A stretch of DNA of 64,000 nucleotides from Conexibacter woesei Iso977N (GTDB taxonomy: Bacteria; Actinomycetota; Thermoleophilia; Solirubrobacterales; Solirubrobacteraceae), in NCBI RefSeq assembly GCF_000424625.1, contig NZ_AUKG01000001.1, positions 1,426,001 to 1,490,000 on the forward strand, written 5' to 3'. Shown here piece after piece: positions 1 to 64,000 of the stretch. The notes under the pieces were generated by a model that ran no database searches, had not been told where the DNA came from, and saw nothing but the letters and a program-made list of their open reading frames with translations. A program made the translations under genes and the position numbers. Numbering within the stretch: the first letter of the stretch is position 1; every line of letters begins with the position of its first letter.

Positions 1-2
1 AG

Positions 3-365
3 TACGTGGACGCGGCGCGCGAAGCCGGGCTGAAGATGGCGGTGGTGTCGTCGTCGGCGAACGCGCGCGACGTGCTCAAGGCGATTGGGTTGCTCGACAG
101 GTTCCCGGAGATCGTGGACGGGCATGCCGTCGCGGAGGAGGGGCTGAAGGGCAAGCCGGCGCCGGACACGTTCCTGGAGGGCGCGAGGCGGCTGGGCGTT
201 GCGCCGTCGCATGCCGCGGTCTTCGAGGACGCGCTGGCGGGCGTCCAGGCCGGGCGCGACGGCAGGTTCGGCGCCGTTGTCGGGGTCGATCGCGTCGGGC
301 AGGCGGCGGCGCTGCGCGACCACGGCGCGACGATCGTCGTCCAGGACCTGGCGGAGTTGTTGTAG
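3..365 (+). CDS. HAD hydrolase, beta-phosphoglucomutase-like (3' part only)
   Basis: The left window edge cuts this gene; the reading frame is open from base 3 and the true start lies outside. The visible 120 residues are the C-terminal half of a HAD-superfamily phosphatase/mutase: a VVSSSAN stretch fits HAD motif [11 protein letters not shown] carries the motif III lysine, and [12 protein letters not shown] carries the motif IV acidic residues. In the family this enzyme converts beta-glucose 1-phosphate to glucose 6-phosphate. The stop lies 6 bases before a GH65 phosphorylase gene, the classical partner that produces sugar 1-phosphate, so the two probably form one disaccharide-degrading operon. 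Substrate assignment is inference. Confidence 0.85.
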
Positions 366-371
366 ACCTTC

Positions 372-2765
372 ATGATCACCCACCCCAACTACGACGCGAA
401 CGACCCGTGGGCGCTGCGCGAGCGCGGCCTGGACCTCGGGACGCTGGCGCAGTCCGAGTCGGTCTTCGCGCTGGCCAACGGCCACATCGGCCTGCGCGGG
501 AACCTCGACGAGGGCGAGCCGGTCGGCCTGCCGGGGACGTACCTCAACGGCTTCCACGAGACGCGGCCGCTGCCCTACGCCGAGTCGGCATACGGGAACC
601 CGGAGGCGGGGGAGACGGTCGTCAACGTCACCGACGCCAAGTTGATGCGGTTGCACGTCGACGACGAGCTGTTCGACGTGCGCTACGGCGAGCTGCTGTC
701 GCACGAGCGCGTGCTCGACTTCCGGGCGGGGATGCTGCGGCGCGAGGTGCACTGGCGCTCGCCGGCCGGCGCGGAGGTCCGGATCCGGTCCAAGCGGCTG
801 GTGTCGTTCTCGCAGCGGGGCGTGGCGGCGATCGAGTACGAGGTCGAGCCGGTCGGCAGGTCTGCGCGCTTGGTCATCCAGAGCGAGCTGGTCACCAACG
901 AGGACGGGCACACGGGTGCGCCCTCGGGGCCGGGCGGGGCCGAGCACGGCGGCGACCCGCGCGGCGCGGCGGCGCTGGCGCAGCCGCTGGAGGGGCTGGA
1001 GTCGTTCGCGGATGACATGCGGGTGTCGCTCGTGCACCGGACCAAGCGCTCCGGGGCGTTGGTGTGCGTGAGCGCCGATCACGAGGTGGAGGGCCCGGCG
1101 GGGACCGAGACGACGGTGGAGCACGGGGACGACGCGGCGCGGGTGATCGTGGCGGCCGACGTGCCCGAGGGCTCGACGCTGCGCGTGTTGAAGTTCATCT
1201 CGTATGCGTGGTCGGGACACCGGGCGCTGCCGTCGGTCCGCGCCCAGGCGCGCGGCGGCCTGGCCGAGGCGGCGCACACGGGCTGGGACGGGCTGTGCGA
1301 GGAGCAGAGGGCCTACTTGGACGCGTTCTGGGAGGGCGCGGACGTCGAGGTCGATGGCGACGGCGAGCTGCAGCAGGCGATCCGGTTCTCGTTGTTCCAC
1401 GTGTTGCAGGCGGGCGCGCGGGCGGAGCGACGGGCGATCGCGGCGAAGGGGCTGACGGGGTCCGGGTACGACGGGCACGCGTTCTGGGACAGCGAGTCCT
1501 TCGTGTTGCCGGTGTTGACCTACACGTCGCCGGATGCGGCGGCGGACGCGCTGCGGTGGCGGTTCGAGACCTTGGGGTTGGCGCGCGACCGGGCGCAGCA
1601 GCTGGGGTGGGCGGGGGCGGCGTTCCCGTGGCGGACGATCACGGGGCAGGAGTGCTCCGGGTACTGGCCTGCGGGCAGCGCGGCGGTGCACATCGGGGCC
1701 GACATCGCGGATGCCGTGCTGCGCTATCAGCGGGCGTCGGGCGATCCGGTGTTCGCGCGCGAGGTCGGGCTGCCGCTGCTGGTGGAGACGGCGCGGCTGT
1801 GGATCTCGCTCGGGCACTACGACCGCAAGAACCGGTTCCGGCTGGCGGGCGTGACGGGCCCGGACGAGTACAGCGCTTTGAGCGACGACAACACGTACAC
1901 CAACTTGATGGCGCGCCGGAACCTGCTGGGCGCGGCCGAGGCGGTCGACGCGCATCCGGAGAGCGCGGCGGGGCTGGGCGTGGGGCACGACGAGTCGACG
2001 CAGTGGCGGCGGGCGGCCGATGCGATGCACGTGCCCTACGACGGGATCCTGGACGTGCACATGCAGGCGGAGGGTTTCACGCACCACGCGGTGTGGGACT
2101 TCGAGGCGACGCCGGCGGAGAACTACCCGTTGTTGTTGCACTACCCGTACTTCGACCTGTACCGCAAGCAGGTCGTCAAGCAGGCCGACCTGGTGCTGGC
2201 GCTGTACACGTGCGGGGACCGGTTCACGGCCGAGCAGAAGGCGCGGGCGTTCGCGTACTACGAGCCGCTGACCGTTCGCGATTCTTCGCTGTCGGCGTGC
2301 GTGCAGGCGATCGTGGCGGCGGAGACGGGGCACCTCGAGTTGGCCTATGACTACCTCGGGGAGGCCGCGTACATGGACCTCCACGACCTGGAGCACAACA
2401 CGCGCGACGGGCTGCACATCGCGTCGCTGGCGGGTTCCTGGCTGGCGCTGGTCGCCGGCTTCGGCGGGTTCCGCGATCACGACGGCGTGCTGTCGTTCGC
2501 GCCACGCGTGCCGCCGGGAGTCGATCGGTTGGCGTTCCGGATCGGCGTGTCGACCGGCCGCGTGCTCGTCGAGGTCGACGCCGAGAACGCGCACTACACC
2601 CTGCAGTCCGGCGAGGCGCTGGAGATCCACCACCATGCCGAGCTCGTCCACCTGACGGCCGACTCCGGCCGCGTGTCCCGCCCCATCCCACCGCTCCCCC
2701 ACCGCGAACGCCCCCGTCAACCCTCCGGCCGCGAACCCCTCCGCCGCTCCGCCCCCCGCGCCTGA
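372..2765 (+). CDS. Glycoside hydrolase family 65 disaccharide phosphorylase
   Basis: A cytoplasmic protein of 797 residues, the usual GH65 size. The motif GVTGPDEYS places the expected catalytic acid at Glu499, and the stretch KQVVKQADLVLALY fits the region of the family that contacts phosphate, which favours a phosphorylase over a hydrolase. The enzyme would split an alpha-linked disaccharide (maltose, trehalose or kojibiose; the sequence does not say which) with inorganic phosphate to give beta-glucose 1-phosphate. The HAD gene just upstream would then make glucose 6-phosphate. The last 40 residues are Pro/Arg-rich and look non-catalytic. Similar HAD-GH65 pairs or fusions are known in actinobacteria. 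Confidence 0.9.
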   Translation: MITHPNYDANDPWALRERGLDLGTLAQSESVFALANGHIGLRGNLDEGEPVGLPGTYLNGFHETRPLPYAESAYGNPEAGETVVNVTDAKLMRLHVDDELFDVRYGELLSHERVLDFRAGMLRREVHWRSPAGAEVRIRSKRLVSFSQRGVAAIEYEVEPVGRSARLVIQSELVTNEDGHTGAPSGPGGAEHGGDPRGAAALAQPLEGLESFADDMRVSLVHRTKRSGALVCVSADHEVEGPAGTETTVEHGDDAARVIVAADVPEGSTLRVLKFISYAWSGHRALPSVRAQARGGLAEAAHTGWDGLCEEQRAYLDAFWEGADVEVDGDGELQQAIRFSLFHVLQAGARAERRAIAAKGLTGSGYDGHAFWDSESFVLPVLTYTSPDAAADALRWRFETLGLARDRAQQLGWAGAAFPWRTITGQECSGYWPAGSAAVHIGADIADAVLRYQRASGDPVFAREVGLPLLVETARLWISLGHYDRKNRFRLAGVTGPDEYSALSDDNTYTNLMARRNLLGAAEAVDAHPESAAGLGVGHDESTQWRRAADAMHVPYDGILDVHMQAEGFTHHAVWDFEATPAENYPLLLHYPYFDLYRKQVVKQADLVLALYTCGDRFTAEQKARAFAYYEPLTVRDSSLSACVQAIVAAETGHLELAYDYLGEAAYMDLHDLEHNTRDGLHIASLAGSWLALVAGFGGFRDHDGVLSFAPRVPPGVDRLAFRIGVSTGRVLVEVDAENAHYTLQSGEALEIHHHAELVHLTADSGRVSRPIPPLPHRERPRQPSGREPLRRSAPRA

Positions 2766-3213
2766 CCTCAAGTCCCGCGCCTCGCCGCCGCGCCGTCACT
2801 CAGGTCACGCGCCTCGCCGCCGCGGCACCGCCACTGCCTTCGCCGCGTCGTCACTTCGCGGCGCCGCGCGTCGTCGTGGTTGAAGGCGCTTCGCTTGGTC
2901 CGGTCGTCGCGGTGGTGCGGAGTGAGGTCGGTCTCGCCGCCGTTCGTCCGGCATCGAGTCAACGCGCATCTCACTCTGCGGCGGCGCCGTCGTCTGTTCC
3001 GCGTCGTCACTCCGCGGCGCCGCGAGTTGTTGGGGTTGAAGGCGCTTCGCTTGGTCCGGTCGTCGTGGTGGTGCGGAGTGGAGTCGGGCTCGCCGTCGGC
3101 TGTCCGGCTTCGCGTCACACGCGATCCGGTTGTTGGGGCACCGCCGGTGTTTCCTTCGCGGTGGGCGTACCTGGGTCTCGCGTCGTGGTCGGTCGGCGGA
3201 GTAGGGTCGCGGC
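2766..3213. other. Intergenic region with degenerate direct repeats
   Basis: About 450 bases lie between the GH65 and acyl-CoA dehydrogenase genes. I see no convincing gene: open frames exist on both strands but their Arg/Ser-rich translations and poor codon use look like by-products of GC richness. The region holds the 156-base-period direct repeat described separately, a shorter 17-base repeat at 2776 and 2808, and a promoter-like TAGGGT at 3202-3207 just before the next start. Confidence 0.6.
2845..3122. repeat. Two-copy direct repeat, period 156 bases
   Basis: Copy 1 runs from about 2845 to 2966 and copy 2 from about 3001 to 3122. The offset is 156 bases along most of the length, although the short piece between gcgccgcg and ttgaagg varies more. 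The best conserved core is TTGAAGGCGCTTCGCTTGGT at 2880 and 3036, followed by a strongly similar stretch to CTCGCC. The core contains the near-palindrome GAAGGCGCTTC. Nothing in the copies resembles a transposase or a tRNA. It may be a dispersed non-coding repeat of this genome. Confidence 0.75.
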
Positions 3214-4515
3214 ATGGGTTGGGATTTCGCGACGGAGCCGGAGTACGCGGCAAAGCTGGACTGGGCGCGGGAGTTCGTCCGGGAGAACATCTGGCCGTTG
3301 GAGACGCTGGCCGGCGAGCTCGGGCAGGAGGCGCTGGATCGCGCCTACGCGCCGTTGCAGGAGGAGGTGCGCAGGCAGGGGTTGTGGGCCGCGCATCTGG
3401 ATCCGGAGCTGGGGGGACAGGGCTACGGGCAGGTCAAGTTGGGGTTGTTGCATGAGGTGCTTGGGACGTCGCCGTATGCCCCGAACGCGTTCGGGTGCCA
3501 GGCGCCGGACTCGGGCAACTCGGAGATCCTGGCGCTCGCAGGCACGGTGGAGCAGAAGGAGCGGTACCTGGAGCCGCTGCTCGCCGGCGACCTGAGGTCG
3601 GCGTTCTCGATGACGGAGCCGGACTCCGCTGGGTCGGACCCGACGCTGCTCAAGACGCAGGCCCGCAGGGATGGCGACGAGTACGTCATCACCGGCCGCA
3701 AGTGGTTCTCCTCGAACGCGTCGATCGCGAACTTCCTGATCGTCATGGCCGTCACGGACCCGGACGCGCGGCCGCACCAGCGGGCGTCGATGTTCCTGGT
3801 CGACGTCGACACCCCGGGCGTCAACATCCTGCGCGACGTGCCGACGATGGAGCACCCGTGGGAGGCCTTCGGCCAGCTCGGCGGGCACGCGGAGATCGTC
3901 TACGAGGACGTCCGGATCCCGGCGTCCGCCCGGCTGGGCGGCGAGGGCGAGGGGTTCCTGATCGCTCAGCAACGCCTCTACCCGGGCCGGATCCACCACT
4001 GCATGCGCTGGCTCGGCGTCGCGCAGCGGGCGTTCGACATGCTTTGCGAGCGCGCGACCTACCGCTACGCGCACGGCAAGACGCTCGGCGAGCACCAGTC
4101 GGTCCAGAACTGGATCGCCGACTCCGCTGCGCAGATGCAGGCCGCGCGCCTGATGACGCTGCAGGCCGCGTGGGTCATGGACACCCAGGGCGTCGCCGCC
4201 GCGCGCAAGGACATCGCCTTGATCAAGTTCTTCGGCGCGCAGGTCCTCCACGACGTCGTCGACCGCGCGCTCCAGGCCCACGGCTCGCTCGGCTACTCGA
4301 CCGACCTGCCGCTCGAGGCCATGTACCGCTACGCCCGCGCCGCGCGCATCTACGACGGCCCGGACGAGGTCCACCGCCAGTCCGTCGCCCGCCAGATCCT
4401 CCGCGGCTACGCCCCTCCGGCCGACGAGATCCCGACCGAGCACGTCCCAACCCGCCGCGCCGCCGCCCGCGACCAGTTCGCGCACGTCCTCGACACGATC
4501 ACGGCCAACGACTAG
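3214..4515 (+). CDS. Acyl-CoA dehydrogenase family protein
   Basis: A 433-residue flavoenzyme of the acyl-CoA dehydrogenase superfamily. It has the usual order of an N-terminal helical domain, a middle beta domain with FSMTEPDSAGSDP (FAD/substrate contact) and GRKWFSSNA, and a C-terminal helical domain. The C-terminal YDGPDEVHRQ puts a likely catalytic base near Glu385, the position used by ACAD10/11-like and FadE-like members. It would introduce the alpha-beta double bond in an acyl-CoA; chain length cannot be read. A -10 box TAGGGT ends 6 bases before the ATG, so the transcript is probably leaderless. The stop codon overlaps that of the convergent downstream gene. Confidence 0.9.
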   Translation: MGWDFATEPEYAAKLDWAREFVRENIWPLETLAGELGQEALDRAYAPLQEEVRRQGLWAAHLDPELGGQGYGQVKLGLLHEVLGTSPYAPNAFGCQAPDSGNSEILALAGTVEQKERYLEPLLAGDLRSAFSMTEPDSAGSDPTLLKTQARRDGDEYVITGRKWFSSNASIANFLIVMAVTDPDARPHQRASMFLVDVDTPGVNILRDVPTMEHPWEAFGQLGGHAEIVYEDVRIPASARLGGEGEGFLIAQQRLYPGRIHHCMRWLGVAQRAFDMLCERATYRYAHGKTLGEHQSVQNWIADSAAQMQAARLMTLQAAWVMDTQGVAAARKDIALIKFFGAQVLHDVVDRALQAHGSLGYSTDLPLEAMYRYARAARIYDGPDEVHRQSVARQILRGYAPPADEIPTEHVPTRRAAARDQFAHVLDTITAND

Positions 4516-4784
4516 CTGAACGCGAAGCGCTGGAGGGCTTCAAGCATCGCCGAGCGGGGGATGGGGCCGATGCGGACGGACCAGGCCTGGTCGAGCTCTT
4601 GGCGGAAGGTGGTGGGGAGGCCGGCTGATTCGATGATGGTCTTGGCGAACTCGGCGTCGGCGTAGCCGGTGGAGCCGTGGTAGGTGAAGTCGATGCCGTA
4701 GCGGTCGGCGTCGATCGGCCAGATCGAGATGCGGTTCGGGCGTAGGGGTGCCGGTGGGCGGTCGGTGGGGGTGAGGTCGGCCAC
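4512..4784 (-). CDS. Hypothetical protein, 90 aa
   Basis: A small protein with a GTG start, not recognised. It reads as a folded, non-secreted domain, for example RISIWPIDADRYGIDFTYHG followed by a helix containing EFAKTIIESAGLP, and ends in RSAMLEALQRFAFS. There is no membrane segment or metal motif. Codon use is that of a real gene. Its TAG stop shares the four bases CTAG (4512-4515) with the TAG stop of the convergent acyl-CoA dehydrogenase gene. Confidence 0.65.
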   Translation of the reverse strand: MADLTPTDRPPAPLRPNRISIWPIDADRYGIDFTYHGSTGYADAEFAKTIIESAGLPTTFRQELDQAWSVRIGPIPRSAMLEALQRFAFS

Positions 4785-4885
4785 GGGAGGCGAGGGTATT
4801 CGGCGAAGTCTGGACTGGTGGTCCAGGTGTGTTCTTCGCGGACGTTGCGGGAACTCTCACGCGGCGTTCAACCGCGTCTTGTGGA

Positions 4886-5746
4886 GTGCCGGGGATCGCC
4901 AGGCCGAGATTGAGACTTGCCGTGCTGGCCGCCAGTGCCGTTGTGCTGGTGGTCGTCGCCGTGCGCGCGCCGAGTGGGCCGGCGTCGTTGGCGCAGACGC
5001 AGACCACGGCGGCGCCGGCGACCGTGGAGGCGGTCCCGGTGAAGGCGACGTCGACCACATCAACTTCCCGCAGTCCCGTGCTCGCGACCGCCGCGGGCGT
5101 TGCCAGCGCACGGAAGTTCGCGGCGCGGCGCAGGGGCGTCGTCGGGTTCGCGGTGCTGGACGGGCAGGGCCGGATGCGCGGCGTCAACCGCAGCGTGCAG
5201 TTCCCGTCGGCGTCGGTCGTCAAGGCCATGTTGTTGGTTGCGACGCTGCGCCGCTACGGCCACGGCCACCTGGACGCGAAGACCGCCCAGACGCTGACGC
5301 GCATGATCGAGGTCTCCGACAACGACGCCGCCGACGCGATCTACCGCCGCGTCGGCGCCGCCGGCCTCTACCGCGTGGCCAACGCGGCCCACGCCAGGCA
5401 CTTCCGCGACGTCGGCTACTGGGCCAGCGCGCAGCTGACCGCCGCCGACCAGGCGCGGTTCTTCTACAACATCGACAAGTTGGTGCCCTCGACGCACCGC
5501 CACTTCGCGCGCAAGCTGCTGTCGTCGGTCGTCTCCTACCAGCGCTGGGGCATCGCGCCGGTCGCGGCACATCACAACATGAAGGCCTTCTTCAAGGGCG
5601 GTTGGCGGACCGGGATCACGCACCAGGTCGCGCTGCTGATCCGCGGCAACCGCCGCGTCGCCCTGGCGGTCCTGACGAGCGGCGCGCCCTCGCAGGCCTA
5701 CGGGGAGCAGACCATCGAGGGCATCGCCGCGCGCGTCTTGCGCTAG
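4886..5746 (+). CDS. Secreted or anchored beta-lactamase-like serine hydrolase
   Basis: An exported member of the class A beta-lactamase / penicillin-binding fold. A basic N-terminus and one hydrophobic helix (LAVLAASAVVLVVVAV) are followed by a Thr/Ser/Ala-rich linker. The catalytic motifs appear in order: SVVK in PSASVVKAML (SxxK), SDN in EVSDNDAAD, and KGG in FFKGGWRTG. It may act on peptidoglycan peptides or beta-lactams. The frame is open to a GTG at 4829, but the codons from 4829 to 4885 are AT-ended and unlike the gene, so I prefer the GTG at 4886. The stop overlaps the convergent lipoprotein stop in CTAG (5743-5746). Confidence 0.8.
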   Translation: MPGIARPRLRLAVLAASAVVLVVVAVRAPSGPASLAQTQTTAAPATVEAVPVKATSTTSTSRSPVLATAAGVASARKFAARRRGVVGFAVLDGQGRMRGVNRSVQFPSASVVKAMLLVATLRRYGHGHLDAKTAQTLTRMIEVSDNDAADAIYRRVGAAGLYRVANAAHARHFRDVGYWASAQLTAADQARFFYNIDKLVPSTHRHFARKLLSSVVSYQRWGIAPVAAHHNMKAFFKGGWRTGITHQVALLIRGNRRVALAVLTSGAPSQAYGEQTIEGIAARVLR

Positions 5747-6237
5747 GTCGTCGAGCCCGAGGTCGAGCTGGTCGAGGACGGCGCGGTCCCCGACGGCGGT
5801 GCGCCGCCGTTGCCGCCGCCCGGCCCGGCGCCCTGCGGCATGACCGTCGCCAGCGCCGCGGAGACCTTCGACTCCGACAGGTTCAGCGCCCTGGCGATCG
5901 CCGCCGCCATGTTGCCCGGACCGCCCGAGCTGCCGCTCGGCTGCTGCCCCGGCGTCCCGGTCGGGCGCGCCGACTGCATCGCCCTCTGGAGCGCGCTGGT
6001 CGAGACGCCGAGCTTCGTGGCAAGCGTCTTCAGCGTCGTCGCGTCGAACCCGCCGCCGCGCGCTCCGCCGGCGGTGCCGCCGGGCGCCGCCGTGCTCGAC
6101 GACGCCGACTGCTGCGCCGCCCCCGAGTTGTTGGTGCTGTTGTTCGACGACGACGAGCCGCAGCCGGCGACCGCGCCGCCGAAGAGGGCGGTGGTCCCGA
6201 CGATCACGGCGACTCTCCGGATACGTGGCTTCTTCAT
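5743..6237 (-). CDS. Putative lipoprotein with two LGVS/LNLS helix repeats
   Basis: A 164-residue protein starting MKKPRIRRVAVIVG, with a hydrophobic stretch and the lipobox-like AVAGC, so it is probably lipid-anchored on the outside of the cell. After a Ser/Asn/Gly-rich linker there are two related helical pieces, LATKLGVSTSALQRAM and IARALNLSESKVSAAL, that resemble each other as internal repeats. The C-terminus is again Gly/Pro/Ser/Thr-rich. ATG codons at 6249 and 6291 are alternative starts but would place extra residues before the signal. Function is unknown. Confidence 0.7.
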   Translation of the reverse strand: MKKPRIRRVAVIVGTTALFGGAVAGCGSSSSNNSTNNSGAAQQSASSSTAAPGGTAGGARGGGFDATTLKTLATKLGVSTSALQRAMQSARPTGTPGQQPSGSSGGPGNMAAAIARALNLSESKVSAALATVMPQGAGPGGGNGGAPPSGTAPSSTSSTSGSTT

Positions 6238-6355
6238 GTCCACCACCATCGGCGCGCGGCCTGAGCGCGCGCTGGGCCGCCGCTGAGCCATTGCTGGGCA
6301 TCGTGCGGACCGCGCCAGGTTTCACGCCCGTACCCTGCGGTATCTGCACTCCCGG

Positions 6356-6535
6356 ATGGACGAGCGCCCCGAGCCCGACGAGCAGACCGCCGCGGTCCCC
6401 GCGCTCGTCGAGGCGCAGCTGGAGACCGCGCGCGCCGAGGTCTTCCGCGCCTACGTCCGCGCCCGCGCGAAGGCGAGGGAGCTCGCCGCCGAGGCCGAGC
6501 CGCCCGAGCGCCGCGAGCCGCCTGGGACCGGCTGA
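6356..6535 (+). CDS. Small charged hypothetical protein, 59 aa
   Basis: A 60-codon frame starting ATG GAC GAG and ending in TGA at 6533-6535. Nearly every codon ends in G or C, as in the proven genes here, and a random frame would not be expected to do this. The product starts MDERPEPDEQTAAVPALVEA and continues as an Ala/Arg/Glu-rich helix (ETARAEVFRAYVRARAKA). There is no signal peptide. It sits between the lipoprotein and the amidase promoter. I do not recognise the family. Confidence 0.55.
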   Translation: MDERPEPDEQTAAVPALVEAQLETARAEVFRAYVRARAKARELAAEAEPPERREPPGTG

Positions 6536-6538
6536 GAC

Positions 6539-6575
6539 TTGGTCGTTCGAACGAACGACAGATAACCTGCGCCGC
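6539..6575 (+). promoter_or_regulatory. Amidase promoter with palindromic operator
   Basis: A -35-like TTGGTC (6539-6544) and a -10-like TAACCT (6563-6568) are 18 bases apart. The -10 ends 7 bases before the ATG, so the message is probably leaderless. The perfect 12-base palindrome TCGTTCGAACGA (6543-6554) overlaps the -35 box and fills the spacer. A TetR-type gene lies in the same operon, so this is a good candidate for its operator; that link is inference. Confidence 0.6.
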
Positions 6576-8057
6576 ATGACGACCCCGAGCGACGCCGCCG
6601 CAGGGACGCCCGCCACGACGGCCGAGACGACGACGCGCGCCGGCGCCGACCTGGCGTTCGCCGGACTGCGCCGGACGGCGGAGCTGATCGCCAGCGGTGA
6701 GGCGTCCAGCGCCGAGCTGGTCGAGGCGGCGCTGGCGCGGATCGACGCCGCGCAGCCGGACCTCAACGCGTTCCGGGTCGTCCGCCACGAGGCGGCGCGC
6801 GCCGAGGCCGCCGCGGCCGACCAAACGCCGCGCGACGCCCGCGGCCCGCTGCACGGCGTCCCGATCGCCATCAAGGACGACATGGACCTCGAGGGCGAGT
6901 GCACCGCGTTCGGCTGCGAGGGCACGTTCGCCGCCAAGACCGCCGACGGCGAGGCTGCCCGTAGGCTGCGGGCGGCGGGCGCGGTGATCGTCGGCAAGAC
7001 GACGTCGCCCGAGTTCGGCCAGTGGCCTATCACCGAGGGCCCGGCCTTCGGCGCCACGCGCAACCCCTACAACTTGGAGCACACGCCCGGCGGGTCGAGC
7101 GGCGGCAGCGCCGCCGCGGTCGCCGCGGGGCTGGTCCCGGCCGCGCTCGGCTCCGACGGCGCGGGCTCGGTCCGGATCCCGGCCGCCTGGACGCACCTCG
7201 TCGGCATCAAGCCCCAGCGCGGGCGGATCTCGACGCTGCCCGACCAGGAGGCGTTCGAGGGCCTGACCTGCATCGGGCCGCTGGCCCGGACCGTCGCCGA
7301 CGCCGCGTTCCTGCTCGACGTCGCCGCCGGCGGCGCGCCCGGCGACCGCCACACGCCCAACCGGCCCGGCGTGCCGTTCGCGCGCAACGCCGAGACCGCC
7401 GATCCCGGCCGCCTGCGGATCGCGCTCTCCACCCGGATCCCGTTCAGCGGCGCGCCCGCCAGGCTGAACCCCGAGGTCGAGGAGCACGTCACCCGCCTGG
7501 CCGGCGTTCTCGAGCAACTCGGTCACGAAGTGGTGGAAGACGACCCGCGCTACGGCCTGATCGGCGCCACGTTCATCCCGCGCTCGATGGCCGGCCTGCA
7601 TGAGTGGTCGCACCGCGTCCCGGACGCCGCGCGCCTCGACCCGCGCACGCGCCACAACGCCTCGCTCGGCCGCTGGCTCAAGGGCCCGCCGCTCCGGCTC
7701 GCCCGCGCGCTGGAGGCGCCGCTGCGCGCCGGGATCGGCCGCATCTTCCACCGCGTCGACGTCGTCCTGGCGCCCACGACCGCGCAGCCGCCGCTGCCGG
7801 TCGGCGCGATCGACGGCCTCGGCGGCTGGGCGACCGACAAGGTCATCGTCGGCGCGTGCCCGTACGCGTGGCCGTGGAACGTCCTCGGCTGGCCGGGCGT
7901 CAACGTGCCTGCCGGCCTGACCCGCGACGGCCTGCCGGTCGGCGCCCAGCTGCTCGGCCCGCAGGCCAGCGAGCCGCGGCTGATCGCGCTCGCCGCGCAA
8001 CTTGAAGCACATGAGCGGTGGCAGGACACGCGCCCGCCGTACGCCGCGGCCGCATGA
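6576..8057 (+). CDS. Amidase signature family hydrolase
   Basis: A 493-residue cytoplasmic enzyme of the amidase signature family. The Ser-cisSer-Lys triad can be placed: Lys100 in PIAIKDDM, the cis-Ser at Ser175 in GGSSGGS, and the nucleophile Ser199 in GSDGAGSVRIPAA, with the 24-residue spacing typical of the family. It hydrolyses an amide bond; the substrate is not evident. There is no GatB or GatC neighbour, so it is not the tRNA amidotransferase subunit. It is the first gene of an operon with a TetR regulator (ATGA overlap) and an SDR protein. The ATG at 6576 is chosen because promoter elements lie just upstream. Confidence 0.88.
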   Translation: MTTPSDAAAGTPATTAETTTRAGADLAFAGLRRTAELIASGEASSAELVEAALARIDAAQPDLNAFRVVRHEAARAEAAAADQTPRDARGPLHGVPIAIKDDMDLEGECTAFGCEGTFAAKTADGEAARRLRAAGAVIVGKTTSPEFGQWPITEGPAFGATRNPYNLEHTPGGSSGGSAAAVAAGLVPAALGSDGAGSVRIPAAWTHLVGIKPQRGRISTLPDQEAFEGLTCIGPLARTVADAAFLLDVAAGGAPGDRHTPNRPGVPFARNAETADPGRLRIALSTRIPFSGAPARLNPEVEEHVTRLAGVLEQLGHEVVEDDPRYGLIGATFIPRSMAGLHEWSHRVPDAARLDPRTRHNASLGRWLKGPPLRLARALEAPLRAGIGRIFHRVDVVLAPTTAQPPLPVGAIDGLGGWATDKVIVGACPYAWPWNVLGWPGVNVPAGLTRDGLPVGAQLLGPQASEPRLIALAAQLEAHERWQDTRPPYAAAA

Positions 8058-8611
8058 GCGCCCGCGAGCGGATCCTGCACGCCACCCTGGAGCTGATCGG
8101 CGAGTCCGGGATCGGCGGCGTCACCAACCGCGCGGTGGCGACCCGCGCCGACGTCTCGCTCGGCTCGCTCACCTACCACTTCGCCTCCCAGAACGACCTC
8201 CTGCGCGAGGCGCTGCTGATCTTCGTCACGCGCGAGGCCGAGCGCCTGGAGCAGCTCGCCGACGGGCTGGACGGCGCGCCGCTGGAGATCGACGAGGTCG
8301 CGGCTGCGGTCCAGGCGGTCGTGCAGTCGGCCAACCGCAACGAGCAGCTCGCCCAGATGGAGCTGTACCTCCAGGCCTCGCGCGACGGCGAGCTGCGCGA
8401 CGTCGCCGCGCGCGCCTACGCCGCCTACGACCAGGCGGCGCGCACGGTCCTGGTCGCGCTCGGCGTCGCCGACCCGGAGCCGCTGATCCCGGCGCTGATC
8501 GCGCTGGTCGACGGCTTCGAGCTGCGCCGCCTCGCGCTCGACGGCCCGGGCGCCGACCCGGCGCTGACCGCCGCGCTGGCGGCGCTCGTGCGCGCGGGCA
8601 CGTCAGACTGA
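8054..8611 (+). CDS. TetR family transcriptional regulator
   Basis: A 185-residue regulator. The N-terminal helix-turn-helix reads ERILHATLELIGESGIGGVT, then NRAVATRADVSLGSLTYHF, the standard TetR recognition region; the rest is the helical ligand-binding and dimer domain. Its ATG overlaps the amidase stop in ATGA (8054-8057), showing translational coupling. The palindrome in the promoter before the amidase is the likely binding site, giving autorepression of the three-gene operon. Confidence 0.88.
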   Translation: MSARERILHATLELIGESGIGGVTNRAVATRADVSLGSLTYHFASQNDLLREALLIFVTREAERLEQLADGLDGAPLEIDEVAAAVQAVVQSANRNEQLAQMELYLQASRDGELRDVAARAYAAYDQAARTVLVALGVADPEPLIPALIALVDGFELRRLALDGPGADPALTAALAALVRAGTSD

Positions 8612-8617
8612 CGCACC

Positions 8618-9340
8618 ATGGACCTCGGGTTGGACGGCAAGGTCGCGCTGGTCACCGGCGCGTCGCGCGGGATCGGGCGCGGGATCGCGGAGGCGCTGGC
8701 CGCCGAGGGGGCGCGTGTCGTGAGCGCGTCGCGCAGCGGCGAGGGCGTTGGCAAGGCCTATGCCTTCGACTCCGAGGACCTGAGCGCCGTCGATCCGCTG
8801 ATCGACCTGGTGGAGAACGAGGTCGGGCCGATCGACGTCTACGTCGCCAACACCGGCGGCCCGCCGTTCGGCGCCGACCCGCTCGCGTTCAGCGACGAGC
8901 AGTGGGAGGCCGCGTACCGGACGCTCGTGATGTCGCCGATGAAGATCGTCCGGCGCGTCCTGCCCGGGATGCGCGAGCGCAGGTGGGGCCGGGTCCTGGC
9001 CGTGTCGAGCAGCGCCGCGGTCGAGCCGATTCCCGGCCTCCAGCTCTCCAACGTCAACCGCCCGGGGTTGTTGAACGCCTTCAAGCTGCTGGCGCGCGAC
9101 ACGATCGCCGACGGCGTCACGTTCAACGCCGTCCTGCCCGGCCGGATCGGGACCGACCGGATCTACGGCAACTCCGGCGGCCGCGAGGTCGCCGAGGAGG
9201 CGGCCAGGCAGCTCCCGGCCCAGCGGCTCGGGACGGTCGCCGAGATCGCGGCGGCCGCGGCGTTCCTGGTCAGCGGGCCGGCGAGCTACGTCACCGGCCA
9301 GTCGCTGCTGGTCGACGGCGGGCTCACGCAATCCTGGTAG
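8618..9340 (+). CDS. SDR family protein with altered active site
   Basis: A 240-residue short-chain dehydrogenase/reductase fold. The dinucleotide-binding motif VALVTGASRGIGRG is intact and the C-terminal GQSLLVDGG is typical. The catalytic Ser is present in VSSSAAVEP, but the usual YxxxK is replaced by a segment reading LSNVNRPGLLNAFK, with Asn where Tyr is expected and no Lys four residues later. A subgroup of SDR proteins with such Asn/Arg replacements is known to me, but its reaction is not settled. It is the third gene of the amidase operon, 6 bases after the TetR stop. Confidence 0.85.
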   Translation: MDLGLDGKVALVTGASRGIGRGIAEALAAEGARVVSASRSGEGVGKAYAFDSEDLSAVDPLIDLVENEVGPIDVYVANTGGPPFGADPLAFSDEQWEAAYRTLVMSPMKIVRRVLPGMRERRWGRVLAVSSSAAVEPIPGLQLSNVNRPGLLNAFKLLARDTIADGVTFNAVLPGRIGTDRIYGNSGGREVAEEAARQLPAQRLGTVAEIAAAAAFLVSGPASYVTGQSLLVDGGLTQSW

Positions 9341-9341
9341 C

Positions 9342-10112
9342 TCACCTGATCGTGAGCATGTCCGGGTGGGTCGCCAGCAGCGTCTGCGTGAAGATGTAGT
9401 TGAACGCGCCGACGGCCAGCAGCGTGATCACGACCGCCTGGTTGACCGCGCGTCCGACGCCGGCCGCGCCGCCGGACGCGGTCATGCCCTTGTAACAGCA
9501 GATGATCGCCGTGATCGCGCCGAACAGCGTGCACTTGACGACCGACGCCCACAGGTCCGTCGTGGTGCCGTTGCTGTAGAACGTCGCGAAGAACGGCCCG
9601 AGCGGCGCGTGGTGGGTCAGCGTCGCGATCAGCCCGCCGGAGACGCCGGCGATGATCGCGAACACGTCGAACAGCGCGGTCGCCAGCATCAGCGCCAGGA
9701 ACCGCGGCACGACGAGGTTCTTCACCGGGTCGACGCCGAGCACCTGGAGCGCGTCGAGCTCCTCGCGGATCTTGCGTGCGCCGAGGTCGGCGGTGATCGC
9801 CGTCCCCGCGACGCCCGAGACGATGATCGCGCAGACCAGCGGTGCGAACTCGCGGATGTCGGCGAGCCCGAAGAGCCCGCCGAGCCGGTCGATCGAGCCG
9901 AGCAGCTGCACGAAGTTCCCGCCCTGCACGCCCGGCACCGCGTAGTTCAGGCAGACCGACGTGATCAGCAGCGGCAGCCAGCAGAGCCGCAGCGCGAAGA
10001 TGAACTGGATCGTGAACTCCGCGCCGTACGGATACGGCGGCCTGATCGCCGAGACCAGCGTCTTACCGGTCAAGATCATCATGTCGCCGATCTCGTCCAG
10101 GAACGTGAACAC
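9342..10112 (-). CDS. MlaE/YrbE family ABC transporter permease
   Basis: A 256-residue integral membrane protein of the MlaE/YrbE family, the permease part of lipid-transporting Mce/Mla ABC systems. Several hydrophobic helices and the conserved LGARKIREELDALQVLGVDP loop, which contacts the ATPase, are visible, as is RFLALMLATALFD. Normally two yrbE genes precede six mce genes; here it stands alone, with no Mce protein or ATPase in the window. The start is GTG; a -10-like TAGCGT (reverse strand, 10119-10124) ends 6 bases before it, suggesting a leaderless message. Confidence 0.87.
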   Translation of the reverse strand: MFTFLDEIGDMMILTGKTLVSAIRPPYPYGAEFTIQFIFALRLCWLPLLITSVCLNYAVPGVQGGNFVQLLGSIDRLGGLFGLADIREFAPLVCAIIVSGVAGTAITADLGARKIREELDALQVLGVDPVKNLVVPRFLALMLATALFDVFAIIAGVSGGLIATLTHHAPLGPFFATFYSNGTTTDLWASVVKCTLFGAITAIICCYKGMTASGGAAGVGRAVNQAVVITLLAVGAFNYIFTQTLLATHPDMLTIR

Positions 10113-10142
10113 GGAGGGACGCTAACCCTTCCGCCACCCTGA

Positions 10143-10186
10143 GTTCAACCCTGAACACACGATCGTGTGCGATTGGCTTGTATACA
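10143..10186. promoter_or_regulatory. Operator cluster between mlaE-like and gntR-like genes
   Basis: Three inverted repeats lie in the divergent promoter region: GTTCA-N4-TGAAC (10143-10156), the perfect 14-base palindrome CACACGATCGTGTG (10156-10169), and TGTATACA (10179-10186). The last one matches the TTGTATACA-type operator commonly bound by FadR-subfamily GntR regulators and ends 7 bases before the GntR start, so autoregulation is likely. It also overlaps a possible -10 (TATACA). Confidence 0.6.
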
Positions 10187-10193
10187 TCCGCCC

Positions 10194-10886
10194 ATGCGGA
10201 TCGCCCTCGGCGAACGCGCGTCGGGCGTCTCGGCGCGTGATCAGGTCTACCTCGCGCTGCGCGAGGCGATCGTCAGCGCGGAGCTCGCTCCGGGGCGGCG
10301 GTTGAGCGAGAACGAGCTGGCCGAGCGGCTCGGCGTGTCGCGCACGCCGGTCCGGGAGGCGCTCGTGCGCCTGCGCGACGAGCGGCTGGTCGCGATCGTG
10401 CCGCAGCTCGGGACGTTCGTCACGCTGATCTCCAACGAGGGCGTCGAGGACGCCGCGTTCGTCCGCGAGGCGTTGGAGTGCGCGGCGATCCGGCTGGCGA
10501 CGCAGCGCGCGACCGAGGACGACCTCGCCGAGCTGCAGGCCAACCTCGCGGCGCAGGACCGCGCCCAGGAGGCCGGCGACGCCGACACCTTCGACCGCCT
10601 CGACGACGCGCTGCACCGGCGCCTCTGCGAGCTGTCGGGCCGCGAGATCGCGTGGCAGCTCAGCCGCCGCGCCAACGGCCACCTCGACCGCGTCCGCCGC
10701 CTCTCGCTGCCCGAGCCCGGCTACCTCGGCGAGATGGTCAGCGAGCACCGCGTCGTCGTCGCCGCGGTCGCCGACCGCGATCCGGACCACGCCGAGGCGA
10801 CCCTGCGCCACCACCTGCGGATGGTGCTGTCGAGCCTGCCCCACATCCGGGAGGTCCACCCGGACTACTTCGAGGAGAACGAATGA
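10194..10886 (+). CDS. GntR family (FadR/FCD type) regulator
   Basis: A 230-residue regulator. The N-terminal winged helix is clear: YLALREAIVSAELAPGRRLS, ENELAERLGVSRTPVREAL and a wing ending LVAIVPQLGTFV. The C-terminal part is an all-helical FCD ligand-binding domain (FVREALECAAIRLA, a DALHRRLCELSG segment and HLRMVL). Such proteins usually control catabolism of organic acids or sugars. The ATG at 10194 is chosen over an upstream GTG because the helix-turn-helix spacing is normal and the operator lies immediately before it. The stop overlaps the next start in ATGA. Confidence 0.88.
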   Translation: MRIALGERASGVSARDQVYLALREAIVSAELAPGRRLSENELAERLGVSRTPVREALVRLRDERLVAIVPQLGTFVTLISNEGVEDAAFVREALECAAIRLATQRATEDDLAELQANLAAQDRAQEAGDADTFDRLDDALHRRLCELSGREIAWQLSRRANGHLDRVRRLSLPEPGYLGEMVSEHRVVVAAVADRDPDHAEATLRHHLRMVLSSLPHIREVHPDYFEENE

Positions 10887-11455
10887 GCGCGAAGGGCGCT
10901 GTCGAGACGATCGAGCCCACCGCCGCCCAGCGCACCGCCGCGCGGCGCGTCGCCGAGGCCAAGGCGACGATCCCGGACTTCCAGGCTTCCATCTTCTATG
11001 ACAACGCGCCGCCGCTCGGCGCCGCGATCGTCGCGGCCGGGCGGGCGCTGAAGGCGGTCGCCGCGGTCAACGGCGCCTACGTCGACGCCAAGTTCCAGCA
11101 CTACGAAGCGGCGAACGTCGGCGTCGTCCTGGCCGGCGCGACGCCGGTCGTCCTGGACGCCGACGGCAAGACCGCGGAGGCGGCGGACGCCGAGATCGCC
11201 GCCGCGCGCGCCGCGCTTGAGGCAGGCACGCTGACCGCCGCCGCCAGCGCCAACGCGACGTTCACGCTGTCGCACCTCGCGGCCGACGGGATCGACACCT
11301 ACACCTCGATCATCGTTCCCGGCCACGCGGCGTCGCTGGCGATCGGCGCCCGCGCCGCGACGCTGTCGGCCGACGCGCGGATCGTCACGCCCCAGGACGC
11401 CGCGGCGTTTTTGAAGGCCCTGGTCGCCGCGCTCGACGGCGCGACCGCGGTCTAG
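10883..11455 (+). CDS. Lipoyl-less, truncated E2-like acyltransferase domain protein
   Basis: The 190 residues align in my reading with the catalytic domain of 2-oxoacid dehydrogenase E2 subunits: a RTAARRVAEAKATIPDFQ helix-strand start, YEAANVGVVLA (as in the VNIGVAV segment of E2), the helix AEIAAARAALEAGTLTA, and ATFTLSHLAADGIDTYTSII (as in TFTISNLG of E2). There is no lipoyl domain and no peripheral-subunit-binding domain. The C-terminal HxxxDG catalytic motif is also missing, so acyl transfer by the normal mechanism is unlikely. It is translationally coupled to the GntR gene (ATGA overlap at 10883), and may be a sensor or scaffold rather than an enzyme. Confidence 0.65.
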   Translation: MSAKGAVETIEPTAAQRTAARRVAEAKATIPDFQASIFYDNAPPLGAAIVAAGRALKAVAAVNGAYVDAKFQHYEAANVGVVLAGATPVVLDADGKTAEAADAEIAAARAALEAGTLTAAASANATFTLSHLAADGIDTYTSIIVPGHAASLAIGARAATLSADARIVTPQDAAAFLKALVAALDGATAV

Positions 11456-11458
11456 CGC

Positions 11459-12532
11459 CTAGGCCGCCGCGCTGCGGCGCGCGGCCTTCGCCGCGTACAT
11501 GCGCTCGTCGGCGAGCCGCATCGCGCCGCGCGCGCTCGGCGCGTCGTGCGGCCACAGCGCCGTCCCGGCCGAGCCGGTCACGCGCGGGTCGCTGCGCAGC
11601 GACGCGGTGACCATCGCGGCGACGTCGGCGCCCGGCTTCGACAACACGCAGAACTCGTCGCCGCCGAGGCGGTAGACGTCGCCGTCGTCGCCCGCGGCGT
11701 CGGCGATCGCGTCGGCGAGCGCGATCAGGATCTCGTCGCCGGCCTCGTGGCCGAGCGTGTCGTTGAGCCCCTTGAAGCCGTCGAGGTCGCAGATCATCAC
11801 CTGCACCGGCGCGTCGGCGGTCGCCTGCGGCGCCAGGCGTGCGAGGTCGTCGGCGAGGCGGCGGCGGTTCGCCAGCCCGGTCAGCGGGTCGTGGTCGGCG
11901 AGCTCCTGCAGCATGCGCGCCTGACGGCGGCCGGCCCGGACGACCAGCCGCGACGCGCGCTGCAGCGCGAGGCCGACGATCGCGAGGCTGAGCGCGATCG
12001 TCAGCGCGCCGCCGGCGATCGTCTCCCGTGCCGCCCAGGTCGCGCGGTCGTGCTGCTGGGCGGCGATCGCGTCGGCGGTGTCGGCCATCTGGTCGGCGGC
12101 GAGCGTCAGGTGGTCGGAGGACAAGATCGACGTCCGCTTGCTCGTGGCGAGCGCGGCCACCTGGCGCAGCTGCGCGCGCATCCGCGTGACCTGGGCGTCG
12201 CCCTTCAGCAGCGCGGCGAGTTGATCGACGCGCGCGTTGGCGGTCTGGGCGGTCGCGGCGATCACCGGGGTCAGCGCGGGTGCGAGCTGGGCGGCCGGAA
12301 GCGAATTGCCGACGAGCGTGATCTGACGGACCGAGTCGCGCAGGTCGGTCGCGAACAGCGTCGCCTGCATCTCGGCGCGGCGCGCGTGCTGCTCGCGCGC
12401 GTGGAGGATCAGGAGCGCGCCGATCGCCGCGATGCCGACGGCGAGGACGAGCGCGAGCCACGGCCACCGCTTGGGCGGCGTCAGGGTCGTCGGGGAAGGA
12501 CGGTGCAGCGGTGGGGGCGTGGGGGCAGACAC
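11459..12532 (-). CDS. Membrane-bound GGDEF diguanylate cyclase
   Basis: A 357-residue protein with two transmembrane helices (LALVLAVGIAAIGALLIL near the N-terminus and a second hydrophobic stretch LTIALSLAIVGLAL) enclosing an extracytoplasmic helical sensor region of about 150 residues. The C-terminal GGDEF domain has LADHDPLTGLANRR, CDLDGFKGLND and the signature RLGGDEFCVL, so it should make cyclic di-GMP. No RxxD inhibition site is at the usual place five residues before the signature. The frame is open further upstream; I chose the GTG at 12532 because the residues before it do not look like protein. Its stop lies 4 bases after that of the convergent neighbour. Confidence 0.82.
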   Translation of the reverse strand: MSAPTPPPLHRPSPTTLTPPKRWPWLALVLAVGIAAIGALLILHAREQHARRAEMQATLFATDLRDSVRQITLVGNSLPAAQLAPALTPVIAATAQTANARVDQLAALLKGDAQVTRMRAQLRQVAALATSKRTSILSSDHLTLAADQMADTADAIAAQQHDRATWAARETIAGGALTIALSLAIVGLALQRASRLVVRAGRRQARMLQELADHDPLTGLANRRRLADDLARLAPQATADAPVQVMICDLDGFKGLNDTLGHEAGDEILIALADAIADAAGDDGDVYRLGGDEFCVLSKPGADVAAMVTASLRSDPRVTGSAGTALWPHDAPSARGAMRLADERMYAAKAARRSAAA

Positions 12533-12817
12533 GGGGACGGCTCTGCAAGAAGGATCGACGTGCTCGCCTCGGCTCTTGATGGGTGGGCAACAGTGAGGTG
12601 GGTCACGGATGTGCCGGAACGCTGGGCAGCGCGGGCCGGGGCGCAGTGCTCGACGGCTGTGCACCGGGGCTCAGACCTAGGTATCGAGTGCCTCCGCGCC
12701 AGGCACCGCGCGGAGAAGCTGGCACGTCGGCGCTCTGCCGTTCACGCCGCTCTGGACGCCGTTCACCCGGGCGGGGGATGCGTGGTCGGACATCGTCTCC
12801 TCGTAGGCTGTGGCGCG

Positions 12818-13279
12818 ATGGACCACGGGCATCACGCCTCGCTGAACCGGACCGCGTTCCAGGCCACCGTGCACTGCCTGACGGGCTGCGCGCTGGGCGA
12901 GATCGTGGGGCTCGTGATCGCGACCGCGGCCGGGTGGGGGAACGCGGCGACGATCGCGATCTCGATCTTCCTCGCGTTCGTGTTCGGCTACTCGCTGACG
13001 ATGCTGCCGCTGCTGCGCTCGGGCCTGAGCGTCCGGGGCGCGGCGCCGCTGGCGCTGGCGAGCGGCACGTTCAGCATCGCGACGATGGAGCTGATCGACT
13101 CGCTGACGATCCTCGTGATCCCGGGCGCGATGGACGCGGGGCTCGGCGACTTCCTGTTCTGGTGGACGCTCGCGGGCGCGCTGTTCCTGGCGTTCTGGGC
13201 GGCGTTCCCGGTCAACCGCTGGCTGATCGCGCGGGGCAGGGGCCACGCGGTCGTCCACGCGATGCACGACCACGGATGA
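12818..13279 (+). CDS. DUF4396-type small membrane protein
   Basis: A 153-residue protein starting MDHGHHASLNRTAFQATVHC. Four hydrophobic segments can be seen (GCALGEIVGLVIATAAG, IAISIFLAFVFGYSLTML, a segment around MELIDSLTILVI, and FWWTLAGALFLAFWAAFPV). The His-rich N-terminus and the layout match the DUF4396 family, found near copper or other metal handling genes; the role is not known. A -10-like TAGGCT (12804-12809) ends 8 bases before the ATG, so it is probably leaderless. Its stop overlaps the next gene in ATGA. Confidence 0.75.
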   Translation: MDHGHHASLNRTAFQATVHCLTGCALGEIVGLVIATAAGWGNAATIAISIFLAFVFGYSLTMLPLLRSGLSVRGAAPLALASGTFSIATMELIDSLTILVIPGAMDAGLGDFLFWWTLAGALFLAFWAAFPVNRWLIARGRGHAVVHAMHDHG

Positions 13280-14148
13280 GCGGCGCGCTCGCAGCCAACG
13301 CCACCAACAACGCCCGGGGCGTGGGGTCGGCGCGCAGGAAGCGCTGGCGCCCGGCACGGGACGCGGTGTGGGCGCTGCTGGAGGACGTGGTCGCGCCGGG
13401 CGCCGCGGTGGCGGTGGTCGGCGCGGGCAACGGGGACGACGTGCCGCTGGCGCGGCTGGCGCAGCGGGCGGGAACGCTGGACCTGATCGACCTCGACGGC
13501 GAGGCGCTGGCGCGCGCGGTCGCGCGGACCGGCGGGAAGGGGCGCGCGGTCGTGGAGGACGTCACCGCCGGAGCCGCCGACGCGATCATCGCCGCGGCGC
13601 TCGGGGGCGAGGCGCGGCGGCCGGAGGCGACCCCGGTGGGCGCGGCTGCGCCGCTCGGCGTCTACGACGTCGTCGTCGCCGACCTGGTCCTGACGCAGCT
13701 GCTCTACCCAGCGTTGAAGTCGGCGGGGACGTTGAGTGGTCGGGAGATCGACGAGGTGCTGCTGCGCGCGGGGCAGCCGCTGACCGACGCGGTCGTCGCG
13801 CGGTTGCATGCGAGCGCGCCGGTCGTCGTGATCCTCCATGACCTGCTCGGCTGGTGGAAGGGCCACCAGCAGCCGTTCGCCCTCGACACGCTGCTGCGCA
13901 GGCCGGCAGCGGATGCGCGCAAGCGCGCGCTCGCGGGCTCGACGCCGTACGGGTGCGATCCGTGGATCGCGACCCGGCACGCGGGCGCGCGGGTCGTGGA
14001 CGAGCGCCACTGGCGCTGGCCGTTCGCGGCCGGCGCGGACTACCTCGTCTTCGGGCTGGTCACCGCTCGTCGCGATCGCGACCCAGCAGCTCGTCCACCG
14101 ACGGCTGCGCCGCCAGGACGTCCTCCGCAGGCTCCGCGGCCTCGATGA
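13276..14148 (+). CDS. SAM-dependent methyltransferase-like protein
   Basis: About 260 residues of Rossmann-like methyltransferase fold: VAVVGAGNGDDVPLARLAQ is the SAM-binding glycine loop, LDLIDLDGEAL the acidic strand, and YDVVVADLVLTQLLYPAL the motif IV region. Substrate unknown. It starts in an ATGA overlap with the DUF4396 gene. The last 28 residues (after YLVFGLVTAR) are Pro/Arg-rich, use AT-ended codons and overlap a convergent gene by 89 bases. I suspect the original stop was lost and the tail is read-through of the antisense strand. Confidence 0.7.
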   Translation: MSGALAANATNNARGVGSARRKRWRPARDAVWALLEDVVAPGAAVAVVGAGNGDDVPLARLAQRAGTLDLIDLDGEALARAVARTGGKGRAVVEDVTAGAADAIIAAALGGEARRPEATPVGAAAPLGVYDVVVADLVLTQLLYPALKSAGTLSGREIDEVLLRAGQPLTDAVVARLHASAPVVVILHDLLGWWKGHQQPFALDTLLRRPAADARKRALAGSTPYGCDPWIATRHAGARVVDERHWRWPFAAGADYLVFGLVTARRDRDPAARPPTAAPPGRPPQAPRPR

Positions 14149-14287
14149 TCTCCTCCGGCGACGGCGCGCCGGCGATGATCTCGTCGATCGACTCCTGCTC
14201 GACCTCCGGCAGCGGGGGCGCCTCGGGGACGGCCGGCGCGGGCGGGGTGGCGGGCGGGGTCGCCTTCGGCTCTTCTCCCTCGGTCAT
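14060..14287 (-). CDS. Small acidic hypothetical protein, 75 aa
   Basis: Starts MTEGEEPKATPPATPPAPAV and continues with an acidic, helix-prone part (ESIDEIIAGAPSPEEIIEAA, then EDVLAAQPSVDELLG). Codon use is as in expressed genes here, with G or C in nearly all third positions, unlike the opposite strand over the overlap. No signal peptide or membrane helix. Unknown function; the paired IDEII / PEEII segments look like a short internal repeat. Confidence 0.55.
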   Translation of the reverse strand: MTEGEEPKATPPATPPAPAVPEAPPLPEVEQESIDEIIAGAPSPEEIIEAAEPAEDVLAAQPSVDELLGRDRDER

Positions 14288-14383
14288 GCGTGAAGTCGTA
14301 CCCCATCGGTGGGGCAGGCCGCACGTCGCGTCCACCGGGAGGCGCGCTGTTCGCGCCGCGCCGCCGCTGCCAACCTGCGCTGC

Positions 14384-14536
14384 ATGGCCGTCTCCCTCAC
14401 CACCTACTCCCCGATCGACGACCACCGCTACGTCCGGCCGGTCGTCCTCCCGGTCCCGCGACCGCGCCCCGACGATCAGACCACGAGCCCGTGGCGCACC
14501 GTGTTCTCGGTGACCGCGCGCGCCTCGACGAACTGA
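14384..14536 (+). CDS. Possible small protein, 50 aa
   Basis: A short frame starting MAVSLTTYSPIDDHRYVRPV and ending inside the 3' end of the convergent P5C dehydrogenase gene. In its favour are G/C-ended codons over the first 30 residues and a CAACCT box 7 bases before the ATG, the same arrangement as the TAACCT of the amidase promoter. Against it is the short length and the overlap. No family recognised. Confidence 0.35.
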   Translation: MAVSLTTYSPIDDHRYVRPVVLPVPRPRPDDQTTSPWRTVFSVTARASTN

Positions 14537-16074
14537 AGCAGGTAGTCCGGCCCGCCCGCCTTGGGCCCGGTGCCGGACAGGCGCCCGCCGCCGAACGGCT
14601 GGCGGCCGACCATGGCGCCCGTGATCTCCCGGTTCACGTACAGGTTGCCGACCGGCGTGCGCGCGGCGACCTCCTCGACGGTGCGCGGCGAGCGCGAGAA
14701 CAGCCCGCCGGTGAGCGCGAACCGCGACGCGTCCACCGCGTCGCAGGCGGCGGCGATCGACGGCACCGACTGGACGGCCAGCAGGGGTCCGAAGACCTCC
14801 TCCTGGACGACCGGGTGCTCGTCGGGCAACCCGTACAACAACGTCGGCGCGACCCAGTAGCCGTCGCCCTCCGGCAGCCCGTCCGACGCCGCGGCGACGC
14901 GCGTCGCGTGCGGGGCGCCCTGGGCGATGTAGCGGCGCACGCGCATCTGCGCGGCGGCGTCGATGACCGCCGGGACGTCGGTCGCGAAGTCCTCGGCCGG
15001 CCCGACCTGGAGCGTCCGGACCGCGCCCGCGAGGCGCTCGACGAGCGCGTCGGCGACGCTGTCGACGACCAGGACGCGCGACGCCGCGCTGCACTTCTGG
15101 CCCGCGAACCCGAAGGCGCTGGAGAGCACCGCGGGGACGACGTCGTCGAGGTCGGCGTCGCCGTCGACGACGATCACGTTCTTGCCGCCCATCTCGGCGA
15201 CGACCTTCTTGATGTGGAACTGCTCGTTGACGTCCACGCGGTTGGCGGACTCCAGGATCGACAGCCCCGCCGCGCACGAGCCGGTGAAGACGATCGTGTG
15301 CACGCGCGGGTCGGCGACCAGCGCGCGGCCGGGCTCGTCGCCGCCGGGCAGCAGCGCCAGCGCGTCGTGCGGGACGCCCGCGGCGTGCAGCGCGTCGACG
15401 ACGGCCTGGGCGCACGCGGGCGCCTGCTCGGCGGGCTTCAGCACCACCGCGTTGCCGGTCGCCAGCGCCGCGCTCGCCATCCCACAGGCGATCGCCAGCG
15501 GGAAGTTCCACGGCGCGATCACGGCGGTCACGCCGCGCGGGACGTACTTCATCGTGTTGCGCTCACCCGGCAGCTGGATCAGCGCGCGGCCGCGGCCGAG
15601 CTCCTCGGCGCCGGCGGCGTAGTACATCAGGAAGTCGATGGCCTCGCAGACGTCGCCGTCGGCCTCGATCCACGGCTTGCCGCACTCGCGCACGGCGAGC
15701 GCCGCCAGCTCCAGGCGCCTGGAGCGCATGACCTCGGCGGCGGTGCGCAGGGTCGCGGCGCGCTCGGCGGCGCTGCGCGCGCCCCAGTCGCGCTGGCCGT
15801 GCTGCGCGCGCGTCAGCGCCAGGTCCACGTGCGCGGCGGTCGCCGCGTGGGCGTGGGCCACGACGCGCTCCGGCGCGCACGGGTCGACCGAGGCGAACGC
15901 CTCGCCGCGGACCAGCTCGGTCCCGATCGACATCGGGACCTCGAGCGGCAGGCGCGTGTCCAGCTCGGCGAGCGCGGCCAGCGCGCGGTCGCGGACCTCG
16001 CTCCTGCGGAACTCGAGGACCGGCTCGTTGGTGAACGTGTCGGTCGCGTTGCCGGTGATCTCGGTGGCGCTCAT
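14476..16074 (-). CDS. 1-pyrroline-5-carboxylate dehydrogenase (aldehyde dehydrogenase)
   Basis: A 532-residue aldehyde dehydrogenase. AVIAPWNFPLAIACGMASAA is the cofactor-binding strand region, VAEMGGKN carries the general-base Glu, and FGFAGQKCSAASR the catalytic Cys. Length and the IGTELVRG-type N-terminal region fit the P5C dehydrogenase branch, which oxidises glutamate semialdehyde to glutamate with NAD. It follows the proline dehydrogenase gene by only 3 bases, so the two steps of proline breakdown are encoded as one operon rather than as one fused PutA. Confidence 0.88.
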   Translation of the reverse strand: MSATEITGNATDTFTNEPVLEFRRSEVRDRALAALAELDTRLPLEVPMSIGTELVRGEAFASVDPCAPERVVAHAHAATAAHVDLALTRAQHGQRDWGARSAAERAATLRTAAEVMRSRRLELAALAVRECGKPWIEADGDVCEAIDFLMYYAAGAEELGRGRALIQLPGERNTMKYVPRGVTAVIAPWNFPLAIACGMASAALATGNAVVLKPAEQAPACAQAVVDALHAAGVPHDALALLPGGDEPGRALVADPRVHTIVFTGSCAAGLSILESANRVDVNEQFHIKKVVAEMGGKNVIVVDGDADLDDVVPAVLSSAFGFAGQKCSAASRVLVVDSVADALVERLAGAVRTLQVGPAEDFATDVPAVIDAAAQMRVRRYIAQGAPHATRVAAASDGLPEGDGYWVAPTLLYGLPDEHPVVQEEVFGPLLAVQSVPSIAAACDAVDASRFALTGGLFSRSPRTVEEVAARTPVGNLYVNREITGAMVGRQPFGGGRLSGTGPKAGGPDYLLQFVEARAVTENTVRHGLVV

Positions 16075-16077
16075 GGC

Positions 16078-17457
16078 TTAGGGCTGCTCCAGGAGGGTGG
16101 TGAGGTCGACGCCCTCGGCCTGGGCGCGGAGGAACGAGTCGTTGCTGGTGTTCTCGAGCAGGCGGCGCACGAGGTAGGCCATCCCGGCGACGAGGTCGCC
16201 GATCGGGCAGTAGGTCCGGACGCGGCGGCCGGCGGCCAGCAGCGCGGCCTGCGTCTCGTCGCCGAGGCCACGCAGGACCTGGAGCTCGACGTCGGCGCCG
16301 GTCGCGTCGGCGTAGGCGAGCGCGTGGGCGATCGAGCGCAGGTTGTGCGAGGCGATCGCGGCGCGGACGCGGCCGCCACGCTGGGCGTCGATCAGCCGGC
16401 GCGTGAGCTGCTCGTAGTTGCGGTCGCAGGCGCGGCGGTCCTGGAAGACCGGCGGGGTCCAGCCGTGCTGGACGGCCTCGACGGTCTCGTGGTCCCAGTA
16501 GGCGCCCTTGACGAGCCGGATCGTGAACGGCTGCGCGCGCGGCGTCGCGTCGGCCCAGGCGAGCAGGCGGTCGAGATGCTGGGGCGACTCGGTGAGGTAG
16601 GCCTGCAGGACGATGCCGGCGCTCGGGCCTTCGGAGAACTCGGGCTCGCTCAGGACTTTCAGTGTGAGCTCCGTGACCGCCTCGCGCGTGTCGTAGGACT
16701 CCATGTCGACGTGCAGGTGCGCGCCGGTGTCGCGGGCGACGCGCAGCAGGTGGCGCAGGCGCGGCTCGGCGCCGGCGATCCCGCGCTCGGGCGCGGTGGC
16801 GCGCAGCAGCGGCGTGAGGGCGGAGACCTTGACGCTGAGGTTCACGCGCGGGATCGGGCCCGCGGCGTCGCGCTCGAGCAGCTCGCGGGCGGGCCACTTC
16901 GGCGCGGCCGCCGCGACGGCGCGCAGCGTGTCCTCGCAGCGCTGCGCGTAGGCGTCGGCCTCCTCCTCGGTGACCGTCGCCTCGCCGAGCAGGTCGATCG
17001 TGGTGGCGGCGCCGGACTTCCACAGGCGCTCGACCTCCGGGAGCGCGTCGTGCGCGTCGGCGCCGATGATGAAGCGCTGGGCCATCTGCTTGACGCCGAG
17101 CGCCGCGGCGGCGGCGACGGGGCGCCTGGTCAGGCCGCCGGTCGCGAGCGACGCGCCGCGGGCGGCGAGCGGCGAGCTGGCCGACGCCTCGCTCAGCAGC
17201 TCGCCGAGGTGGCGGGCGAGGTCGTCGGGCGAGTCGCACGCGGGGCGGACGTCGACGAAGCGGAAGACCGCGGCGCGCAGCTCGGGGTCGTCGACCATCG
17301 CGGCCATCACGCGGCGCTCGACGGCGGCGCGGGGCGTGCGGCGCGCGGTCGGCATCGCGGCGACCAGGGCACGGCCGATCTCCGCGACGCGCGGCTCGAT
17401 CGTGGCGGACGGCGCCGGGTCGCCGAGGGCCGTCTCCTCGTCGGCGTTCATGAGCAT
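16078..17457 (-). CDS. Proline dehydrogenase
   Basis: A 459-residue FAD enzyme of the PutA/PRODH family, turning proline into pyrroline-5-carboxylate. The beta-alpha barrel signatures are visible: RVNLSVKVSALTPLL, HLHVDMESYDTREA, GIVLQAYLTES, a RLVKGAYWDHE loop and the C-terminal CPIGDLVAGMAYLVRRLLEN with the substrate-contacting arginine pair. The N-terminal 100 residues form a helical extension. Two in-frame ATG codons (17457 and 17451) are possible starts. It is transcribed away from a PucR-type regulator, with an inverted repeat between. Confidence 0.9.
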   Translation of the reverse strand: MLMNADEETALGDPAPSATIEPRVAEIGRALVAAMPTARRTPRAAVERRVMAAMVDDPELRAAVFRFVDVRPACDSPDDLARHLGELLSEASASSPLAARGASLATGGLTRRPVAAAAALGVKQMAQRFIIGADAHDALPEVERLWKSGAATTIDLLGEATVTEEEADAYAQRCEDTLRAVAAAAPKWPARELLERDAAGPIPRVNLSVKVSALTPLLRATAPERGIAGAEPRLRHLLRVARDTGAHLHVDMESYDTREAVTELTLKVLSEPEFSEGPSAGIVLQAYLTESPQHLDRLLAWADATPRAQPFTIRLVKGAYWDHETVEAVQHGWTPPVFQDRRACDRNYEQLTRRLIDAQRGGRVRAAIASHNLRSIAHALAYADATGADVELQVLRGLGDETQAALLAAGRRVRTYCPIGDLVAGMAYLVRRLLENTSNDSFLRAQAEGVDLTTLLEQP

Positions 17458-17523
17458 GGTTGAAGGTTCCCCGCGGGGGCGCGGCACAGCAGCGCTCGGG
17501 CGTCTCGGATCCGGGGTCGGACG

Positions 17524-17539
17524 TGCGACATCTGTCGCA
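17524..17539. promoter_or_regulatory. Inverted repeat in the proline dehydrogenase/regulator divergent region
   Basis: TGCGACA-TC-TGTCGCA, two perfect 7-base arms with a 2-base centre, lies between the proline dehydrogenase start (17457) and the PucR-type gene. It is the obvious candidate for a dimeric regulator site, and the neighbouring PucR-like protein is the natural suspect. A -10-like TATGGT follows at 17545-17550. Confidence 0.5.
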
Positions 17540-17545
17540 GGCCGT

Positions 17546-18721
17546 ATGGTCCGTCTCGTCGTGGCCGCTTCCGTGCAGGACCTCGTGGACGATCTCGCCG
17601 ACGCGCTGCGGCGCCCGGTCGCGCTGGAGGACCGGCGCTGGCGGCTGCTGGCCTACAGCGCGCACACCGAGCTCGAGGACCGCGTGCGCCAGGCGTCGAT
17701 CCTGGCGCGGGCCGCGCCGCCGCGGGTCGCCGCGTGGCTGGACACGCTGGGGCTGGAGGCGGCCGGCGAGGTCGTCGACACGCCGCCCAACGCGGCGATC
17801 GAGATGGGCCCGCGGACCGCGGCGCCGGTCCGGCACGAGGGCGCGCTGCTGGGCGTGGTGTGGGTGATCCCGGGGCCGGTGGCGCTCGACGCGCGCGAGC
17901 GCTCGCTGCTGCGCGACACGGCGCGGGCGGCCGCCGACGTGCTGTGGGCCGAGCGCGCGGGCGGCGGCGAGGCGCACGCGCGGATCGCCGCGCTGCTGGG
18001 CGAGCTGCTCGACGACCCGGACCCGGGCGTGCGGACGCGGGCGGCGAGCGAGCTGGCGGCGCGGCAGGGGTGGTCGCGCAGCGGGGCGTTCGCGCTGGCG
18101 GTGATGGACGTGGCCGACGACGACGCGGCGTCGGAGATCCTGGAGCGCGCGCGGCGGCGCTGGCACGCCGACGACCTGGTGTGGCGCGTGCGCGGCGCGG
18201 CCGGGACGGTGGTCGCGCACCTCGGCGCGCGCGGCCCGGACGCGCTGGCGGGCGCGCTGGTGGACGCGGGCGCCGCGCACGCGGCGGCGTCGGCGGTCCT
18301 GCCGGACCTCGCGGCGGCGCGCGAGGGCGTCGGCGGGGCGGCCGCGGCGCTGGTCGCGCTGCAGCACGTCCCGGCGCTGGGGCGGTCCGGGAGCGTGGAC
18401 GGGCTCGGCGCGTGGCCGCGGGTCGCGGCGCTGTGGGACGCGGCCGGGCGGCCGGCGGCGCCCGCGCCGCTGCCCGCGCTGCTGGGTGCTCCGCGGGGGT
18501 CCGGCGTCGAGCTGGTCCGCGCGCTGGAGGCCGTACTGGATTGTGGTGGAGATGTTGCGGAGGCGGCGCGGGTCCTTCACGTCCATCGCGCGACCCTCTA
18601 TCGTCGCCTCGCGCGGGTGCAGGAGCTCACCGGCCTGGACCTGGCACGCGGCGACGATCGCCTGCATGCCCATCTGGCAGTGCGGATGTGGCGGCTCGCC
18701 GGGTCGCCCGACCTAGGATGA
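17546..18721 (+). CDS. PucR/CdaR-type transcriptional regulator
   Basis: A 391-residue protein. The start of the protein reads VQDLVDDLADALRRPVALED, followed by a GAF-like sensing part (RRWRLLAYSAHTEL, GALLGVVWVI). The C-terminal PucR-type helix-turn-helix reads GDVAEAARVLHVHRATLYRR followed by LARVQELTGLDL. Divergent position next to proline dehydrogenase suggests proline-responsive control; this is inference, though regulators of this type are known for proline operons in actinobacteria. A GTG at 17561, 10 bases after TATGGT, is a serious alternative start that would give a leaderless message. The stop overlaps the signal peptidase start in ATGA. Confidence 0.8.
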   Translation: MVRLVVAASVQDLVDDLADALRRPVALEDRRWRLLAYSAHTELEDRVRQASILARAAPPRVAAWLDTLGLEAAGEVVDTPPNAAIEMGPRTAAPVRHEGALLGVVWVIPGPVALDARERSLLRDTARAAADVLWAERAGGGEAHARIAALLGELLDDPDPGVRTRAASELAARQGWSRSGAFALAVMDVADDDAASEILERARRRWHADDLVWRVRGAAGTVVAHLGARGPDALAGALVDAGAAHAAASAVLPDLAAAREGVGGAAAALVALQHVPALGRSGSVDGLGAWPRVAALWDAAGRPAAPAPLPALLGAPRGSGVELVRALEAVLDCGGDVAEAARVLHVHRATLYRRLARVQELTGLDLARGDDRLHAHLAVRMWRLAGSPDLG

Positions 18722-19368
18722 TCCCCAACACACCCATGCTCCAGCGCGCCCGTCACAACACCGTCGTCGAGACCATCTTCCTGTTGGTCGTCGCCGTCGC
18801 GCTCGCCGTCCTGCTCCAGGCGTTCGCGGTCAAGCCCTACAAGATCCCGTCCGGCTCGATGGAGCCGACGCTGCACGTCGGCGACCGCGTGCTCGTCAAC
18901 CGGTTCGCCAAGCGGATCCTCGGCAACGAGCCGAAGGTCGGCGACATCACGGTCTTCCATCCGCCGGTCGGCGCCGACGACCAGGGCGGCGGCTCGCAGT
19001 GCGGCGACCCGAACGCGGGCGAGGGGAAGCAGACGCCGTGCGACAGGGCGACGCCGAGGCAGTCCAAGCAGTCGTTCATCAAGCGCGTGGTCGGGGTCGG
19101 CGGCGACACGATCGCGATCCAGGGCGGCAGGGTCATCCGCAACGGCAGGATGACCAGGGAGTCGTTCGCGGCGCCGTGCATCTCCGGCAGCGACATCTGC
19201 GACTTCCCGAAGACCATCAGGGTGCCCAAGGGCTACGTGTACATGATGGGCGACAACCGCGGGAACTCCGACGACTCGCGCTTCTGGGGCCCGATCCCGA
19301 CGTCGTGGGTGATCGGCAAGGCGTTCGCGACCTACTGGCCGCCGTCGCGCATCGGCGGCGCGGGCTAG
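18718..19368 (+). CDS. lepB: Signal peptidase I
   Basis: A 216-residue membrane-anchored serine protease that removes signal peptides from exported proteins. One N-terminal helix (IFLLVVAVALAVLLQAF) is followed by the catalytic domain: the nucleophile is Ser47 in PSGSMEPTL, the general base is Lys122 in FIKRVVGVGGD, and box E reads GDNRGNSDDSR. Between them is a Gly/Asp/Cys loop with two cysteines that could pair. ATG at 18718 overlaps the regulator's stop; an ATG at 18736 is possible. It is convergent with, and shares a CTAG stop overlap with, the secreted-protein cluster it may serve. Confidence 0.93.
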   Translation: MIPNTPMLQRARHNTVVETIFLLVVAVALAVLLQAFAVKPYKIPSGSMEPTLHVGDRVLVNRFAKRILGNEPKVGDITVFHPPVGADDQGGGSQCGDPNAGEGKQTPCDRATPRQSKQSFIKRVVGVGGDTIAIQGGRVIRNGRMTRESFAAPCISGSDICDFPKTIRVPKGYVYMMGDNRGNSDDSRFWGPIPTSWVIGKAFATYWPPSRIGGAG

Positions 19369-20450
19369 CGCCTGACCGAGCCCTTCGTGAGCAGCCTGCC
19401 GTAGCGGTGGGCGGCGCGGGGGCCGTAGCCGGGCCAGATGTAATAGCGGTAGGTGCCGACCTTCAAGGTGTAGGTCTTGCCGCGGTAGCGCCAGCTGCGG
19501 TGCAGGGTGTAGTGGTTCTTCGTGGGCCAGGAGGAGAGGACCTTGTGGCCGGCGCGGAAGAGCTGCACGTTGTAGTACTTGGCGCCGCGCCGGGCCCTCC
19601 AGCGCAGGGTGGGGAGCTTGGTGGTCCTGGCCTTGGGCTTCGGCCTCGGCGTGCTCTCGGCGGCGACCGCCGGCGGCGTGGTCGCTGAGGTGGTCGCGGT
19701 CGTCGCGTTGCCGGCGGCGTCGCGGAGGGTGACCGTGTAGGTGTAGGTCGTGCTCGGCGCGAGCGGGCCGTCCGTGAGGTTGCCGGCGGGCGTCGTGTTC
19801 GGGAGCGTCACGCCCCCGGGGTCGCGGGTGACGGCGGCGGTGCGGGCGTCGGGGGAGGTCGCCCAGGTGACCGACATGGTGGTGTTGGCGGCCGGCGTCG
19901 CGGTGAGGGCGGTCAGCGGCGGCGCGGTGGCGTCGTAGGCGAAGCCGAACGCCAGCGGCGCCGAGACGTTGCCGGCCCTGTCGGTGCAGGTGCCGGTGGG
20001 GGCGGCGGTCGTCGTGTCGGGGCCGTTGTAGGTGGTGTTGGTGCAGGACGCGATCCCGGAGGTCGTGTCGGTCCCCGACCACGTCAGCGCGACCGGCGCG
20101 GTGTAGAACGGCGGCGCGTCGGGCGGGCGCGCGGGTGCGGCGGTGAGGCCCGCCGGTGGGGTCTGGTCGATCCTGATGGACTTGGTCGTCGCGCTGGCGT
20201 TGCCGTCGGCGTTGTGCGCGGAGCAGCTGCGCTGGATGCCGGTCGTGTCGTCGCGCAGCGTCTCGATCGGGACGCAGGCGTCGAGGTCGGTCGCGCCGGT
20301 GATCGTCCACGTGAGCGTGACCGGGCCGGTGAACCAGCCGCCGGTCCCGGCCGGGCCGGAGAGCGTGTAGTCGAACGTCGGGACCGACGCCGCGGCGGGC
20401 GTGGCCGCCGTGGCGAGCAGCGCGGCGGCGAGGAGGAGCGACCTGCTCAT
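19365..20450 (-). CDS. Secreted protein with Ig-like/fibronectin III-like domains
   Basis: A 361-residue exported protein: signal peptide MSRSLLLAAALLATAATPAA ending in ASV, two immunoglobulin-like parts typical of bacterial surface proteins (GPVTLTWTITGATDLDACV and APVALTWSGTDTTSGIASC with YNGPDTTTAAPTGTCTDRAG), a fibronectin III-like part (LTATPAANTTMSVTWATSP to TYTYTVTLRDAAGNATTAT), a basic Pro/Lys/Arg linker, and a Tyr/Arg-rich C-terminal domain (AKYYNVQLFRAGHKVLSSWP and TYRYYIWPGYG). It starts in an ATGA overlap with the gene before it, so the two are coupled. A structural or adhesive cell-surface role is likely. Confidence 0.78.
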   Translation of the reverse strand: MSRSLLLAAALLATAATPAAASVPTFDYTLSGPAGTGGWFTGPVTLTWTITGATDLDACVPIETLRDDTTGIQRSCSAHNADGNASATTKSIRIDQTPPAGLTAAPARPPDAPPFYTAPVALTWSGTDTTSGIASCTNTTYNGPDTTTAAPTGTCTDRAGNVSAPLAFGFAYDATAPPLTALTATPAANTTMSVTWATSPDARTAAVTRDPGGVTLPNTTPAGNLTDGPLAPSTTYTYTVTLRDAAGNATTATTSATTPPAVAAESTPRPKPKARTTKLPTLRWRARRGAKYYNVQLFRAGHKVLSSWPTKNHYTLHRSWRYRGKTYTLKVGTYRYYIWPGYGPRAAHRYGRLLTKGSVRR

Positions 20451-20929
20451 GCTGCCCTCCGGGTGACGAGCGCGCCGGCCGCGGCGAGCGCGAGCAGCGC
20501 GGCGCCCGCGATCGCCTCCAGGAGCGCGGGGTCGTCCGCAGGTCGCGCGCTGAGCGTCGGCGCGGTCAGCGCCGCGACGCTCCGCCGCAGCGAGGCCATC
20601 GGCGTGGAGAGCGAGACCGCGACGCGGCGCGGCACGGAGCGATGCGCCGGCACGTGGTGAGGGGCCGCGCGACGGCGAGCGGCGGCGTGGTGGGTCGGCG
20701 CGGCGGTGGTCGTCGCGGCGGGCGCAGGCACGGCGGCGGCGGTGCTCCTCGTCGCGGCCGGCTTCGGCACGACGACCGCGGTGGGCTGGCGCGCCGTCGG
20801 CGTCCGCGCCGGTGCCGCGTCCGGGCGCAACGCCGGCGCGGGGTCCGGCGAAGGCGTCTGGGCGATGGCCGTCGAGGACAGCATGACGACCAGAATGCAG
20901 AGCAATGCAGAACACCCAGCGAACCGCAC
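20447..20929 (-). CDS. Secreted Pro/Ala-rich protein with C-terminal membrane helix
   Basis: A 160-residue protein starting at GTG 20929: MRFAGCSALLCILVVMLSST is a signal peptide cleaved near AIAQ. The mature part is Pro/Ala/Thr-rich, then His/Arg-rich (THHAAARRRAAPHHVPAHR), and ends in a hydrophobic helix (LLEAIAGAALLALAAAGALV) followed by TRRAA, so it is probably anchored by its tail. The frame is open to 21004, but a -10-like TACCGT (reverse strand, 20936-20941) ends exactly 6 bases before the GTG, the same arrangement as at the sigma factor gene. The layout repeats that of the protein at 22440-23417. Confidence 0.68.
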   Translation of the reverse strand: MRFAGCSALLCILVVMLSSTAIAQTPSPDPAPALRPDAAPARTPTARQPTAVVVPKPAATRSTAAAVPAPAATTTAAPTHHAAARRRAAPHHVPAHRSVPRRVAVSLSTPMASLRRSVAALTAPTLSARPADDPALLEAIAGAALLALAAAGALVTRRAA

Positions 20930-21062
20930 GGAGTGACGGTACGCCGCGTTCGCGATGCACGTCAACGCCGCGAACGGCCAGGTTCGGCGGCCAAAGCTCC
21001 GCAACTCGACGGCGTGGGTCGCCGGCTGCGGCGGCAGCCGGCGGCCCTGCGCCGAAGCATCG

Positions 21063-22379
21063 CTAGATCTTGAGCACGAACGGCCAGCCCGAGAAGGCCT
21101 GCGAGGCGTTCTGGGTCGTGGCGTTGGTGTTCCCGGCGCTCGACTCCGCGCCGTTGTTGTTGCTCTGCGAGACCGGGCCGCTGCTCGCGCCCGGGCTCAG
21201 GATCGGCAGCGCCAGCGCGAGGTTCGCCGCGCAGGCCTGCAGCGCCTCGGCGGCCGAGTTGGCCGACTGGGCGTTGTACGCGGCCTGCCCGAGCGCCTGC
21301 ACCGCACCGCCCCAGCCGCCGGCGGACTGCGCGGCGTTCTGGGTCGTGGCGTTCTCGTTGCCGGCGCTGGACTGCGCGCCGTTGTTGTTGCTCTGCGACA
21401 CGGGGCCGGTCGAGGCGCCGGGCGACAGGATCGCAACGGAGATCGCGTTGTTGGTGGGGTTGGTCTGGTCAGCCGCGGCAGCCGAGTTGGCCTGCTGCGC
21501 GCTGCTCGACTCCTGGCCGATGCCCTGCACGGTCGGCGTGCTCGGGTACCCGCCACCGCCACCGCAGGACCCGCACTCGGTGCGGGACTCCGGCGCGGCC
21601 TGGATGGCCTCAGGTGCGCCACCGGCGCCCTGCGACGCGTTCTGCGTCGTCGCGTTCTCGTTGCCGGCGCTGGACTCCGCGCCGTTGTTGTTGCTCTGCG
21701 ACACGGGGCCGGTGGAGGCGCCGGGCGACAGGATCGCAACGGAGATCGCGTTGTTGGTGGGGTTGCTCTGGTGCGCGCTCGCGGCCGAGTTGGCCTGCTG
21801 GGCGCTGGTCGCGTCCTGGCCCGCCGCCTGCACCGAACCGCCGCCGCCACCGCCGCCCGCGCCCTGGGACGCGTTCTGCGTGGTGGCGTTGCTGTTGCCG
21901 GCGCTCGACCCCGCGCCGTTGTTGTTGCTCTGCGAGACCGGGCCGCTCGAGGCGCCCGGGCTCAGGATCGCGACGTGGACCGCGTTGTTGGAGGCGTTGC
22001 TCTGGTCCGCCCTCGCGGCCGAGTTCGCCGCCTGCGCGTTGGCCGCCGCCTGCGCGGCCTGCTGGAGCGCGGCGCCCGCCACGCTCTGCGCGGCGTTCTG
22101 CGTCGTCGCGTTCTGGTTGCCGGCGCTGGACTGCGCGCCGTTGTTGTTGCTCTGAGAGACGGGCCCGCTCGACGCGCCCGGGCTCAGGATGGCCACGGAG
22201 ATCGCGTTGTTGGAGGGGTTGCTCTGGTTGGCGGTCGCCGCCGAGTTGGCGGACTGCGTGTTCGTGGCCTGCTGACCGGCGCCCTGCACGGGCACGCCGT
22301 CGGCCATCGCGGTGCCGGCCGCGCACGCGGGCAGCACGGCTGCCGCGCACGCCGACCACACCATCATGGTCTTGCGCAT
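21063..22379 (-). CDS. Secreted Asn/Gln/Ser-rich five-repeat protein
   Basis: A 438-residue exported protein with a signal peptide (MRKTMMVWSACAAAVLPACA ending in AMADG). The mature part is five imperfect repeats of about 75-100 residues. Each has a QxANSAA segment, a NNAISVAI strand, the fixed core ILSPGASSGPVSQSNNNGA and a SSAGNxNATTQNAxQ tail. Asn, Gln, Ser, Ala and Gly dominate; there are only a few Cys, in the third linker (ECGSCGGGGG). Regular NNN/TTQN spacing is reminiscent of amyloid-forming or beta-solenoid surface proteins (curlin-like), but I know no named family for it. A good ribosome site (GAAGGAAC) precedes the ATG. Likely a fibre, sheath or coat component. Confidence 0.8.
   Translation of the reverse strand: MRKTMMVWSACAAAVLPACAAGTAMADGVPVQGAGQQATNTQSANSAATANQSNPSNNAISVAILSPGASSGPVSQSNNNGAQSSAGNQNATTQNAAQSVAGAALQQAAQAAANAQAANSAARADQSNASNNAVHVAILSPGASSGPVSQSNNNGAGSSAGNSNATTQNASQGAGGGGGGGSVQAAGQDATSAQQANSAASAHQSNPTNNAISVAILSPGASTGPVSQSNNNGAESSAGNENATTQNASQGAGGAPEAIQAAPESRTECGSCGGGGGYPSTPTVQGIGQESSSAQQANSAAAADQTNPTNNAISVAILSPGASTGPVSQSNNNGAQSSAGNENATTQNAAQSAGGWGGAVQALGQAAYNAQSANSAAEALQACAANLALALPILSPGASSGPVSQSNNNGAESSAGNTNATTQNASQAFSGWPFVLKI
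21106..22225 (-). repeat. Five imperfect coding repeats
   Basis: On the plus strand the repeat cores begin at about 21106, 21334, 21637, 21871 and 22093, that is 228, 303, 234 and 222 bases apart. The second and third cores are nearly identical over about 125 bases (I count about five differences), much closer than the others, which indicates recent duplication or gene conversion within the gene. Confidence 0.8.
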
Positions 22380-22439
22380 CGTGTTCGTTCCTTCGTTCGT
22401 GGTTGTTGTACGTGTTGCTTCTGGCGCACGACGAAGGAG

Positions 22440-23417
22440 CTAGCCGGGGCGTTCGAGGCGCCCTCCTGCGCGAAGGGGGAGACGGCGCCGCAGCAGCGCG
22501 ACCCGCTCGGGCGGTCCCGCCGAACCGGTGAGCAGGAGCGCGGCGACGAGCGCCAGGGCAAGGGCGGTCCCGCCGCCGCCCGGACCGCCGAGGCCCGCGG
22601 CCGCTGAGGCGGCGGGCGGCACGTCGGCCGGGAGGGACGGGGTGGAAGGCTGGGCCACGCCGACGACCGCCCGGTCGCGCTTGGCCGGCGCGGCGGGCGT
22701 GGCGTGGTGGTGGCGCGGCGCGGGTGTCGCGGCGAGCGTCGCCGCAGGCGCGGCGGTCGGGGCGAGCGGCGCGGCCGCGGCGGTGACCGCGGCGACGACG
22801 ACCGGCTGCGCGGCGTTGCGTGCGTGCCGCGTGCGGTGCGTCGTCGCCCGGTGGTGGGCGGCCCCGCCGCGCGCGCTCGACGGCGGCGCGGCGGCTGGCT
22901 GAGGAGCCGGCGCCGGGGTCGACGCTGCGGCAACCGGCGCGCTCTGATCGGGCGCGGCGGCGGGGCCGTTCTGGGCGCCGGACGACGGCGCGGCCGCGCT
23001 GTCGGTCGCCGCCGGGGTGGGCGGGATCGGAGCCGCGACCTGGGGCCTGGCCGGCGGCGCCGGAGCGGCGACCTGCGGCGCGGCCGGCGGCGTCGGCACG
23101 GTCGGCTGCGGCGGCGTGGGCGGCGTCGGAGGCGCGACCTGCGGAGGGGTCGGCGGCGTCGGGGCGGCGCTCGCCGCGGCGACCTGGATGTTGTTGACGA
23201 CCGCTCCCGGCGAGTTGATGACGACGGTCACGTTGACGTTCGTCGCGGCCGCCGCGGGCGGCGTGCCGCCGGCGGTGACGTCGTGGACCTGGTCGGCCGG
23301 GATGACGACGGTCGGCGTCTGCGTGTCGTCGGCCCGCACCGCGGGAACCATCGCGGCAAGGAGCGCCAGCGCGATCAGCAGGGCGCGGCGGGCGAGCGTG
23401 ACGAGGTCCGTCTCCAT
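22440..23417 (-). CDS. Secreted proline-rich protein with C-terminal membrane helix
   Basis: A 325-residue protein with signal peptide METDLVTLARRALLIALALL and a cleavage site near AVRADD. A short folded part contains ATNVNVTVVINSPGAVVNNI, whose SPGA core resembles the ILSPGASSG core of the neighbouring repeat protein. Then come PPTPPTPP-type proline repeats, a long Ala/Pro stretch, a His/Arg-rich segment (AHHRATTHRTRHARNA) and near the end a hydrophobic helix (TALALALVAALLLTGS) followed by Arg-rich residues. This is the architecture of a wall-spanning, tail-anchored surface protein. It is divergent from the sigma factor gene. Confidence 0.7.
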   Translation of the reverse strand: METDLVTLARRALLIALALLAAMVPAVRADDTQTPTVVIPADQVHDVTAGGTPPAAAATNVNVTVVINSPGAVVNNIQVAAASAAPTPPTPPQVAPPTPPTPPQPTVPTPPAAPQVAAPAPPARPQVAAPIPPTPAATDSAAAPSSGAQNGPAAAPDQSAPVAAASTPAPAPQPAAAPPSSARGGAAHHRATTHRTRHARNAAQPVVVAAVTAAAAPLAPTAAPAATLAATPAPRHHHATPAAPAKRDRAVVGVAQPSTPSLPADVPPAASAAAGLGGPGGGGTALALALVAALLLTGSAGPPERVALLRRRLPLRAGGRLERPG

Positions 23418-23561
23418 CGCGAGCGACCTGCCACCGGATGTCCGATCCGATCCATGCGCATGGCGATGCGCGGCGGTATCGCACATGCATGCGCGAAACA
23501 CCGCATTGCGGCCTGACCGAACGTCGTGCCGGGCCCTGTGAGCCGCCGGTACCGTCGTCGC
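23418..23561. promoter_or_regulatory. Divergent promoter region, sigma factor and surface protein
   Basis: 144 bases separate two divergent starts. For the sigma gene a -10-like TACCGT (23550-23555) ends 6 bases before the ATG. In the middle lies the perfect palindrome CCATGCGCATGG (23452-23463), followed by related ATGCAT/GCATGC elements near 23485, which could bind a regulator acting on both genes. Confidence 0.5.
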
Positions 23562-24524
23562 ATGAAGGGGCCCGACACCGACGCCCGGACCGGCGCCATC
23601 GAGGCGCACCTCCCGCTCGTCCGGTCGATCGCCCGCCGCTACGCGGGCCGCGGCGAGCCCCTCGACGACCTCGTCCAGGCGGGCACCGTCGGCCTCATCA
23701 AGGCGGTCGACACGTGGGACCCCGACCGCGGCCGCGACCTCGCCGCGCTGGCCCGCCCGGCGATCGAGGGCGAGATCCGCCACCACCTCCGCGACGGCGG
23801 TTCCGGACCCCACGTCGCGCGCGGCGACCGCGAGCTCGGCGCCCGCCTGCGCGCCCTGCGGACCGACCTCACCGCCCGCCTGCACCGCGCGCCGACGACC
23901 GCCGAGCTGGCCGACGCGGCCGGCGTCGACCCCGCGCACGCCGAGCGCGCGCTGGACGCCGGCGCGGGTGCCGTCGCGCTCAGCGACGACGAGGCCGCGC
24001 GCCTGCCCAGCGGCGCGCCCGGGACCGAGGCCGCCGAGGCGCGCGTCCTGCTCGAAGCCGGCTGGGACGTCCTCGACGAGCGCGAGCGCCGCCTGCTCGA
24101 GCTGCGCTACCGCGACGACCGCAGCCAGTCGGAGATCGCGCGCGAGCTCGGCCTCTCCCAGGCGCACGTGTCGCGGCTGCTGAAGGCCGCGCTGGAGCGG
24201 CTGCGCGCGGCGGTCGCGCCGGAGGAGAGCAGCGGCGCCGCCGACGCGCCGGTCACGCCCCGCGCCACGACCGCCGCCGACGAGCGTTCCGGCCGCCTGC
24301 TCCTGCGCCTGCCCAGGACGCTCCACACCGACCTGGCCGACGCGGCCGAGCGCGAGGGCGTCCCGCTCAACACCTACATCTCGGCCGCGCTCGCCGCGCA
24401 CGTCGCCGACCCGCGGGAGGCCGCGGCCGCCGCGCGCCGCCACCGCCTGCTCGTGCTCAACGCGCTGGTCATCGGCGCCGCGGCGGTCGTCGGGCTCGTG
24501 CTCCTCCTGACGGCGCTGCTGTAG
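23562..24524 (+). CDS. Sigma-70 family factor fused to RHH-like domain and membrane helix
   Basis: A 320-residue protein of unusual build. Residues 10-80 are a sigma region 2 of the SigB/SigF/WhiG group (PLDDLVQAGTVGLIKAVDTW, then LARPAIEGEIRHHLRD). Residues 90-145 resemble region 3. Residues 168-216 are region 4 with the helix-turn-helix SQSEIARELGLSQAHVSRLL. Residues 243-283 (RSGRLLLRLPRTLHTDLADA, REGVPLNTYISAALAAHV) look like the HicB/Arc ribbon-helix-helix fold. Residues 296-318 are a hydrophobic helix at the extreme C-terminus, so the factor is probably tail-anchored to the membrane. Start 23562 is set by the TACCGT box. No anti-sigma gene is adjacent. It would direct polymerase to a small regulon, perhaps the divergent surface genes. 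Confidence 0.82.
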   Translation: MKGPDTDARTGAIEAHLPLVRSIARRYAGRGEPLDDLVQAGTVGLIKAVDTWDPDRGRDLAALARPAIEGEIRHHLRDGGSGPHVARGDRELGARLRALRTDLTARLHRAPTTAELADAAGVDPAHAERALDAGAGAVALSDDEAARLPSGAPGTEAAEARVLLEAGWDVLDERERRLLELRYRDDRSQSEIARELGLSQAHVSRLLKAALERLRAAVAPEESSGAADAPVTPRATTAADERSGRLLLRLPRTLHTDLADAAEREGVPLNTYISAALAAHVADPREAAAAARRHRLLVLNALVIGAAAVVGLVLLLTALL

Positions 24525-24782
24525 ATCGCGCGCGCCGCGGCCGATGCCCCAAGGAGGGCGGCTACCCGCACCCCGGACCGCCTCAGGCGGATCCCGATGT
24601 GCGCTCCCGGCGCGCCCCCGAGCCACGGCACGACCACCGTCGATGCCGGCGCGGGCGACGACCACGTCTGGGCCTACTACGGCCACGGCACGATCGACTG
24701 CGGCCCCAGCATCGACACCGCGCGCGTCCGGATGAACCACGCGTTCACGCTGAAGCGCTGCGAGAAGGTGCTGCACTTCTAG
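24525..24782 (+). pseudogene. Remnant of an RTX-like secreted protein C-terminus
   Basis: The frame is open from the sigma factor stop to a TAG at 24780-24782 but has a sensible protein only from about 24630: TTTVDAGAGDDHVWAYYGHG followed by TIDCGPSIDTARVRMN and LKRCEKVLHF. The GAGDD / IDCGPxxD / CE pattern is that of the last calcium-binding RTX-type repeats of secreted proteins common in this bacterial group. No signal peptide or upstream repeats remain, so I read it as a decayed or truncated copy. A 61-residue peptide from ATG 24597 is the alternative. Confidence 0.45.
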
Positions 24783-24812
24783 CAACCGCCGCGGCTGGGC
24801 ACACCCGTCCCA

Positions 24813-26255
24813 ATGGGTCGGGTTGATGCCGCCATGGGCGACGCGCTGGAAGCCGTCGTCCGCCACCACCACCGCAGACGACTCCGGAGGCTCGGCCATC
24901 CGGAGGCGCTGGAGCCTGCGCCGCGCGCGGACCTCTGGGCGTCCGGCGATCCGCCGCCGCGGCCCGGCACGAAGTTGGAGGTGTTGGTCGACGGCGCCAC
25001 CGCGCTGCCCCGGATCGCGGAGGCGCTGCGCGCCGCGCGCTCGCACGTCCACCTCACCGGCTGGCACCTCGCGCCGCACTTCGAGCTGATCCGCGGCGAG
25101 CAGCCGACCGCGATCGGCCCGCTGCTCGCCGAGCTGGCCGAGCGCATCGACGTCCGCGTCCTGGTCTGGGCCGGCTCGCCGGTCCCGCTCTTCCACCCGA
25201 CGCGCAAGGAGGTCGGCGCCGCGGTTCACCAGCTGACCAAGGACACCAACATCCAGGCGCACCAGGACCCGCGCGAGCACCCGGTCCACTGCCACCACGA
25301 GAAGACCATCATCATCGACGACGAGGTCGCGTTCGTCGGTGGCATCGACCTCACCGACGACGCGGGCGACCGCTACGACACCTCCGAGCACCACGCGCGC
25401 CGCAAGCTCGGCTGGCACGACGTCGCGACGCGCATGGAGGGCCCGGCGGTCCAGGACGTCGCGCGCCACTTCACGATGCGCTGGCGCGAGGTGGCCGGCG
25501 AGGAGCTCCAGCCGCCGCTGCCGCGCCCGCCGGCCGGGACGAGCACGGTGCAGGTCGTCCGGACCGTCGCCGAGGACATGTACGACGCGGTCCCGCACGG
25601 CGACTTCCGGATCCTCGAGTCCTACCTGCGCGCGCTGCGCTCGGCCGAGTCCTACATCTACCTGGAGAACCAGTTCCTCTGGTCGCCCGAGGTCGTCGAC
25701 GTCCTGCGGGCCAAGCTGGAGGACCCGCCGAGCGACGACTTCCGGATCGTCGTCCTGCTGCCGTCGAAGGCCAACAACGGCCAGGACGACACCCGCGGCC
25801 AGCTCGGTGTGCTGGCCGACGCCGACGGGCACAGGAACCCGCACTTCCTCGCGACCACGCTGCGCTCGCGCACCGGCACGCGCGCCGACCAGCTCTACGT
25901 CCACGCCAAGGTCGGGATCGTCGACGACCGCTGGCTGACCGTCGGCTCGGCCAACCTCAACGCGCACTCGCTGTTCAACGACACCGAGATGAACGTCGTG
26001 ACCGACGACGCCGCGCTGGCCCAGGCGACGCGGGAGCGCCTCTGGGCCGAGCACCTCGAGCAACCGCTACAAGAACTGCAGGGCCGCGCGCCGCACGAGC
26101 TGGTCGACGAGCTCTGGCGCCCGATCGCGATGGAGCAGCTGCAGCGCAGGGAAGACGGCGAGCCGCCGACACACCGCCTGGTCGCCCTCCCGGGCGTCTC
26201 CAAGCGGTCGCGCCGGCTGCTCGGCCCGCTGCAGGGTGTGATCGACGACGGCTAG
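24813..26255 (+). CDS. Phospholipase D family protein (two HKD motifs)
   Basis: A 480-residue enzyme of the PLD superfamily. Both catalytic motifs are intact: HCHHEKTIIIDDEVAFVGG (first HxKxxxxD) and YVHAKVGIVDDRWLTVGSAN (second). It has no signal peptide or membrane helix, so it resembles the soluble PLD / cardiolipin synthase-like group that hydrolyses or transfers phosphatidyl groups. An ATG at 24834 is an alternative start. The stop is followed after 2 bases by the stop of the convergent gene, in the palindrome CTAGGCCTAG. Confidence 0.88.
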   Translation: MGRVDAAMGDALEAVVRHHHRRRLRRLGHPEALEPAPRADLWASGDPPPRPGTKLEVLVDGATALPRIAEALRAARSHVHLTGWHLAPHFELIRGEQPTAIGPLLAELAERIDVRVLVWAGSPVPLFHPTRKEVGAAVHQLTKDTNIQAHQDPREHPVHCHHEKTIIIDDEVAFVGGIDLTDDAGDRYDTSEHHARRKLGWHDVATRMEGPAVQDVARHFTMRWREVAGEELQPPLPRPPAGTSTVQVVRTVAEDMYDAVPHGDFRILESYLRALRSAESYIYLENQFLWSPEVVDVLRAKLEDPPSDDFRIVVLLPSKANNGQDDTRGQLGVLADADGHRNPHFLATTLRSRTGTRADQLYVHAKVGIVDDRWLTVGSANLNAHSLFNDTEMNVVTDDAALAQATRERLWAEHLEQPLQELQGRAPHELVDELWRPIAMEQLQRREDGEPPTHRLVALPGVSKRSRRLLGPLQGVIDDG

Positions 26256-26257
26256 GC

Positions 26258-26656
26258 CTAGCGGCGCGACCAGACGATCCTGCCGACGACCAGGCCTGCG
26301 ACGAACGCGGCGATCGCGGTCGTCGGGATCGGCCTCGCCTTCGCGGTCTCCGCCGCGCTGTGCGCCGCCGACTGCGCGCCGGACGCGACCGACGACGGCG
26401 TCGCCTCGGCGGCACCGTCCTTCGCGCTGCTCGCCGCGTCGGCGACCTTGTCCTTGGCGTCCGTCGCGGTGCCGGTCACCTTCGCCCTGACCTCGTCGAC
26501 CCTGGCGTGCACCGACGCCTTGGTCTCCTCGACCTTGTCGTGGGCGCGCGCCTTGACGTCGGCCTTCTCGGCCAGCGCGGCGGCGGTCTCGCCCAGCTCC
26601 TCGCGGGTGTGCTCGATGTCGGCCCGGATCTCCTCGGGCGTGCGCTGCTCGCTCAT
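26258..26656 (-). CDS. DUF3618 domain protein
   Basis: A 132-residue protein starting MSEQRTPEEIRADIEHTREE, the hallmark of the DUF3618 family. A long Ala/Lys/Asp/Glu-rich helix follows (ALAEKADVKARAHDKVEETK), like LEA or apolipoprotein-type helices, and one C-terminal membrane helix (TTAIAAFVAGLVVGRIV) ending WSRR. Likely a membrane-tethered helical protein; function unknown. It overlaps the start of its own gene with the upstream holin-like gene in ATGA (26653-26656), the pairing usually seen in actinobacteria. Confidence 0.82.
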   Translation of the reverse strand: MSEQRTPEEIRADIEHTREELGETAAALAEKADVKARAHDKVEETKASVHARVDEVRAKVTGTATDAKDKVADAASSAKDGAAEATPSSVASGAQSAAHSAAETAKARPIPTTAIAAFVAGLVVGRIVWSRR

Positions 26657-27090
26657 CCGGCGGCTCCGTCGTGGTCGTGGTGGCGTGCCTCGGCGACGTG
26701 CTCCTTCGTGTAGCGCACGTCCTCCTTGATCGTCTCGACGGTCTGCTCGGGCACGGGCGGGACCGCGCGCTTGGTGCGCGACTTCCCGACCAGCGCCAGC
26801 ACGCCGGCGACGGCGAACAGGACGACGGCGACGATCAGCGCCGCCAGCCACGGGGCGACCGCGGTCGCCAGCGCGATGATCGCGCAGGTGACGAGCGCGC
26901 CGACGCCGTACAGCGCGAACAACCCGGCGCCACCGAACATGCCGGCGCCGATGCCGGCCTGCTTGCCCTTCTCGGTCAGCTCGACCTTCGCGAGCTCCAG
27001 TTCCTGGCGGACCAGGGTCGAGACCTGCGCGGAGAGGTCCTTGACCAGCTCCCCGGTCGGCCGTTGACGAGTTGTTGGTGGGGATGACAT
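26653..27090 (-). CDS. Holin superfamily III-like membrane protein (PF07332 type)
   Basis: A 145-residue protein: MSSPPTTRQRPTGELVKDLS, then an amphipathic helix (TLVRQELELAKVELTEKGKQ), two membrane helices (AGLFALYGVGALVTCAIIAL and LAALIVAVVLFAVAGVLALV), and a charged tail ending ARHHDHDGAAG. This is the actinobacterial 'phage holin family' protein commonly coupled to DUF3618; there is no phage context here, so a stress-related membrane role is more plausible than lysis. Confidence 0.82.
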   Translation of the reverse strand: MSSPPTTRQRPTGELVKDLSAQVSTLVRQELELAKVELTEKGKQAGIGAGMFGGAGLFALYGVGALVTCAIIALATAVAPWLAALIVAVVLFAVAGVLALVGKSRTKRAVPPVPEQTVETIKEDVRYTKEHVAEARHHDHDGAAG

Positions 27091-27103
27091 CTCCCCGTTC
27101 GAG

Positions 27104-27799
27104 CTACCCGAGCGGTTGCGCGGACATGCGGGACTGCGAGCGGGCAGAGGCCAGGAACGCGTCGAAGAGCAGGAACGCCCGCTCGGCCGCGCCCGCGGCG
27201 TGCGCGACGCCGCCGCGCTGCACCTCGTCAAGGGTGGTCAACCCTTCGCCGACCGACTCCGGGTAGGTACGGCCCCAGTCCAGCGCGATCGCCGGCGTCA
27301 CCTCGGGGTGGAACTGCACGCCGAGGTGCGGGCCCTGGCGGAACGCCTGCGGCCCGACCGGCGAGCGCGCGAGCAGCTCGGCGCCCGGTGGGACCGTGAA
27401 GCGGTCGCGGTGCCACTGCAGCCACGGGCCGGGCGGGACGACGTCCGGCGCCAGCGACTCGACGTCGAGCCACCCGACCTCGCCGCGCGGCGCGCGCTCG
27501 ACGGAACCGCCCAGGACGCGCGCGAGGTGCTGGCCGCCGAAGCAGATCCCGAGGACCGGGACGCCGACCTGCACCGCGCGGTCGAGCAGCGCGCGCTCGG
27601 CCGCCAGCCACGGGACGGTGTCGTCGAACGCCGACGCCTCCGCGCCCAGGGACACCACGAACGGCCGCCCGTCCGGATCGGGCAGCGCGCCGCCGGCCGG
27701 CACGACCTCCAGCGCGACGTCGCGCGAGCGCGCCCACGCGCCGAGCAGCCCGGCGGGCGCGTCCTGATCATGTTCCAGCACAAGCGCGGCGGCGGTCAT
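27104..27799 (-). CDS. Class I glutamine amidotransferase-like protein
   Basis: A 231-residue protein with the class I GATase triad: nucleophile Cys in VPVLGICFGGQHLA and the His-Glu pair in LGVQFHPEVTPA. Free-standing proteins of this kind resemble GMP-synthase glutaminase or gamma-glutamyl hydrolases of polyamine breakdown (PuuD-like). No synthetase partner is adjacent. It lies 12 bases downstream of an HxlR regulator and is probably cotranscribed with it. Confidence 0.82.
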   Translation of the reverse strand: MTAAALVLEHDQDAPAGLLGAWARSRDVALEVVPAGGALPDPDGRPFVVSLGAEASAFDDTVPWLAAERALLDRAVQVGVPVLGICFGGQHLARVLGGSVERAPRGEVGWLDVESLAPDVVPPGPWLQWHRDRFTVPPGAELLARSPVGPQAFRQGPHLGVQFHPEVTPAIALDWGRTYPESVGEGLTTLDEVQRGGVAHAAGAAERAFLLFDAFLASARSQSRMSAQPLG

Positions 27800-27811
27800 C
27801 GCCGCCCCAGC

Positions 27812-28291
27812 TTAGGCGGCGACGGGAGCCGCGGGAAGGCGCGCGCCGCCCGGGCCGCGCACGGCCTCGACGTCGCGCAGCTCCACCGGCTTGCCGCACT
27901 TCGCGCACAGCCGCCGGTCGTCCAGCTCGCCGCCGCAGCCGCGGTGCAGCAGCAGCATCGGCGCGCCGGCCTCGTTGGCGAGGTGCTTGTCGCCGAACTG
28001 CAGCAGCGCGACGATCGACGGCCACAGGTCGCGGCCCATGTCGGTCAGCCGGTACTCGTGGCGCAGCGGGCGCTCCTGGTAGGGGACCTTCTCGAGGATC
28101 CCGGCCTCGACGAGCCGCTCCAGCCGGTCCTGCAGGACGTTGCGCGCGACGCCGAGGCGCTCGGCGAAGTCGCCGAAGCGGCGGACGCCGAGGAACGCGT
28201 CGCGGATGATCAGCAGGGTCCAGCGCTCCCCGACGAGCTCGAGCGTGCGAGCCACGGAGCAGGTCTGCGATTCATAGGTGCGACCGAGCAT
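27812..28291 (-). CDS. HxlR family transcriptional regulator with zinc-ribbon tail
   Basis: A 159-residue regulator. The HxlR winged helix starts with a conserved cysteine (TYESQTCSVARTLELVGERW) and continues LLIIRDAFLGVRRFGDFAER, NVLQDRLERLVEAGILEKVP and YRLTDMGRDLWP. The C-terminal RGCGGELDDRRLCAKCGKPV contains CxxC and other Cys/His residues that could hold zinc. The start at 28291 is set by a consensus-like -10 (TACAAT) 9 bases upstream. It probably represses its own promoter and controls the downstream amidotransferase and perhaps the divergent operon. Confidence 0.85.
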   Translation of the reverse strand: MLGRTYESQTCSVARTLELVGERWTLLIIRDAFLGVRRFGDFAERLGVARNVLQDRLERLVEAGILEKVPYQERPLRHEYRLTDMGRDLWPSIVALLQFGDKHLANEAGAPMLLLHRGCGGELDDRRLCAKCGKPVELRDVEAVRGPGGARLPAAPVAA

Positions 28292-28332
28292 GCACGCGTC
28301 ATTGTACCGCGGGTTGGTTGCGCCAAGCAACC
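28292..28332 (-). promoter_or_regulatory. hxlR-like gene promoter with inverted repeat
   Basis: On the minus strand TACAAT is the best -10 of the window and sits 9 bases before the ATG. The inverted repeat GGTTGC-N5-GCAACC (28316-28332) covers the expected -35 position, which fits an autoregulatory operator for the HxlR dimer. Confidence 0.6.
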
Positions 28333-28397
28333 TACGAACGACGCCGACCACCCGGACCGCGCGTACATCGAGTTCCGACCGCCGTACATGGGATCCG

Positions 28398-30095
28398 GTG
28401 GCGCGCGCGGCCAGGATCTCGATCCTGTCCACCGAGGTCACCAGCGACGACGCCGCGGGCTACCGGCCACCGCGCGGCCACTACGACGAGGTCTTCGGCC
28501 CCGGCGGGATCCCGCGCGGCCATGCGGTCGGCCTGGCCTCCGAGATCGCGCGGCTCGGGCCGGAGCTGCTGGCCGCCGCCGGGCACCGCCGCGACGCGAT
28601 CTTCGTCCAGCAGGGGATCACCTTCGACGCGACCGGCGAGGACGGCCCGGTCAAGGACCGCCCGTTCCCGCTCGACCTCGTCCCGCGGATCCTGCCCGCC
28701 GCCGAGTGGGACCACATCGAGCGAGGCCTACAACAACGGATCCGGGCGCTCAACCGCTTCATCGACGACGTCTACCACGAGCGCGACATCGTCCGGGCCG
28801 GGATCGTCCCGTGGCGGCTGATCGTGTCGCGCAGTCACTTCGCCCGGGCCGCACACGGGGTGCGGCCGCCGGGCGGGGTGTACTGCCACGTCGCAGGCTG
28901 CGACCTGGTCCGCGACGGCGACGGCACCTGGAAGGTGCTGGAGGACAACGTCCGCACGCCGTCGGGGATCTCCTACGTGTTGGAGAACCGCGTCGCGATG
29001 ACGCGGCTGGTCCCGCAGCTCTTCCAGCACCACCGCGTGCGCCCGGTCGACCACTACCCGCAGCTGCTGCTCGCGGGGTTGCGCAGCGTCGCGCCGAGCG
29101 CCGAGGACGAGGCGACGGTCGTCGTCTGGACGCCGGGCCCGATGAACTCCGCGTACTTCGAGCACGCGTTCCTGGCGCGCCAGATGGGCGTCGAGCTGGT
29201 CGAGGCGTCCGACCTCGTCGTGCGCGACGACGTGCTGTACATGCGCACGACCGCCGGGCTGCGGCGGGTCCACGCGGTCTACCGGCGGCTGGACGACGAC
29301 TTCGTCGACCCGCTCGAGTTCCGCCCGGACTCGCTGCTCGGCGTGCCCGGGCTGGTGCGCGCCTACCGCGCCGGGACCGTGGCGATCGCCAACGCGCTCG
29401 GCACCGGCGTCGCCGACGACAAGGCGATCTACCACTACGTGCCGGAGATGATCAGGTTCTACCTCGGCGAGGAGCCGATCCTCTCCAACGTCGAGACCTA
29501 CATCATGAGCGACGAGGCCCAGCGCGAGGCCGCGCTGGCGCGCCGGACCGAGTTGGTGTTCAAGCCGACCGGCGAGTCCGGCGGCAAGGGCGTGTTCATC
29601 GGGCCGTCGACGCCGCGCGACGAGCTCGACGGCCTGGCCGACGTGATCCGCGCCCAGCCGGACAAGTGGATCGCCCAGGAGGTCGTGAGCCTCTCGACGG
29701 TCCCGACCGCGCTGCCCGACGGGACGCTCGCACCGCGCCACGTCGACCTGCGCCCGTTCGCGGTCTTCGGCGAGCAGATCCGGATCGTGCCCGGCGGCCT
29801 GACGCGCGTCGCGCTGAAGGAGGGGTCGATGATCGTCAACTCCTCCCAGGGCGGCGGCTCGAAGGACACGTGGGTGCTGGAGGAGGACGACGGCCGCCGC
29901 CCGGCGACCGGCGACCAGCACCTCCACGAGGTGATCCCGGCGGGCATGCCGGGCCTGCGCTACGGCGCCGAGGGCTGGCAGAGCCAGCAGCAACAGCAAC
30001 AACAAAGCCTTGCTTCACCCGCCACCGCGGGTTCGGCCCCCAGGGCCGACACCCGCTGCGAAACGAGCCCGCAGGGCGAGGCTTCGCAATGTTGA
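28398..30095 (+). CDS. Circularly permuted ATP-grasp protein
   Basis: A protein of about 565 residues of the circularly permuted ATP-grasp (CP-ATP-grasp 1) family. YDEVFGPGGIPRGHAVGLAS, IRALNRFIDDVYHERDI, CHVAGCDLVRDGDG and ELVFKPTGESGGKGVFIGP (nucleotide loop), then IVNSSQGGGSKDTWVL, are the family landmarks. The family is thought to ligate amines or peptides to a carboxylate, with alpha-E and transglutaminase partners as encoded next. Start uncertain: GTG 28398 leaves about 20 residues before the first conserved block. The last 45 residues (WQSQQQQQQQ and on) are not part of the family and come from a structured 80-base element; the stop overlaps the next start by 7 bases. Confidence 0.85.
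   Translation: MARAARISILSTEVTSDDAAGYRPPRGHYDEVFGPGGIPRGHAVGLASEIARLGPELLAAAGHRRDAIFVQQGITFDATGEDGPVKDRPFPLDLVPRILPAAEWDHIERGLQQRIRALNRFIDDVYHERDIVRAGIVPWRLIVSRSHFARAAHGVRPPGGVYCHVAGCDLVRDGDGTWKVLEDNVRTPSGISYVLENRVAMTRLVPQLFQHHRVRPVDHYPQLLLAGLRSVAPSAEDEATVVVWTPGPMNSAYFEHAFLARQMGVELVEASDLVVRDDVLYMRTTAGLRRVHAVYRRLDDDFVDPLEFRPDSLLGVPGLVRAYRAGTVAIANALGTGVADDKAIYHYVPEMIRFYLGEEPILSNVETYIMSDEAQREAALARRTELVFKPTGESGGKGVFIGPSTPRDELDGLADVIRAQPDKWIAQEVVSLSTVPTALPDGTLAPRHVDLRPFAVFGEQIRIVPGGLTRVALKEGSMIVNSSQGGGSKDTWVLEEDDGRRPATGDQHLHEVIPAGMPGLRYGAEGWQSQQQQQQQSLASPATAGSAPRADTRCETSPQGEASQC
30005..30084 (+). repeat. Palindromic element inside the coding end
   Basis: An outer 6-base stem AAGCCT / AGGCTT (30005-30010 with 30079-30084) encloses a strong hairpin at 30027-30056: GCGGGT pairs with ACCCGC and TCGGCCC with GGGCCGA, 13 pairs with one bulged C and a 3-base loop. 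It is directly preceded by a CAG/CAA run encoding seven Gln and ends 4 bases before the next start codon. It may be an inserted palindromic element or a translational control structure. Confidence 0.6.
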
Positions 30096-31042
30096 GCCGG
30101 ATCGCCCAGGAGCTGTTCTGGCTCGGCCGCAACATCGCGCGCGCCGAGCACACCGCGCGGATGCTCGACGGCGTCTTCCAGGCGTCGCTGCAGGGGCGGC
30201 CCGACGATCCCGCGGGCGTGCGGCTGGGCTGGGGCTCGATCCTGGCGATCATGGGCGCGCAGGCCGACGGCCGGCCGGTCCGGCGCGACGAGGTGCTCAC
30301 GCGCCTGACGCTCGCGCGCGACGAGCCGGCGTCGGTGATCTCGTGCGTCTCACGGGCCCGCGAGGGCGCGCGCACGATGCGCGACGTGATCTCGGCCGAG
30401 ATGTGGGAGGCGGTCAACACCACGCACCTGGCGCTCTCCGCCGGCGACCTCGAGGGCCGGATGCAGATGGGCCCCTACAGCGTGTTCCAGTACGTGAAGG
30501 AGCGCAGCTCGCTGTTCTGGGGCCTGACCTCGCGGACGATGCTGCGCGACGAGGCGCGCTCGTTCCTGGTCGCGGGCGGCCGGATCGAGTCCGCCGACAT
30601 GGTCCTGCGGATGCTGCGCGTCGCGATGCCGATCCCCAACGACGAGGCGACCGGCGTGCGCGACGGCCAGGCGCTGGCGCTGCTGCAGGCCGTCGGCGGC
30701 TTCCAGGCCTTCCGCCGCGCGGTGCCCGCGCCGGCCAACGCGGGACCGGTCGCGCGCTTCCTGCTCTACGAGCGCGCCTACCCGGACAGCGTGGCGGCGT
30801 CGGTCGACGCGGTCCACGGCGCGCTGCTGGACGCCGACGCGGCGCCGCGCTCCTCCGAGCCGGTCCTGCGCCTGTCGCGCCTGGCCGCCGACCTCGAGTT
30901 CCGCGGCCGCGCGGCGGCCGAGGACGGCAACCTCGCCGAGGCCAGCAGCCTCGTCCAGTCCGAGCTGGCGCTCGTCGACGCGGACATCGCCGAGCGCTAC
31001 TTCGCAGGTGCGGGCGCCGCATTGGGAACGGTCGTCGCCTAG
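30089..31042 (+). CDS. Alpha-E domain protein
   Basis: A 317-residue all-helical protein of the alpha-E family, beginning MLSRIAQELFWLGRNIARAE, with the landmarks EMWEAVNTTHLAL, YVKERSSLFWGLTSRTMLRD and GRIESADMVLRML. Enzymatic activity is unproven in the family; it nearly always occurs with a CP-ATP-grasp protein and a transglutaminase, as here, and the three are thought to make or process a peptide-like product. It starts inside the end of the ATP-grasp gene. Confidence 0.85.
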   Translation: MLSRIAQELFWLGRNIARAEHTARMLDGVFQASLQGRPDDPAGVRLGWGSILAIMGAQADGRPVRRDEVLTRLTLARDEPASVISCVSRAREGARTMRDVISAEMWEAVNTTHLALSAGDLEGRMQMGPYSVFQYVKERSSLFWGLTSRTMLRDEARSFLVAGGRIESADMVLRMLRVAMPIPNDEATGVRDGQALALLQAVGGFQAFRRAVPAPANAGPVARFLLYERAYPDSVAASVDAVHGALLDADAAPRSSEPVLRLSRLAADLEFRGRAAAEDGNLAEASSLVQSELALVDADIAERYFAGAGAALGTVVA

Positions 31043-31048
31043 AACCCC

Positions 31049-31924
31049 ATGAACTACGACATCCGCTACCTCACGTCCTACCGGTACGCCGCGCCGGTCA
31101 CCGACAACCTCAACGCGCTGCGCGTCCGGCCCGCGACGACGTCCAACCAGCGCTGCGATGAGTTCCACGTCCGCCTCGACCCCGAGGCCCGGACCACGCG
31201 CCACGCCGACTACTTCGGGACCGAGGTCGTCGAGTTCGGCGTCGCCCGCCCGCACGACCACCTCACGATCGACGTCCGCGCGCGGGTCGTCACCAACGAC
31301 CCGCCGGAGCCGCCCGAGGCGCCGTGGGAGCACCTCGAGGGCGATACCTACGCCGAGGCGGCGGGCGAGTTCCTGCTGGCCGGCGACGACGAGCCGACCG
31401 ACGACGCGCTCGCCGACCTGCTGGCGATCGCCCGCGCGCGCACGCCGCTGGCCACCGTGCGCTGGCTCGACGAGCTGATCCCGGATCGCTTCGCCTACCG
31501 CCCCGGCGTGACCTACGTCGGCTCGACGATCGACGACCTGCTGCGCGCGGGCGCCGGCGTCTGCCAGGACTTCGTCCACCTCGCGCTCGTGCTCCTGCGC
31601 CGCAACGGGATCGCCGCGCGCTACGTCTCCGGCTACCTGTTCAGCGCGCCCGAGGACGGCGGGACCGACTCGGTCGAGGTCCAGACCCACGCCTGGCTGG
31701 AGGCGCTCCTGCCCGGGACCGGCGGCCGCGGCGAGCCGATCTGGGTCGGCGCCGACCCGACCAACCGGCGGCTCGCGGGGGAGACGCACGTGAAGATCGG
31801 GCACGGCCGTCGCTACGCTGACGTCCCGCCGATCAAGGGCGTCTACCGTGGCGATGCCGGGGCAGAGCTGGAGGCGTCGGTCCAGATGACGCGCCTCGAT
31901 CCTGCCGCCTCGGCACGGGCTTAG
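31049..31924 (+). CDS. Transglutaminase-like cysteine protease family protein
   Basis: A 291-residue protein starting MNYDIRYLTSYRYAAPVTDN, the N-terminal beta domain of bacterial transglutaminase-like proteins, followed by the papain-like core with the triad Cys in GAGVCQDFVHLAL, His in VQTHAWLEALLPG and Asp in WVGADPTN. It lies 6 bases after the alpha-E gene and completes the ATP-grasp/alpha-E/transglutaminase operon. Such enzymes cut or cross-link amide bonds; no signal peptide is present, so it acts in the cytoplasm. Confidence 0.87.
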   Translation: MNYDIRYLTSYRYAAPVTDNLNALRVRPATTSNQRCDEFHVRLDPEARTTRHADYFGTEVVEFGVARPHDHLTIDVRARVVTNDPPEPPEAPWEHLEGDTYAEAAGEFLLAGDDEPTDDALADLLAIARARTPLATVRWLDELIPDRFAYRPGVTYVGSTIDDLLRAGAGVCQDFVHLALVLLRRNGIAARYVSGYLFSAPEDGGTDSVEVQTHAWLEALLPGTGGRGEPIWVGADPTNRRLAGETHVKIGHGRRYADVPPIKGVYRGDAGAELEASVQMTRLDPAASARA

Positions 31925-31968
31925 TGCAAGGGCCGAACGACCGCCCCGCGTCGGCGGTCCAACCGCGC

Positions 31969-32018
31969 TAGACTCCCAGTTCGACTCGCTCCGGGGCGAG
32001 TCTTAGTTTTGCCCCGGG
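31969..32018 (+). promoter_or_regulatory. rpmG-operon promoter and terminator/antiterminator-like leader
   Basis: A -10-like TAGACT (31969-31974) is followed by a hairpin GACTCGC-N6-GCGAGTC (31984-32003) and TTAGTTTT, an intrinsic terminator shape. A competing pairing, CCGGGGC (31992-31998) with GCCCCGG (32012-32018), would break the terminator. Either it ends the upstream operon or it attenuates the rpmG-secE-nusG operon; the competing helix favours attenuation. Confidence 0.5.
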
Positions 32019-32055
32019 TCGGAGCGGGTTCGATCATCTTTTCAAGGAGCACCGC

Positions 32056-32220
32056 ATGGCCCGCGGAGACGTTCGCATCGCTGTGACCCTCGCCTGCGAG
32101 GATTGCAAGCGGCGCAACTACCAGACCAACAAGAGCAAGCGCAACACGCCTGATCGCATCACGCTGCGGAAGTTCTGCAGGTGGTGCCGTTGCCATACCA
32201 GCCACCGGGAGACCCGCTAG
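32056..32220 (+). CDS. rpmG: Ribosomal protein L33
   Basis: A 54-residue large-subunit protein starting [20 protein letters not shown] and ending HTSHRETR. The pairs CEDC and CRWC form the zinc ribbon of the zinc-containing L33 type. A strong ribosome site AAGGAG lies at 32044-32049. The position in front of secE and nusG is normal for bacteria, although the tRNA genes often found just before are absent. Confidence 0.95.
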
Positions 32221-32238
32221 GTCTCCTGGCGGTTCCGC

Positions 32239-32703
32239 ATGGCCTCTGATCGACACACGCACGGTGGCAACGAGCCGCACCGGGAGAACATCCCGGGCGA
32301 CCTCGACCATGCCTCCGGCGAGGTCGAGGGGTTCGAAGCCGATCTGATCGCCGGTGCCGAAGGCGCCGTGGACTCCGAGACGACCGACGCCGAGCTCGAA
32401 CGACTCGCCACCGAGCAGGTCGGCGACCTCGACGACGACGGTGACGTCGACGAAGAGGATCGCGCCCTCGCCCGCACGGGCGGACGGCGCACGTCAGAGG
32501 TCGAGAGGCCCGGCAAGTCCGGCGGACCTCGCTTCATCCAGTTCCTCAAGGCGTCCTGGGCAGAGCTCCAGCGCGTCCAGTGGCCCGACCGCCGTCAGGT
32601 CGGACAGGCCACCGGGGTCGTCATCGGCTTCGTCATCGTGGCCGGTGCGTACCTCGGCATTGCCGACTGGGTGGCGCAGAAGGTCGTCAACTTCATCATC
32701 TAG
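32239..32703 (+). CDS. secE: Preprotein translocase subunit SecE with acidic extension
   Basis: A 154-residue protein. The conserved SecE part is the last 65 residues: RFIQFLKASWAELQRVQWPD, RRQVGQATGVVIGFVIVAGA and the rest of the single membrane helix. The first 90 residues are an unusual acidic, disordered-looking extension (DLDDDGDVDEEDRALARTGG). SecE clamps SecY in the protein export channel. Gene order rpmG-secE-nusG supports the call. A shorter protein from a later start is conceivable, but no better start is evident. Confidence 0.92.
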   Translation: MASDRHTHGGNEPHRENIPGDLDHASGEVEGFEADLIAGAEGAVDSETTDAELERLATEQVGDLDDDGDVDEEDRALARTGGRRTSEVERPGKSGGPRFIQFLKASWAELQRVQWPDRRQVGQATGVVIGFVIVAGAYLGIADWVAQKVVNFII

Positions 32704-32709
32704 GTCTTC

Positions 32710-33231
32710 ATGTATCGCTGGTACGTCGTCAACACCTACTCCGGGCACGAGAACAAGGTCAAGTCCAACCTTGAGCACCGCGCCTCCTCCCTCGGGCAAC
32801 GCCGAGCGATTCGCTCTGTCGTCGTCCCGACCGAGACCGTCTCCGAGATGAAGGACGGTCAGAAGGAGACGAAGGAGAAGCGGACGATGCCCGGCTACGT
32901 GCTGGTCAACATGGACCTGAATGAGGACTCGTGGCAGCTCGTCAAGGGCACGCCCGGCGTCACCGGCTTCGTCGGTGCCTCCAACGAGCCCGTGCCGCTG
33001 ACCCAGCCCGAGGTCGATCGACTGCTGCACCGCGAGGTCGCGCAGAAGGTCGCCACGAAGGCGCAGTTCTCGATCGGCGAGTCCGTCAAGGTGATCTCGG
33101 GCCCGCTGTCCGACTTCTCCGGCGAGATCTCGGAGATCAACCAGGACGCTCAGAAGATCAAGGTGCTCGTGAGCATCTTCGGTCGCGAAACACCGGTCGA
33201 AGTCGGTTTCGACCAGGTGAAGAAGATCTAG
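32710..33231 (+). CDS. nusG: Transcription termination/antitermination factor NusG
   Basis: A 173-residue protein beginning MYRWYVVNTYSGHENKVKSN, the NGN domain that binds the RNA polymerase clamp (MPGYVLVNMDLNEDSWQLVK), with a C-terminal KOW domain (GESVKVISGPLSDFSGEISE). It adjusts pausing and links polymerase with Rho or the ribosome. It is followed by the ribosomal L11 gene after 61 bases. Confidence 0.96.
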   Translation: MYRWYVVNTYSGHENKVKSNLEHRASSLGQRRAIRSVVVPTETVSEMKDGQKETKEKRTMPGYVLVNMDLNEDSWQLVKGTPGVTGFVGASNEPVPLTQPEVDRLLHREVAQKVATKAQFSIGESVKVISGPLSDFSGEISEINQDAQKIKVLVSIFGRETPVEVGFDQVKKI

Positions 33232-33292
33232 ACAATCGCCAATCGAACCGCGTCGCTGAGGCCAGCGAAGGCGGGAGGCGGAAGGAAAAGAC

Positions 33293-33715
33293 ATGGCCAA
33301 GAAGGTCCTCACCCAGATCAAGTTGCAGGCCGTTGGTGGCGCTGCATCCCCGGCGCCGCCGGTCGGCCCTGCGCTGGGCCAGCACGGCATCAACATCATG
33401 GAGTTCTGCAAGGCGTTCAACGCGCAGACCCAGCAGGACGCCGGCACGGTCATCCCGGTCGTGATCACGGTCTACGAAGACCGCTCGTTCACGTTCGTCA
33501 CCAAGACGCCGCCCGCCGCGGTGCTCATCAAGCAGGCCATCAGCCTCGAGAAGGGCTCCGGCGAGCCGCACCGCGTCAAGGTCGGCAAGATCACCAAGGA
33601 TCAGATCCGCGCGATCGCCGAGAAGAAGTTCGACGACCTGAACGCGAACGATCTCGATCAGGCCAGCAAGATCATCGCGGGCACCGCCCGCTCCATGGGC
33701 GTGGAGGTCGTCTAG
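33293..33715 (+). CDS. rplK: Ribosomal protein L11
   Basis: A 140-residue protein with [20 protein letters not shown], the Pro-rich N-terminal motif, and the C-terminal RNA-binding part ending ARSMGVEVV. It binds the GTPase centre of 23S rRNA. A ribosome site GAAGG lies just before the ATG. It is 2 bases from the L1 gene. Confidence 0.97.
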
Positions 33716-33717
33716 TC

Positions 33718-34455
33718 ATGGCCAAGCACGGCAAGAACTACGTTGACGTCAAGGCGCAGGTCGACCGCGAGCGCGAGTACCTGCCCGCCGAGGCGATCGC
33801 CCTCGTCAAGTCGCTCAAGCGCGCGAAGTTCGACGAGTCCGTCGAGATCCACATCCGCACGGGCCTGAACGTCCGCCACGCCGACGAGCAGCTGCGCGGC
33901 ACGATCGCGCTGCCGAACGGCCTGGGCAAGGACGTCAGGATCGCCGTCTTCGCCAAGGGGCCGAAGGCCGCCGAGGCCGAGGCCGCCGGTGCGGACATCG
34001 TCGGTGCCGACGACCTCGCCAAGAAGATCGAAGAGGGCTGGATGGACTTCGACGTCGCCATCGCGACGCCGGACATGATGCCGGTCGTCGGTCGCCTCGG
34101 CCGCATCCTCGGCCCGTCGGGCAAGATGCCGAACCCGAAGGTCGGCACGGTCACGATGGACGTCGCCAAGGCCGTCGAGGAGTCGAAGTCCGGCAAGGTC
34201 GAGTACCGCACCGACCGCACCGCGATCGTCCACTTGAACATCGGCAAGACCTCGTTCGACGAGCGTCAGCTGCTGGAGAACTACGCGGCCGTCATCGAGG
34301 AGCTGGTCCGCGCCAAGCCCTCGGCCGCCAAGGGTCGTTACCTGCGCACGGTCACCATCGCTTCGACGATGGGCCCGGGCATCAAGGTCGATCCGTCCCG
34401 TACCCGCGACATCCTCGGATTGGAGAGTGGTGAGGGCGCAGCTGCTGCTGCGTAA
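33718..34455 (+). CDS. rplA: Ribosomal protein L1
   Basis: A 245-residue L1 stalk protein: YVDVKAQVDREREYLPAEAI at the start, DMMPVVGRLGRILGPSGKMP as the central signature, and the C-terminal TIASTMGPGIKVDPS. In other bacteria L1 also represses its own operon by binding the L11 leader; I did not identify that site here. Length is normal. Confidence 0.97.
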   Translation: MAKHGKNYVDVKAQVDREREYLPAEAIALVKSLKRAKFDESVEIHIRTGLNVRHADEQLRGTIALPNGLGKDVRIAVFAKGPKAAEAEAAGADIVGADDLAKKIEEGWMDFDVAIATPDMMPVVGRLGRILGPSGKMPNPKVGTVTMDVAKAVEESKSGKVEYRTDRTAIVHLNIGKTSFDERQLLENYAAVIEELVRAKPSAAKGRYLRTVTIASTMGPGIKVDPSRTRDILGLESGEGAAAAA

Positions 34456-34461
34456 CTCGCT

Positions 34462-34535
34462 CACTCAACATCCGAGGCCGTCCTGAGACCGCCGGCGACG
34501 CCCCGCGTGGGAGCGTGGAAGTCCGGCAGAGGAGG
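34462..34535 (+). promoter_or_regulatory. L10 leader (ribosomal protein autoregulatory RNA)
   Basis: Between rplA and rplJ the sequence CCGAGGCCGTCCTGAGACCG, then CCGGCGACG and GGAAGTCC, looks like the kink-turn and stems of the L10 leader found before rplJ in many bacteria. It would bind the L10(L12)4 complex and reduce translation of rplJ-rplL. The assignment is from memory of the motif and the position. Confidence 0.6.
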
Positions 34536-34538
34536 CCC

Positions 34539-35195
34539 GTGAACCGGGAAGAGAAAGCCACAGCGGTCGCTGAGATCGCTGAGCAGATCCAGGGCTCCGA
34601 GGCGGTGTTCGCCGTCGATTACCGCGGCATCACCGTCGCGCAGATCAAGGAGCTCCGGACCAAGCTGCGCGACTCGGACGCAACGTTCCGAGTCGTCAAG
34701 AACACGCTGACCGAGCGTGCCGCCGACCAGGCCGAGGCAGAGGCTCTCAAGTCTCTGCTCGAAGGCCCGACGGCGCTCACGTTCGTGCGTGGCGACGCCG
34801 CTGCTGCCGCCAAGACCATCGCCGACTTCCAGAGGTCGACCGGTGGCGAGCTGCTGCCCTTCAAGGGCGGGCTCATGGAAGGCAACGCGCTCGACGCCGC
34901 GCAGATCGTCGCCATCTCCAAGCTCCCGTCGCGCCAGGTCCTTTACGGACAGCTGGTCGGCGTGGTCGCCTCGCCGATCACCGGCCTTGCGCGCAGCCTG
35001 AACGGGCTCGTGTCCGGTCTGGCGATCGCCCTGGGCGGCGTGCTGGAGAAGAAGGAGTCGGGAGAGATCCCGGCCGGCGCAGCTCCCGCGGCTGCCGCCA
35101 CCACCGAAGAGACCCCCGAGGCCGACGCTCCGGCCGAGGCCGCGGAGCCCTCCGAGGGCTCTGACGACACCACTGAGACCCCCCAGGAGGACTAA
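34539..35195 (+). CDS. rplJ: Ribosomal protein L10
   Basis: A 218-residue protein starting at GTG 34539, 3 bases after an AGAGGAGG ribosome site. [20 protein letters not shown] and [19 protein letters not shown] are typical for L10. The C-terminal helix that carries the L7/L12 dimers is followed by an extra Ala/Pro/Glu/Thr-rich acidic tail of about 40 residues. The frame stays open a little upstream, but the Shine-Dalgarno sequence decides the start. Confidence 0.95.
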
Positions 35196-35200
35196 CACCT

Positions 35201-35578
35201 ATGGCTACCAGCACCACTGATTGGATCGAAGAGCTCAAGGGCATCTCCGTGCTCGAGCTCTCTGAGCGCATCAAGGCGCTCGAAGAGGAGTTCGGCGTTT
35301 CCGCGACGGCCGTCGCGGCCGCCGCCCCCGCCGGTGGCGGCGACGCCGCCCCCGCCGAGGAGGAGTCCTCGACCGTCGACGTCATCCTGACCGGCGCCGG
35401 CGACAAGAAGATCCAGGTCATCAAGGTCGTGCGTGCCGCGACCGGCCTGGGCCTGAAGGAGGCCAAGGCGCTCGTCGACGAGGCTCCCAAGCCCGTCAAG
35501 GAAGGCATCGAGCGCGACGAGGCCGACAAGCTCAAGCAGGAGCTCGAAGAGGCCGGCGCCTCCGTCGAGGTGAAGTAG
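35201..35578 (+). CDS. rplL: Ribosomal protein L7/L12
   Basis: A 125-residue stalk protein: N-terminal dimer domain ([20 protein letters not shown]), Ala/Pro hinge and C-terminal factor-binding domain ([32 protein letters not shown]). It recruits translational GTPases. It lies 5 bases after rplJ with a good ribosome site (GGAGG) and is followed by a terminator, so rpoB is transcribed separately. Confidence 0.97.
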
Positions 35579-35642
35579 ATCGCCCAGAGGGCGATCACTT
35601 CATTGCGAGATTCGGCCTAGCGGCCGAACTCGCGTGGCCTCT

Positions 35643-35680
35643 GAAGGGCGTCCCGTTCGCGGGGCGCCCTTCGTCGTTCT
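35643..35680 (+). terminator. Terminator behind rplL
   Basis: A 13-pair hairpin with a TTCG loop (35643-35655 with 35660-35672, one G-T pair) followed directly by GTCGTTCT. Two weaker hairpins precede it (ATCGCCC-AGA-GGGCGAT at 35579-35595, TTCGGCC-TAGC-GGCCGAA near 35612). Confidence 0.75.
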
Positions 35681-35688
35681 GCGGCGCG

Positions 35689-36294
35689 TTACGTGCCGTT
35701 GGCGGAGAAGTGCTGGTAGTCGGTCGGGAGCGGCCAGCTGCCGCCCCAGCCCCAGCCGGACCTGGTGAAGGCCTTGACGAGGGTGCCGTTGATGTAGGCC
35801 ATGCCCTTGCGGTGGTCCGCGCGGTCGAGGTAGGGGCGGGAGGCGGCGTGGGTCGTGGTGCCTTTGGCGTAGACGTACGGGTTCTCGATGGTGTTGACGT
35901 CGACCGCGCGGCCGTAGGCGTGCTGGGACCAGCGGGTCGCGCCGGTCGCGCGGCGGCAGTTGAAGGCCGACGTGTTGTCGGCCTCGATCGAGGCGTAGTC
36001 CGACGCGCCGTAGTCGTCGACGATCCGCATGCGGCGGATCGGGAAGCGCTGGTCGTACAGGTCGGTGAAGGCGGTCCGGACGGTGGGCACCGCGTCGGCG
36101 TTGACGACGAGCGTGCCGGTCCGAGCGGTGCCGTTCCAGTCGACGTAGCGCAGCCGCACCCAGCGGAGTTGGTCGAGGGAGACCGGGCAGCCGGGGTGCC
36201 AGGACGAGCCGTAGAGGCGGTGGCGCTGCGGCCGGCTCAGCGGCGCGGCGTGGAACGCGAAGGGCGGGAGCTGGGCGGCGGTGTCGACGAGCAT
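35689..36294 (-). CDS. Peptidase M15-like (D-alanyl-D-alanine carboxypeptidase fold) protein
   Basis: A 201-residue protein whose C-terminal half matches M15-type zinc peptidases acting on peptidoglycan or peptide cross-links: SQHAYGRAVDVN carries the zinc His and Asp, and DYQHFSANGT carries the last zinc His. YASIEADNTSAFNCRRATGA is the preceding substrate-groove part. There is no clear signal peptide, unusual for a wall enzyme, although an upstream start cannot be excluded. It is convergent with the rplL operon and divergent from the TerC gene. Confidence 0.78.
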   Translation of the reverse strand: MLVDTAAQLPPFAFHAAPLSRPQRHRLYGSSWHPGCPVSLDQLRWVRLRYVDWNGTARTGTLVVNADAVPTVRTAFTDLYDQRFPIRRMRIVDDYGASDYASIEADNTSAFNCRRATGATRWSQHAYGRAVDVNTIENPYVYAKGTTTHAASRPYLDRADHRKGMAYINGTLVKAFTRSGWGWGGSWPLPTDYQHFSANGT

Positions 36295-36306
36295 GGGCGC
36301 GGTTGC

Positions 36307-36318
36307 TACTCTGGCAGC
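36307..36318 (+). promoter_or_regulatory. terC-like gene promoter (-10)
   Basis: A -10-like TACTCT at 36307-36312 is followed by the likely transcription start near 36319, exactly where the riboswitch-like element begins. Confidence 0.5.
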
Positions 36319-36450
36319 GTCGAAGGGAAGTAGCCCGACGGCGTGTCTCCGTCAGCACGATGGTCCCGATGGACCGTCCGGAGCGCGCGGCCTCGCGAAG
36401 TTGCACGTGCGAGGCGGTCAAACCTTCGCGGTATTCGACACCGCGAAAGG
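36319..36450 (+). promoter_or_regulatory. Probable yybP-ykoY (Mn2+) riboswitch
   Basis: The leader begins with CGAAGGGAAGTAGCC, matching the GGGGAGTAGC loop that starts yybP-ykoY manganese riboswitches, and contains a long multi-stem region. The closing stem pairs CGAAGG (36321-36326) with CCTTCG (36423-36428). The same 3' strand can instead form the hairpin CCTTCGCGGT ... ACCGCGAAAGG (36423-36450), which would hide the AAAGGGA ribosome site of the next gene. This gives a plausible translational switch. TerC-family exporters are a standard target of this riboswitch. Confidence 0.65.
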
Positions 36451-36463
36451 GACCGTCTCCAAC

Positions 36464-37345
36464 ATGAAGTGGATCTTGCTGATCGCAGCGCTTGCGCTGC
36501 TGCTCGCCTTCGACCTGTGGCTCGCGCGGCGCGAGACCAGGGGCGCCGGGATGAGCGTCCGGAAGGCCGCGCTGCAGAGCGCGGGGTGGCTGGCCGTCGC
36601 GCTCGCGTTCGGCGCCGTCATGTTGATGGCCTTGTCCGGGCGCGAGGCCGGGCTGTACTTCGCCGGGTTCCTGGTGGAGAAGTCGCTGTCGCTGGACAAC
36701 GTGTTCGTGTTCCTGCTGATCCTGACGTCCTTCGGGATCCCGGAGTCCCAGCGCCACCGCCTGCTGACGTGGGGGATCGTGGCCGCGCTCGTCCTGCGCG
36801 GCGTGTTCATCGCGGTCGGCGCGACCGCGCTGCACCACGCGTCCTGGATCTCGTACCTGTTCGCGGTGTTGTTGGTGTGGACGGGTTGGCGGATGTTCCA
36901 GCACCGCCACGACAGCGCGGGGGAGACGGCGTTCGTCGAGAAGCTGAAGGCGCGCCTGCCCGGGATGAGCGTCGGCACCGCGGCGGTCGCGGCGCTGGTC
37001 ATCGCCGACATCGTGTTCGCGATCGACTCCGTCCCGTCGATCCTGGCGATCACCGACGACGCGTTCGTCGTGTTCGCCGCCAACGCGTTCGCGCTGCTGG
37101 GGCTGGCGCCGCTGTTCTTCCTGGTCGCCGACCTGGTCGAGCGGCTGTACTACCTCAAGACCGCGCTGGCGGCGTTGTTGGTGTTGATCGGCTTCAAGAT
37201 GGCGGCGGGCGAGCTGTGGGGCAAGCTCGGGCCGGAGGTGTCGCTGCCGGCGATCGCGCTGGTGCTCGGGACGGGCGTCGTCGCGTCGCTGCTGCGCGAC
37301 CGGCGGCTGGAGCGGGAGGCGGGCGCCGCGTCGTCGCCTGCCTGA
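36464..37345 (+). CDS. TerC/Alx family membrane protein, probable Mn2+ exporter
   Basis: A 293-residue integral membrane protein with 8-9 helices. The family landmarks are VEKSLSLDNVFVFLLILTSF and ADIVFAIDSVPSILAITDD, with the paired Asp residues in the membrane that are thought to bind metal. Proteins of this family (Alx, YkoY, MeeY-like) export manganese, often to load extracytoplasmic enzymes. The riboswitch-like leader upstream supports this. ATG 36464 follows the AAAGGGA site by about 13 bases. Confidence 0.88.
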   Translation: MKWILLIAALALLLAFDLWLARRETRGAGMSVRKAALQSAGWLAVALAFGAVMLMALSGREAGLYFAGFLVEKSLSLDNVFVFLLILTSFGIPESQRHRLLTWGIVAALVLRGVFIAVGATALHHASWISYLFAVLLVWTGWRMFQHRHDSAGETAFVEKLKARLPGMSVGTAAVAALVIADIVFAIDSVPSILAITDDAFVVFAANAFALLGLAPLFFLVADLVERLYYLKTALAALLVLIGFKMAAGELWGKLGPEVSLPAIALVLGTGVVASLLRDRRLEREAGAASSPA

Positions 37346-37389
37346 CGCTTCGCCGGGCGCCGAAGGGTTCCGCGGCGAGCGTGTGGGAC

Positions 37390-38529
37390 ATGTCCCGCGC
37401 GTACCTGATGGTGTTGAGCGCCGCGGCCCTCTGCTACATGGCGCTGGGCGCCGTGCTGCGGATCCTGCCTCAACATGTACAACATGACCTGGGCGGGAGC
37501 GCGGCCGCCCTCGGCTTCGCGGTCGGCGCGCCCGCGCTGACCGCGATCGCCACCCGCCCGCTCGCCGGGCGGGCCGCCGACCGGATCGGCCCGCGCCCGC
37601 TGGTGGTCGGCGGGGCGCTCGTGATGTCGCTCGGCGTGCTGCCCGCGTTCTCGGGCGGGGTCTTCGCGCTCGACGCCTCACGCCTGATCGTCGGGGCGGG
37701 GGAGGGCGCGATGATGGCCGCCACCGCGCTCTGGCTCCTGCGCCTCAGCGGCCCCGAGCACCGCGGCCGCGCGCTCGGCCACATCGGCCTCGCCAACTAC
37801 ACCGGCCTCGCGCTCGGCCCGCTGCTGGCGAGCGCGCTGGGGACGTCCGACCACGCCGTCTTCCTTGCGGCCCTCGTCCTCCCGCTCCTCGGCGCCGCCG
37901 CGACGCTGCCCGTGCCCGCAGCGCCGCCGGCGGAGCCGGCCGACGCTCGGCCCGCGGGCGCGGCGCCGCGCGGGCCGTCGATCCTCCGCGCGACGCTGCG
38001 GCCCGGCATCGGCCTGATGCTCGTCAACATCGGCTACGTCGCGGTGATCGCCTTCGGCGCGGACGCCGGCCACTCGGCCGTCGTCGTCCCGCTCTTCGCG
38101 GTGGTCGTCGTCGGCGTCCGCCTCGCCGGCGCCGGGCTGCCGGACCGATTCGGCGCGACCAACGCGCTGCGCGCCTGCGTCCTCGCCGAGGGCATCGGCC
38201 TGATCGTCCTCGCGGTCTCCGGCAGCGCGCCCGTCGCCCTCGCCGCGACCGCGCTGCTGGCCGCCGGCCAGGCGCTGGCCGTGCCCGCCCTCGGCGTCCT
38301 GGCGCTCAAGCGCGTCGACCCCACCCGCCACGGCGCCGCGGCCGGCCTCTTCTTCTCCTGGTTCGACGCGGGCGTCGGCCTCGGCGGCCCCGCGGTCGGC
38401 CTTGCGGCCCGCGCCGTCAGCCCGGCCGCGGCGATCGCCCTCTCGGGCGCGGCGGTCCTGTCGGTCTGGCCGGTCGTCGTCCCGCCGCGCGTCGCCGCGA
38501 CCGCGCGGCGTCTCAGCGCGACGACTTGA
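37390..38529 (+). CDS. MFS transporter
   Basis: A 379-residue major facilitator protein with about 12 hydrophobic helices. GRAADRIGPRPLVVGGALVM is the loop 2-3 signature, and ASRLIVGAGEGAMMAATALW carries the helix 4-5 motif. The central cytoplasmic loop is Pro/Ala-rich. The substrate is unknown; the length suits drug or sugar exporters. A GTG at 37381 would add three residues. It starts 44 bases after the TerC gene and may share its transcript. Confidence 0.82.
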   Translation: MSRAYLMVLSAAALCYMALGAVLRILPQHVQHDLGGSAAALGFAVGAPALTAIATRPLAGRAADRIGPRPLVVGGALVMSLGVLPAFSGGVFALDASRLIVGAGEGAMMAATALWLLRLSGPEHRGRALGHIGLANYTGLALGPLLASALGTSDHAVFLAALVLPLLGAAATLPVPAAPPAEPADARPAGAAPRGPSILRATLRPGIGLMLVNIGYVAVIAFGADAGHSAVVVPLFAVVVVGVRLAGAGLPDRFGATNALRACVLAEGIGLIVLAVSGSAPVALAATALLAAGQALAVPALGVLALKRVDPTRHGAAAGLFFSWFDAGVGLGGPAVGLAARAVSPAAAIALSGAAVLSVWPVVVPPRVAATARRLSATT

Positions 38530-38563
38530 CGTACTCAACGGACCTGAGCATGATGGCGCGCCC

Positions 38564-40198
38564 ATGCCCGCCGTCCCGCCGCGCGTCCTGCCGTTGATCG
38601 CCGTCGCCGCGCTGGCCGCGCTGCCCGCGGCGGCGCACGCGGCGGTCACGGCGCCCGTCGGCCTGAGCGGCCACGCCGTGGCGGTACTCACCGCCTCCGA
38701 CGGCAACGTCCACGTCGTCGAGCGCGCCCCGGCCCAGGACGAGGTCTTCGCGCCGGACGGCACGCGGCTGCGCACGACCGCGCTCCCCGCGTCCGCCCCG
38801 GAGGTCGCGGTCGCGGACGCCTCGGGCGGCGTCTGGATCGGCGACGACGGCGCGGGCGGCCATCCCGGCTTCACCCACGTCGCGGCCGACGGGACGCTCA
38901 CGCGCGCCGACCTCGGCGCGGCGTTCGGCTGCACGCCGTCGTCGGCGGCCTTCGACGCCACGACCGGCACGCTGTTCTTCGGCGCGCCCGACGACCCCGC
39001 GCAGCCGTGCGCGCCCTACGGCATCGGCGCGATCACGCCCGACGGGACGGTCCACGCGGTCGACGACACCGACACCGGTGAGTGGGTCTCCGCGCTCGCC
39101 GCGGCCGGCGGCAAGCTCTGGGCCGGCAGCTCCGGCGACGCGACGGTCCGCCGCTACGACGCGGCCTCGCTCTCCGGCCCCGACGCGCGCACGACGCTCA
39201 GCAACGACGCGACGACGAGCGCGCTCGCGGTCCGGCCCGACGGTCAGATCGACATCGGGTACGCGGCGGGCGACGGGTCCGGCCACGGCTCCGTCGTGCG
39301 CATCGACCCCAACCCTCCGCTGATCGGCGGGTGGGTCGCCGACACCGACACCCACGGCATCCCGGTCGCGCTCGGGGAGGCCCCGGACGGCACGGCCTAC
39401 GCCGTGCTCTCCGGCGGCACCGAGGGCCTGGAGGTCATCTCGCCGCGCGGCGCGATCTCCTACCTGCCGTCGCTGGACGGCGGCCACGTCGCGGTCACGC
39501 CCGACGCGCTGTGGACCGTCGCCGCTGACGCCCTCACCGCCAAGCGCTACGTCGACGGCCCGCCCGTCCTCTCCGGCGTGCACGTCGTCGGGACCGCGCT
39601 GGTCGCCACGATCGACCCGCGCGGCAATGACACCTACTGGACCGCGGCCGTCGGCGGCGCCGGCGTGCTCACGCTGCCCAAGTCCGTCTCCGGCTCGATC
39701 CCGGCCGGCACGGCGCCCGTGAGGGTCAGCGCCGAGCTCGGCCCGTTCGCCACGACCGGCGACTGGCCCGCGTACATCAACACCTTCAACCACCTGGGCG
39801 CGCAGGCCGCCACGACCTCGATCCACGCGATCGGCACCTACAGGCCGCCGCCCGCGAGGCAGCCCAGGACGCCCGCGTTCACGCAGCTCGCCTCGCTGCC
39901 CAGCGGCACGTCGTGCATCCCGAACCGGACCGTCCGGGTGACGCGGCGCTCCGGCAGGCAGGTCGACCGCTTCAGGGCCCTGACCATCCGCATCGACAAC
40001 GCGAAGCCGCAGCGGTTCACCGGCGCCAAGCTCACGCGCGCGGTGACGATCCACGGCCTCCCGCGCCACGGCAGCTACCGCGTCCGCGTCTCGATCACGC
40101 TCGCCAACGGCAGGACCGTGACCACCGTGCGCCATTACCGGGCCTGCGCGCCCAGGCACCGGCCGAGACGGGCTGGCAGCGCCGCGCTGGCGCGGTAG
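38564..40198 (+). CDS. Secreted beta-propeller-like protein
   Basis: A 544-residue exported protein with signal peptide MPAVPPRVLPLIAVAALAAL, ending AHAAV. Repeated strands such as GGVWIGDDGAGGHPGFTHVA, DGTLTRADLG, GKLWAGSSGDATVRRYDAAS and EGLEVISPRGAISYLPS are those of NHL/Vgb-like propellers. The last 130 residues form a separate basic domain (RVTRRSGRQVDRFRALTIRI) like Solirubrobacterales surface proteins. A promoter TTGACG (38526) - 17 bases - CATGAT (38549) precedes the ATG by 9 bases. Ligand and role are unknown. Confidence 0.72.
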   Translation: MPAVPPRVLPLIAVAALAALPAAAHAAVTAPVGLSGHAVAVLTASDGNVHVVERAPAQDEVFAPDGTRLRTTALPASAPEVAVADASGGVWIGDDGAGGHPGFTHVAADGTLTRADLGAAFGCTPSSAAFDATTGTLFFGAPDDPAQPCAPYGIGAITPDGTVHAVDDTDTGEWVSALAAAGGKLWAGSSGDATVRRYDAASLSGPDARTTLSNDATTSALAVRPDGQIDIGYAAGDGSGHGSVVRIDPNPPLIGGWVADTDTHGIPVALGEAPDGTAYAVLSGGTEGLEVISPRGAISYLPSLDGGHVAVTPDALWTVAADALTAKRYVDGPPVLSGVHVVGTALVATIDPRGNDTYWTAAVGGAGVLTLPKSVSGSIPAGTAPVRVSAELGPFATTGDWPAYINTFNHLGAQAATTSIHAIGTYRPPPARQPRTPAFTQLASLPSGTSCIPNRTVRVTRRSGRQVDRFRALTIRIDNAKPQRFTGAKLTRAVTIHGLPRHGSYRVRVSITLANGRTVTTVRHYRACAPRHRPRRAGSAALAR

Positions 40199-40210
40199 GG
40201 GCGGCGTCGC

Positions 40211-40344
40211 TACACTGCCGCGGTCGGCCGATAGTCGTAGCCGCCCACATGCAGCGATCCGCGCCACATACGCGGAGGCTCGGGCGGGGTCCGTGAGTGC
40301 TGACAGCCCCTCGAAGGGGGGTCCGCGTCGGCCTGTGCTAGATT
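40211..40344 (+). promoter_or_regulatory. rpoB upstream promoters
   Basis: Two -10-like boxes are visible before rpoB: TACACT (40211-40216) and, closer, TGCTAGATT with an extended -10 TG (TAGATT at 40339-40344). The hairpin CCCCTCGAAGGGG near 40306 lies between them. From the second promoter the leader is about 77 bases long, ending in a GAGGAG ribosome site (40414-40419). Confidence 0.5.
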
Positions 40345-40427
40345 GGCAGGTCGCGTCTCTGCGCCCAACGTGCAGACCGCTCCCCTCCCGATTTGCCCGC
40401 CTCCACCCTTCTTGAGGAGTCGCCGTA

Positions 40428-44096
<3,669 letters not shown>

Positions 44097-44125
44097 GACC
44101 ACCCCGGAAGACTGGAAGAGATCGC

Positions 44126-48400
<4,275 letters not shown>

Positions 48401-48427
48401 ACGCTCGCGTTCACCTGAAGTTGCTGC

Positions 48428-48459
48428 GAAGGGCGCCTGCGGGCGCCCTTCGTCGTTCT
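48428..48459 (+). terminator. Terminator behind rpoC
   Basis: GAAGGGCGCC (48428-48437) pairs with GGCGCCCTTC (48442-48451) around a 4-base loop, followed directly by GTCGTTCT. The tail is identical to those behind rplL and rpsG. Confidence 0.8.
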
Positions 48460-48517
48460 GTCCGCCCGCGGCCCGAAGTCGCTCAATCCGGTGCGGCGGC
48501 TGCCGATCAGCTGAGCC

Positions 48518-49627
48518 ATGGGGATGACGAGTCCGGCAGCCGTGTCCGACGGCCCGGGCCAGGGGACAGCCCCGGCGACATGGCTGAGTGACGAGTCCGG
48601 GCGCGCCCGGATGCTCGACATGAGCCCGAGGGTCCGCACGCTGCGCAACGTCACGTTCGTGCTGCAGCTCGGGGTGTTGCTGGGGACTGCGCACTGGCTG
48701 GGGTGGTGGACGCCCGTGCCGATGATCGCGGTCGCGCTGCTGTTCGCCGTCTGCGAGCGGCGGATGCACACCGCCGCGCGGCCGGAGATCGCCTACGGCG
48801 TCGCCTGGGTCGGGACGCTCGTCGCGATCAGCGCGGGCGCGCTGCTGACCCACGGGCCGGCCGCGCCGTGCATCGCCTGGTACGCGCTGGCGGTCTCGTC
48901 GCTGCCGGGCCGCTTCACCACGCGCGGGATCTTCGCGGGTGTCGGGCTGGCGCTGGCGCTGCTGGTCGGCGTCACGGCGGGCTACGCGCCGTCGTCGGTC
49001 TGGCACCACCCGTCGCTGGTGCTCGTGCCCGCGATGACGATCGTCGGCGTCGCGCTGTTCGGCTGGGCGCACATGCACTCCGAGGTCGAGCAGCGGGCCG
49101 AGGCGGTCATGGACCCGCTGACGCAGATGCTCAACCGCAAGGCGCTGGTCGCGCGGGCCGCGGAGCTGGCGCTGCAGACGAGGCTGACCCGCAAGCCGGT
49201 CGGGATCGTCCTCGGCGACCTGGATCACTTCAAGCGCATCAACGACGTCTCGGGCCACCAGGTCGGCGACGCGGTGCTGCGCGACGTCGCGTTCCGCTGG
49301 CGGCTGTCGCTGCGCGCCTACGAGATGGCCTACCGGCTCGGCGGCGAGGAGTTCCTGGTGCTGCTGCCCGGCGCCGACGTCGCGGAGGCCGAGGAGGTCG
49401 CCGAGCGGCTGCGCGCGTCGATCGGCGCCGCGCCGATCGCCGGCCAGGACGTGGCGATGAGCTTCGGCGTCGCGGCCTCGGCCGACGGCGAGCCGTTCGA
49501 CTTCGACGCGCTGTACGCGCAGGCCGACGCGGCGCTGTACCGCGCCAAGCGCGGCGGCCGCGACCGCGTCTGCGGCGGTCCGGAAGAGGCACCGCCCACA
49601 CTGAAGATCGTCAAGGAAGCTGCGTAA
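48518..49627 (+). CDS. Membrane GGDEF diguanylate cyclase (first of a tandem pair)
   Basis: A 369-residue protein with about six N-terminal hydrophobic helices (NVTFVLQLGVLLGTAHWLGW to PAMTIVGVALFGWAHMHSEV) and a C-terminal GGDEF domain: MDPLTQMLNRKALVARAAEL, ILGDLDHFKRINDVSGHQVG-like segment VLGDLDHFKRIND, and the signature YRLGGEEFLVLLP. Five residues before the signature is RAYE rather than RxxD, so product inhibition at the I-site may be weak. It should make cyclic di-GMP. Its TAA stop directly abuts the ATG of the next, paralogous gene. Confidence 0.85.
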   Translation: MGMTSPAAVSDGPGQGTAPATWLSDESGRARMLDMSPRVRTLRNVTFVLQLGVLLGTAHWLGWWTPVPMIAVALLFAVCERRMHTAARPEIAYGVAWVGTLVAISAGALLTHGPAAPCIAWYALAVSSLPGRFTTRGIFAGVGLALALLVGVTAGYAPSSVWHHPSLVLVPAMTIVGVALFGWAHMHSEVEQRAEAVMDPLTQMLNRKALVARAAELALQTRLTRKPVGIVLGDLDHFKRINDVSGHQVGDAVLRDVAFRWRLSLRAYEMAYRLGGEEFLVLLPGADVAEAEEVAERLRASIGAAPIAGQDVAMSFGVAASADGEPFDFDALYAQADAALYRAKRGGRDRVCGGPEEAPPTLKIVKEAA

Positions 49628-50668
49628 ATGGCCGTCGACGCGCTCGATCCCGCCGCCGACGACACGTGGCTGGTCGACCACGCGGTCCGCGCGCGGCTGC
49701 ACCAGGTCGACGGGCGCCCGCGCACCGCGCGGCAGATCAACTTCGCGCTGCAGCTGCTGGTCCTGATCGCCTGCGTCGGTGAGCTGGGCTGGTGGCCGCT
49801 GGCGCTGAGCCCGGTCGCCGTCGGGGCGTTCCTGGCCGCCGACCGGCTGATGGCGCGCACCGACCACGCCGAGCTGGTCTACGCGGCCGCGTGGTCGATC
49901 GCGCAGGCGACGATCGCGGGCGCCGCGGCGGCGACCGGCGGGCCGGACTCGCCGTTGCTGCTGTGGCTGGCGATCACCGTCGCGGCGGGCGTCGGGCGCT
50001 TCACGCCGCGCGGGCTGGCCGCGGGCGTCGTGCTGACGCTGGCGCTGCTGTGCGCCGCGACCTTCGGCGTGGACTCCGGGCGGGTCCTGGAGGCGCCGTA
50101 CCTGCTGGCGTTCCCGATGTCGCTCGTGCTCGGGATCGCGCTGGTGGGCAGCGCGCTGATGAGGAGCGAGGTCGAGCACCGCGCCGACGCGATCGTCGAC
50201 CCGCTGACGCAGATGCTCAACCGCAAGGCGCTGGCGGCGCGCGGGCGCGAGCTGGCGCTGCAGTCCGAGGTGTCCGGCCGCCCGGTCGGCGTGGTGCTGG
50301 GCGACCTCGACCACTTCAAGGCGATCAACGACGCCGACGGCCACCAGGCCGGCGACGCGGTCCTGCGCGAGATCGCCTACCGCTGGCGCACGGCGCTGCG
50401 CGCCTACGACCTCGCGTACCGGTTGGGCGGCGAGGAGTTCGTCGTCCTGCTGCCGGGCGCGACCGAGGACGAGGCCCGCGGCCTCGCCGAGAAGCTCCGC
50501 CGCGCGATCGCCGCCGAGCCGATCGCCGGCCGCACCGTGACGATGTCCTTCGGCGTCGCCGTGTCCGGCGCCGGCGGCTTCGACGTCGACACCCAGTACC
50601 GCCGCGCCGACGAGGCGCTCTACATGGCCAAGCACGCGGGCCGCGACCGCGTCATCGTCGCGGGCTAG
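49628..50668 (+). CDS. Membrane GGDEF diguanylate cyclase (second of a tandem pair)
   Basis: A 346-residue paralogue of the preceding protein: the same membrane layout (INFALQLLVLIACVGELGWW to LVLGIALVGSALMRSEVEHR), the same VDPLTQMLNRKALAARGREL segment and signature YRLGGEEFVVLLPG. Here the I-site is the proper RAYD, so product feedback is expected. The two probably arose by tandem duplication and then diverged in regulation. Its stop overlaps that of the convergent gene in CTAG (50665-50668). Confidence 0.87.
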   Translation: MAVDALDPAADDTWLVDHAVRARLHQVDGRPRTARQINFALQLLVLIACVGELGWWPLALSPVAVGAFLAADRLMARTDHAELVYAAAWSIAQATIAGAAAATGGPDSPLLLWLAITVAAGVGRFTPRGLAAGVVLTLALLCAATFGVDSGRVLEAPYLLAFPMSLVLGIALVGSALMRSEVEHRADAIVDPLTQMLNRKALAARGRELALQSEVSGRPVGVVLGDLDHFKAINDADGHQAGDAVLREIAYRWRTALRAYDLAYRLGGEEFVVLLPGATEDEARGLAEKLRRAIAAEPIAGRTVTMSFGVAVSGAGGFDVDTQYRRADEALYMAKHAGRDRVIVAG

Positions 50669-51174
50669 CGCGCGGCCGCCAGGCCGTCCGCGAACGCGTC
50701 GAGCTGCGCCGCGGCGTCGTCGTCGAGGCCGGATGCGGGCGCGGTCGAGACGAGCAGCGTGGGGAGGCCCTGCGCGGCGCGCTCCTGCGCCCACGCGTGG
50801 CAGGCGTCGTTGAAGGCGTCGTCGATCCACGCCAGCGGCCGGTTGCCGGCATGGGCCTGCACCGCTTCGAGCTTCCAGTGTGCGCGCGCGGACACCTGCG
50901 CGCGGGTCGCGTCGCCGAACGAGAGGTGGGGGCGGCCGCTGGGCACCCCGAGCAGTCGCGGGAGGTGCTCGTCGGCCTTCTCCTCCCATCCGGTGCACCA
51001 CACCAGCTCGAAGCGCTGTGACGCGGCGAGGAGGTGCTCGGCCGCGCGGGTGGAAAGGAAGTGCGGGATCCCGTCGATGGCTGCGAACGCGCCGGGTGGA
51101 CGCGTGTCCTCCCCAAATCCCCAGAGCGAGATCACGCCGTCAACATCGACGAAAAGCAACGGTTTTCTGCTCAT
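50665..51174 (-). CDS. HAD-like hydrolase, 169 aa
   Basis: Begins MSRKPLLFVDVDGVISLWGF, the DxDG motif I of the HAD superfamily. FELVWCTGWEEKADEHLPRL is the motif II region (WCTGW) typical of the small HAD proteins related to RNA-repair or secondary-metabolite types, and PLAWIDDAFND supplies the two acidic residues of motif IV. The motif III lysine is probably in HWKLEAV. Substrate unknown. The GTG/ATG choice is uncertain; an ATG at 51192 would add six residues. Confidence 0.72.
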   Translation of the reverse strand: MSRKPLLFVDVDGVISLWGFGEDTRPPGAFAAIDGIPHFLSTRAAEHLLAASQRFELVWCTGWEEKADEHLPRLLGVPSGRPHLSFGDATRAQVSARAHWKLEAVQAHAGNRPLAWIDDAFNDACHAWAQERAAQGLPTLLVSTAPASGLDDDAAAQLDAFADGLAAAR

Positions 51175-51230
51175 TTCCAGGCAGTTTGACATCTTGATGC
51201 AAGCCTTACGCAGTAACGAACTGGGACCGG

Positions 51231-51366
51231 TACGCTTGGCGTGGACCGTTTGGGTCAAGCGGTTCGCAGGGTTTGCCGATGTCTGGGGCGAGAGATCGGT
51301 GAGCCGGGTCCTGTGTGGCACCCGCTTCGCTTGACCCACGCCTGATCGCCCCACCACCACCACTTC
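51231..51366 (+). ncRNA. Structured leader RNA, possible riboswitch
   Basis: A -10-like TACGCT (51231-51236) starts a leader of about 120 bases. A perfect 11-base stem TGGGTCAAGCG / CGCTTGACCCA (51251-51261 with 51328-51338) encloses two hairpins, CCGAT/ATCGG (51276-51299) and CGGGT/ACCCG (51305-51324), a three-way junction. The loop CTGGGGCGAGAGA and the preceding AGGGTTTGCCG distantly recall the ACUGGUCCGAGAG and CUAGGGUUCCG elements of ykkC-type riboswitches, but the fit is imperfect. The gene behind it is a transporter. Confidence 0.4.
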
Positions 51367-52275
51367 ATGACGATCCAACTCGGCATTCTCCTGGCGCTCG
51401 TCTGCGCCTTCGTCTCGAACCTCGGGTTCTTCTTCAAGCATCGCGGAGCCTGCGAGTGCACGAAGGTCGACATCCGGCACCCGTTCAAGACGACGAAGAA
51501 CCTCTACAGCTCCAAGTGGTTCGCCATCGGCATGGCGATCGCGACGAGCGCGTGGATCTTCCACGTCGCCGCGTTGGCGATGGCGCCGATCTCGGTCGTC
51601 CAGGTCGTCCTCGCGGGCGGCGTCGTGATGATCGGCGTGATGGCCCAGCGCCTGTTCGGCGTCGAGGTCGGCAACCGGCAGTGGTGGGGCCTCGCGCTCA
51701 CCTGCCTGGGCCTGATCCTGCTGGCCGTGACGTTCCCGCACGCTTCTGACAGCGCGCACTCCTCCTTCAACACGCCGGCGATGATCGCCTTCGAGGCCGG
51801 CCTGTTCGGCATCGGCGGGCTGCTGATCATGGGCCCTCGCGTCGGCGCCCCGGCCCACCACCACGGCGTCATGCTCGGCGCCGCGGCCGGCGTCCTGTTC
51901 GGCGTCTCCGACGTCTCGATCAAGGCGCTGACCGGCATCGCCGGCGACGCCGGCATGATGGGCATCGTCGCGAGCCCGTGGCTGTTCGTCACGATCGCCG
52001 CCTCGGTCGCCGCGTTCTTCGCCTCGGCCCGCGGCCTGCAGGACGGCGACGCCGTCAGCGTGATCGCGATCACCGGCACCGCCGCGAACATCACCACCGT
52101 CGCGGCCGGGATCATCGTCTTCGGCGACCCGCTGCCGGGCACGACGCTGGGCATCGTGCTCCAGGCCGTCGCGTTCCTGCTGGTCATCGTCGCCTCGGCG
52201 ATGACGCCGTCGCCGGCGGCCAAGGGCGATGCCACCGCTCCGGCGGGCATCGCCGCGGCTGGCGCCGCTGCGTAG
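51367..52275 (+). CDS. DMT/NIPA-like membrane transporter
   Basis: A 302-residue protein with 9-10 membrane helices (QLGILLALVCAFVSNLGFFF, IGMAIATSAWIFHVAALAMA, VVQVVLAGGVVMIGVMAQRL and so on), resembling the EamA/DMT superfamily and its NIPA magnesium-transporter-like branch. The short loop FKHRGACECTKVDIRHPFKT contains a Cys-x-Cys and His residues. Substrate unknown. It lies behind a structured leader, which suggests control by a small molecule or ion. It overlaps the next gene by 47 bases if that gene starts at 52229. Confidence 0.75.
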   Translation: MTIQLGILLALVCAFVSNLGFFFKHRGACECTKVDIRHPFKTTKNLYSSKWFAIGMAIATSAWIFHVAALAMAPISVVQVVLAGGVVMIGVMAQRLFGVEVGNRQWWGLALTCLGLILLAVTFPHASDSAHSSFNTPAMIAFEAGLFGIGGLLIMGPRVGAPAHHHGVMLGAAAGVLFGVSDVSIKALTGIAGDAGMMGIVASPWLFVTIAASVAAFFASARGLQDGDAVSVIAITGTAANITTVAAGIIVFGDPLPGTTLGIVLQAVAFLLVIVASAMTPSPAAKGDATAPAGIAAAGAAA

Positions 52276-52792
52276 GACGCTCGTCCTGCTGGCCGCGCTC
52301 CTGGCGGGCGCGGCCCTGGTGGCCGGCTGCGGATCGCAGGCGCTGCCGATCGCGAGGCTGCCGACCGGGCAGCTCGACCAGAAGCAGTACGAGGACGCGT
52401 TCGGCAAGAGCGCGTACGGGCTGGCGCCGAAGTACGGCGTCGGCAAGCCGCTGGACCCGGAGGCCTCGGCCGCCGACCAGGCCAGGCACATCGACGGGCT
52501 GCAGAGGCTGCTGCGCGAGTGGGCCGGACGCGTGGGCGGGCTGCACCCGCCGGCCGCCGCGGTGCGCGCGCAGGCGCGCTACGTCGCGGGGATCCGGTCG
52601 TTCGCCGACGACCTGGAGCGCGCGCGGGTCGCGCTGGACCGCGGCGACACCAAGGGGGCGCAGCGCCTGCTGTCCTCCGGCACGATCGCGTCGAGGGCCA
52701 CGCGCGCCGACCTCATCGCCGCGCGGCGCGCGTTCCACGCGCTCGGCTACAGGCTGCAGGATCTCGACAGCTCGCCGGTCAAGACGAGCTGA
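52229..52792 (+). CDS. Putative lipoprotein, 187 aa
   Basis: A basic N-terminus, a hydrophobic segment (TLVLLAALLAGAALVAGC) and a lipobox LVAGC indicate a lipid-anchored protein. The mature part is helical (LDQKQYEDAFGKSAYGLAPK, and further AGIRSFADDLERARVALDRG, TRADLIAARRAFHALGYRLQ) with no known motif, a layout seen in small binding or spacer lipoproteins. Start at ATG 52229 is inside the transporter gene; no better start is apparent except a CTG further down. Confidence 0.65.
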   Translation: MPPLRRASPRLAPLRRTLVLLAALLAGAALVAGCGSQALPIARLPTGQLDQKQYEDAFGKSAYGLAPKYGVGKPLDPEASAADQARHIDGLQRLLREWAGRVGGLHPPAAAVRAQARYVAGIRSFADDLERARVALDRGDTKGAQRLLSSGTIASRATRADLIAARRAFHALGYRLQDLDSSPVKTS

Positions 52793-53043
52793 CGGCGGCC
52801 CGGCCGGGATCGCGACCGGCCGAGGCGTGTCCCTGTGCGGGGGCGCCCCAGCCGGCCACGAGCCGACGCGGAGATCGGGAGGCCAGGATGGATGAGCCGG
52901 CCACCCATCACGCTGGCATTTCCACAATGCTCAGCGTGCGTGCGCAGAGGTTCTCCGACTGCGGGACGTCTGTCAAGCGCAGAACGTCGTTAGGTCATAC
53001 CTTTGTGGTGCCAGGCGGCAGAACGGCGTGAAGGCGCGTGCGC
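52793..53043. other. Intergenic region without a recognisable gene
   Basis: The 250 bases between the lipoprotein and the convergent secreted repeat protein contain short open frames of atypical codon use. The part from about 52910 to 53010 is somewhat richer in A and T than the surroundings (ATTTCCACAATGC, TTAGGTCATACCTTTG). I see no terminator with a T-run, tRNA or known element. Confidence 0.5.
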
Positions 53044-54192
53044 CTACGGTCCCAGCTCGACCCACGGGCGCACCCCGCTGAGCGTGGAGTACAGCGAGAC
53101 GCCGACCGCCACGCACGTCGAGCCGTTGCTGCACGACACGCCGTAGAGCGCGTTGTCGGTCGTGCTCCCCGGGACCGCGACGGGCTGCAGGCTCCACGCC
53201 GTGCCGTTCCAGGTGGCAGCCACCGGCGCAGCGTGCCCGGCGCCCGTCACCGCGTCGCCGACGGCGTTGCACGAGTACGACGGCGACGTGACGCACGACA
53301 CCGCGTTCAGCCTCGGGTTGGTCTGACCGCTCGGGTCGGCCACCGACCGCAGCGTCCAGGTGCTGCCGTTGGAGGACTCCGCCAGCGAGTGCCTGACGAA
53401 CGAGTTGTCGCTGTAGTCGCCGACCGCCATGCAGCGCGTCGAGGAGTCGCAGCTGACGCTCAGCAGCTGCGAGCCGCTGAAGTTGACCGGGTTGGCGGTC
53501 GTCTGCGCGGTCCACGACGTCCCGTTCCAGACCTCGGCGAGCGTCTGCCGCGGCTGGCCGTTCCTCTCGTACCACCCGACGGCGACGCAGTAGGTGGACG
53601 ACGCGCACGACACGTCCGAGAGCGACGACGCCAGCGTCCCGGTCGGCGGGGTGAAGGAGACGTTCGACCACGCGGTCCCGTTCCAGTGCTCGATGAACCC
53701 GCGGTCCTGCGTGGACGTCCTGTAGAAGCCGACGCCCCAGCAGTCGCTGCTCGAAACGCAGGAGACGCCGAGGCCCTCGGCGTAGACCGAGCTCGGCGGC
53801 GCGGCCATCGAGGTGTCGGTGACGACGCTCGCGTAGGACTCGGCGTGGGGGACGGTGACGGCCCCGCTGTCGTCGTAGCCGACGTCCATGCACCACGTCG
53901 TCGACGGGCAGCTCACGCGGATGTGCGTGGCGGTCGTTGAGGCGGTCGCGATCTGGGTGAAGGTGGAGGTGGAAGCGGTCCAGTCGGCGGCAAGGCCGGT
54001 CGACGTCGCCCCGGACTGGGCGCCGACGAGCAGGCAGCCGGCGGTCGTCGGGCAGGACACGCCGGACGTCTGGCCGGGGTTGGGCAGGACGGTCCCGGGC
54101 GCGACGGTCCAGGAGGCGCTCGCCGGTGCGGCGAGGGCGAGGGAGGCGGCGGTCGTGAGGAGCGCCGCTCGTAATCTCGGAGTGGTCAGCAT
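53044..54192 (-). CDS. Secreted Cys-rich VSC...WNG repeat protein
   Basis: A 382-residue exported protein: signal peptide MLTTPRLRAALLTTAASLAL ending ASASW, then about six or seven repeats of 45-55 residues, each with a VSCxSSxxCxAVG segment and an (E)xWNGTxW segment (VSCPTTAGCLLVGA, VSCPSTTWCMDVGY, VSCVSSSDCWGVGF, VSCASSTYCVAVGW, VSCDSSTRCMAVGD, VSCSNGSTCVAVGV). The paired Cys in each repeat probably form a disulphide. The pattern suggests a beta-propeller. Such proteins are frequent in soil actinobacteria; ligand unknown. Confidence 0.8.
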   Translation of the reverse strand: MLTTPRLRAALLTTAASLALAAPASASWTVAPGTVLPNPGQTSGVSCPTTAGCLLVGAQSGATSTGLAADWTASTSTFTQIATASTTATHIRVSCPSTTWCMDVGYDDSGAVTVPHAESYASVVTDTSMAAPPSSVYAEGLGVSCVSSSDCWGVGFYRTSTQDRGFIEHWNGTAWSNVSFTPPTGTLASSLSDVSCASSTYCVAVGWYERNGQPRQTLAEVWNGTSWTAQTTANPVNFSGSQLLSVSCDSSTRCMAVGDYSDNSFVRHSLAESSNGSTWTLRSVADPSGQTNPRLNAVSCVTSPSYSCNAVGDAVTGAGHAAPVAATWNGTAWSLQPVAVPGSTTDNALYGVSCSNGSTCVAVGVSLYSTLSGVRPWVELGP

Positions 54193-54342
54193 GATGGCGC
54201 GGCAGGGTCTTCCTGGCGGTGGCGGAAGTCAAGGTGATGGAGAACTCTTGGCGCGCGGCGGCTGCTGCCAGTCGGCAGGGCCGGTCGTGAAGGCGCGTTA
54301 GGGGCGGTTGCCCGCGCGTGGCGGCGGTGCGAGGGTGTGGCG

Positions 54343-55107
54343 ATGGTCGCTCAGGAGCTGTCGCCGCGCTATGACCGGATCGGTGGGGGCTATGCGCGCC
54401 ACCGGCAGCCGGATCCCGGCTTCGCCGCCGCGATCGAGGCGGCGCTGGGCGACGCGCGGACGGTCGTCAACGTCGGCGCGGGCGCGGGGTCCTACGAGCC
54501 GGCGGGCCGGCACGTCGTGGCGATCGAGCCCAGCGACGTGATGGCCGCGCAGCGCCCGGCGTCCCTGGCGCCGGCGATCCGGGCGACCGCGGGACGGCTG
54601 CCGCTGCGCGACGCGTCGGTCGACGCCGCGATGGCGGTCCTGACGCTGCACCACTGGGACCACGAGCAGGAGCAGGGGATCCGGGAGCTGCGGCGCGTCG
54701 CGCGCGGGCCGGTCGTGCTGCTCACGATCGACCCGCGGGTCTCGGGCGCGACGTGGATGGTGGCCGACTACCTGCCGGAGGTCGCGGCGCTCGACGACGA
54801 GATCTTCCCGCTGCCGGAGGTCCTGGCCGACTGGCTCGGCGGCGCGGTCGCGATCGACGTCCTCGAGGTCCCGCGCGACACCCCGGACCACACGCTGCTG
54901 TCGTTCTGGGCGCATCCCGAGCGTGTCCTGGACGCCGAGGCGCGCGCCGCGACGTCCGGGTTCGCGCGGATGCAGCCGGCGATCGTCGACCGCTGCGTCG
55001 CGGCCGTCGGGCGCGACCTGGCGTCGGGCGCCTGGGACGCGCGGCACGGGCACCTGCGCGACCTGGACGCCTACGACGCCGGGCTGCGGCTCGTCGTCGC
55101 GCCCTAG
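54343..55107 (+). CDS. Class I SAM-dependent methyltransferase
   Basis: A 254-residue methyltransferase. VVNVGAGAGSYEPAGRHVVA is the SAM-binding motif I with the following acidic strand (AIEPSDVM), and DAAMAVLTLHHWDH is the motif 4 of UbiE/small-molecule methyltransferases. VLLTIDPRVSGATWMVADYL follows. Substrate unknown. The frame begins at a GTG (54337), but the ATG at 54343 is the likely start, with GAGGGT six bases upstream as a possible -10. Confidence 0.82.
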   Translation: MVAQELSPRYDRIGGGYARHRQPDPGFAAAIEAALGDARTVVNVGAGAGSYEPAGRHVVAIEPSDVMAAQRPASLAPAIRATAGRLPLRDASVDAAMAVLTLHHWDHEQEQGIRELRRVARGPVVLLTIDPRVSGATWMVADYLPEVAALDDEIFPLPEVLADWLGGAVAIDVLEVPRDTPDHTLLSFWAHPERVLDAEARAATSGFARMQPAIVDRCVAAVGRDLASGAWDARHGHLRDLDAYDAGLRLVVAP

Positions 55108-55116
55108 GTGTAGGTC

Positions 55117-55605
55117 CTAGGACGCGGCGCCCGCGGGCTCGGCCGCGGGCTTCAGCGACTCCGGGACCGCGCGCGTCGCGATCGCCAGCCGGTTCCAGGA
55201 GTTGATCGCGATGATCTGCCACAGCAGCGCGCCGAGCTCGGCCTCGCCGAAGTGCTCGGCCGCCTGGTCCCAGACCGCGCGCGGGACGTGCGACTCGGAG
55301 ACCAGCGTGACCGCCTCGGTCAGCGCCAGCGCGGCCTGCTCGCGCGGGGAGAAGAGGTCGACCTCGTGCCAGGTGGCGACGAGGTGCAGCAGCTTGGCGT
55401 CGATCCCGTCGGCCAGCGCCTCGTCGACGTGCATGTCGATGCAGTACGCGCAGCCGTTCACCTGGCTGGCGCGGAGCTTGACGAGGTGCGAGATGTGCGG
55501 GTCCAGGCCCTCGTTGATCTCGCCCTGGAGAGCGACCAGCCGCTTGTAGGCGCGGGGGAAGTCGATCGCGCGGGGCGTGCTGTCGTGCGTGGGGAGGTTG
55601 GTCAT
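55117..55605 (-). CDS. AhpD-like/carboxymuconolactone decarboxylase family protein
   Basis: A 162-residue helical protein of the AhpD-CMD family. KLRASQVNGCAYCIDMHVDE contains the CxxC plus His redox motif of alkylhydroperoxidase-type members, and WHEVDLFSPREQAALALTEA is the second conserved block. It probably reduces peroxides or passes electrons to a peroxiredoxin. A -10-like TAGGTT (reverse strand, 55612-55617) ends 6 bases before the ATG, so it is probably leaderless. Confidence 0.85.
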   Translation of the reverse strand: MTNLPTHDSTPRAIDFPRAYKRLVALQGEINEGLDPHISHLVKLRASQVNGCAYCIDMHVDEALADGIDAKLLHLVATWHEVDLFSPREQAALALTEAVTLVSESHVPRAVWDQAAEHFGEAELGALLWQIIAINSWNRLAIATRAVPESLKPAAEPAGAAS

Positions 55606-55693
55606 GACCCCAACCTAGGACGCGAGCGGTCCGGTCGGGAAGACCAGTTCCGGCCCGCGGATGCGGACCAGTGCGGCGCCCCGGAGGCGACCG

Positions 55694-55894
55694 CTAGGCC
55701 GCTTCGCGCGCGGGCGCCTGGCGCCCGGGCGCCGGCGCCTGCGGTGCGGGCAGCTGCGTGGCGGCCTGCTCCGGCGCGGGGCGCTGGTGGCGCGGGAACA
55801 GCTCGGCGTCGCAGTACGGGCACGGCGAAGCCGTGCTGTGCGGGGTCGGCGCGTAGCTGGTGAGGCCGCAGCTGGGACAGGAGACGTTCGGCAC
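55694..55894 (-). CDS. Small zinc-ribbon protein, 66 aa
   Basis: GTG start; MPNVSCPSCGLTSYAPTPHS, then TASPCPYCDAELF carries a second CxxC. The two pairs spaced about 17 residues form a zinc ribbon; the remaining 30 residues are Pro/Ala/Gln-rich and basic. Similar short ribbons are widespread in Thermoleophilia and other actinobacteria but have no assigned role. The larger reading frame that continues upstream is read from antisense of the aminotransferase and is not coding. Confidence 0.65.
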   Translation of the reverse strand: MPNVSCPSCGLTSYAPTPHSTASPCPYCDAELFPRHQRPAPEQAATQLPAPQAPAPGRQAPAREAA

Positions 55895-56019
55895 CTTCGT
55901 CGTTAAGTACGTTCGAGCCGCCCACTTGTGACGGATGAGACGCAGGGAGCGTTTCCGCGCCGACCATGTGCCGATCTGGCGTACGTGCGCCCGGAAGCTC
56001 CTCCAGCGCGTCGTGCGGG

Positions 56020-56060
56020 TTGGCGCCACAGTGCACGCGCGGGTACCGTTGTCCACAACG
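56020..56060 (+). promoter_or_regulatory. Aminotransferase promoter with inverted repeat
   Basis: TTGGCG (56020-56025), 18 bases, TACCGT (56044-56049) form a good promoter. The inverted repeat CGTTGT-CC-ACAACG (56047-56060) overlaps the end of the -10 and the start site, an ideal position for a repressor, possibly the PucR-type protein of the same operon. The leader to the ATG is about 50 bases and has a GGGAGAG ribosome site. Confidence 0.55.
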
Positions 56061-56107
56061 ACAGCCGTATCCGCCGAATCGGACAAACGGGAAAGGGAGA
56101 GCTCCGA

Positions 56108-57481
56108 ATGGCGACGACCGCCGAGACGAGCAACGCCGAGCTGCAGCAGCTCGCCAAGCAGCACCTCTGGATGCACTTCAGCCGCATGGGCGCGTACGAG
56201 AACGCCGAGGTGCCCATCATCACGCGCGGCGACGGCTGCTACGTCTGGGACCAGCACGGCAAGAAGTACCTCGACGGCCTCAGCTCGCTGTTCTGCACGA
56301 ACATCGGCCACGGCCGTGCCGATGTGGCGCAGGCCGGTGCCGATCAGGCGAAGGAGCTGGGCTTCTTCACGAACTGGAGCTACGCGCACCCGCGCTCGAT
56401 CGAGCTGGCCGCCAAGATCGCCGAGCTCGCGCCGGCCGACCTCAACCGCGTCTTCTTCACCTCCGGTGGCTCCGAGGCGGTCGAGTCGGCGCTGAAGCTC
56501 GCTCGCCAGTACCACAAGCTGCGCGGCAACGGGACCAAGTACAAGGTCATCGCGCGCGAGACCGCCTACCACGGCACGACCGCCGGCTGCCTGACCGCGA
56601 CCGGCATCGCCGGCCTGCGCGCGCCGTTCGAGCCGCTGCCGGCCGGTGGCTGCCACGTCCCGAACACCAACACCTACCGGTTGCCCGAGGGCCACCGCGC
56701 CGAGGACCTCGCCGAGGCGATCGCGCACCGGATCGAGTTCGAGGGGCCGGAGACGGTCTCGGCGATCATCCTCGAGCCGGTCCAGAACGCGGGCGGCTGC
56801 TTCGTGCCGCCGGAGGGCTACTTCCAGCGCGTGCGCGAGATCGCCGACTACTACGACGTCCTGTTCATCTCCGACGAGGTCATCTGCTCGTGGGGCCGGC
56901 TCGGCGAGTGGTTCGGCGCGCAGCGCTACGACTACGTCCCGGACATGATCACGACGGCCAAGGGCATCACGTCGGCCTACGCGCCGATGGGCGCGGTCAT
57001 CGCGAGCGAGAAGGTCTTCGAGCCGTTCTCGACCGGCACGACGTCGTTCATGCACGGTCTGACGTTCGGCGGCCACCCGGTCTGCGCGGCGGTCTCGCTG
57101 GCCAACATCCAGGTCTTCGAGGACGAGGACATCCTGGGCAACGTGCGCGCCAATGAGGCCCCGTTCCGGAGCATGTTGGAGGGGTTGCGCGACATCCCGA
57201 TCGTCGGCGACGTGCGCGGCGCCGGGTACTTCCACGCGATCGAGATGGTCAAGGACCAGGAGACGAAGGAGTCGTTCTCCGACGAGGAGTCCGAGACGCT
57301 GCTGCGCGGCTACCTGTCGTCCGAGCTGTTCGAGCGCGGGTTGATCTGCCGCGCCGACGACCGTGGCGACCCGGTCATCATGCTCTCGCCCCCGCTGATC
57401 GCCGGGCCGGAGCAGTTCGAGGAGATCGAGGGCGTCCTGCGCCCGGTCCTCGAAGAGGCCTCGCGCCGGATGCTGGGCTAG
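56108..57481 (+). CDS. Class III aminotransferase (omega-aminotransferase)
   Basis: A 457-residue PLP enzyme of the omega-aminotransferase group. RVFFTSGGSEAVESALKLAR is the cofactor phosphate region, LFISDEVICSWGRLGEWFGA has the Asp that binds the ring nitrogen, and DMITTAKGITSAYAPMGAVI contains the PLP lysine. Substrates of the group include putrescine, GABA, beta-alanine and taurine, with pyruvate as a common acceptor; the sequence cannot decide. It is followed after 3 bases by a PucR-type regulator, suggesting catabolism of an amine. Confidence 0.88.
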   Translation: MATTAETSNAELQQLAKQHLWMHFSRMGAYENAEVPIITRGDGCYVWDQHGKKYLDGLSSLFCTNIGHGRADVAQAGADQAKELGFFTNWSYAHPRSIELAAKIAELAPADLNRVFFTSGGSEAVESALKLARQYHKLRGNGTKYKVIARETAYHGTTAGCLTATGIAGLRAPFEPLPAGGCHVPNTNTYRLPEGHRAEDLAEAIAHRIEFEGPETVSAIILEPVQNAGGCFVPPEGYFQRVREIADYYDVLFISDEVICSWGRLGEWFGAQRYDYVPDMITTAKGITSAYAPMGAVIASEKVFEPFSTGTTSFMHGLTFGGHPVCAAVSLANIQVFEDEDILGNVRANEAPFRSMLEGLRDIPIVGDVRGAGYFHAIEMVKDQETKESFSDEESETLLRGYLSSELFERGLICRADDRGDPVIMLSPPLIAGPEQFEEIEGVLRPVLEEASRRMLG

Positions 57482-57484
57482 CCG

Positions 57485-59140
57485 GTGCTGACGGTCCGCG
57501 AGCTCCTGCGCGACCTGGACGTCGGGGTCCTCGCCGGTGAGGCGAACCTCGACGCGCCGGTCCGCTGGGTGCACATCTCAGAGCTCGCGGACCCCACGCC
57601 GTGGCTGTCCGGCGGCGAGCTGCTGCTGACGACGGGGCTGTCGCAGGAGACGCCCGACGAGCAGCGCGAGTACATCTACAACTTGGCCGATCACGGGCTG
57701 GCGGGGCTGGGCTTCGGCGTCGGCTTCGGGCACGAGAAGGTGCCGGAGGCGCTCGTCGCCGCGGCGGCCGAGCGCGACTTCCCGCTGGTCGAGATCCCGT
57801 ACGACACGCCGTTCATCGCGGTGACCGAGAAGGCGTTCGCGCGGCTGGTCAACGAGCAGTACGCGTTGTTGCAGCGGTCGATCGCGGTGCAGGAGCGGCT
57901 GCAGCGGATCGTGCTGAGCGAGCGCGGGCTGGACGCGATCGCCTCTGCCTTGGCGACGCTGATCGGCGGGACGCTGGTGGTCTTCGACGGGCGCGGCGAG
58001 CCGCAGGCGCTGCACGCGTTCCGGCGCGAGCTGCCGGAGGACGCTTTGAGCGCGATCGGCGCCGAGCTGCGCGAGCGCGCGCGGCGGACCGAGGCGCGCG
58101 GGTTCGTGCCGTCGCACCCGGAGCTGGCGCCGCGCGCGCTGGCGCTGCCGGTCGCGGGCGCGGAGACGACGGGGCTGCCGCAGGCGTGGCTCGTCGCCGT
58201 GAAGGACTCCGGCGGGCTGTCGGAGTTCGACCGCGTGGTGCTGCACCAGGCGGTCACGGTCGTCGCGTTGGAGCTGCTGCGGCGGCATGTCGCGGCATCG
58301 ACGGAGCGACGGCTGGCGGGCGACGTGCTGTCCGAGCTGATCGGCGGGACGGTCGAGGGTCCGGATCTGGCGCGGCGGCTGGAGCCGTTCGGGCTCGGCG
58401 GCCGGGTCACGGCGCTGGTGCTGTCGCCGCCGGCGCGCCAGCCCGGCAAGGGCGGCGGGCCGGAGGCGTGCGAGGCCGCTTTGGCGTCCGCTCTGCGTGA
58501 CGAAGCGGTGAGTGGTCTTGTGGCCACGGCGAACAACCACGTGTGCGCGCTGTTGCCGGGGTTCCTGGACGAGGAGCTGTTCGAGCTGTCGCAGCGCGTC
58601 CTGGATCGCGTCGTCGCGAAGATGGGCGCCGCGCCCGCCGCGGGCGCGGGGCGGGCGGTCGCCGCGGGCGACGCGCGGCGCGCCTACCACGAGGCGCGGT
58701 GCGCGCTGGAGGCGCGGACGCTCGGGCGCCCGGTCGGGGCGGAGGCCAACGGCAACGGGCACGGCTCGGCGGGTGGCGGCAACGGCAACGGCGCCGCGGC
58801 GAGCGGCAAGCCGATGGTCGCGACGTACCGCGACCTGGGGTCCTTCCAGTTGTTGTTGTCCTTGCAGGACAGCGACGCGCTGCGGCTGTTCTGCGAGTCG
58901 CTGCTGGGGCCGATCGAGACCGGCGAGGGGCACTACGGCGGCGAGCTGATGCGGTCGCTGGAGGCCTTCATCGAGTGCAACGGGCAATGGGAGGCGGCCG
59001 CGCGGCGACTGTACTGCCACCGTCACACGCTGCGGTACCGCATCCGCAAGATCGAGGAGCTGACGGGGCGCGACCTCGCCAGCGCCCGCGACCGCATCGA
59101 GTTCTGGCTCGCCCTGCGCGGGCGCGAGCTCGTCAACTGA
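57485..59140 (+). CDS. PucR family transcriptional regulator
   Basis: A 551-residue regulator with GTG start. The N-terminal PucR domain reads MLTVRELLRDLDVGVLAGEA and PTPWLSGGELLLTTG, followed by a GAF-like middle (GTLVVFDGRGEPQALHAF) and the C-terminal PucR helix-turn-helix (NGQWEAAARRLYCHRHTLRY, RIRKIEELTGRDL). An inserted Gly/Asn/Ala-rich linker (ANGNGHGSAGGGNGNGAAAS) is unusual. Cotranscribed with the aminotransferase and likely its regulator. Confidence 0.87.
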   Translation: MLTVRELLRDLDVGVLAGEANLDAPVRWVHISELADPTPWLSGGELLLTTGLSQETPDEQREYIYNLADHGLAGLGFGVGFGHEKVPEALVAAAAERDFPLVEIPYDTPFIAVTEKAFARLVNEQYALLQRSIAVQERLQRIVLSERGLDAIASALATLIGGTLVVFDGRGEPQALHAFRRELPEDALSAIGAELRERARRTEARGFVPSHPELAPRALALPVAGAETTGLPQAWLVAVKDSGGLSEFDRVVLHQAVTVVALELLRRHVAASTERRLAGDVLSELIGGTVEGPDLARRLEPFGLGGRVTALVLSPPARQPGKGGGPEACEAALASALRDEAVSGLVATANNHVCALLPGFLDEELFELSQRVLDRVVAKMGAAPAAGAGRAVAAGDARRAYHEARCALEARTLGRPVGAEANGNGHGSAGGGNGNGAAASGKPMVATYRDLGSFQLLLSLQDSDALRLFCESLLGPIETGEGHYGGELMRSLEAFIECNGQWEAAARRLYCHRHTLRYRIRKIEELTGRDLASARDRIEFWLALRGRELVN

Positions 59141-59146
59141 TTCCCC

Positions 59147-59172
59147 GGCGGCGCGGCCTCCGCCGCGCCGCC
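59147..59172 (+). terminator. Terminator-like hairpin behind the PucR-type gene
   Basis: A perfect 10-pair stem GGCGGCGCGG / CCGCGCCGCC (59147-59156 with 59163-59172), loop of 6 bases, 7 bases after the stop. No T-run follows, as with other terminators here. Confidence 0.6.
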
Positions 59173-59464
59173 TCGGCCCACGCGCTCCACTCCCGCGGCA
59201 CCACCACCGCGACTGGCCGCGACCATCGTCTCGCCACCGCGGTCGTCGTGGCTGAGAAGGTCGCGAATCGCCTGGGGTATCGCTAACGGGTTCGCTCTAT
59301 GCCGCGAACCGTCCGGCCTCGGCAGCTGACGGCGCCACCACCTCTGGTCGAACGCCGCGCCGTTTCTCGGCGCACCGCGAGTCGCGGTCGCCGCGGAACT
59401 GCCGACGGAGTCGCTCTGTCGTCCTCTGTCCGGCGACGGCGATCGGCGGTACGATCGCGATCTC
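59173..59464. other. Intergenic region, nothing recognised except a promoter
   Basis: About 290 bases without a supported gene; frames on both strands have atypical codon use. At its right end a -10-like TACGAT (59450-59455) lies 9 bases before a TTG start for the small membrane protein. Confidence 0.5.
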
Positions 59465-59719
59465 TTGACCAAACAGGACCCCAGCGTGAAGAGGCCCGAG
59501 CCGCCGTGGGTGGTGAGCGTGCTGTGGACGCTTTCAGGGGGCTGGGGGTTGCAGGCGCTGGTGGTCGGTGTGGCGGTTGTGCTGACGCTGGTCACCGGAT
59601 CCGTGACGGTGGCCGTCATCGCCGGCCTGGTCGTCATGGGCGTCGTCTGGTTCGGCGCTCCGCGGCTCGCCAGGCGGTTGACGGGGTGGACGTGGGGTCA
59701 GCGGAAGTCGAACGTGTAG
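59465..59719 (+). CDS. Small two-helix membrane protein, 84 aa
   Basis: TTG start (or GTG at 59486, giving 77 residues). After RPEPPWVVSVLWTLSGGWGL it has two membrane helices, LQALVVGVAVVLTLVTGSVT-like and VAVIAGLVVMGVVWFGAPRL, and a basic tail ([16 protein letters not shown]). Not recognised. The TACGAT box suggests a leaderless message from the TTG. The 3' end overlaps the convergent gene by 22 bases. Confidence 0.5.
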   Translation: MTKQDPSVKRPEPPWVVSVLWTLSGGWGLQALVVGVAVVLTLVTGSVTVAVIAGLVVMGVVWFGAPRLARRLTGWTWGQRKSNV

Positions 59720-60081
59720 CACCAGGCCAGCGCTGAGATGGCCGCCTCCGGTAGGTCCGGGCGGCGTGCCCGGTACTCGGCGGAGGCATGGTCGGCCATT
59801 GAGGGGAGGTCGGGCGCGGTGATCCAGGCGTCGCTGGCCGAGAACTCGTGCGCGGCGCACCGGACCTCGGTGAGGAGGCGCCGGGCCTCCGCCTCGCCGA
59901 AGCGCGCTCGTAGGCGTGCCTCTCCTGCTGCGCCGCGGTCCGGCCATGCCGCCTCGCCGTACCCGGTCCACAGCACGATCGCCTCGCCCAGCCGCTCCGC
60001 GCCAGAAGCCTCGGGCCGCTCGCGGCGGCTCGGCCGCAGACGTCGTGCGATGCCGGCCAGCGCCTTCACGCCGGAGGGCAT
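59698..60081 (-). CDS. Hypothetical protein, 127 aa
   Basis: A soluble protein with [20 protein letters not shown] at the start, then helical segments ([40 protein letters not shown]) and a C-terminal half ([40 protein letters not shown]). Codon use is that of a coding region. No motif or membrane helix recognised; ends in CYTFDFR. Confidence 0.6.
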
Positions 60082-60237
60082 ACCCGGAGCGGGGCGGGTG
60101 ACGCACCGGCACTTCTACACGCGCGAGCGGAATCGAACCCGCCCGAACTCACCGCGAACGGCTCGCGAACCGCGTCAGAACATCGCAGGCGCTGCCGTGG
60201 TGGCATGGCCGGAAAGGGACTGGGGCCGAACGCTTGC

Positions 60238-60253
60238 TACCATCTCGCGCCGC
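60238..60253 (+). promoter_or_regulatory. rpsL promoter
   Basis: A -10-like TACCAT (60238-60243) preceded by TTGC lies 10 bases before the rpsL ATG. No separate ribosome site is visible, so rpsL may be leaderless or nearly so, unusual for a ribosomal protein operon. Confidence 0.45.
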
Positions 60254-60649
60254 ATGCCCACAACGAGCCAACTCGTCCGCAAGGGTCGCAAGCCCAAGCC
60301 GCGCAAGATGTCCACGCCGGGTCTCAAGTCCGGCAAGGGCAACAAGAAGAAGCAGGCCGCCCCGCAGCGCCGTGGCGTCTGCACGCGCGTCTACACGACC
60401 ACGCCGAAGAAGCCGAACTCGGCCCTGCGCAAGGTCGCCCGTGTTCGCATCACCGGCTCGGTCGAGGTCACCTCCTACATCCCGGGCGAGGGCCACAACC
60501 TGCAGGAGCACTCCGTCGTGCTCGTGCGTGGCGGCCGCGTCAAGGACCTTCCGGGTGTGCGCTACAAGGTCATCCGCGGGACGCTCGACGCTTCCGGCGT
60601 GACCGACCGTAAGAAGAGCCGTTCCATGTACGGCGTCAAGAAGAAGTAG
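60254..60649 (+). CDS. rpsL: Ribosomal protein S12
   Basis: A 131-residue decoding-centre protein: [40 protein letters not shown] and [20 protein letters not shown]. The positions linked to streptomycin resistance (Lys in TTPKKP and in GRVKDLPG) are wild type. Between residues 20 and 38 there is a short Gly/Lys-rich insertion ([17 protein letters not shown]), about 7 residues longer than in mycobacteria. It is the first gene of the rpsL-rpsG operon. Confidence 0.97.
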
Positions 60650-60656
60650 AGACTTC

Positions 60657-61127
60657 ATGCCCCGCCGCTCCGCAGCAACCATCCGGCCGGTCGAGCCGGA
60701 CCCCGTTCACCGCTCGCGCCTGGTCACCCAGGTCGTCAACAAGGTCATGCTCGACGGCAAGAAGAGCACCGCCGAGCGGATCGTCTACGACGCCCTCGCG
60801 ATCATCGGCGAGAAGACCGGCAAGGACCCGATCGAGCAGCTCGAGGCCGCGCTGAAGATCCTGACGCCGGCGCTCGAGGTCAGGTCCCGCCGCGTCGGCG
60901 GCGCCACCTACCAGGTCCCGGTCGAGGTCGCCCCGCGCCGCGCCCGCACCCTGGCCGTCCGCTGGCTCGTCGAGTTCGCCCGCCAGCGCCGCGAGAAGAC
61001 GATGGCCCAGCGGCTCGCCAACGAGCTGATGGACGCCATCAACTCCCAGGGCGGCGCCTACAAGCGCAAGGACGACATCTACCGCATGGCGCAGGCCAAC
61101 AAGGCCTTCGCGCACTACCGCTGGTAG
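60657..61127 (+). CDS. rpsG: Ribosomal protein S7
   Basis: A 156-residue small-subunit assembly protein: [60 protein letters not shown] and the C-terminal end AHYRW. Seven bases after rpsL. It is followed by a terminator, so fusA, which normally continues this operon, is transcribed separately. Confidence 0.97.
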
Positions 61128-61157
61128 ACGCTCCCAAGCAACAGCATCATCTTGGTC

Positions 61158-61193
61158 GACGGCCGCTCCGCAAGGGGCGGCCGTCGTCGTTCT
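61158..61193 (+). terminator. Terminator behind rpsG
   Basis: GACGGCCGCTCC (61158-61169) pairs with GGGGCGGCCGTC (61174-61185) around a GCAA tetraloop, one G-T pair, followed directly by GTCGTTCT, the same tail as behind rplL and rpoC. It also lies at the stop of the convergent gene and may serve both. Confidence 0.78.
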
Positions 61194-61876
61194 CAGCCGC
61201 GCGCGCTCGCGCTGCGGCGGACGACCATCGCGCGGTCCGCGCGCCGCGGCCACACGTCGAGCCGGAACCGCTCGGTCACGCCGCCCTCGGCGCGGGCGAC
61301 ACGCAACCGGTAGCGCCGGCTCCGGGTCTCCATCGGGACCATCGCCCGCGCCCTGCCCGCAGACTCGAACACGAGCCCTGCGAGCGCGTTGTCGAGGTCG
61401 ATGTCGGTGACCGCGTCGTAGCCGACCGGCAGGCCGCGCGGAGCCCCGTCGTCGACGACGAGCTCCACCTTCGCCTCACCCGCGCCGCGCGCGCTCAGCA
61501 CCACGACGCGACCGCGGCTGCCCGCGGCGACCGAGCCGGCCCGCGCGGCGTCGGCGACCGGGTCGGACTGCTCGCCCGCCGGCGTCGGGCGGTAGCCGAT
61601 GCTCGACACGGCGAACCAGCCGCCGTCGACCGGGAGCCTCAGCGACGCCGTCTCCGTGCTGGGGTCGACGAGCGCGACCGGCGTGTTCTCGTCGGCGTCC
61701 GTGCCCTGCCATCCGCCTCCGGCGGGCCGATCCTGCGACCGGGCGGACACCGGCTTCGTCGTGTCGTGCATCGCGGCGACGAGCGCCAGGACGACCACCG
61801 CGACCGCGCCGACCTTCACCGGGAGCTCGTGCCGGAAGTAGAAGCGCCGCAGCCGCAGCGGGACCCATCGAGGCAT
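61193..61876 (-). CDS. Hypothetical protein with one N-terminal membrane helix
   Basis: A 227-residue protein: MPRWVPLRLRRFYFRHELPV, then one hydrophobic helix (VGAVAVVVLALVAAM) and an extracytoplasmic part of about 180 residues rich in beta strands (GGWFAVSSIGYRPTPAGEQS, GRVVVLSARGAGEAKVELVV, YRLRVARAEGGVTERFRLDV). Not recognised. It follows another minus-strand membrane protein by 50 bases. Both are inserted between rpsG and fusA. Confidence 0.6.
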   Translation of the reverse strand: MPRWVPLRLRRFYFRHELPVKVGAVAVVVLALVAAMHDTTKPVSARSQDRPAGGGWQGTDADENTPVALVDPSTETASLRLPVDGGWFAVSSIGYRPTPAGEQSDPVADAARAGSVAAGSRGRVVVLSARGAGEAKVELVVDDGAPRGLPVGYDAVTDIDLDNALAGLVFESAGRARAMVPMETRSRRYRLRVARAEGGVTERFRLDVWPRRADRAMVVRRSASARG

Positions 61877-61926
61877 GTTGGTGAGGATCGGCGCGCAATC
61901 GGCGCCGCTTGAGCGTCCCTGGACGC

Positions 61927-62493
61927 TTACTCGGCCCGCGCGGCGCGGCGCGCGCGGGAGCGCTCGGCGGCCGAGGCGGCCGACTCCGGGCTTGAACCCG
62001 GAACGTCGTCGTCGTCCGCGGCCCTGCGCGTGATCGGCGTCCGGCCCAGGACCAGCAGTGCGCCGCCGCTGAGGAGCAGCAGCGCGCCGCCCAGCGTCTC
62101 GAGGTAGTAGCCGGTGCCCGGGTCGGCGGTCGCCGAGGCATAGATGTCGCCGATCGAGCCGACCTCGTGGATGTGCGGGCGGTCCCACTTGGTCGGGATC
62201 GCCAGCGCCACGACGCCCGCCACCAGCAGCCCCGCCATCGCGACGCGGGACCCGCGCAACGCCGCCCAGAGCAGGAACAACGCCAGCAGAGCAAGCAGGA
62301 CCAGCGCCGGCCCGTGGCGGTCCCAGCCGGTCTGCGCGGTGTCGGCGTCGAGCACCCTGGAGGTCGTCCCGACCGTGATCACGATCACGTTCGTGAACGA
62401 GGCCACCAACAACAGCAGCGCCCCCGCGAGCCCGGTCAGAGCAAGGACGAGGCGAAGCGTGAGAACGGTCGGAAGTCGGGAAGAGTCGGCCAC
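61927..62493 (-). CDS. Membrane protein, 188 aa, unknown
   Basis: Start at GTG 62493, after an AAAGGG ribosome-like site. It has three to four membrane helices (LTLRLVLALTGLAGALLLLV, ALVLLALLALFLLWAALRGS, VAMAGLLVAGVVALAIPTKW, LETLGGALLLLSGGALLVLG) and an acidic/basic tail (ERSRARRAARAE). The external segment WDRPHIHEVGSIGDIYASAT is conserved-looking. ATG 62580 would extend it by 29 residues of poor quality. Family not recognised. Confidence 0.62.
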   Translation of the reverse strand: MADSSRLPTVLTLRLVLALTGLAGALLLLVASFTNVIVITVGTTSRVLDADTAQTGWDRHGPALVLLALLALFLLWAALRGSRVAMAGLLVAGVVALAIPTKWDRPHIHEVGSIGDIYASATADPGTGYYLETLGGALLLLSGGALLVLGRTPITRRAADDDDVPGSSPESAASAAERSRARRAARAE

Positions 62494-62504
62494 GAACCCT
62501 TTGC

Positions 62505-62657
62505 TATCATCGCTGACTGTCCCGCGTAGTGCGCCGCTCACGCGCGCACCGAAGATGCGGGTCGATCTCTGCGACAGCATGGAGACCTCGAGCACATAGC
62601 GCCACGCCAGGGAACAACCCTTGACGTGCGCGCGGGCCCGAGGGGCCCGTTTTCTTT
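62505..62657 (+). promoter_or_regulatory. fusA promoter and leader with intrinsic terminator (attenuator)
   Basis: A -10-like TATCAT (62505-62510) starts a leader of about 190 bases. Within it, a short frame (62555-62599) is followed by a classical intrinsic terminator: CGGGCCC-GAG-GGGCCCG (62633-62649) plus TTTTCTTT. This lies 48 bases before the fusA start, so full-length fusA transcription must read through it. Confidence 0.6.
62555..62599 (+). CDS. Possible 14-aa leader peptide before fusA
   Basis: ATG CGG GTC GAT ... TAG encodes MRVDLCDSMETSST, placed between the fusA promoter and the terminator. No strong ribosome site (GAAG only). Its only support is position; it could be part of a translation-sensitive attenuator. 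Confidence 0.25.
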   Translation: MRVDLCDSMETSST

Positions 62658-62704
62658 GCCCGCAGCCACCGCTTCTTCCTCCGCCACCAGCACACACTGA
62701 TCTG

Positions 62705-64000
<1,296 letters not shown>

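What the first reader, a model, noticed from the sequence alone, without database searches (positions are those of the whole stretch)
19365..24524. Surface-protein cluster with a membrane-tethered sigma factor
Four consecutive minus-strand genes encode exported proteins: an Ig/FnIII-like one, two proline-rich ones with signal peptide, His/Arg-rich part and C-terminal membrane helix, and an Asn/Gln-rich repeat protein. Two are translationally coupled, two share the same architecture, and two share an SPGA motif. Divergent from them stands a sigma factor with an extra DNA-binding-like domain and a tail anchor, and convergent with them signal peptidase I. Together this looks like a self-contained system for a surface layer, sheath or fibre with its own transcription factor. 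I know no description of such a unit.
Basis: partly seen in the sequence, partly recalled or inferred. Interest (0 to 1): 0.85.

Follow-up and report, generated by a model that had tools for sequence, protein, structure and literature searches.

The report
Membrane-anchored sigma factor beside surface-protein operon
A gene switch that carries its own membrane anchor sits back-to-back with genes for four exported proteins, and this arrangement recurs in related bacteria of two different orders, so transcription of a cell-surface structure may be run from the membrane itself.

Summary
Four exported proteins (D, C, B, A) stand divergent from a SigB/F-type sigma factor whose extra domain is a HicB-type ribbon-helix-helix (PF05534), followed by a C-terminal membrane anchor. 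The neighbourhood is conserved. I count 26 HicB-anchor loci in 25 genomes of the class: nine fused to the sigma (window's family), 13 as a separate gene behind a sigma (another order), one cut by a contig end, three without sigma next door. The order sigma/HicB-anchor | D-C-B-A occurs in seven loci of both orders. Two DNA signals mark relatives. A SigB-like promoter, GG[GAT]T-N16-GGGTA[CTG]T, matches nine times in 200 kb of the other order's loci, always beside the sigma start and pointing away from it. A palindrome, GTGATATCAC (one mismatch allowed), lies within 1 kb of the sigma start in 16 of 21 loci and is absent from 373 kb of other loci. Neither is recognisable in the window. I read this as a dedicated, membrane-held transcription switch for a surface-export operon. 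That the product is a fibre or layer is unproven. Signal peptidase I is a neighbour, not shown to be a part.

The parts
23562..24524 (+). Sigma factor (SigB/F/G type) fused to a HicB-type ribbon-helix-helix domain and a C-terminal tail anchor, 320 aa
   Evidence: Pfam Sigma70_r2 2.5e-18, r4 1.8e-14, r3 2.3e-7, HicB 3.5e-8, all above cut-off; NCBIfam SigBFG 9.3e-52 but below its cut-off
24282..24392 (+). HicB ribbon-helix-helix part (residues 241-277)
   Evidence: PF05534 match; alignment A2
24450..24521 (+). Tail anchor LVLNALVIGAAAVVGLVLLLTALL (residues 297-320) with a conserved Asn
   Evidence: In all 24 sequences listed the last 60 residues hold a 19-mer of mean hydropathy 2.44 or more; 0 of 24 other SigF-type sigma factors reach 1.6 (maximum 0.42)
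23418..23561 (.). Divergent control region between D and sigma, strongly conserved with G005
   Evidence: Pairwise alignment
23473..23482 (-). Conserved GCGATACCGC, three mismatches from the palindrome GTGATATCAC; possible degenerate operator or -10, uncertain
22440..23417 (-). D: signal peptide, VNVTVVINSPGAVV motif, Pro-rich body, hydrophobic helix, basic 25-aa tail ending RLERPG
   Evidence: 14 D proteins listed there end in Pro-Gly; exceptions among D-like genes are told in the full report
21063..22379 (-). C: secreted protein of five Gln/Asn-ladder repeats
   Evidence: AlphaFold2 all-beta, low confidence
20447..20929 (-). B: signal peptide, SPDP motif, Pro/His/Arg-rich body, C-terminal hydrophobic helix
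19365..20450 (-). A: secreted tandem Ig/FnIII-like protein, overlapping B by 4 nt
   Evidence: a 4-nt B/A overlap is also seen in G336, L171 and L180
18718..19368 (+). Neighbour, not shown to be a part: signal peptidase I
   Evidence: PF10502 2.3e-44
24813..26255 (+). Neighbour, not shown to be a part: PLD-family protein
   Evidence: PF13091 7.3e-19; a like gene is also beside the sigma in G005 and G009

Best explanation
The locus is a dedicated, membrane-held transcription switch for a two-pair surface-export operon. Shown (sequence level): a SigB/F-type sigma factor is joined to a HicB-type ribbon-helix-helix (RHH) domain and a predicted tail anchor, as one polypeptide here and as two adjacent genes in another order. 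It faces an operon of two pairs, each a Pro-rich protein with a C-terminal hydrophobic helix (D, B) and a secreted partner (C, A). Inferred: the sigma part directs RNA polymerase to the promoter that faces the surface genes (GG[GAT]T-N16-GGGTA[CTG]T in the other order). The RHH part dimerises on a palindrome (GTGATATCAC) that lies near the promoter, within the divergent gene or within the sigma gene, so that the locus binds its own regulator. The anchor keeps the complex at the membrane, so that D-C-B-A are transcribed, and their products exported, where the regulator can register envelope or export state, possibly through the basic, probably cytoplasmic tail of D that mostly ends in Pro-Gly. 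Whether RHH binding activates or represses, and whether a protease releases the sigma, is open. Within this, tethered transcription is more likely than a classic releasable anti-sigma, because the natural fusion keeps sigma and anchor together.
For: Conserved divergent neighbourhood across two orders. Fusion in nine loci versus separate adjacent genes in 13, a Rosetta-stone argument. Co-occurrence: 19 of 20 HicB-anchor genomes hold an A domain versus 40 of 379 others (Fisher p 1.8e-16, not corrected for kinship). Promoter: GNNT-N14-16-GGGTA in 5 of 16 upstream regions versus a mean of 0.25 in shuffles, 0 of 300 as high; a refined pattern has nine matches in 200,313 bp of 14 other-order loci, all beside the sigma start and pointing away from it. 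Palindrome, at most one mismatch: 18 sites within 1 kb of the sigma start in 16 of 21 loci, 3 farther off, 0 in 373,489 bp of 26 other loci; among the dozen most enriched of 1,024 palindromic 10-mers it is the only one found in more than four loci. 6 of the 8 exact copies in 24 whole genomes lie in these loci. It lies in different genes and codon frames, so it is probably kept at DNA level. Hydrophobic tail in 24 of 24 sequences listed versus 0 of 24 other SigF-type sigma factors. The 20 cluster sigmas lie on one side of a 100/100 branch against the 24 others.
Against: The window and its nearest relative carry neither the SigB-type promoter nor the palindrome, only a conserved control region, so the mechanism is carried over from relatives. 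Palindrome absent near the sigma start in 5 of 21 loci (window, G005, G003, G353, G221) and, exactly, from 17 of 24 whole genomes; refined promoter absent from 11 f1/f3 loci and from the other-order loci of G314, G353, G191 and G221. Three HicB-anchor loci have no sigma next door (G294 twice, G428) and no GATATC at all. C and D occur without this sigma in G091, and A or B-A without it in most named loci. C was found in only 5 of 146 genomes of the family, one of them weak. HicB binding to the palindrome is inferred from co-location only. Membrane insertion rests on hydropathy. The refined promoter pattern was fitted after the first sites were seen, and several loci are close relatives.
Confidence: 0.62

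Rival explanations
1. The HicB-anchor is a membrane anti-sigma device: it holds the sigma inactive at the membrane until regulated proteolysis (or, where separate, dissociation) releases it.
For: Sigma and HicB-anchor are adjacent or fused, and the tail anchor is conserved. Membrane-bound anti-sigma factors cleaved in the membrane are known; seen here only as listing and start of abstract (PMC10202637, PMC4183432).
Against: The anchor protein keeps a DNA-binding RHH domain rather than a known anti-sigma domain; there is a locus-bound palindrome; the HicB-anchor also exists beside B-A without a sigma. No protease was searched for.
Confidence: 0.22
2. The HicB-anchor is a plain repressor derived from a toxin-antitoxin system, the sigma factor is a general stress sigma, and the anchor has no regulatory role.
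For: The HicB domain is a typical antitoxin family; SigB-type promoters belong to stress and differentiation regulons in Streptomyces (PMC8346170, PMC5402319, passages read).
Against: The hydrophobic tail is present in 24 of 24 sequences listed. The refined promoter occurred nowhere else in the 200 kb of these loci. No HicA is seen beside the window's gene, unlike the ordinary hicAB loci found as by-catch (L132-L134).
Confidence: 0.12
3. The four exported genes and the sigma factor are neighbours by chance.
For: Parts occur separately elsewhere; the cluster is patchy within the family.
Against: The same order, sigma/HicB-anchor | D-C-B-A, in seven loci of two orders, and the DNA signals.
Confidence: 0.02

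Closest known systems
SigB/SigF/SigG-type (group 3) sigma factors
   Same: Regions 2, 3 and 4; a GGGTA-type -10 facing the divergent genes in relatives, like the S. coelicolor SigB consensus GNNTN-N14-16-GGGTAY (PMC5402319, passage read)
   Different: Carries a HicB RHH domain and a tail anchor; below the NCBIfam SigBFG cut-off (176 versus 234.35 bits); none of 24 other SigF-type relatives has a hydrophobic tail
HicAB toxin-antitoxin systems (HicB with RHH)
   Same: PF05534, and in some relatives the second HicB part (G314, G038 above a cut-off)
   Different: No HicA beside the window's gene, a tail anchor, a sigma factor as partner; 'transmembrane' and 'sigma' do not occur in the main text of the survey PMC10865869 (word search)
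Omega (RHH) repressor and its heptad operators
   Same: RHH fold; the core ATCAC of its heptad NATCACN (PMC4803016, passage read) is the half-site of GTGAT.ATCAC
   Different: Omega is known as a soluble plasmid protein (recalled) acting on heptad arrays; here the sites are single palindromes or a palindrome with a weaker copy 20-22 bp away
ECF sigma factors with fused regulatory domains (ECF41, PMC3426412: listing and start of abstract seen)
   Same: The sigma carries its own control domain
   Different: A different sigma class; that its fused domain is neither an RHH nor an anchor is recalled, not checked
Curli and Fap functional amyloids
   Same: Gln/Asn-ladder repeats in a secreted, probably beta-rich protein; the two best but non-significant Foldseek hits of C are FapC (E 0.26) and CsgA (E 0.38)
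   Different: No Pfam curlin repeat hit, no PDB sequence match, repeats of about 75 residues; the model has mean pLDDT 51

Membership tests
SigB/F/G-type sigma-70 | Sigma-70 regions 2, 3 and 4 | tested here: met
   Pfam r2, r3, r4 above gathering scores
SigB/F/G-type sigma-70 | NCBIfam SigBFG curated cut-off | tested here: not met
   176 bits against 234.35
SigB/F/G-type sigma-70 | GGGTA-type promoters at targets | tested here: inconclusive
   Refined pattern in 9 of the 14 other-order loci searched, none in the window
HicB antitoxin | HicB RHH domain | tested here: met
   PF05534 33.7 bits, cut-off 21
HicB antitoxin | Partner toxin HicA next door | tested here: not met
   No HicA-like gene seen by reading between sigma and the PLD gene in the window; relatives not searched systematically
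HicB antitoxin | RNase H-like N-terminal HicB part | tested here: inconclusive
   Not found in the window; among relatives G038 passes only UPF0150, G314 passes HicB_lk_antitox, G353 passes neither
Curli (CsgA) amyloid | Curlin repeats | tested here: not met
   No such Pfam hit for four C proteins
Functional amyloid in general | Cross-beta fibre | not testable with these tools
   Needs a purified protein; the AlphaFold2 model is low confidence
Sorting-signal proteins (LPXTG, CTERM) | Curated sorting-signal model | tested here: not met
   No such NCBIfam hit for B and D of the window or three B and three D relatives
Membrane-bound one-component regulators (ToxR/CadC type, recalled) | Cytoplasmic DNA-binding domain plus membrane helix plus external sensor domain | tested here: not met
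   At most 9 residues follow the best hydrophobic 19-mer in 24 sequences, so no external domain

The most novel reading that the evidence does not exclude
A tail-anchored sigma factor that carries its own operator-binding domain and ties the locus it serves to the membrane, so that transcription, translation and export of a surface structure happen at one membrane site, with the Pro-Gly-ended tail of the exported anchor D reporting assembly back to the sigma. That would be a regulatory architecture I found no description of, and a natural, genetically encoded case of membrane-coupled gene expression.
Probability: 0.28. Interest if true: 0.92.

Novelty: new variant of a known kind. Interest (0 to 1): 0.8.

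Why it matters
Sigma factors are normally soluble and are held back by separate anti-sigma factors. Here a sigma, a DNA-binding domain of antitoxin origin and a membrane anchor form one regulator beside one surface operon, and relatives show the same parts unfused. This gives a compact system to ask whether transcription can be run from the membrane at the point of export. It also gives a first handle on an undescribed set of exported proteins in a large group of actinobacteria known mostly from uncultured genomes.

Tried and rejected
Signal peptidase I and the PLD gene as parts of the unit: not adopted; seen beside the cluster only in the window and its nearest relatives, not searched elsewhere. 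The sigma factors near A in L176 and L183 look like RpoD-type chance neighbours. HicB hits in G374, G395 and G416 are ordinary hicAB pairs without anchor. Outside the class: a phylum sample of 396 genomes gave 13 with a match; the 11 from other classes end at profile position 148 or earlier of 177, and G152 of the class ends at 163 with a stop inside. First scan of named genomes with the sigma protein: nothing. Profile of C against PDB sequences: nothing. Foldseek of C: nothing significant. A promoter or palindrome of the relatives' kind in the window: not found. A looser promoter pattern, G[GT]NT-N16-GGGTA, gave 10 matches in the 14 other-order loci, one of them (L117) not at a sigma, and 3 in 11 f1/f3 loci, one of these near the sigma start in G038. 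With one mismatch over 12 bases the palindrome is not locus-specific genome-wide (3 to 24 places per genome, 3 of them in G126, a genome without known HicB-anchor), so only exact copies and the locus comparison are used. Two exact copies outside the clusters (L201, L202) lie beside other genes. In the count of 20 anchor genomes I left out G389 (two stops inside), G374 (three stops inside), G334 and G383 (weak, in very long frames) and all matches that stop before the anchor. The 21 loci are those with a visible sigma start; G009, G262, G294 (two) and G428 were left out.
Full report
WHAT IS THERE. The window lies in an unnamed 5.7-Mb genome (G000). Named carriers of protein A (Solirubrobacterales, Thermoleophilaceae, Ca. 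Solirubrobacter pratensis) point to class Thermoleophilia; the window's own species is not known to me. On the minus strand stand D (22440-23417), C (21063-22379), B (20447-20929) and A (19365-20450). The sigma gene (23562-24524) faces away from D across 144 bp. B and A overlap by 4 nt. The sigma protein has regions 2, 3 and 4, then a HicB ribbon-helix-helix (PF05534, above its cut-off), then a hydrophobic stretch with nothing after it. D and B have a signal-peptide-like start, a Pro-rich body and a C-terminal hydrophobic stretch. C has a signal peptide and five Gln/Asn-ladder repeats. A is modelled with confidence as an all-beta chain of sandwich folds (pLDDT 84.7); its Foldseek matches are tandem Ig/FnIII proteins, among them fibronectin fragments and a bacterial grappling-hook protein. 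The C, B and D proteins scanned match no curated family above its cut-off.

IS THE NEIGHBOURHOOD CONSERVED? Yes. A search with C alone found it in only 5 of 146 genomes of the family, the window's own included and G028 weak. A profile of the HicB-anchor part (A2) matched 58 of 399 genomes of the class; in 20 of these 58 the match runs through the anchor without a stop. Five more genomes of the window's family (G038, G003, G064, G063, G009) came. In all I count 26 anchored loci in 25 genomes. In nine, all in the window's family f1, HicB-anchor is fused to the sigma (window, G005, G038, G003, G064, G063, G070, G071, G009; in G009 the contig starts inside the sigma, and G071 is split over two contigs that I take for one gene). 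In 14, all in family f7 (labelled 'same class', hence another order), it is a separate gene; a sigma is visible directly in front in 13 of them, and the contig ends in the 14th, G262. Three loci in family f3 of the window's order (G294 twice, G428) have no sigma next door but face B, and in G294 also A. Surface genes of type A, B, C or D lie beside 24 of the 26; at G009 and G262 the contig ends. Of the 24, G322 and G346 have B-like genes recognised by architecture only. The full order sigma/HicB-anchor | D-C-B-A is seen in seven: window, G005, G353, G317, G336, G191 and G180 (in G180 a further open frame lies between sigma and D, and A was placed).

CO-OCCURRENCE. A profile of A's C-terminal domain (A3) matched 59 of 399 genomes of the class, taken to be the same sample. 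Of the 20 genomes with an anchored HicB, 19 hold A (all but G071); of the other 379, 40 do (Fisher p 1.8e-16). Relatedness is not corrected for, and much of the signal lies in one family. Against a strict link: among 23 named A loci only three show the sigma/HicB-anchor nearby, and these are contigs I already held. A, often as an overlapping B-A pair (L171, L180), is a wider family, and C-D stand without this sigma in G091. The unit is built from modules: B-A, D-C and the regulator.

THE ANCHOR AND THE D TAIL. In all 24 anchored sequences listed the last 60 residues hold a 19-residue stretch of mean hydropathy 2.44 to 3.49, followed by 0 to 9 residues, with an Asn in or next to its first part. 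G288, printed separately there, is alike; G191 was missed by the script, but its match covers the anchor. None of 24 other SigF-type sigma factors of the class has such a tail (maximum 0.42). The 14 D proteins listed all end in Pro-Gly behind a net-positive tail of 20 to 36 residues; two of them (G191, G412) have a weak hydrophobic stretch (1.24, 1.42). Exceptions that I left out of that list: the extra D-like genes next to the sigma in G284 and G344 (L124 6357-7727, L129 2085-3467) end in RD and RE, the D-like gene of the second locus in the window's genome ends in RGT, and D of G064 is cut by the contig. In other loci 2 of 358 called ORFs end in Pro-Gly, a set drawn from loci that include G091's.

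THE SIGMA LINEAGE. In a tree of 44 sigma domains the 20 cluster sigmas lie on one side of a 100/100 branch against 24 others. The others are a narrow set from one family, and several cluster sigmas are long branches, so this shows divergence more than origin. The fused ones did not form one group.

PROMOTER. With GNNT-N14-16-GGGTA, recalled for S. coelicolor SigB (PMC5402319 prints GNNTN-N14-16-GGGTAY, passages; PMC8346170, passages), 5 of 16 upstream regions from 14 loci match in the surface-gene direction, against a mean of 0.25 in shuffles (0 of 300 as high) and 0 on the reverse strand. A refined pattern, GG[GAT]T-N16-GGGTA[CTG]T, fitted after seeing the first sites, matches nine times in 14 f7 loci (200,313 bp, both strands). 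All nine lie close to the sigma start and point away from it (L118, L119, L123, L124, L125, L127, L128, L129, L131). G314, G353, G191 and G221 lack it, as do all 11 f1/f3 loci searched. The downstream open frame is D or a D-like or B-like gene where I could tell; in L123, L127 and L131 the D recognised by its end lies farther on.

PALINDROME. Looking for conserved control DNA I met GTGATATCAC. With at most one mismatch it occurs 12 times in 13 f7 loci, always within 1 kb of the sigma start (11 of 13 loci); 9 times in 8 f1 loci, 6 within 1 kb (5 of 8 loci); and not once in 26 other loci of 373,489 bp. Among all 1,024 palindromic 10-mers it stands out: 16 of 21 loci, 18 near sites, 3 far, 0 in the other loci; two others score higher on enrichment but with 3 sites each. 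Exact copies in 24 whole genomes: 8 places in 7 genomes, 6 of them inside these loci. It lies in different genes: mostly in the divergent gene in f7, in the sigma-HicB linker and near the sigma start in f1. On the divergent strand eight open frames read it as ..ATA.., and in five of the eight that is the only ATA among their Ile codons; in the linker it is read in more than one frame (by eye). So the DNA rather than the protein is probably kept. In f1 each of the five linker sites has a weaker copy (two or three mismatches) 20 to 21 bp away, and L126 a copy at 22 bp. Its halves contain the core of the heptad NATCACN that the RHH protein omega binds (PMC4803016, passage). This makes it the best candidate for the HicB operator; binding is not shown. 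With one mismatch over 12 bases it is not specific genome-wide. The f3 loci hold no GATATC.

THE WINDOW ITSELF. The window and G005 have neither signal. Their D-sigma region is strongly conserved and holds GCGATACC / GTGATACC; a GGTG-N16-GYGATAC reading is possible but was chosen by eye. The mechanism for the window is therefore carried over from its relatives.

IS IT A FIBRE? Unproven. C's model is all-beta with a similar strand pattern in each repeat, but mean pLDDT is 51 (two sequences only). Its two best Foldseek hits are the amyloids FapC and CsgA at E 0.26 and 0.38, that is, not significant; a sequence profile finds nothing in the PDB.

HOW IT LIKELY WORKS. Sigma part: promoter choice (supported in f7). 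HicB part: binds the palindrome (inferred). Anchor: holds both at the membrane (predicted). The fusion argues that sigma and anchor act together at the DNA, rather than that the anchor must be shed. D and B are best read as membrane stalks, C and A as their outer partners. Direction of control, signal and the role of the D tail are open.

NOVELTY. Searches for HicB with sigma factor and transmembrane (listing), fused or membrane-anchored sigma factors (listings), HicB with sigma-70 fusions (listing) and surface or matrix proteins of this group (listings) showed no description of such a unit among the papers listed. In PMC10865869 the words transmembrane and sigma do not occur in the main text (word search); in PMC2701414 'sigma factor' does not occur (word search). 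The library holds open-licence papers only. I file the regulator as a new variant of a known kind (group 3 sigma plus HicB), and keep the bolder reading in the novel case.

Noticed in passing
G000:C1, about 1368312-1374109 (L016 5313-11110): The window's genome holds a second locus about 71-77 kb from the cluster with a 1035-aa Gln/Ser/Asn-repeat protein, a D-like protein with 'LLWQVQQGC' motifs and a PKD-like repeat protein (by eye); no HicB-anchor match was reported there.
   Followed up: partly
window 24597-24782 (+): A 61-codon frame reading '..VDAGAGDDHVWAYYGHGTIDCGPSID..' behind the sigma gene looks like a remnant of a calcium-binding repeat protein (read by eye; motif recalled).
   Followed up: no
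L012 5517-6613 (G005): The nearest relative has an extra ECF-type sigma gene (by eye) and a small signal-peptide/TM protein between the PLD gene and the sigma-HicB gene.
   Followed up: no
L121 and L120 (G294, G428): HicB-anchor genes without a sigma next door, facing B (and A in G294), in duplicate in G294; the control regions of the G294 copies share an inverted repeat of the kind CGGTC..GACCG (by eye).
   Followed up: partly
L126 7186-8748, L013 1777-3219: Some D proteins hold Trp-alternating stretches such as WTWSWYLELDC and WTWTWTFTFC with Cys, suggesting exposed beta strands.
   Followed up: no
L201 4005, L202 4625: Two exact copies of the palindrome GTGATATCAC outside the clusters, L202's upstream of a lipoprotein-like gene and L201's within the start of a predicted ORF: possible further targets or chance.
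   Followed up: partly
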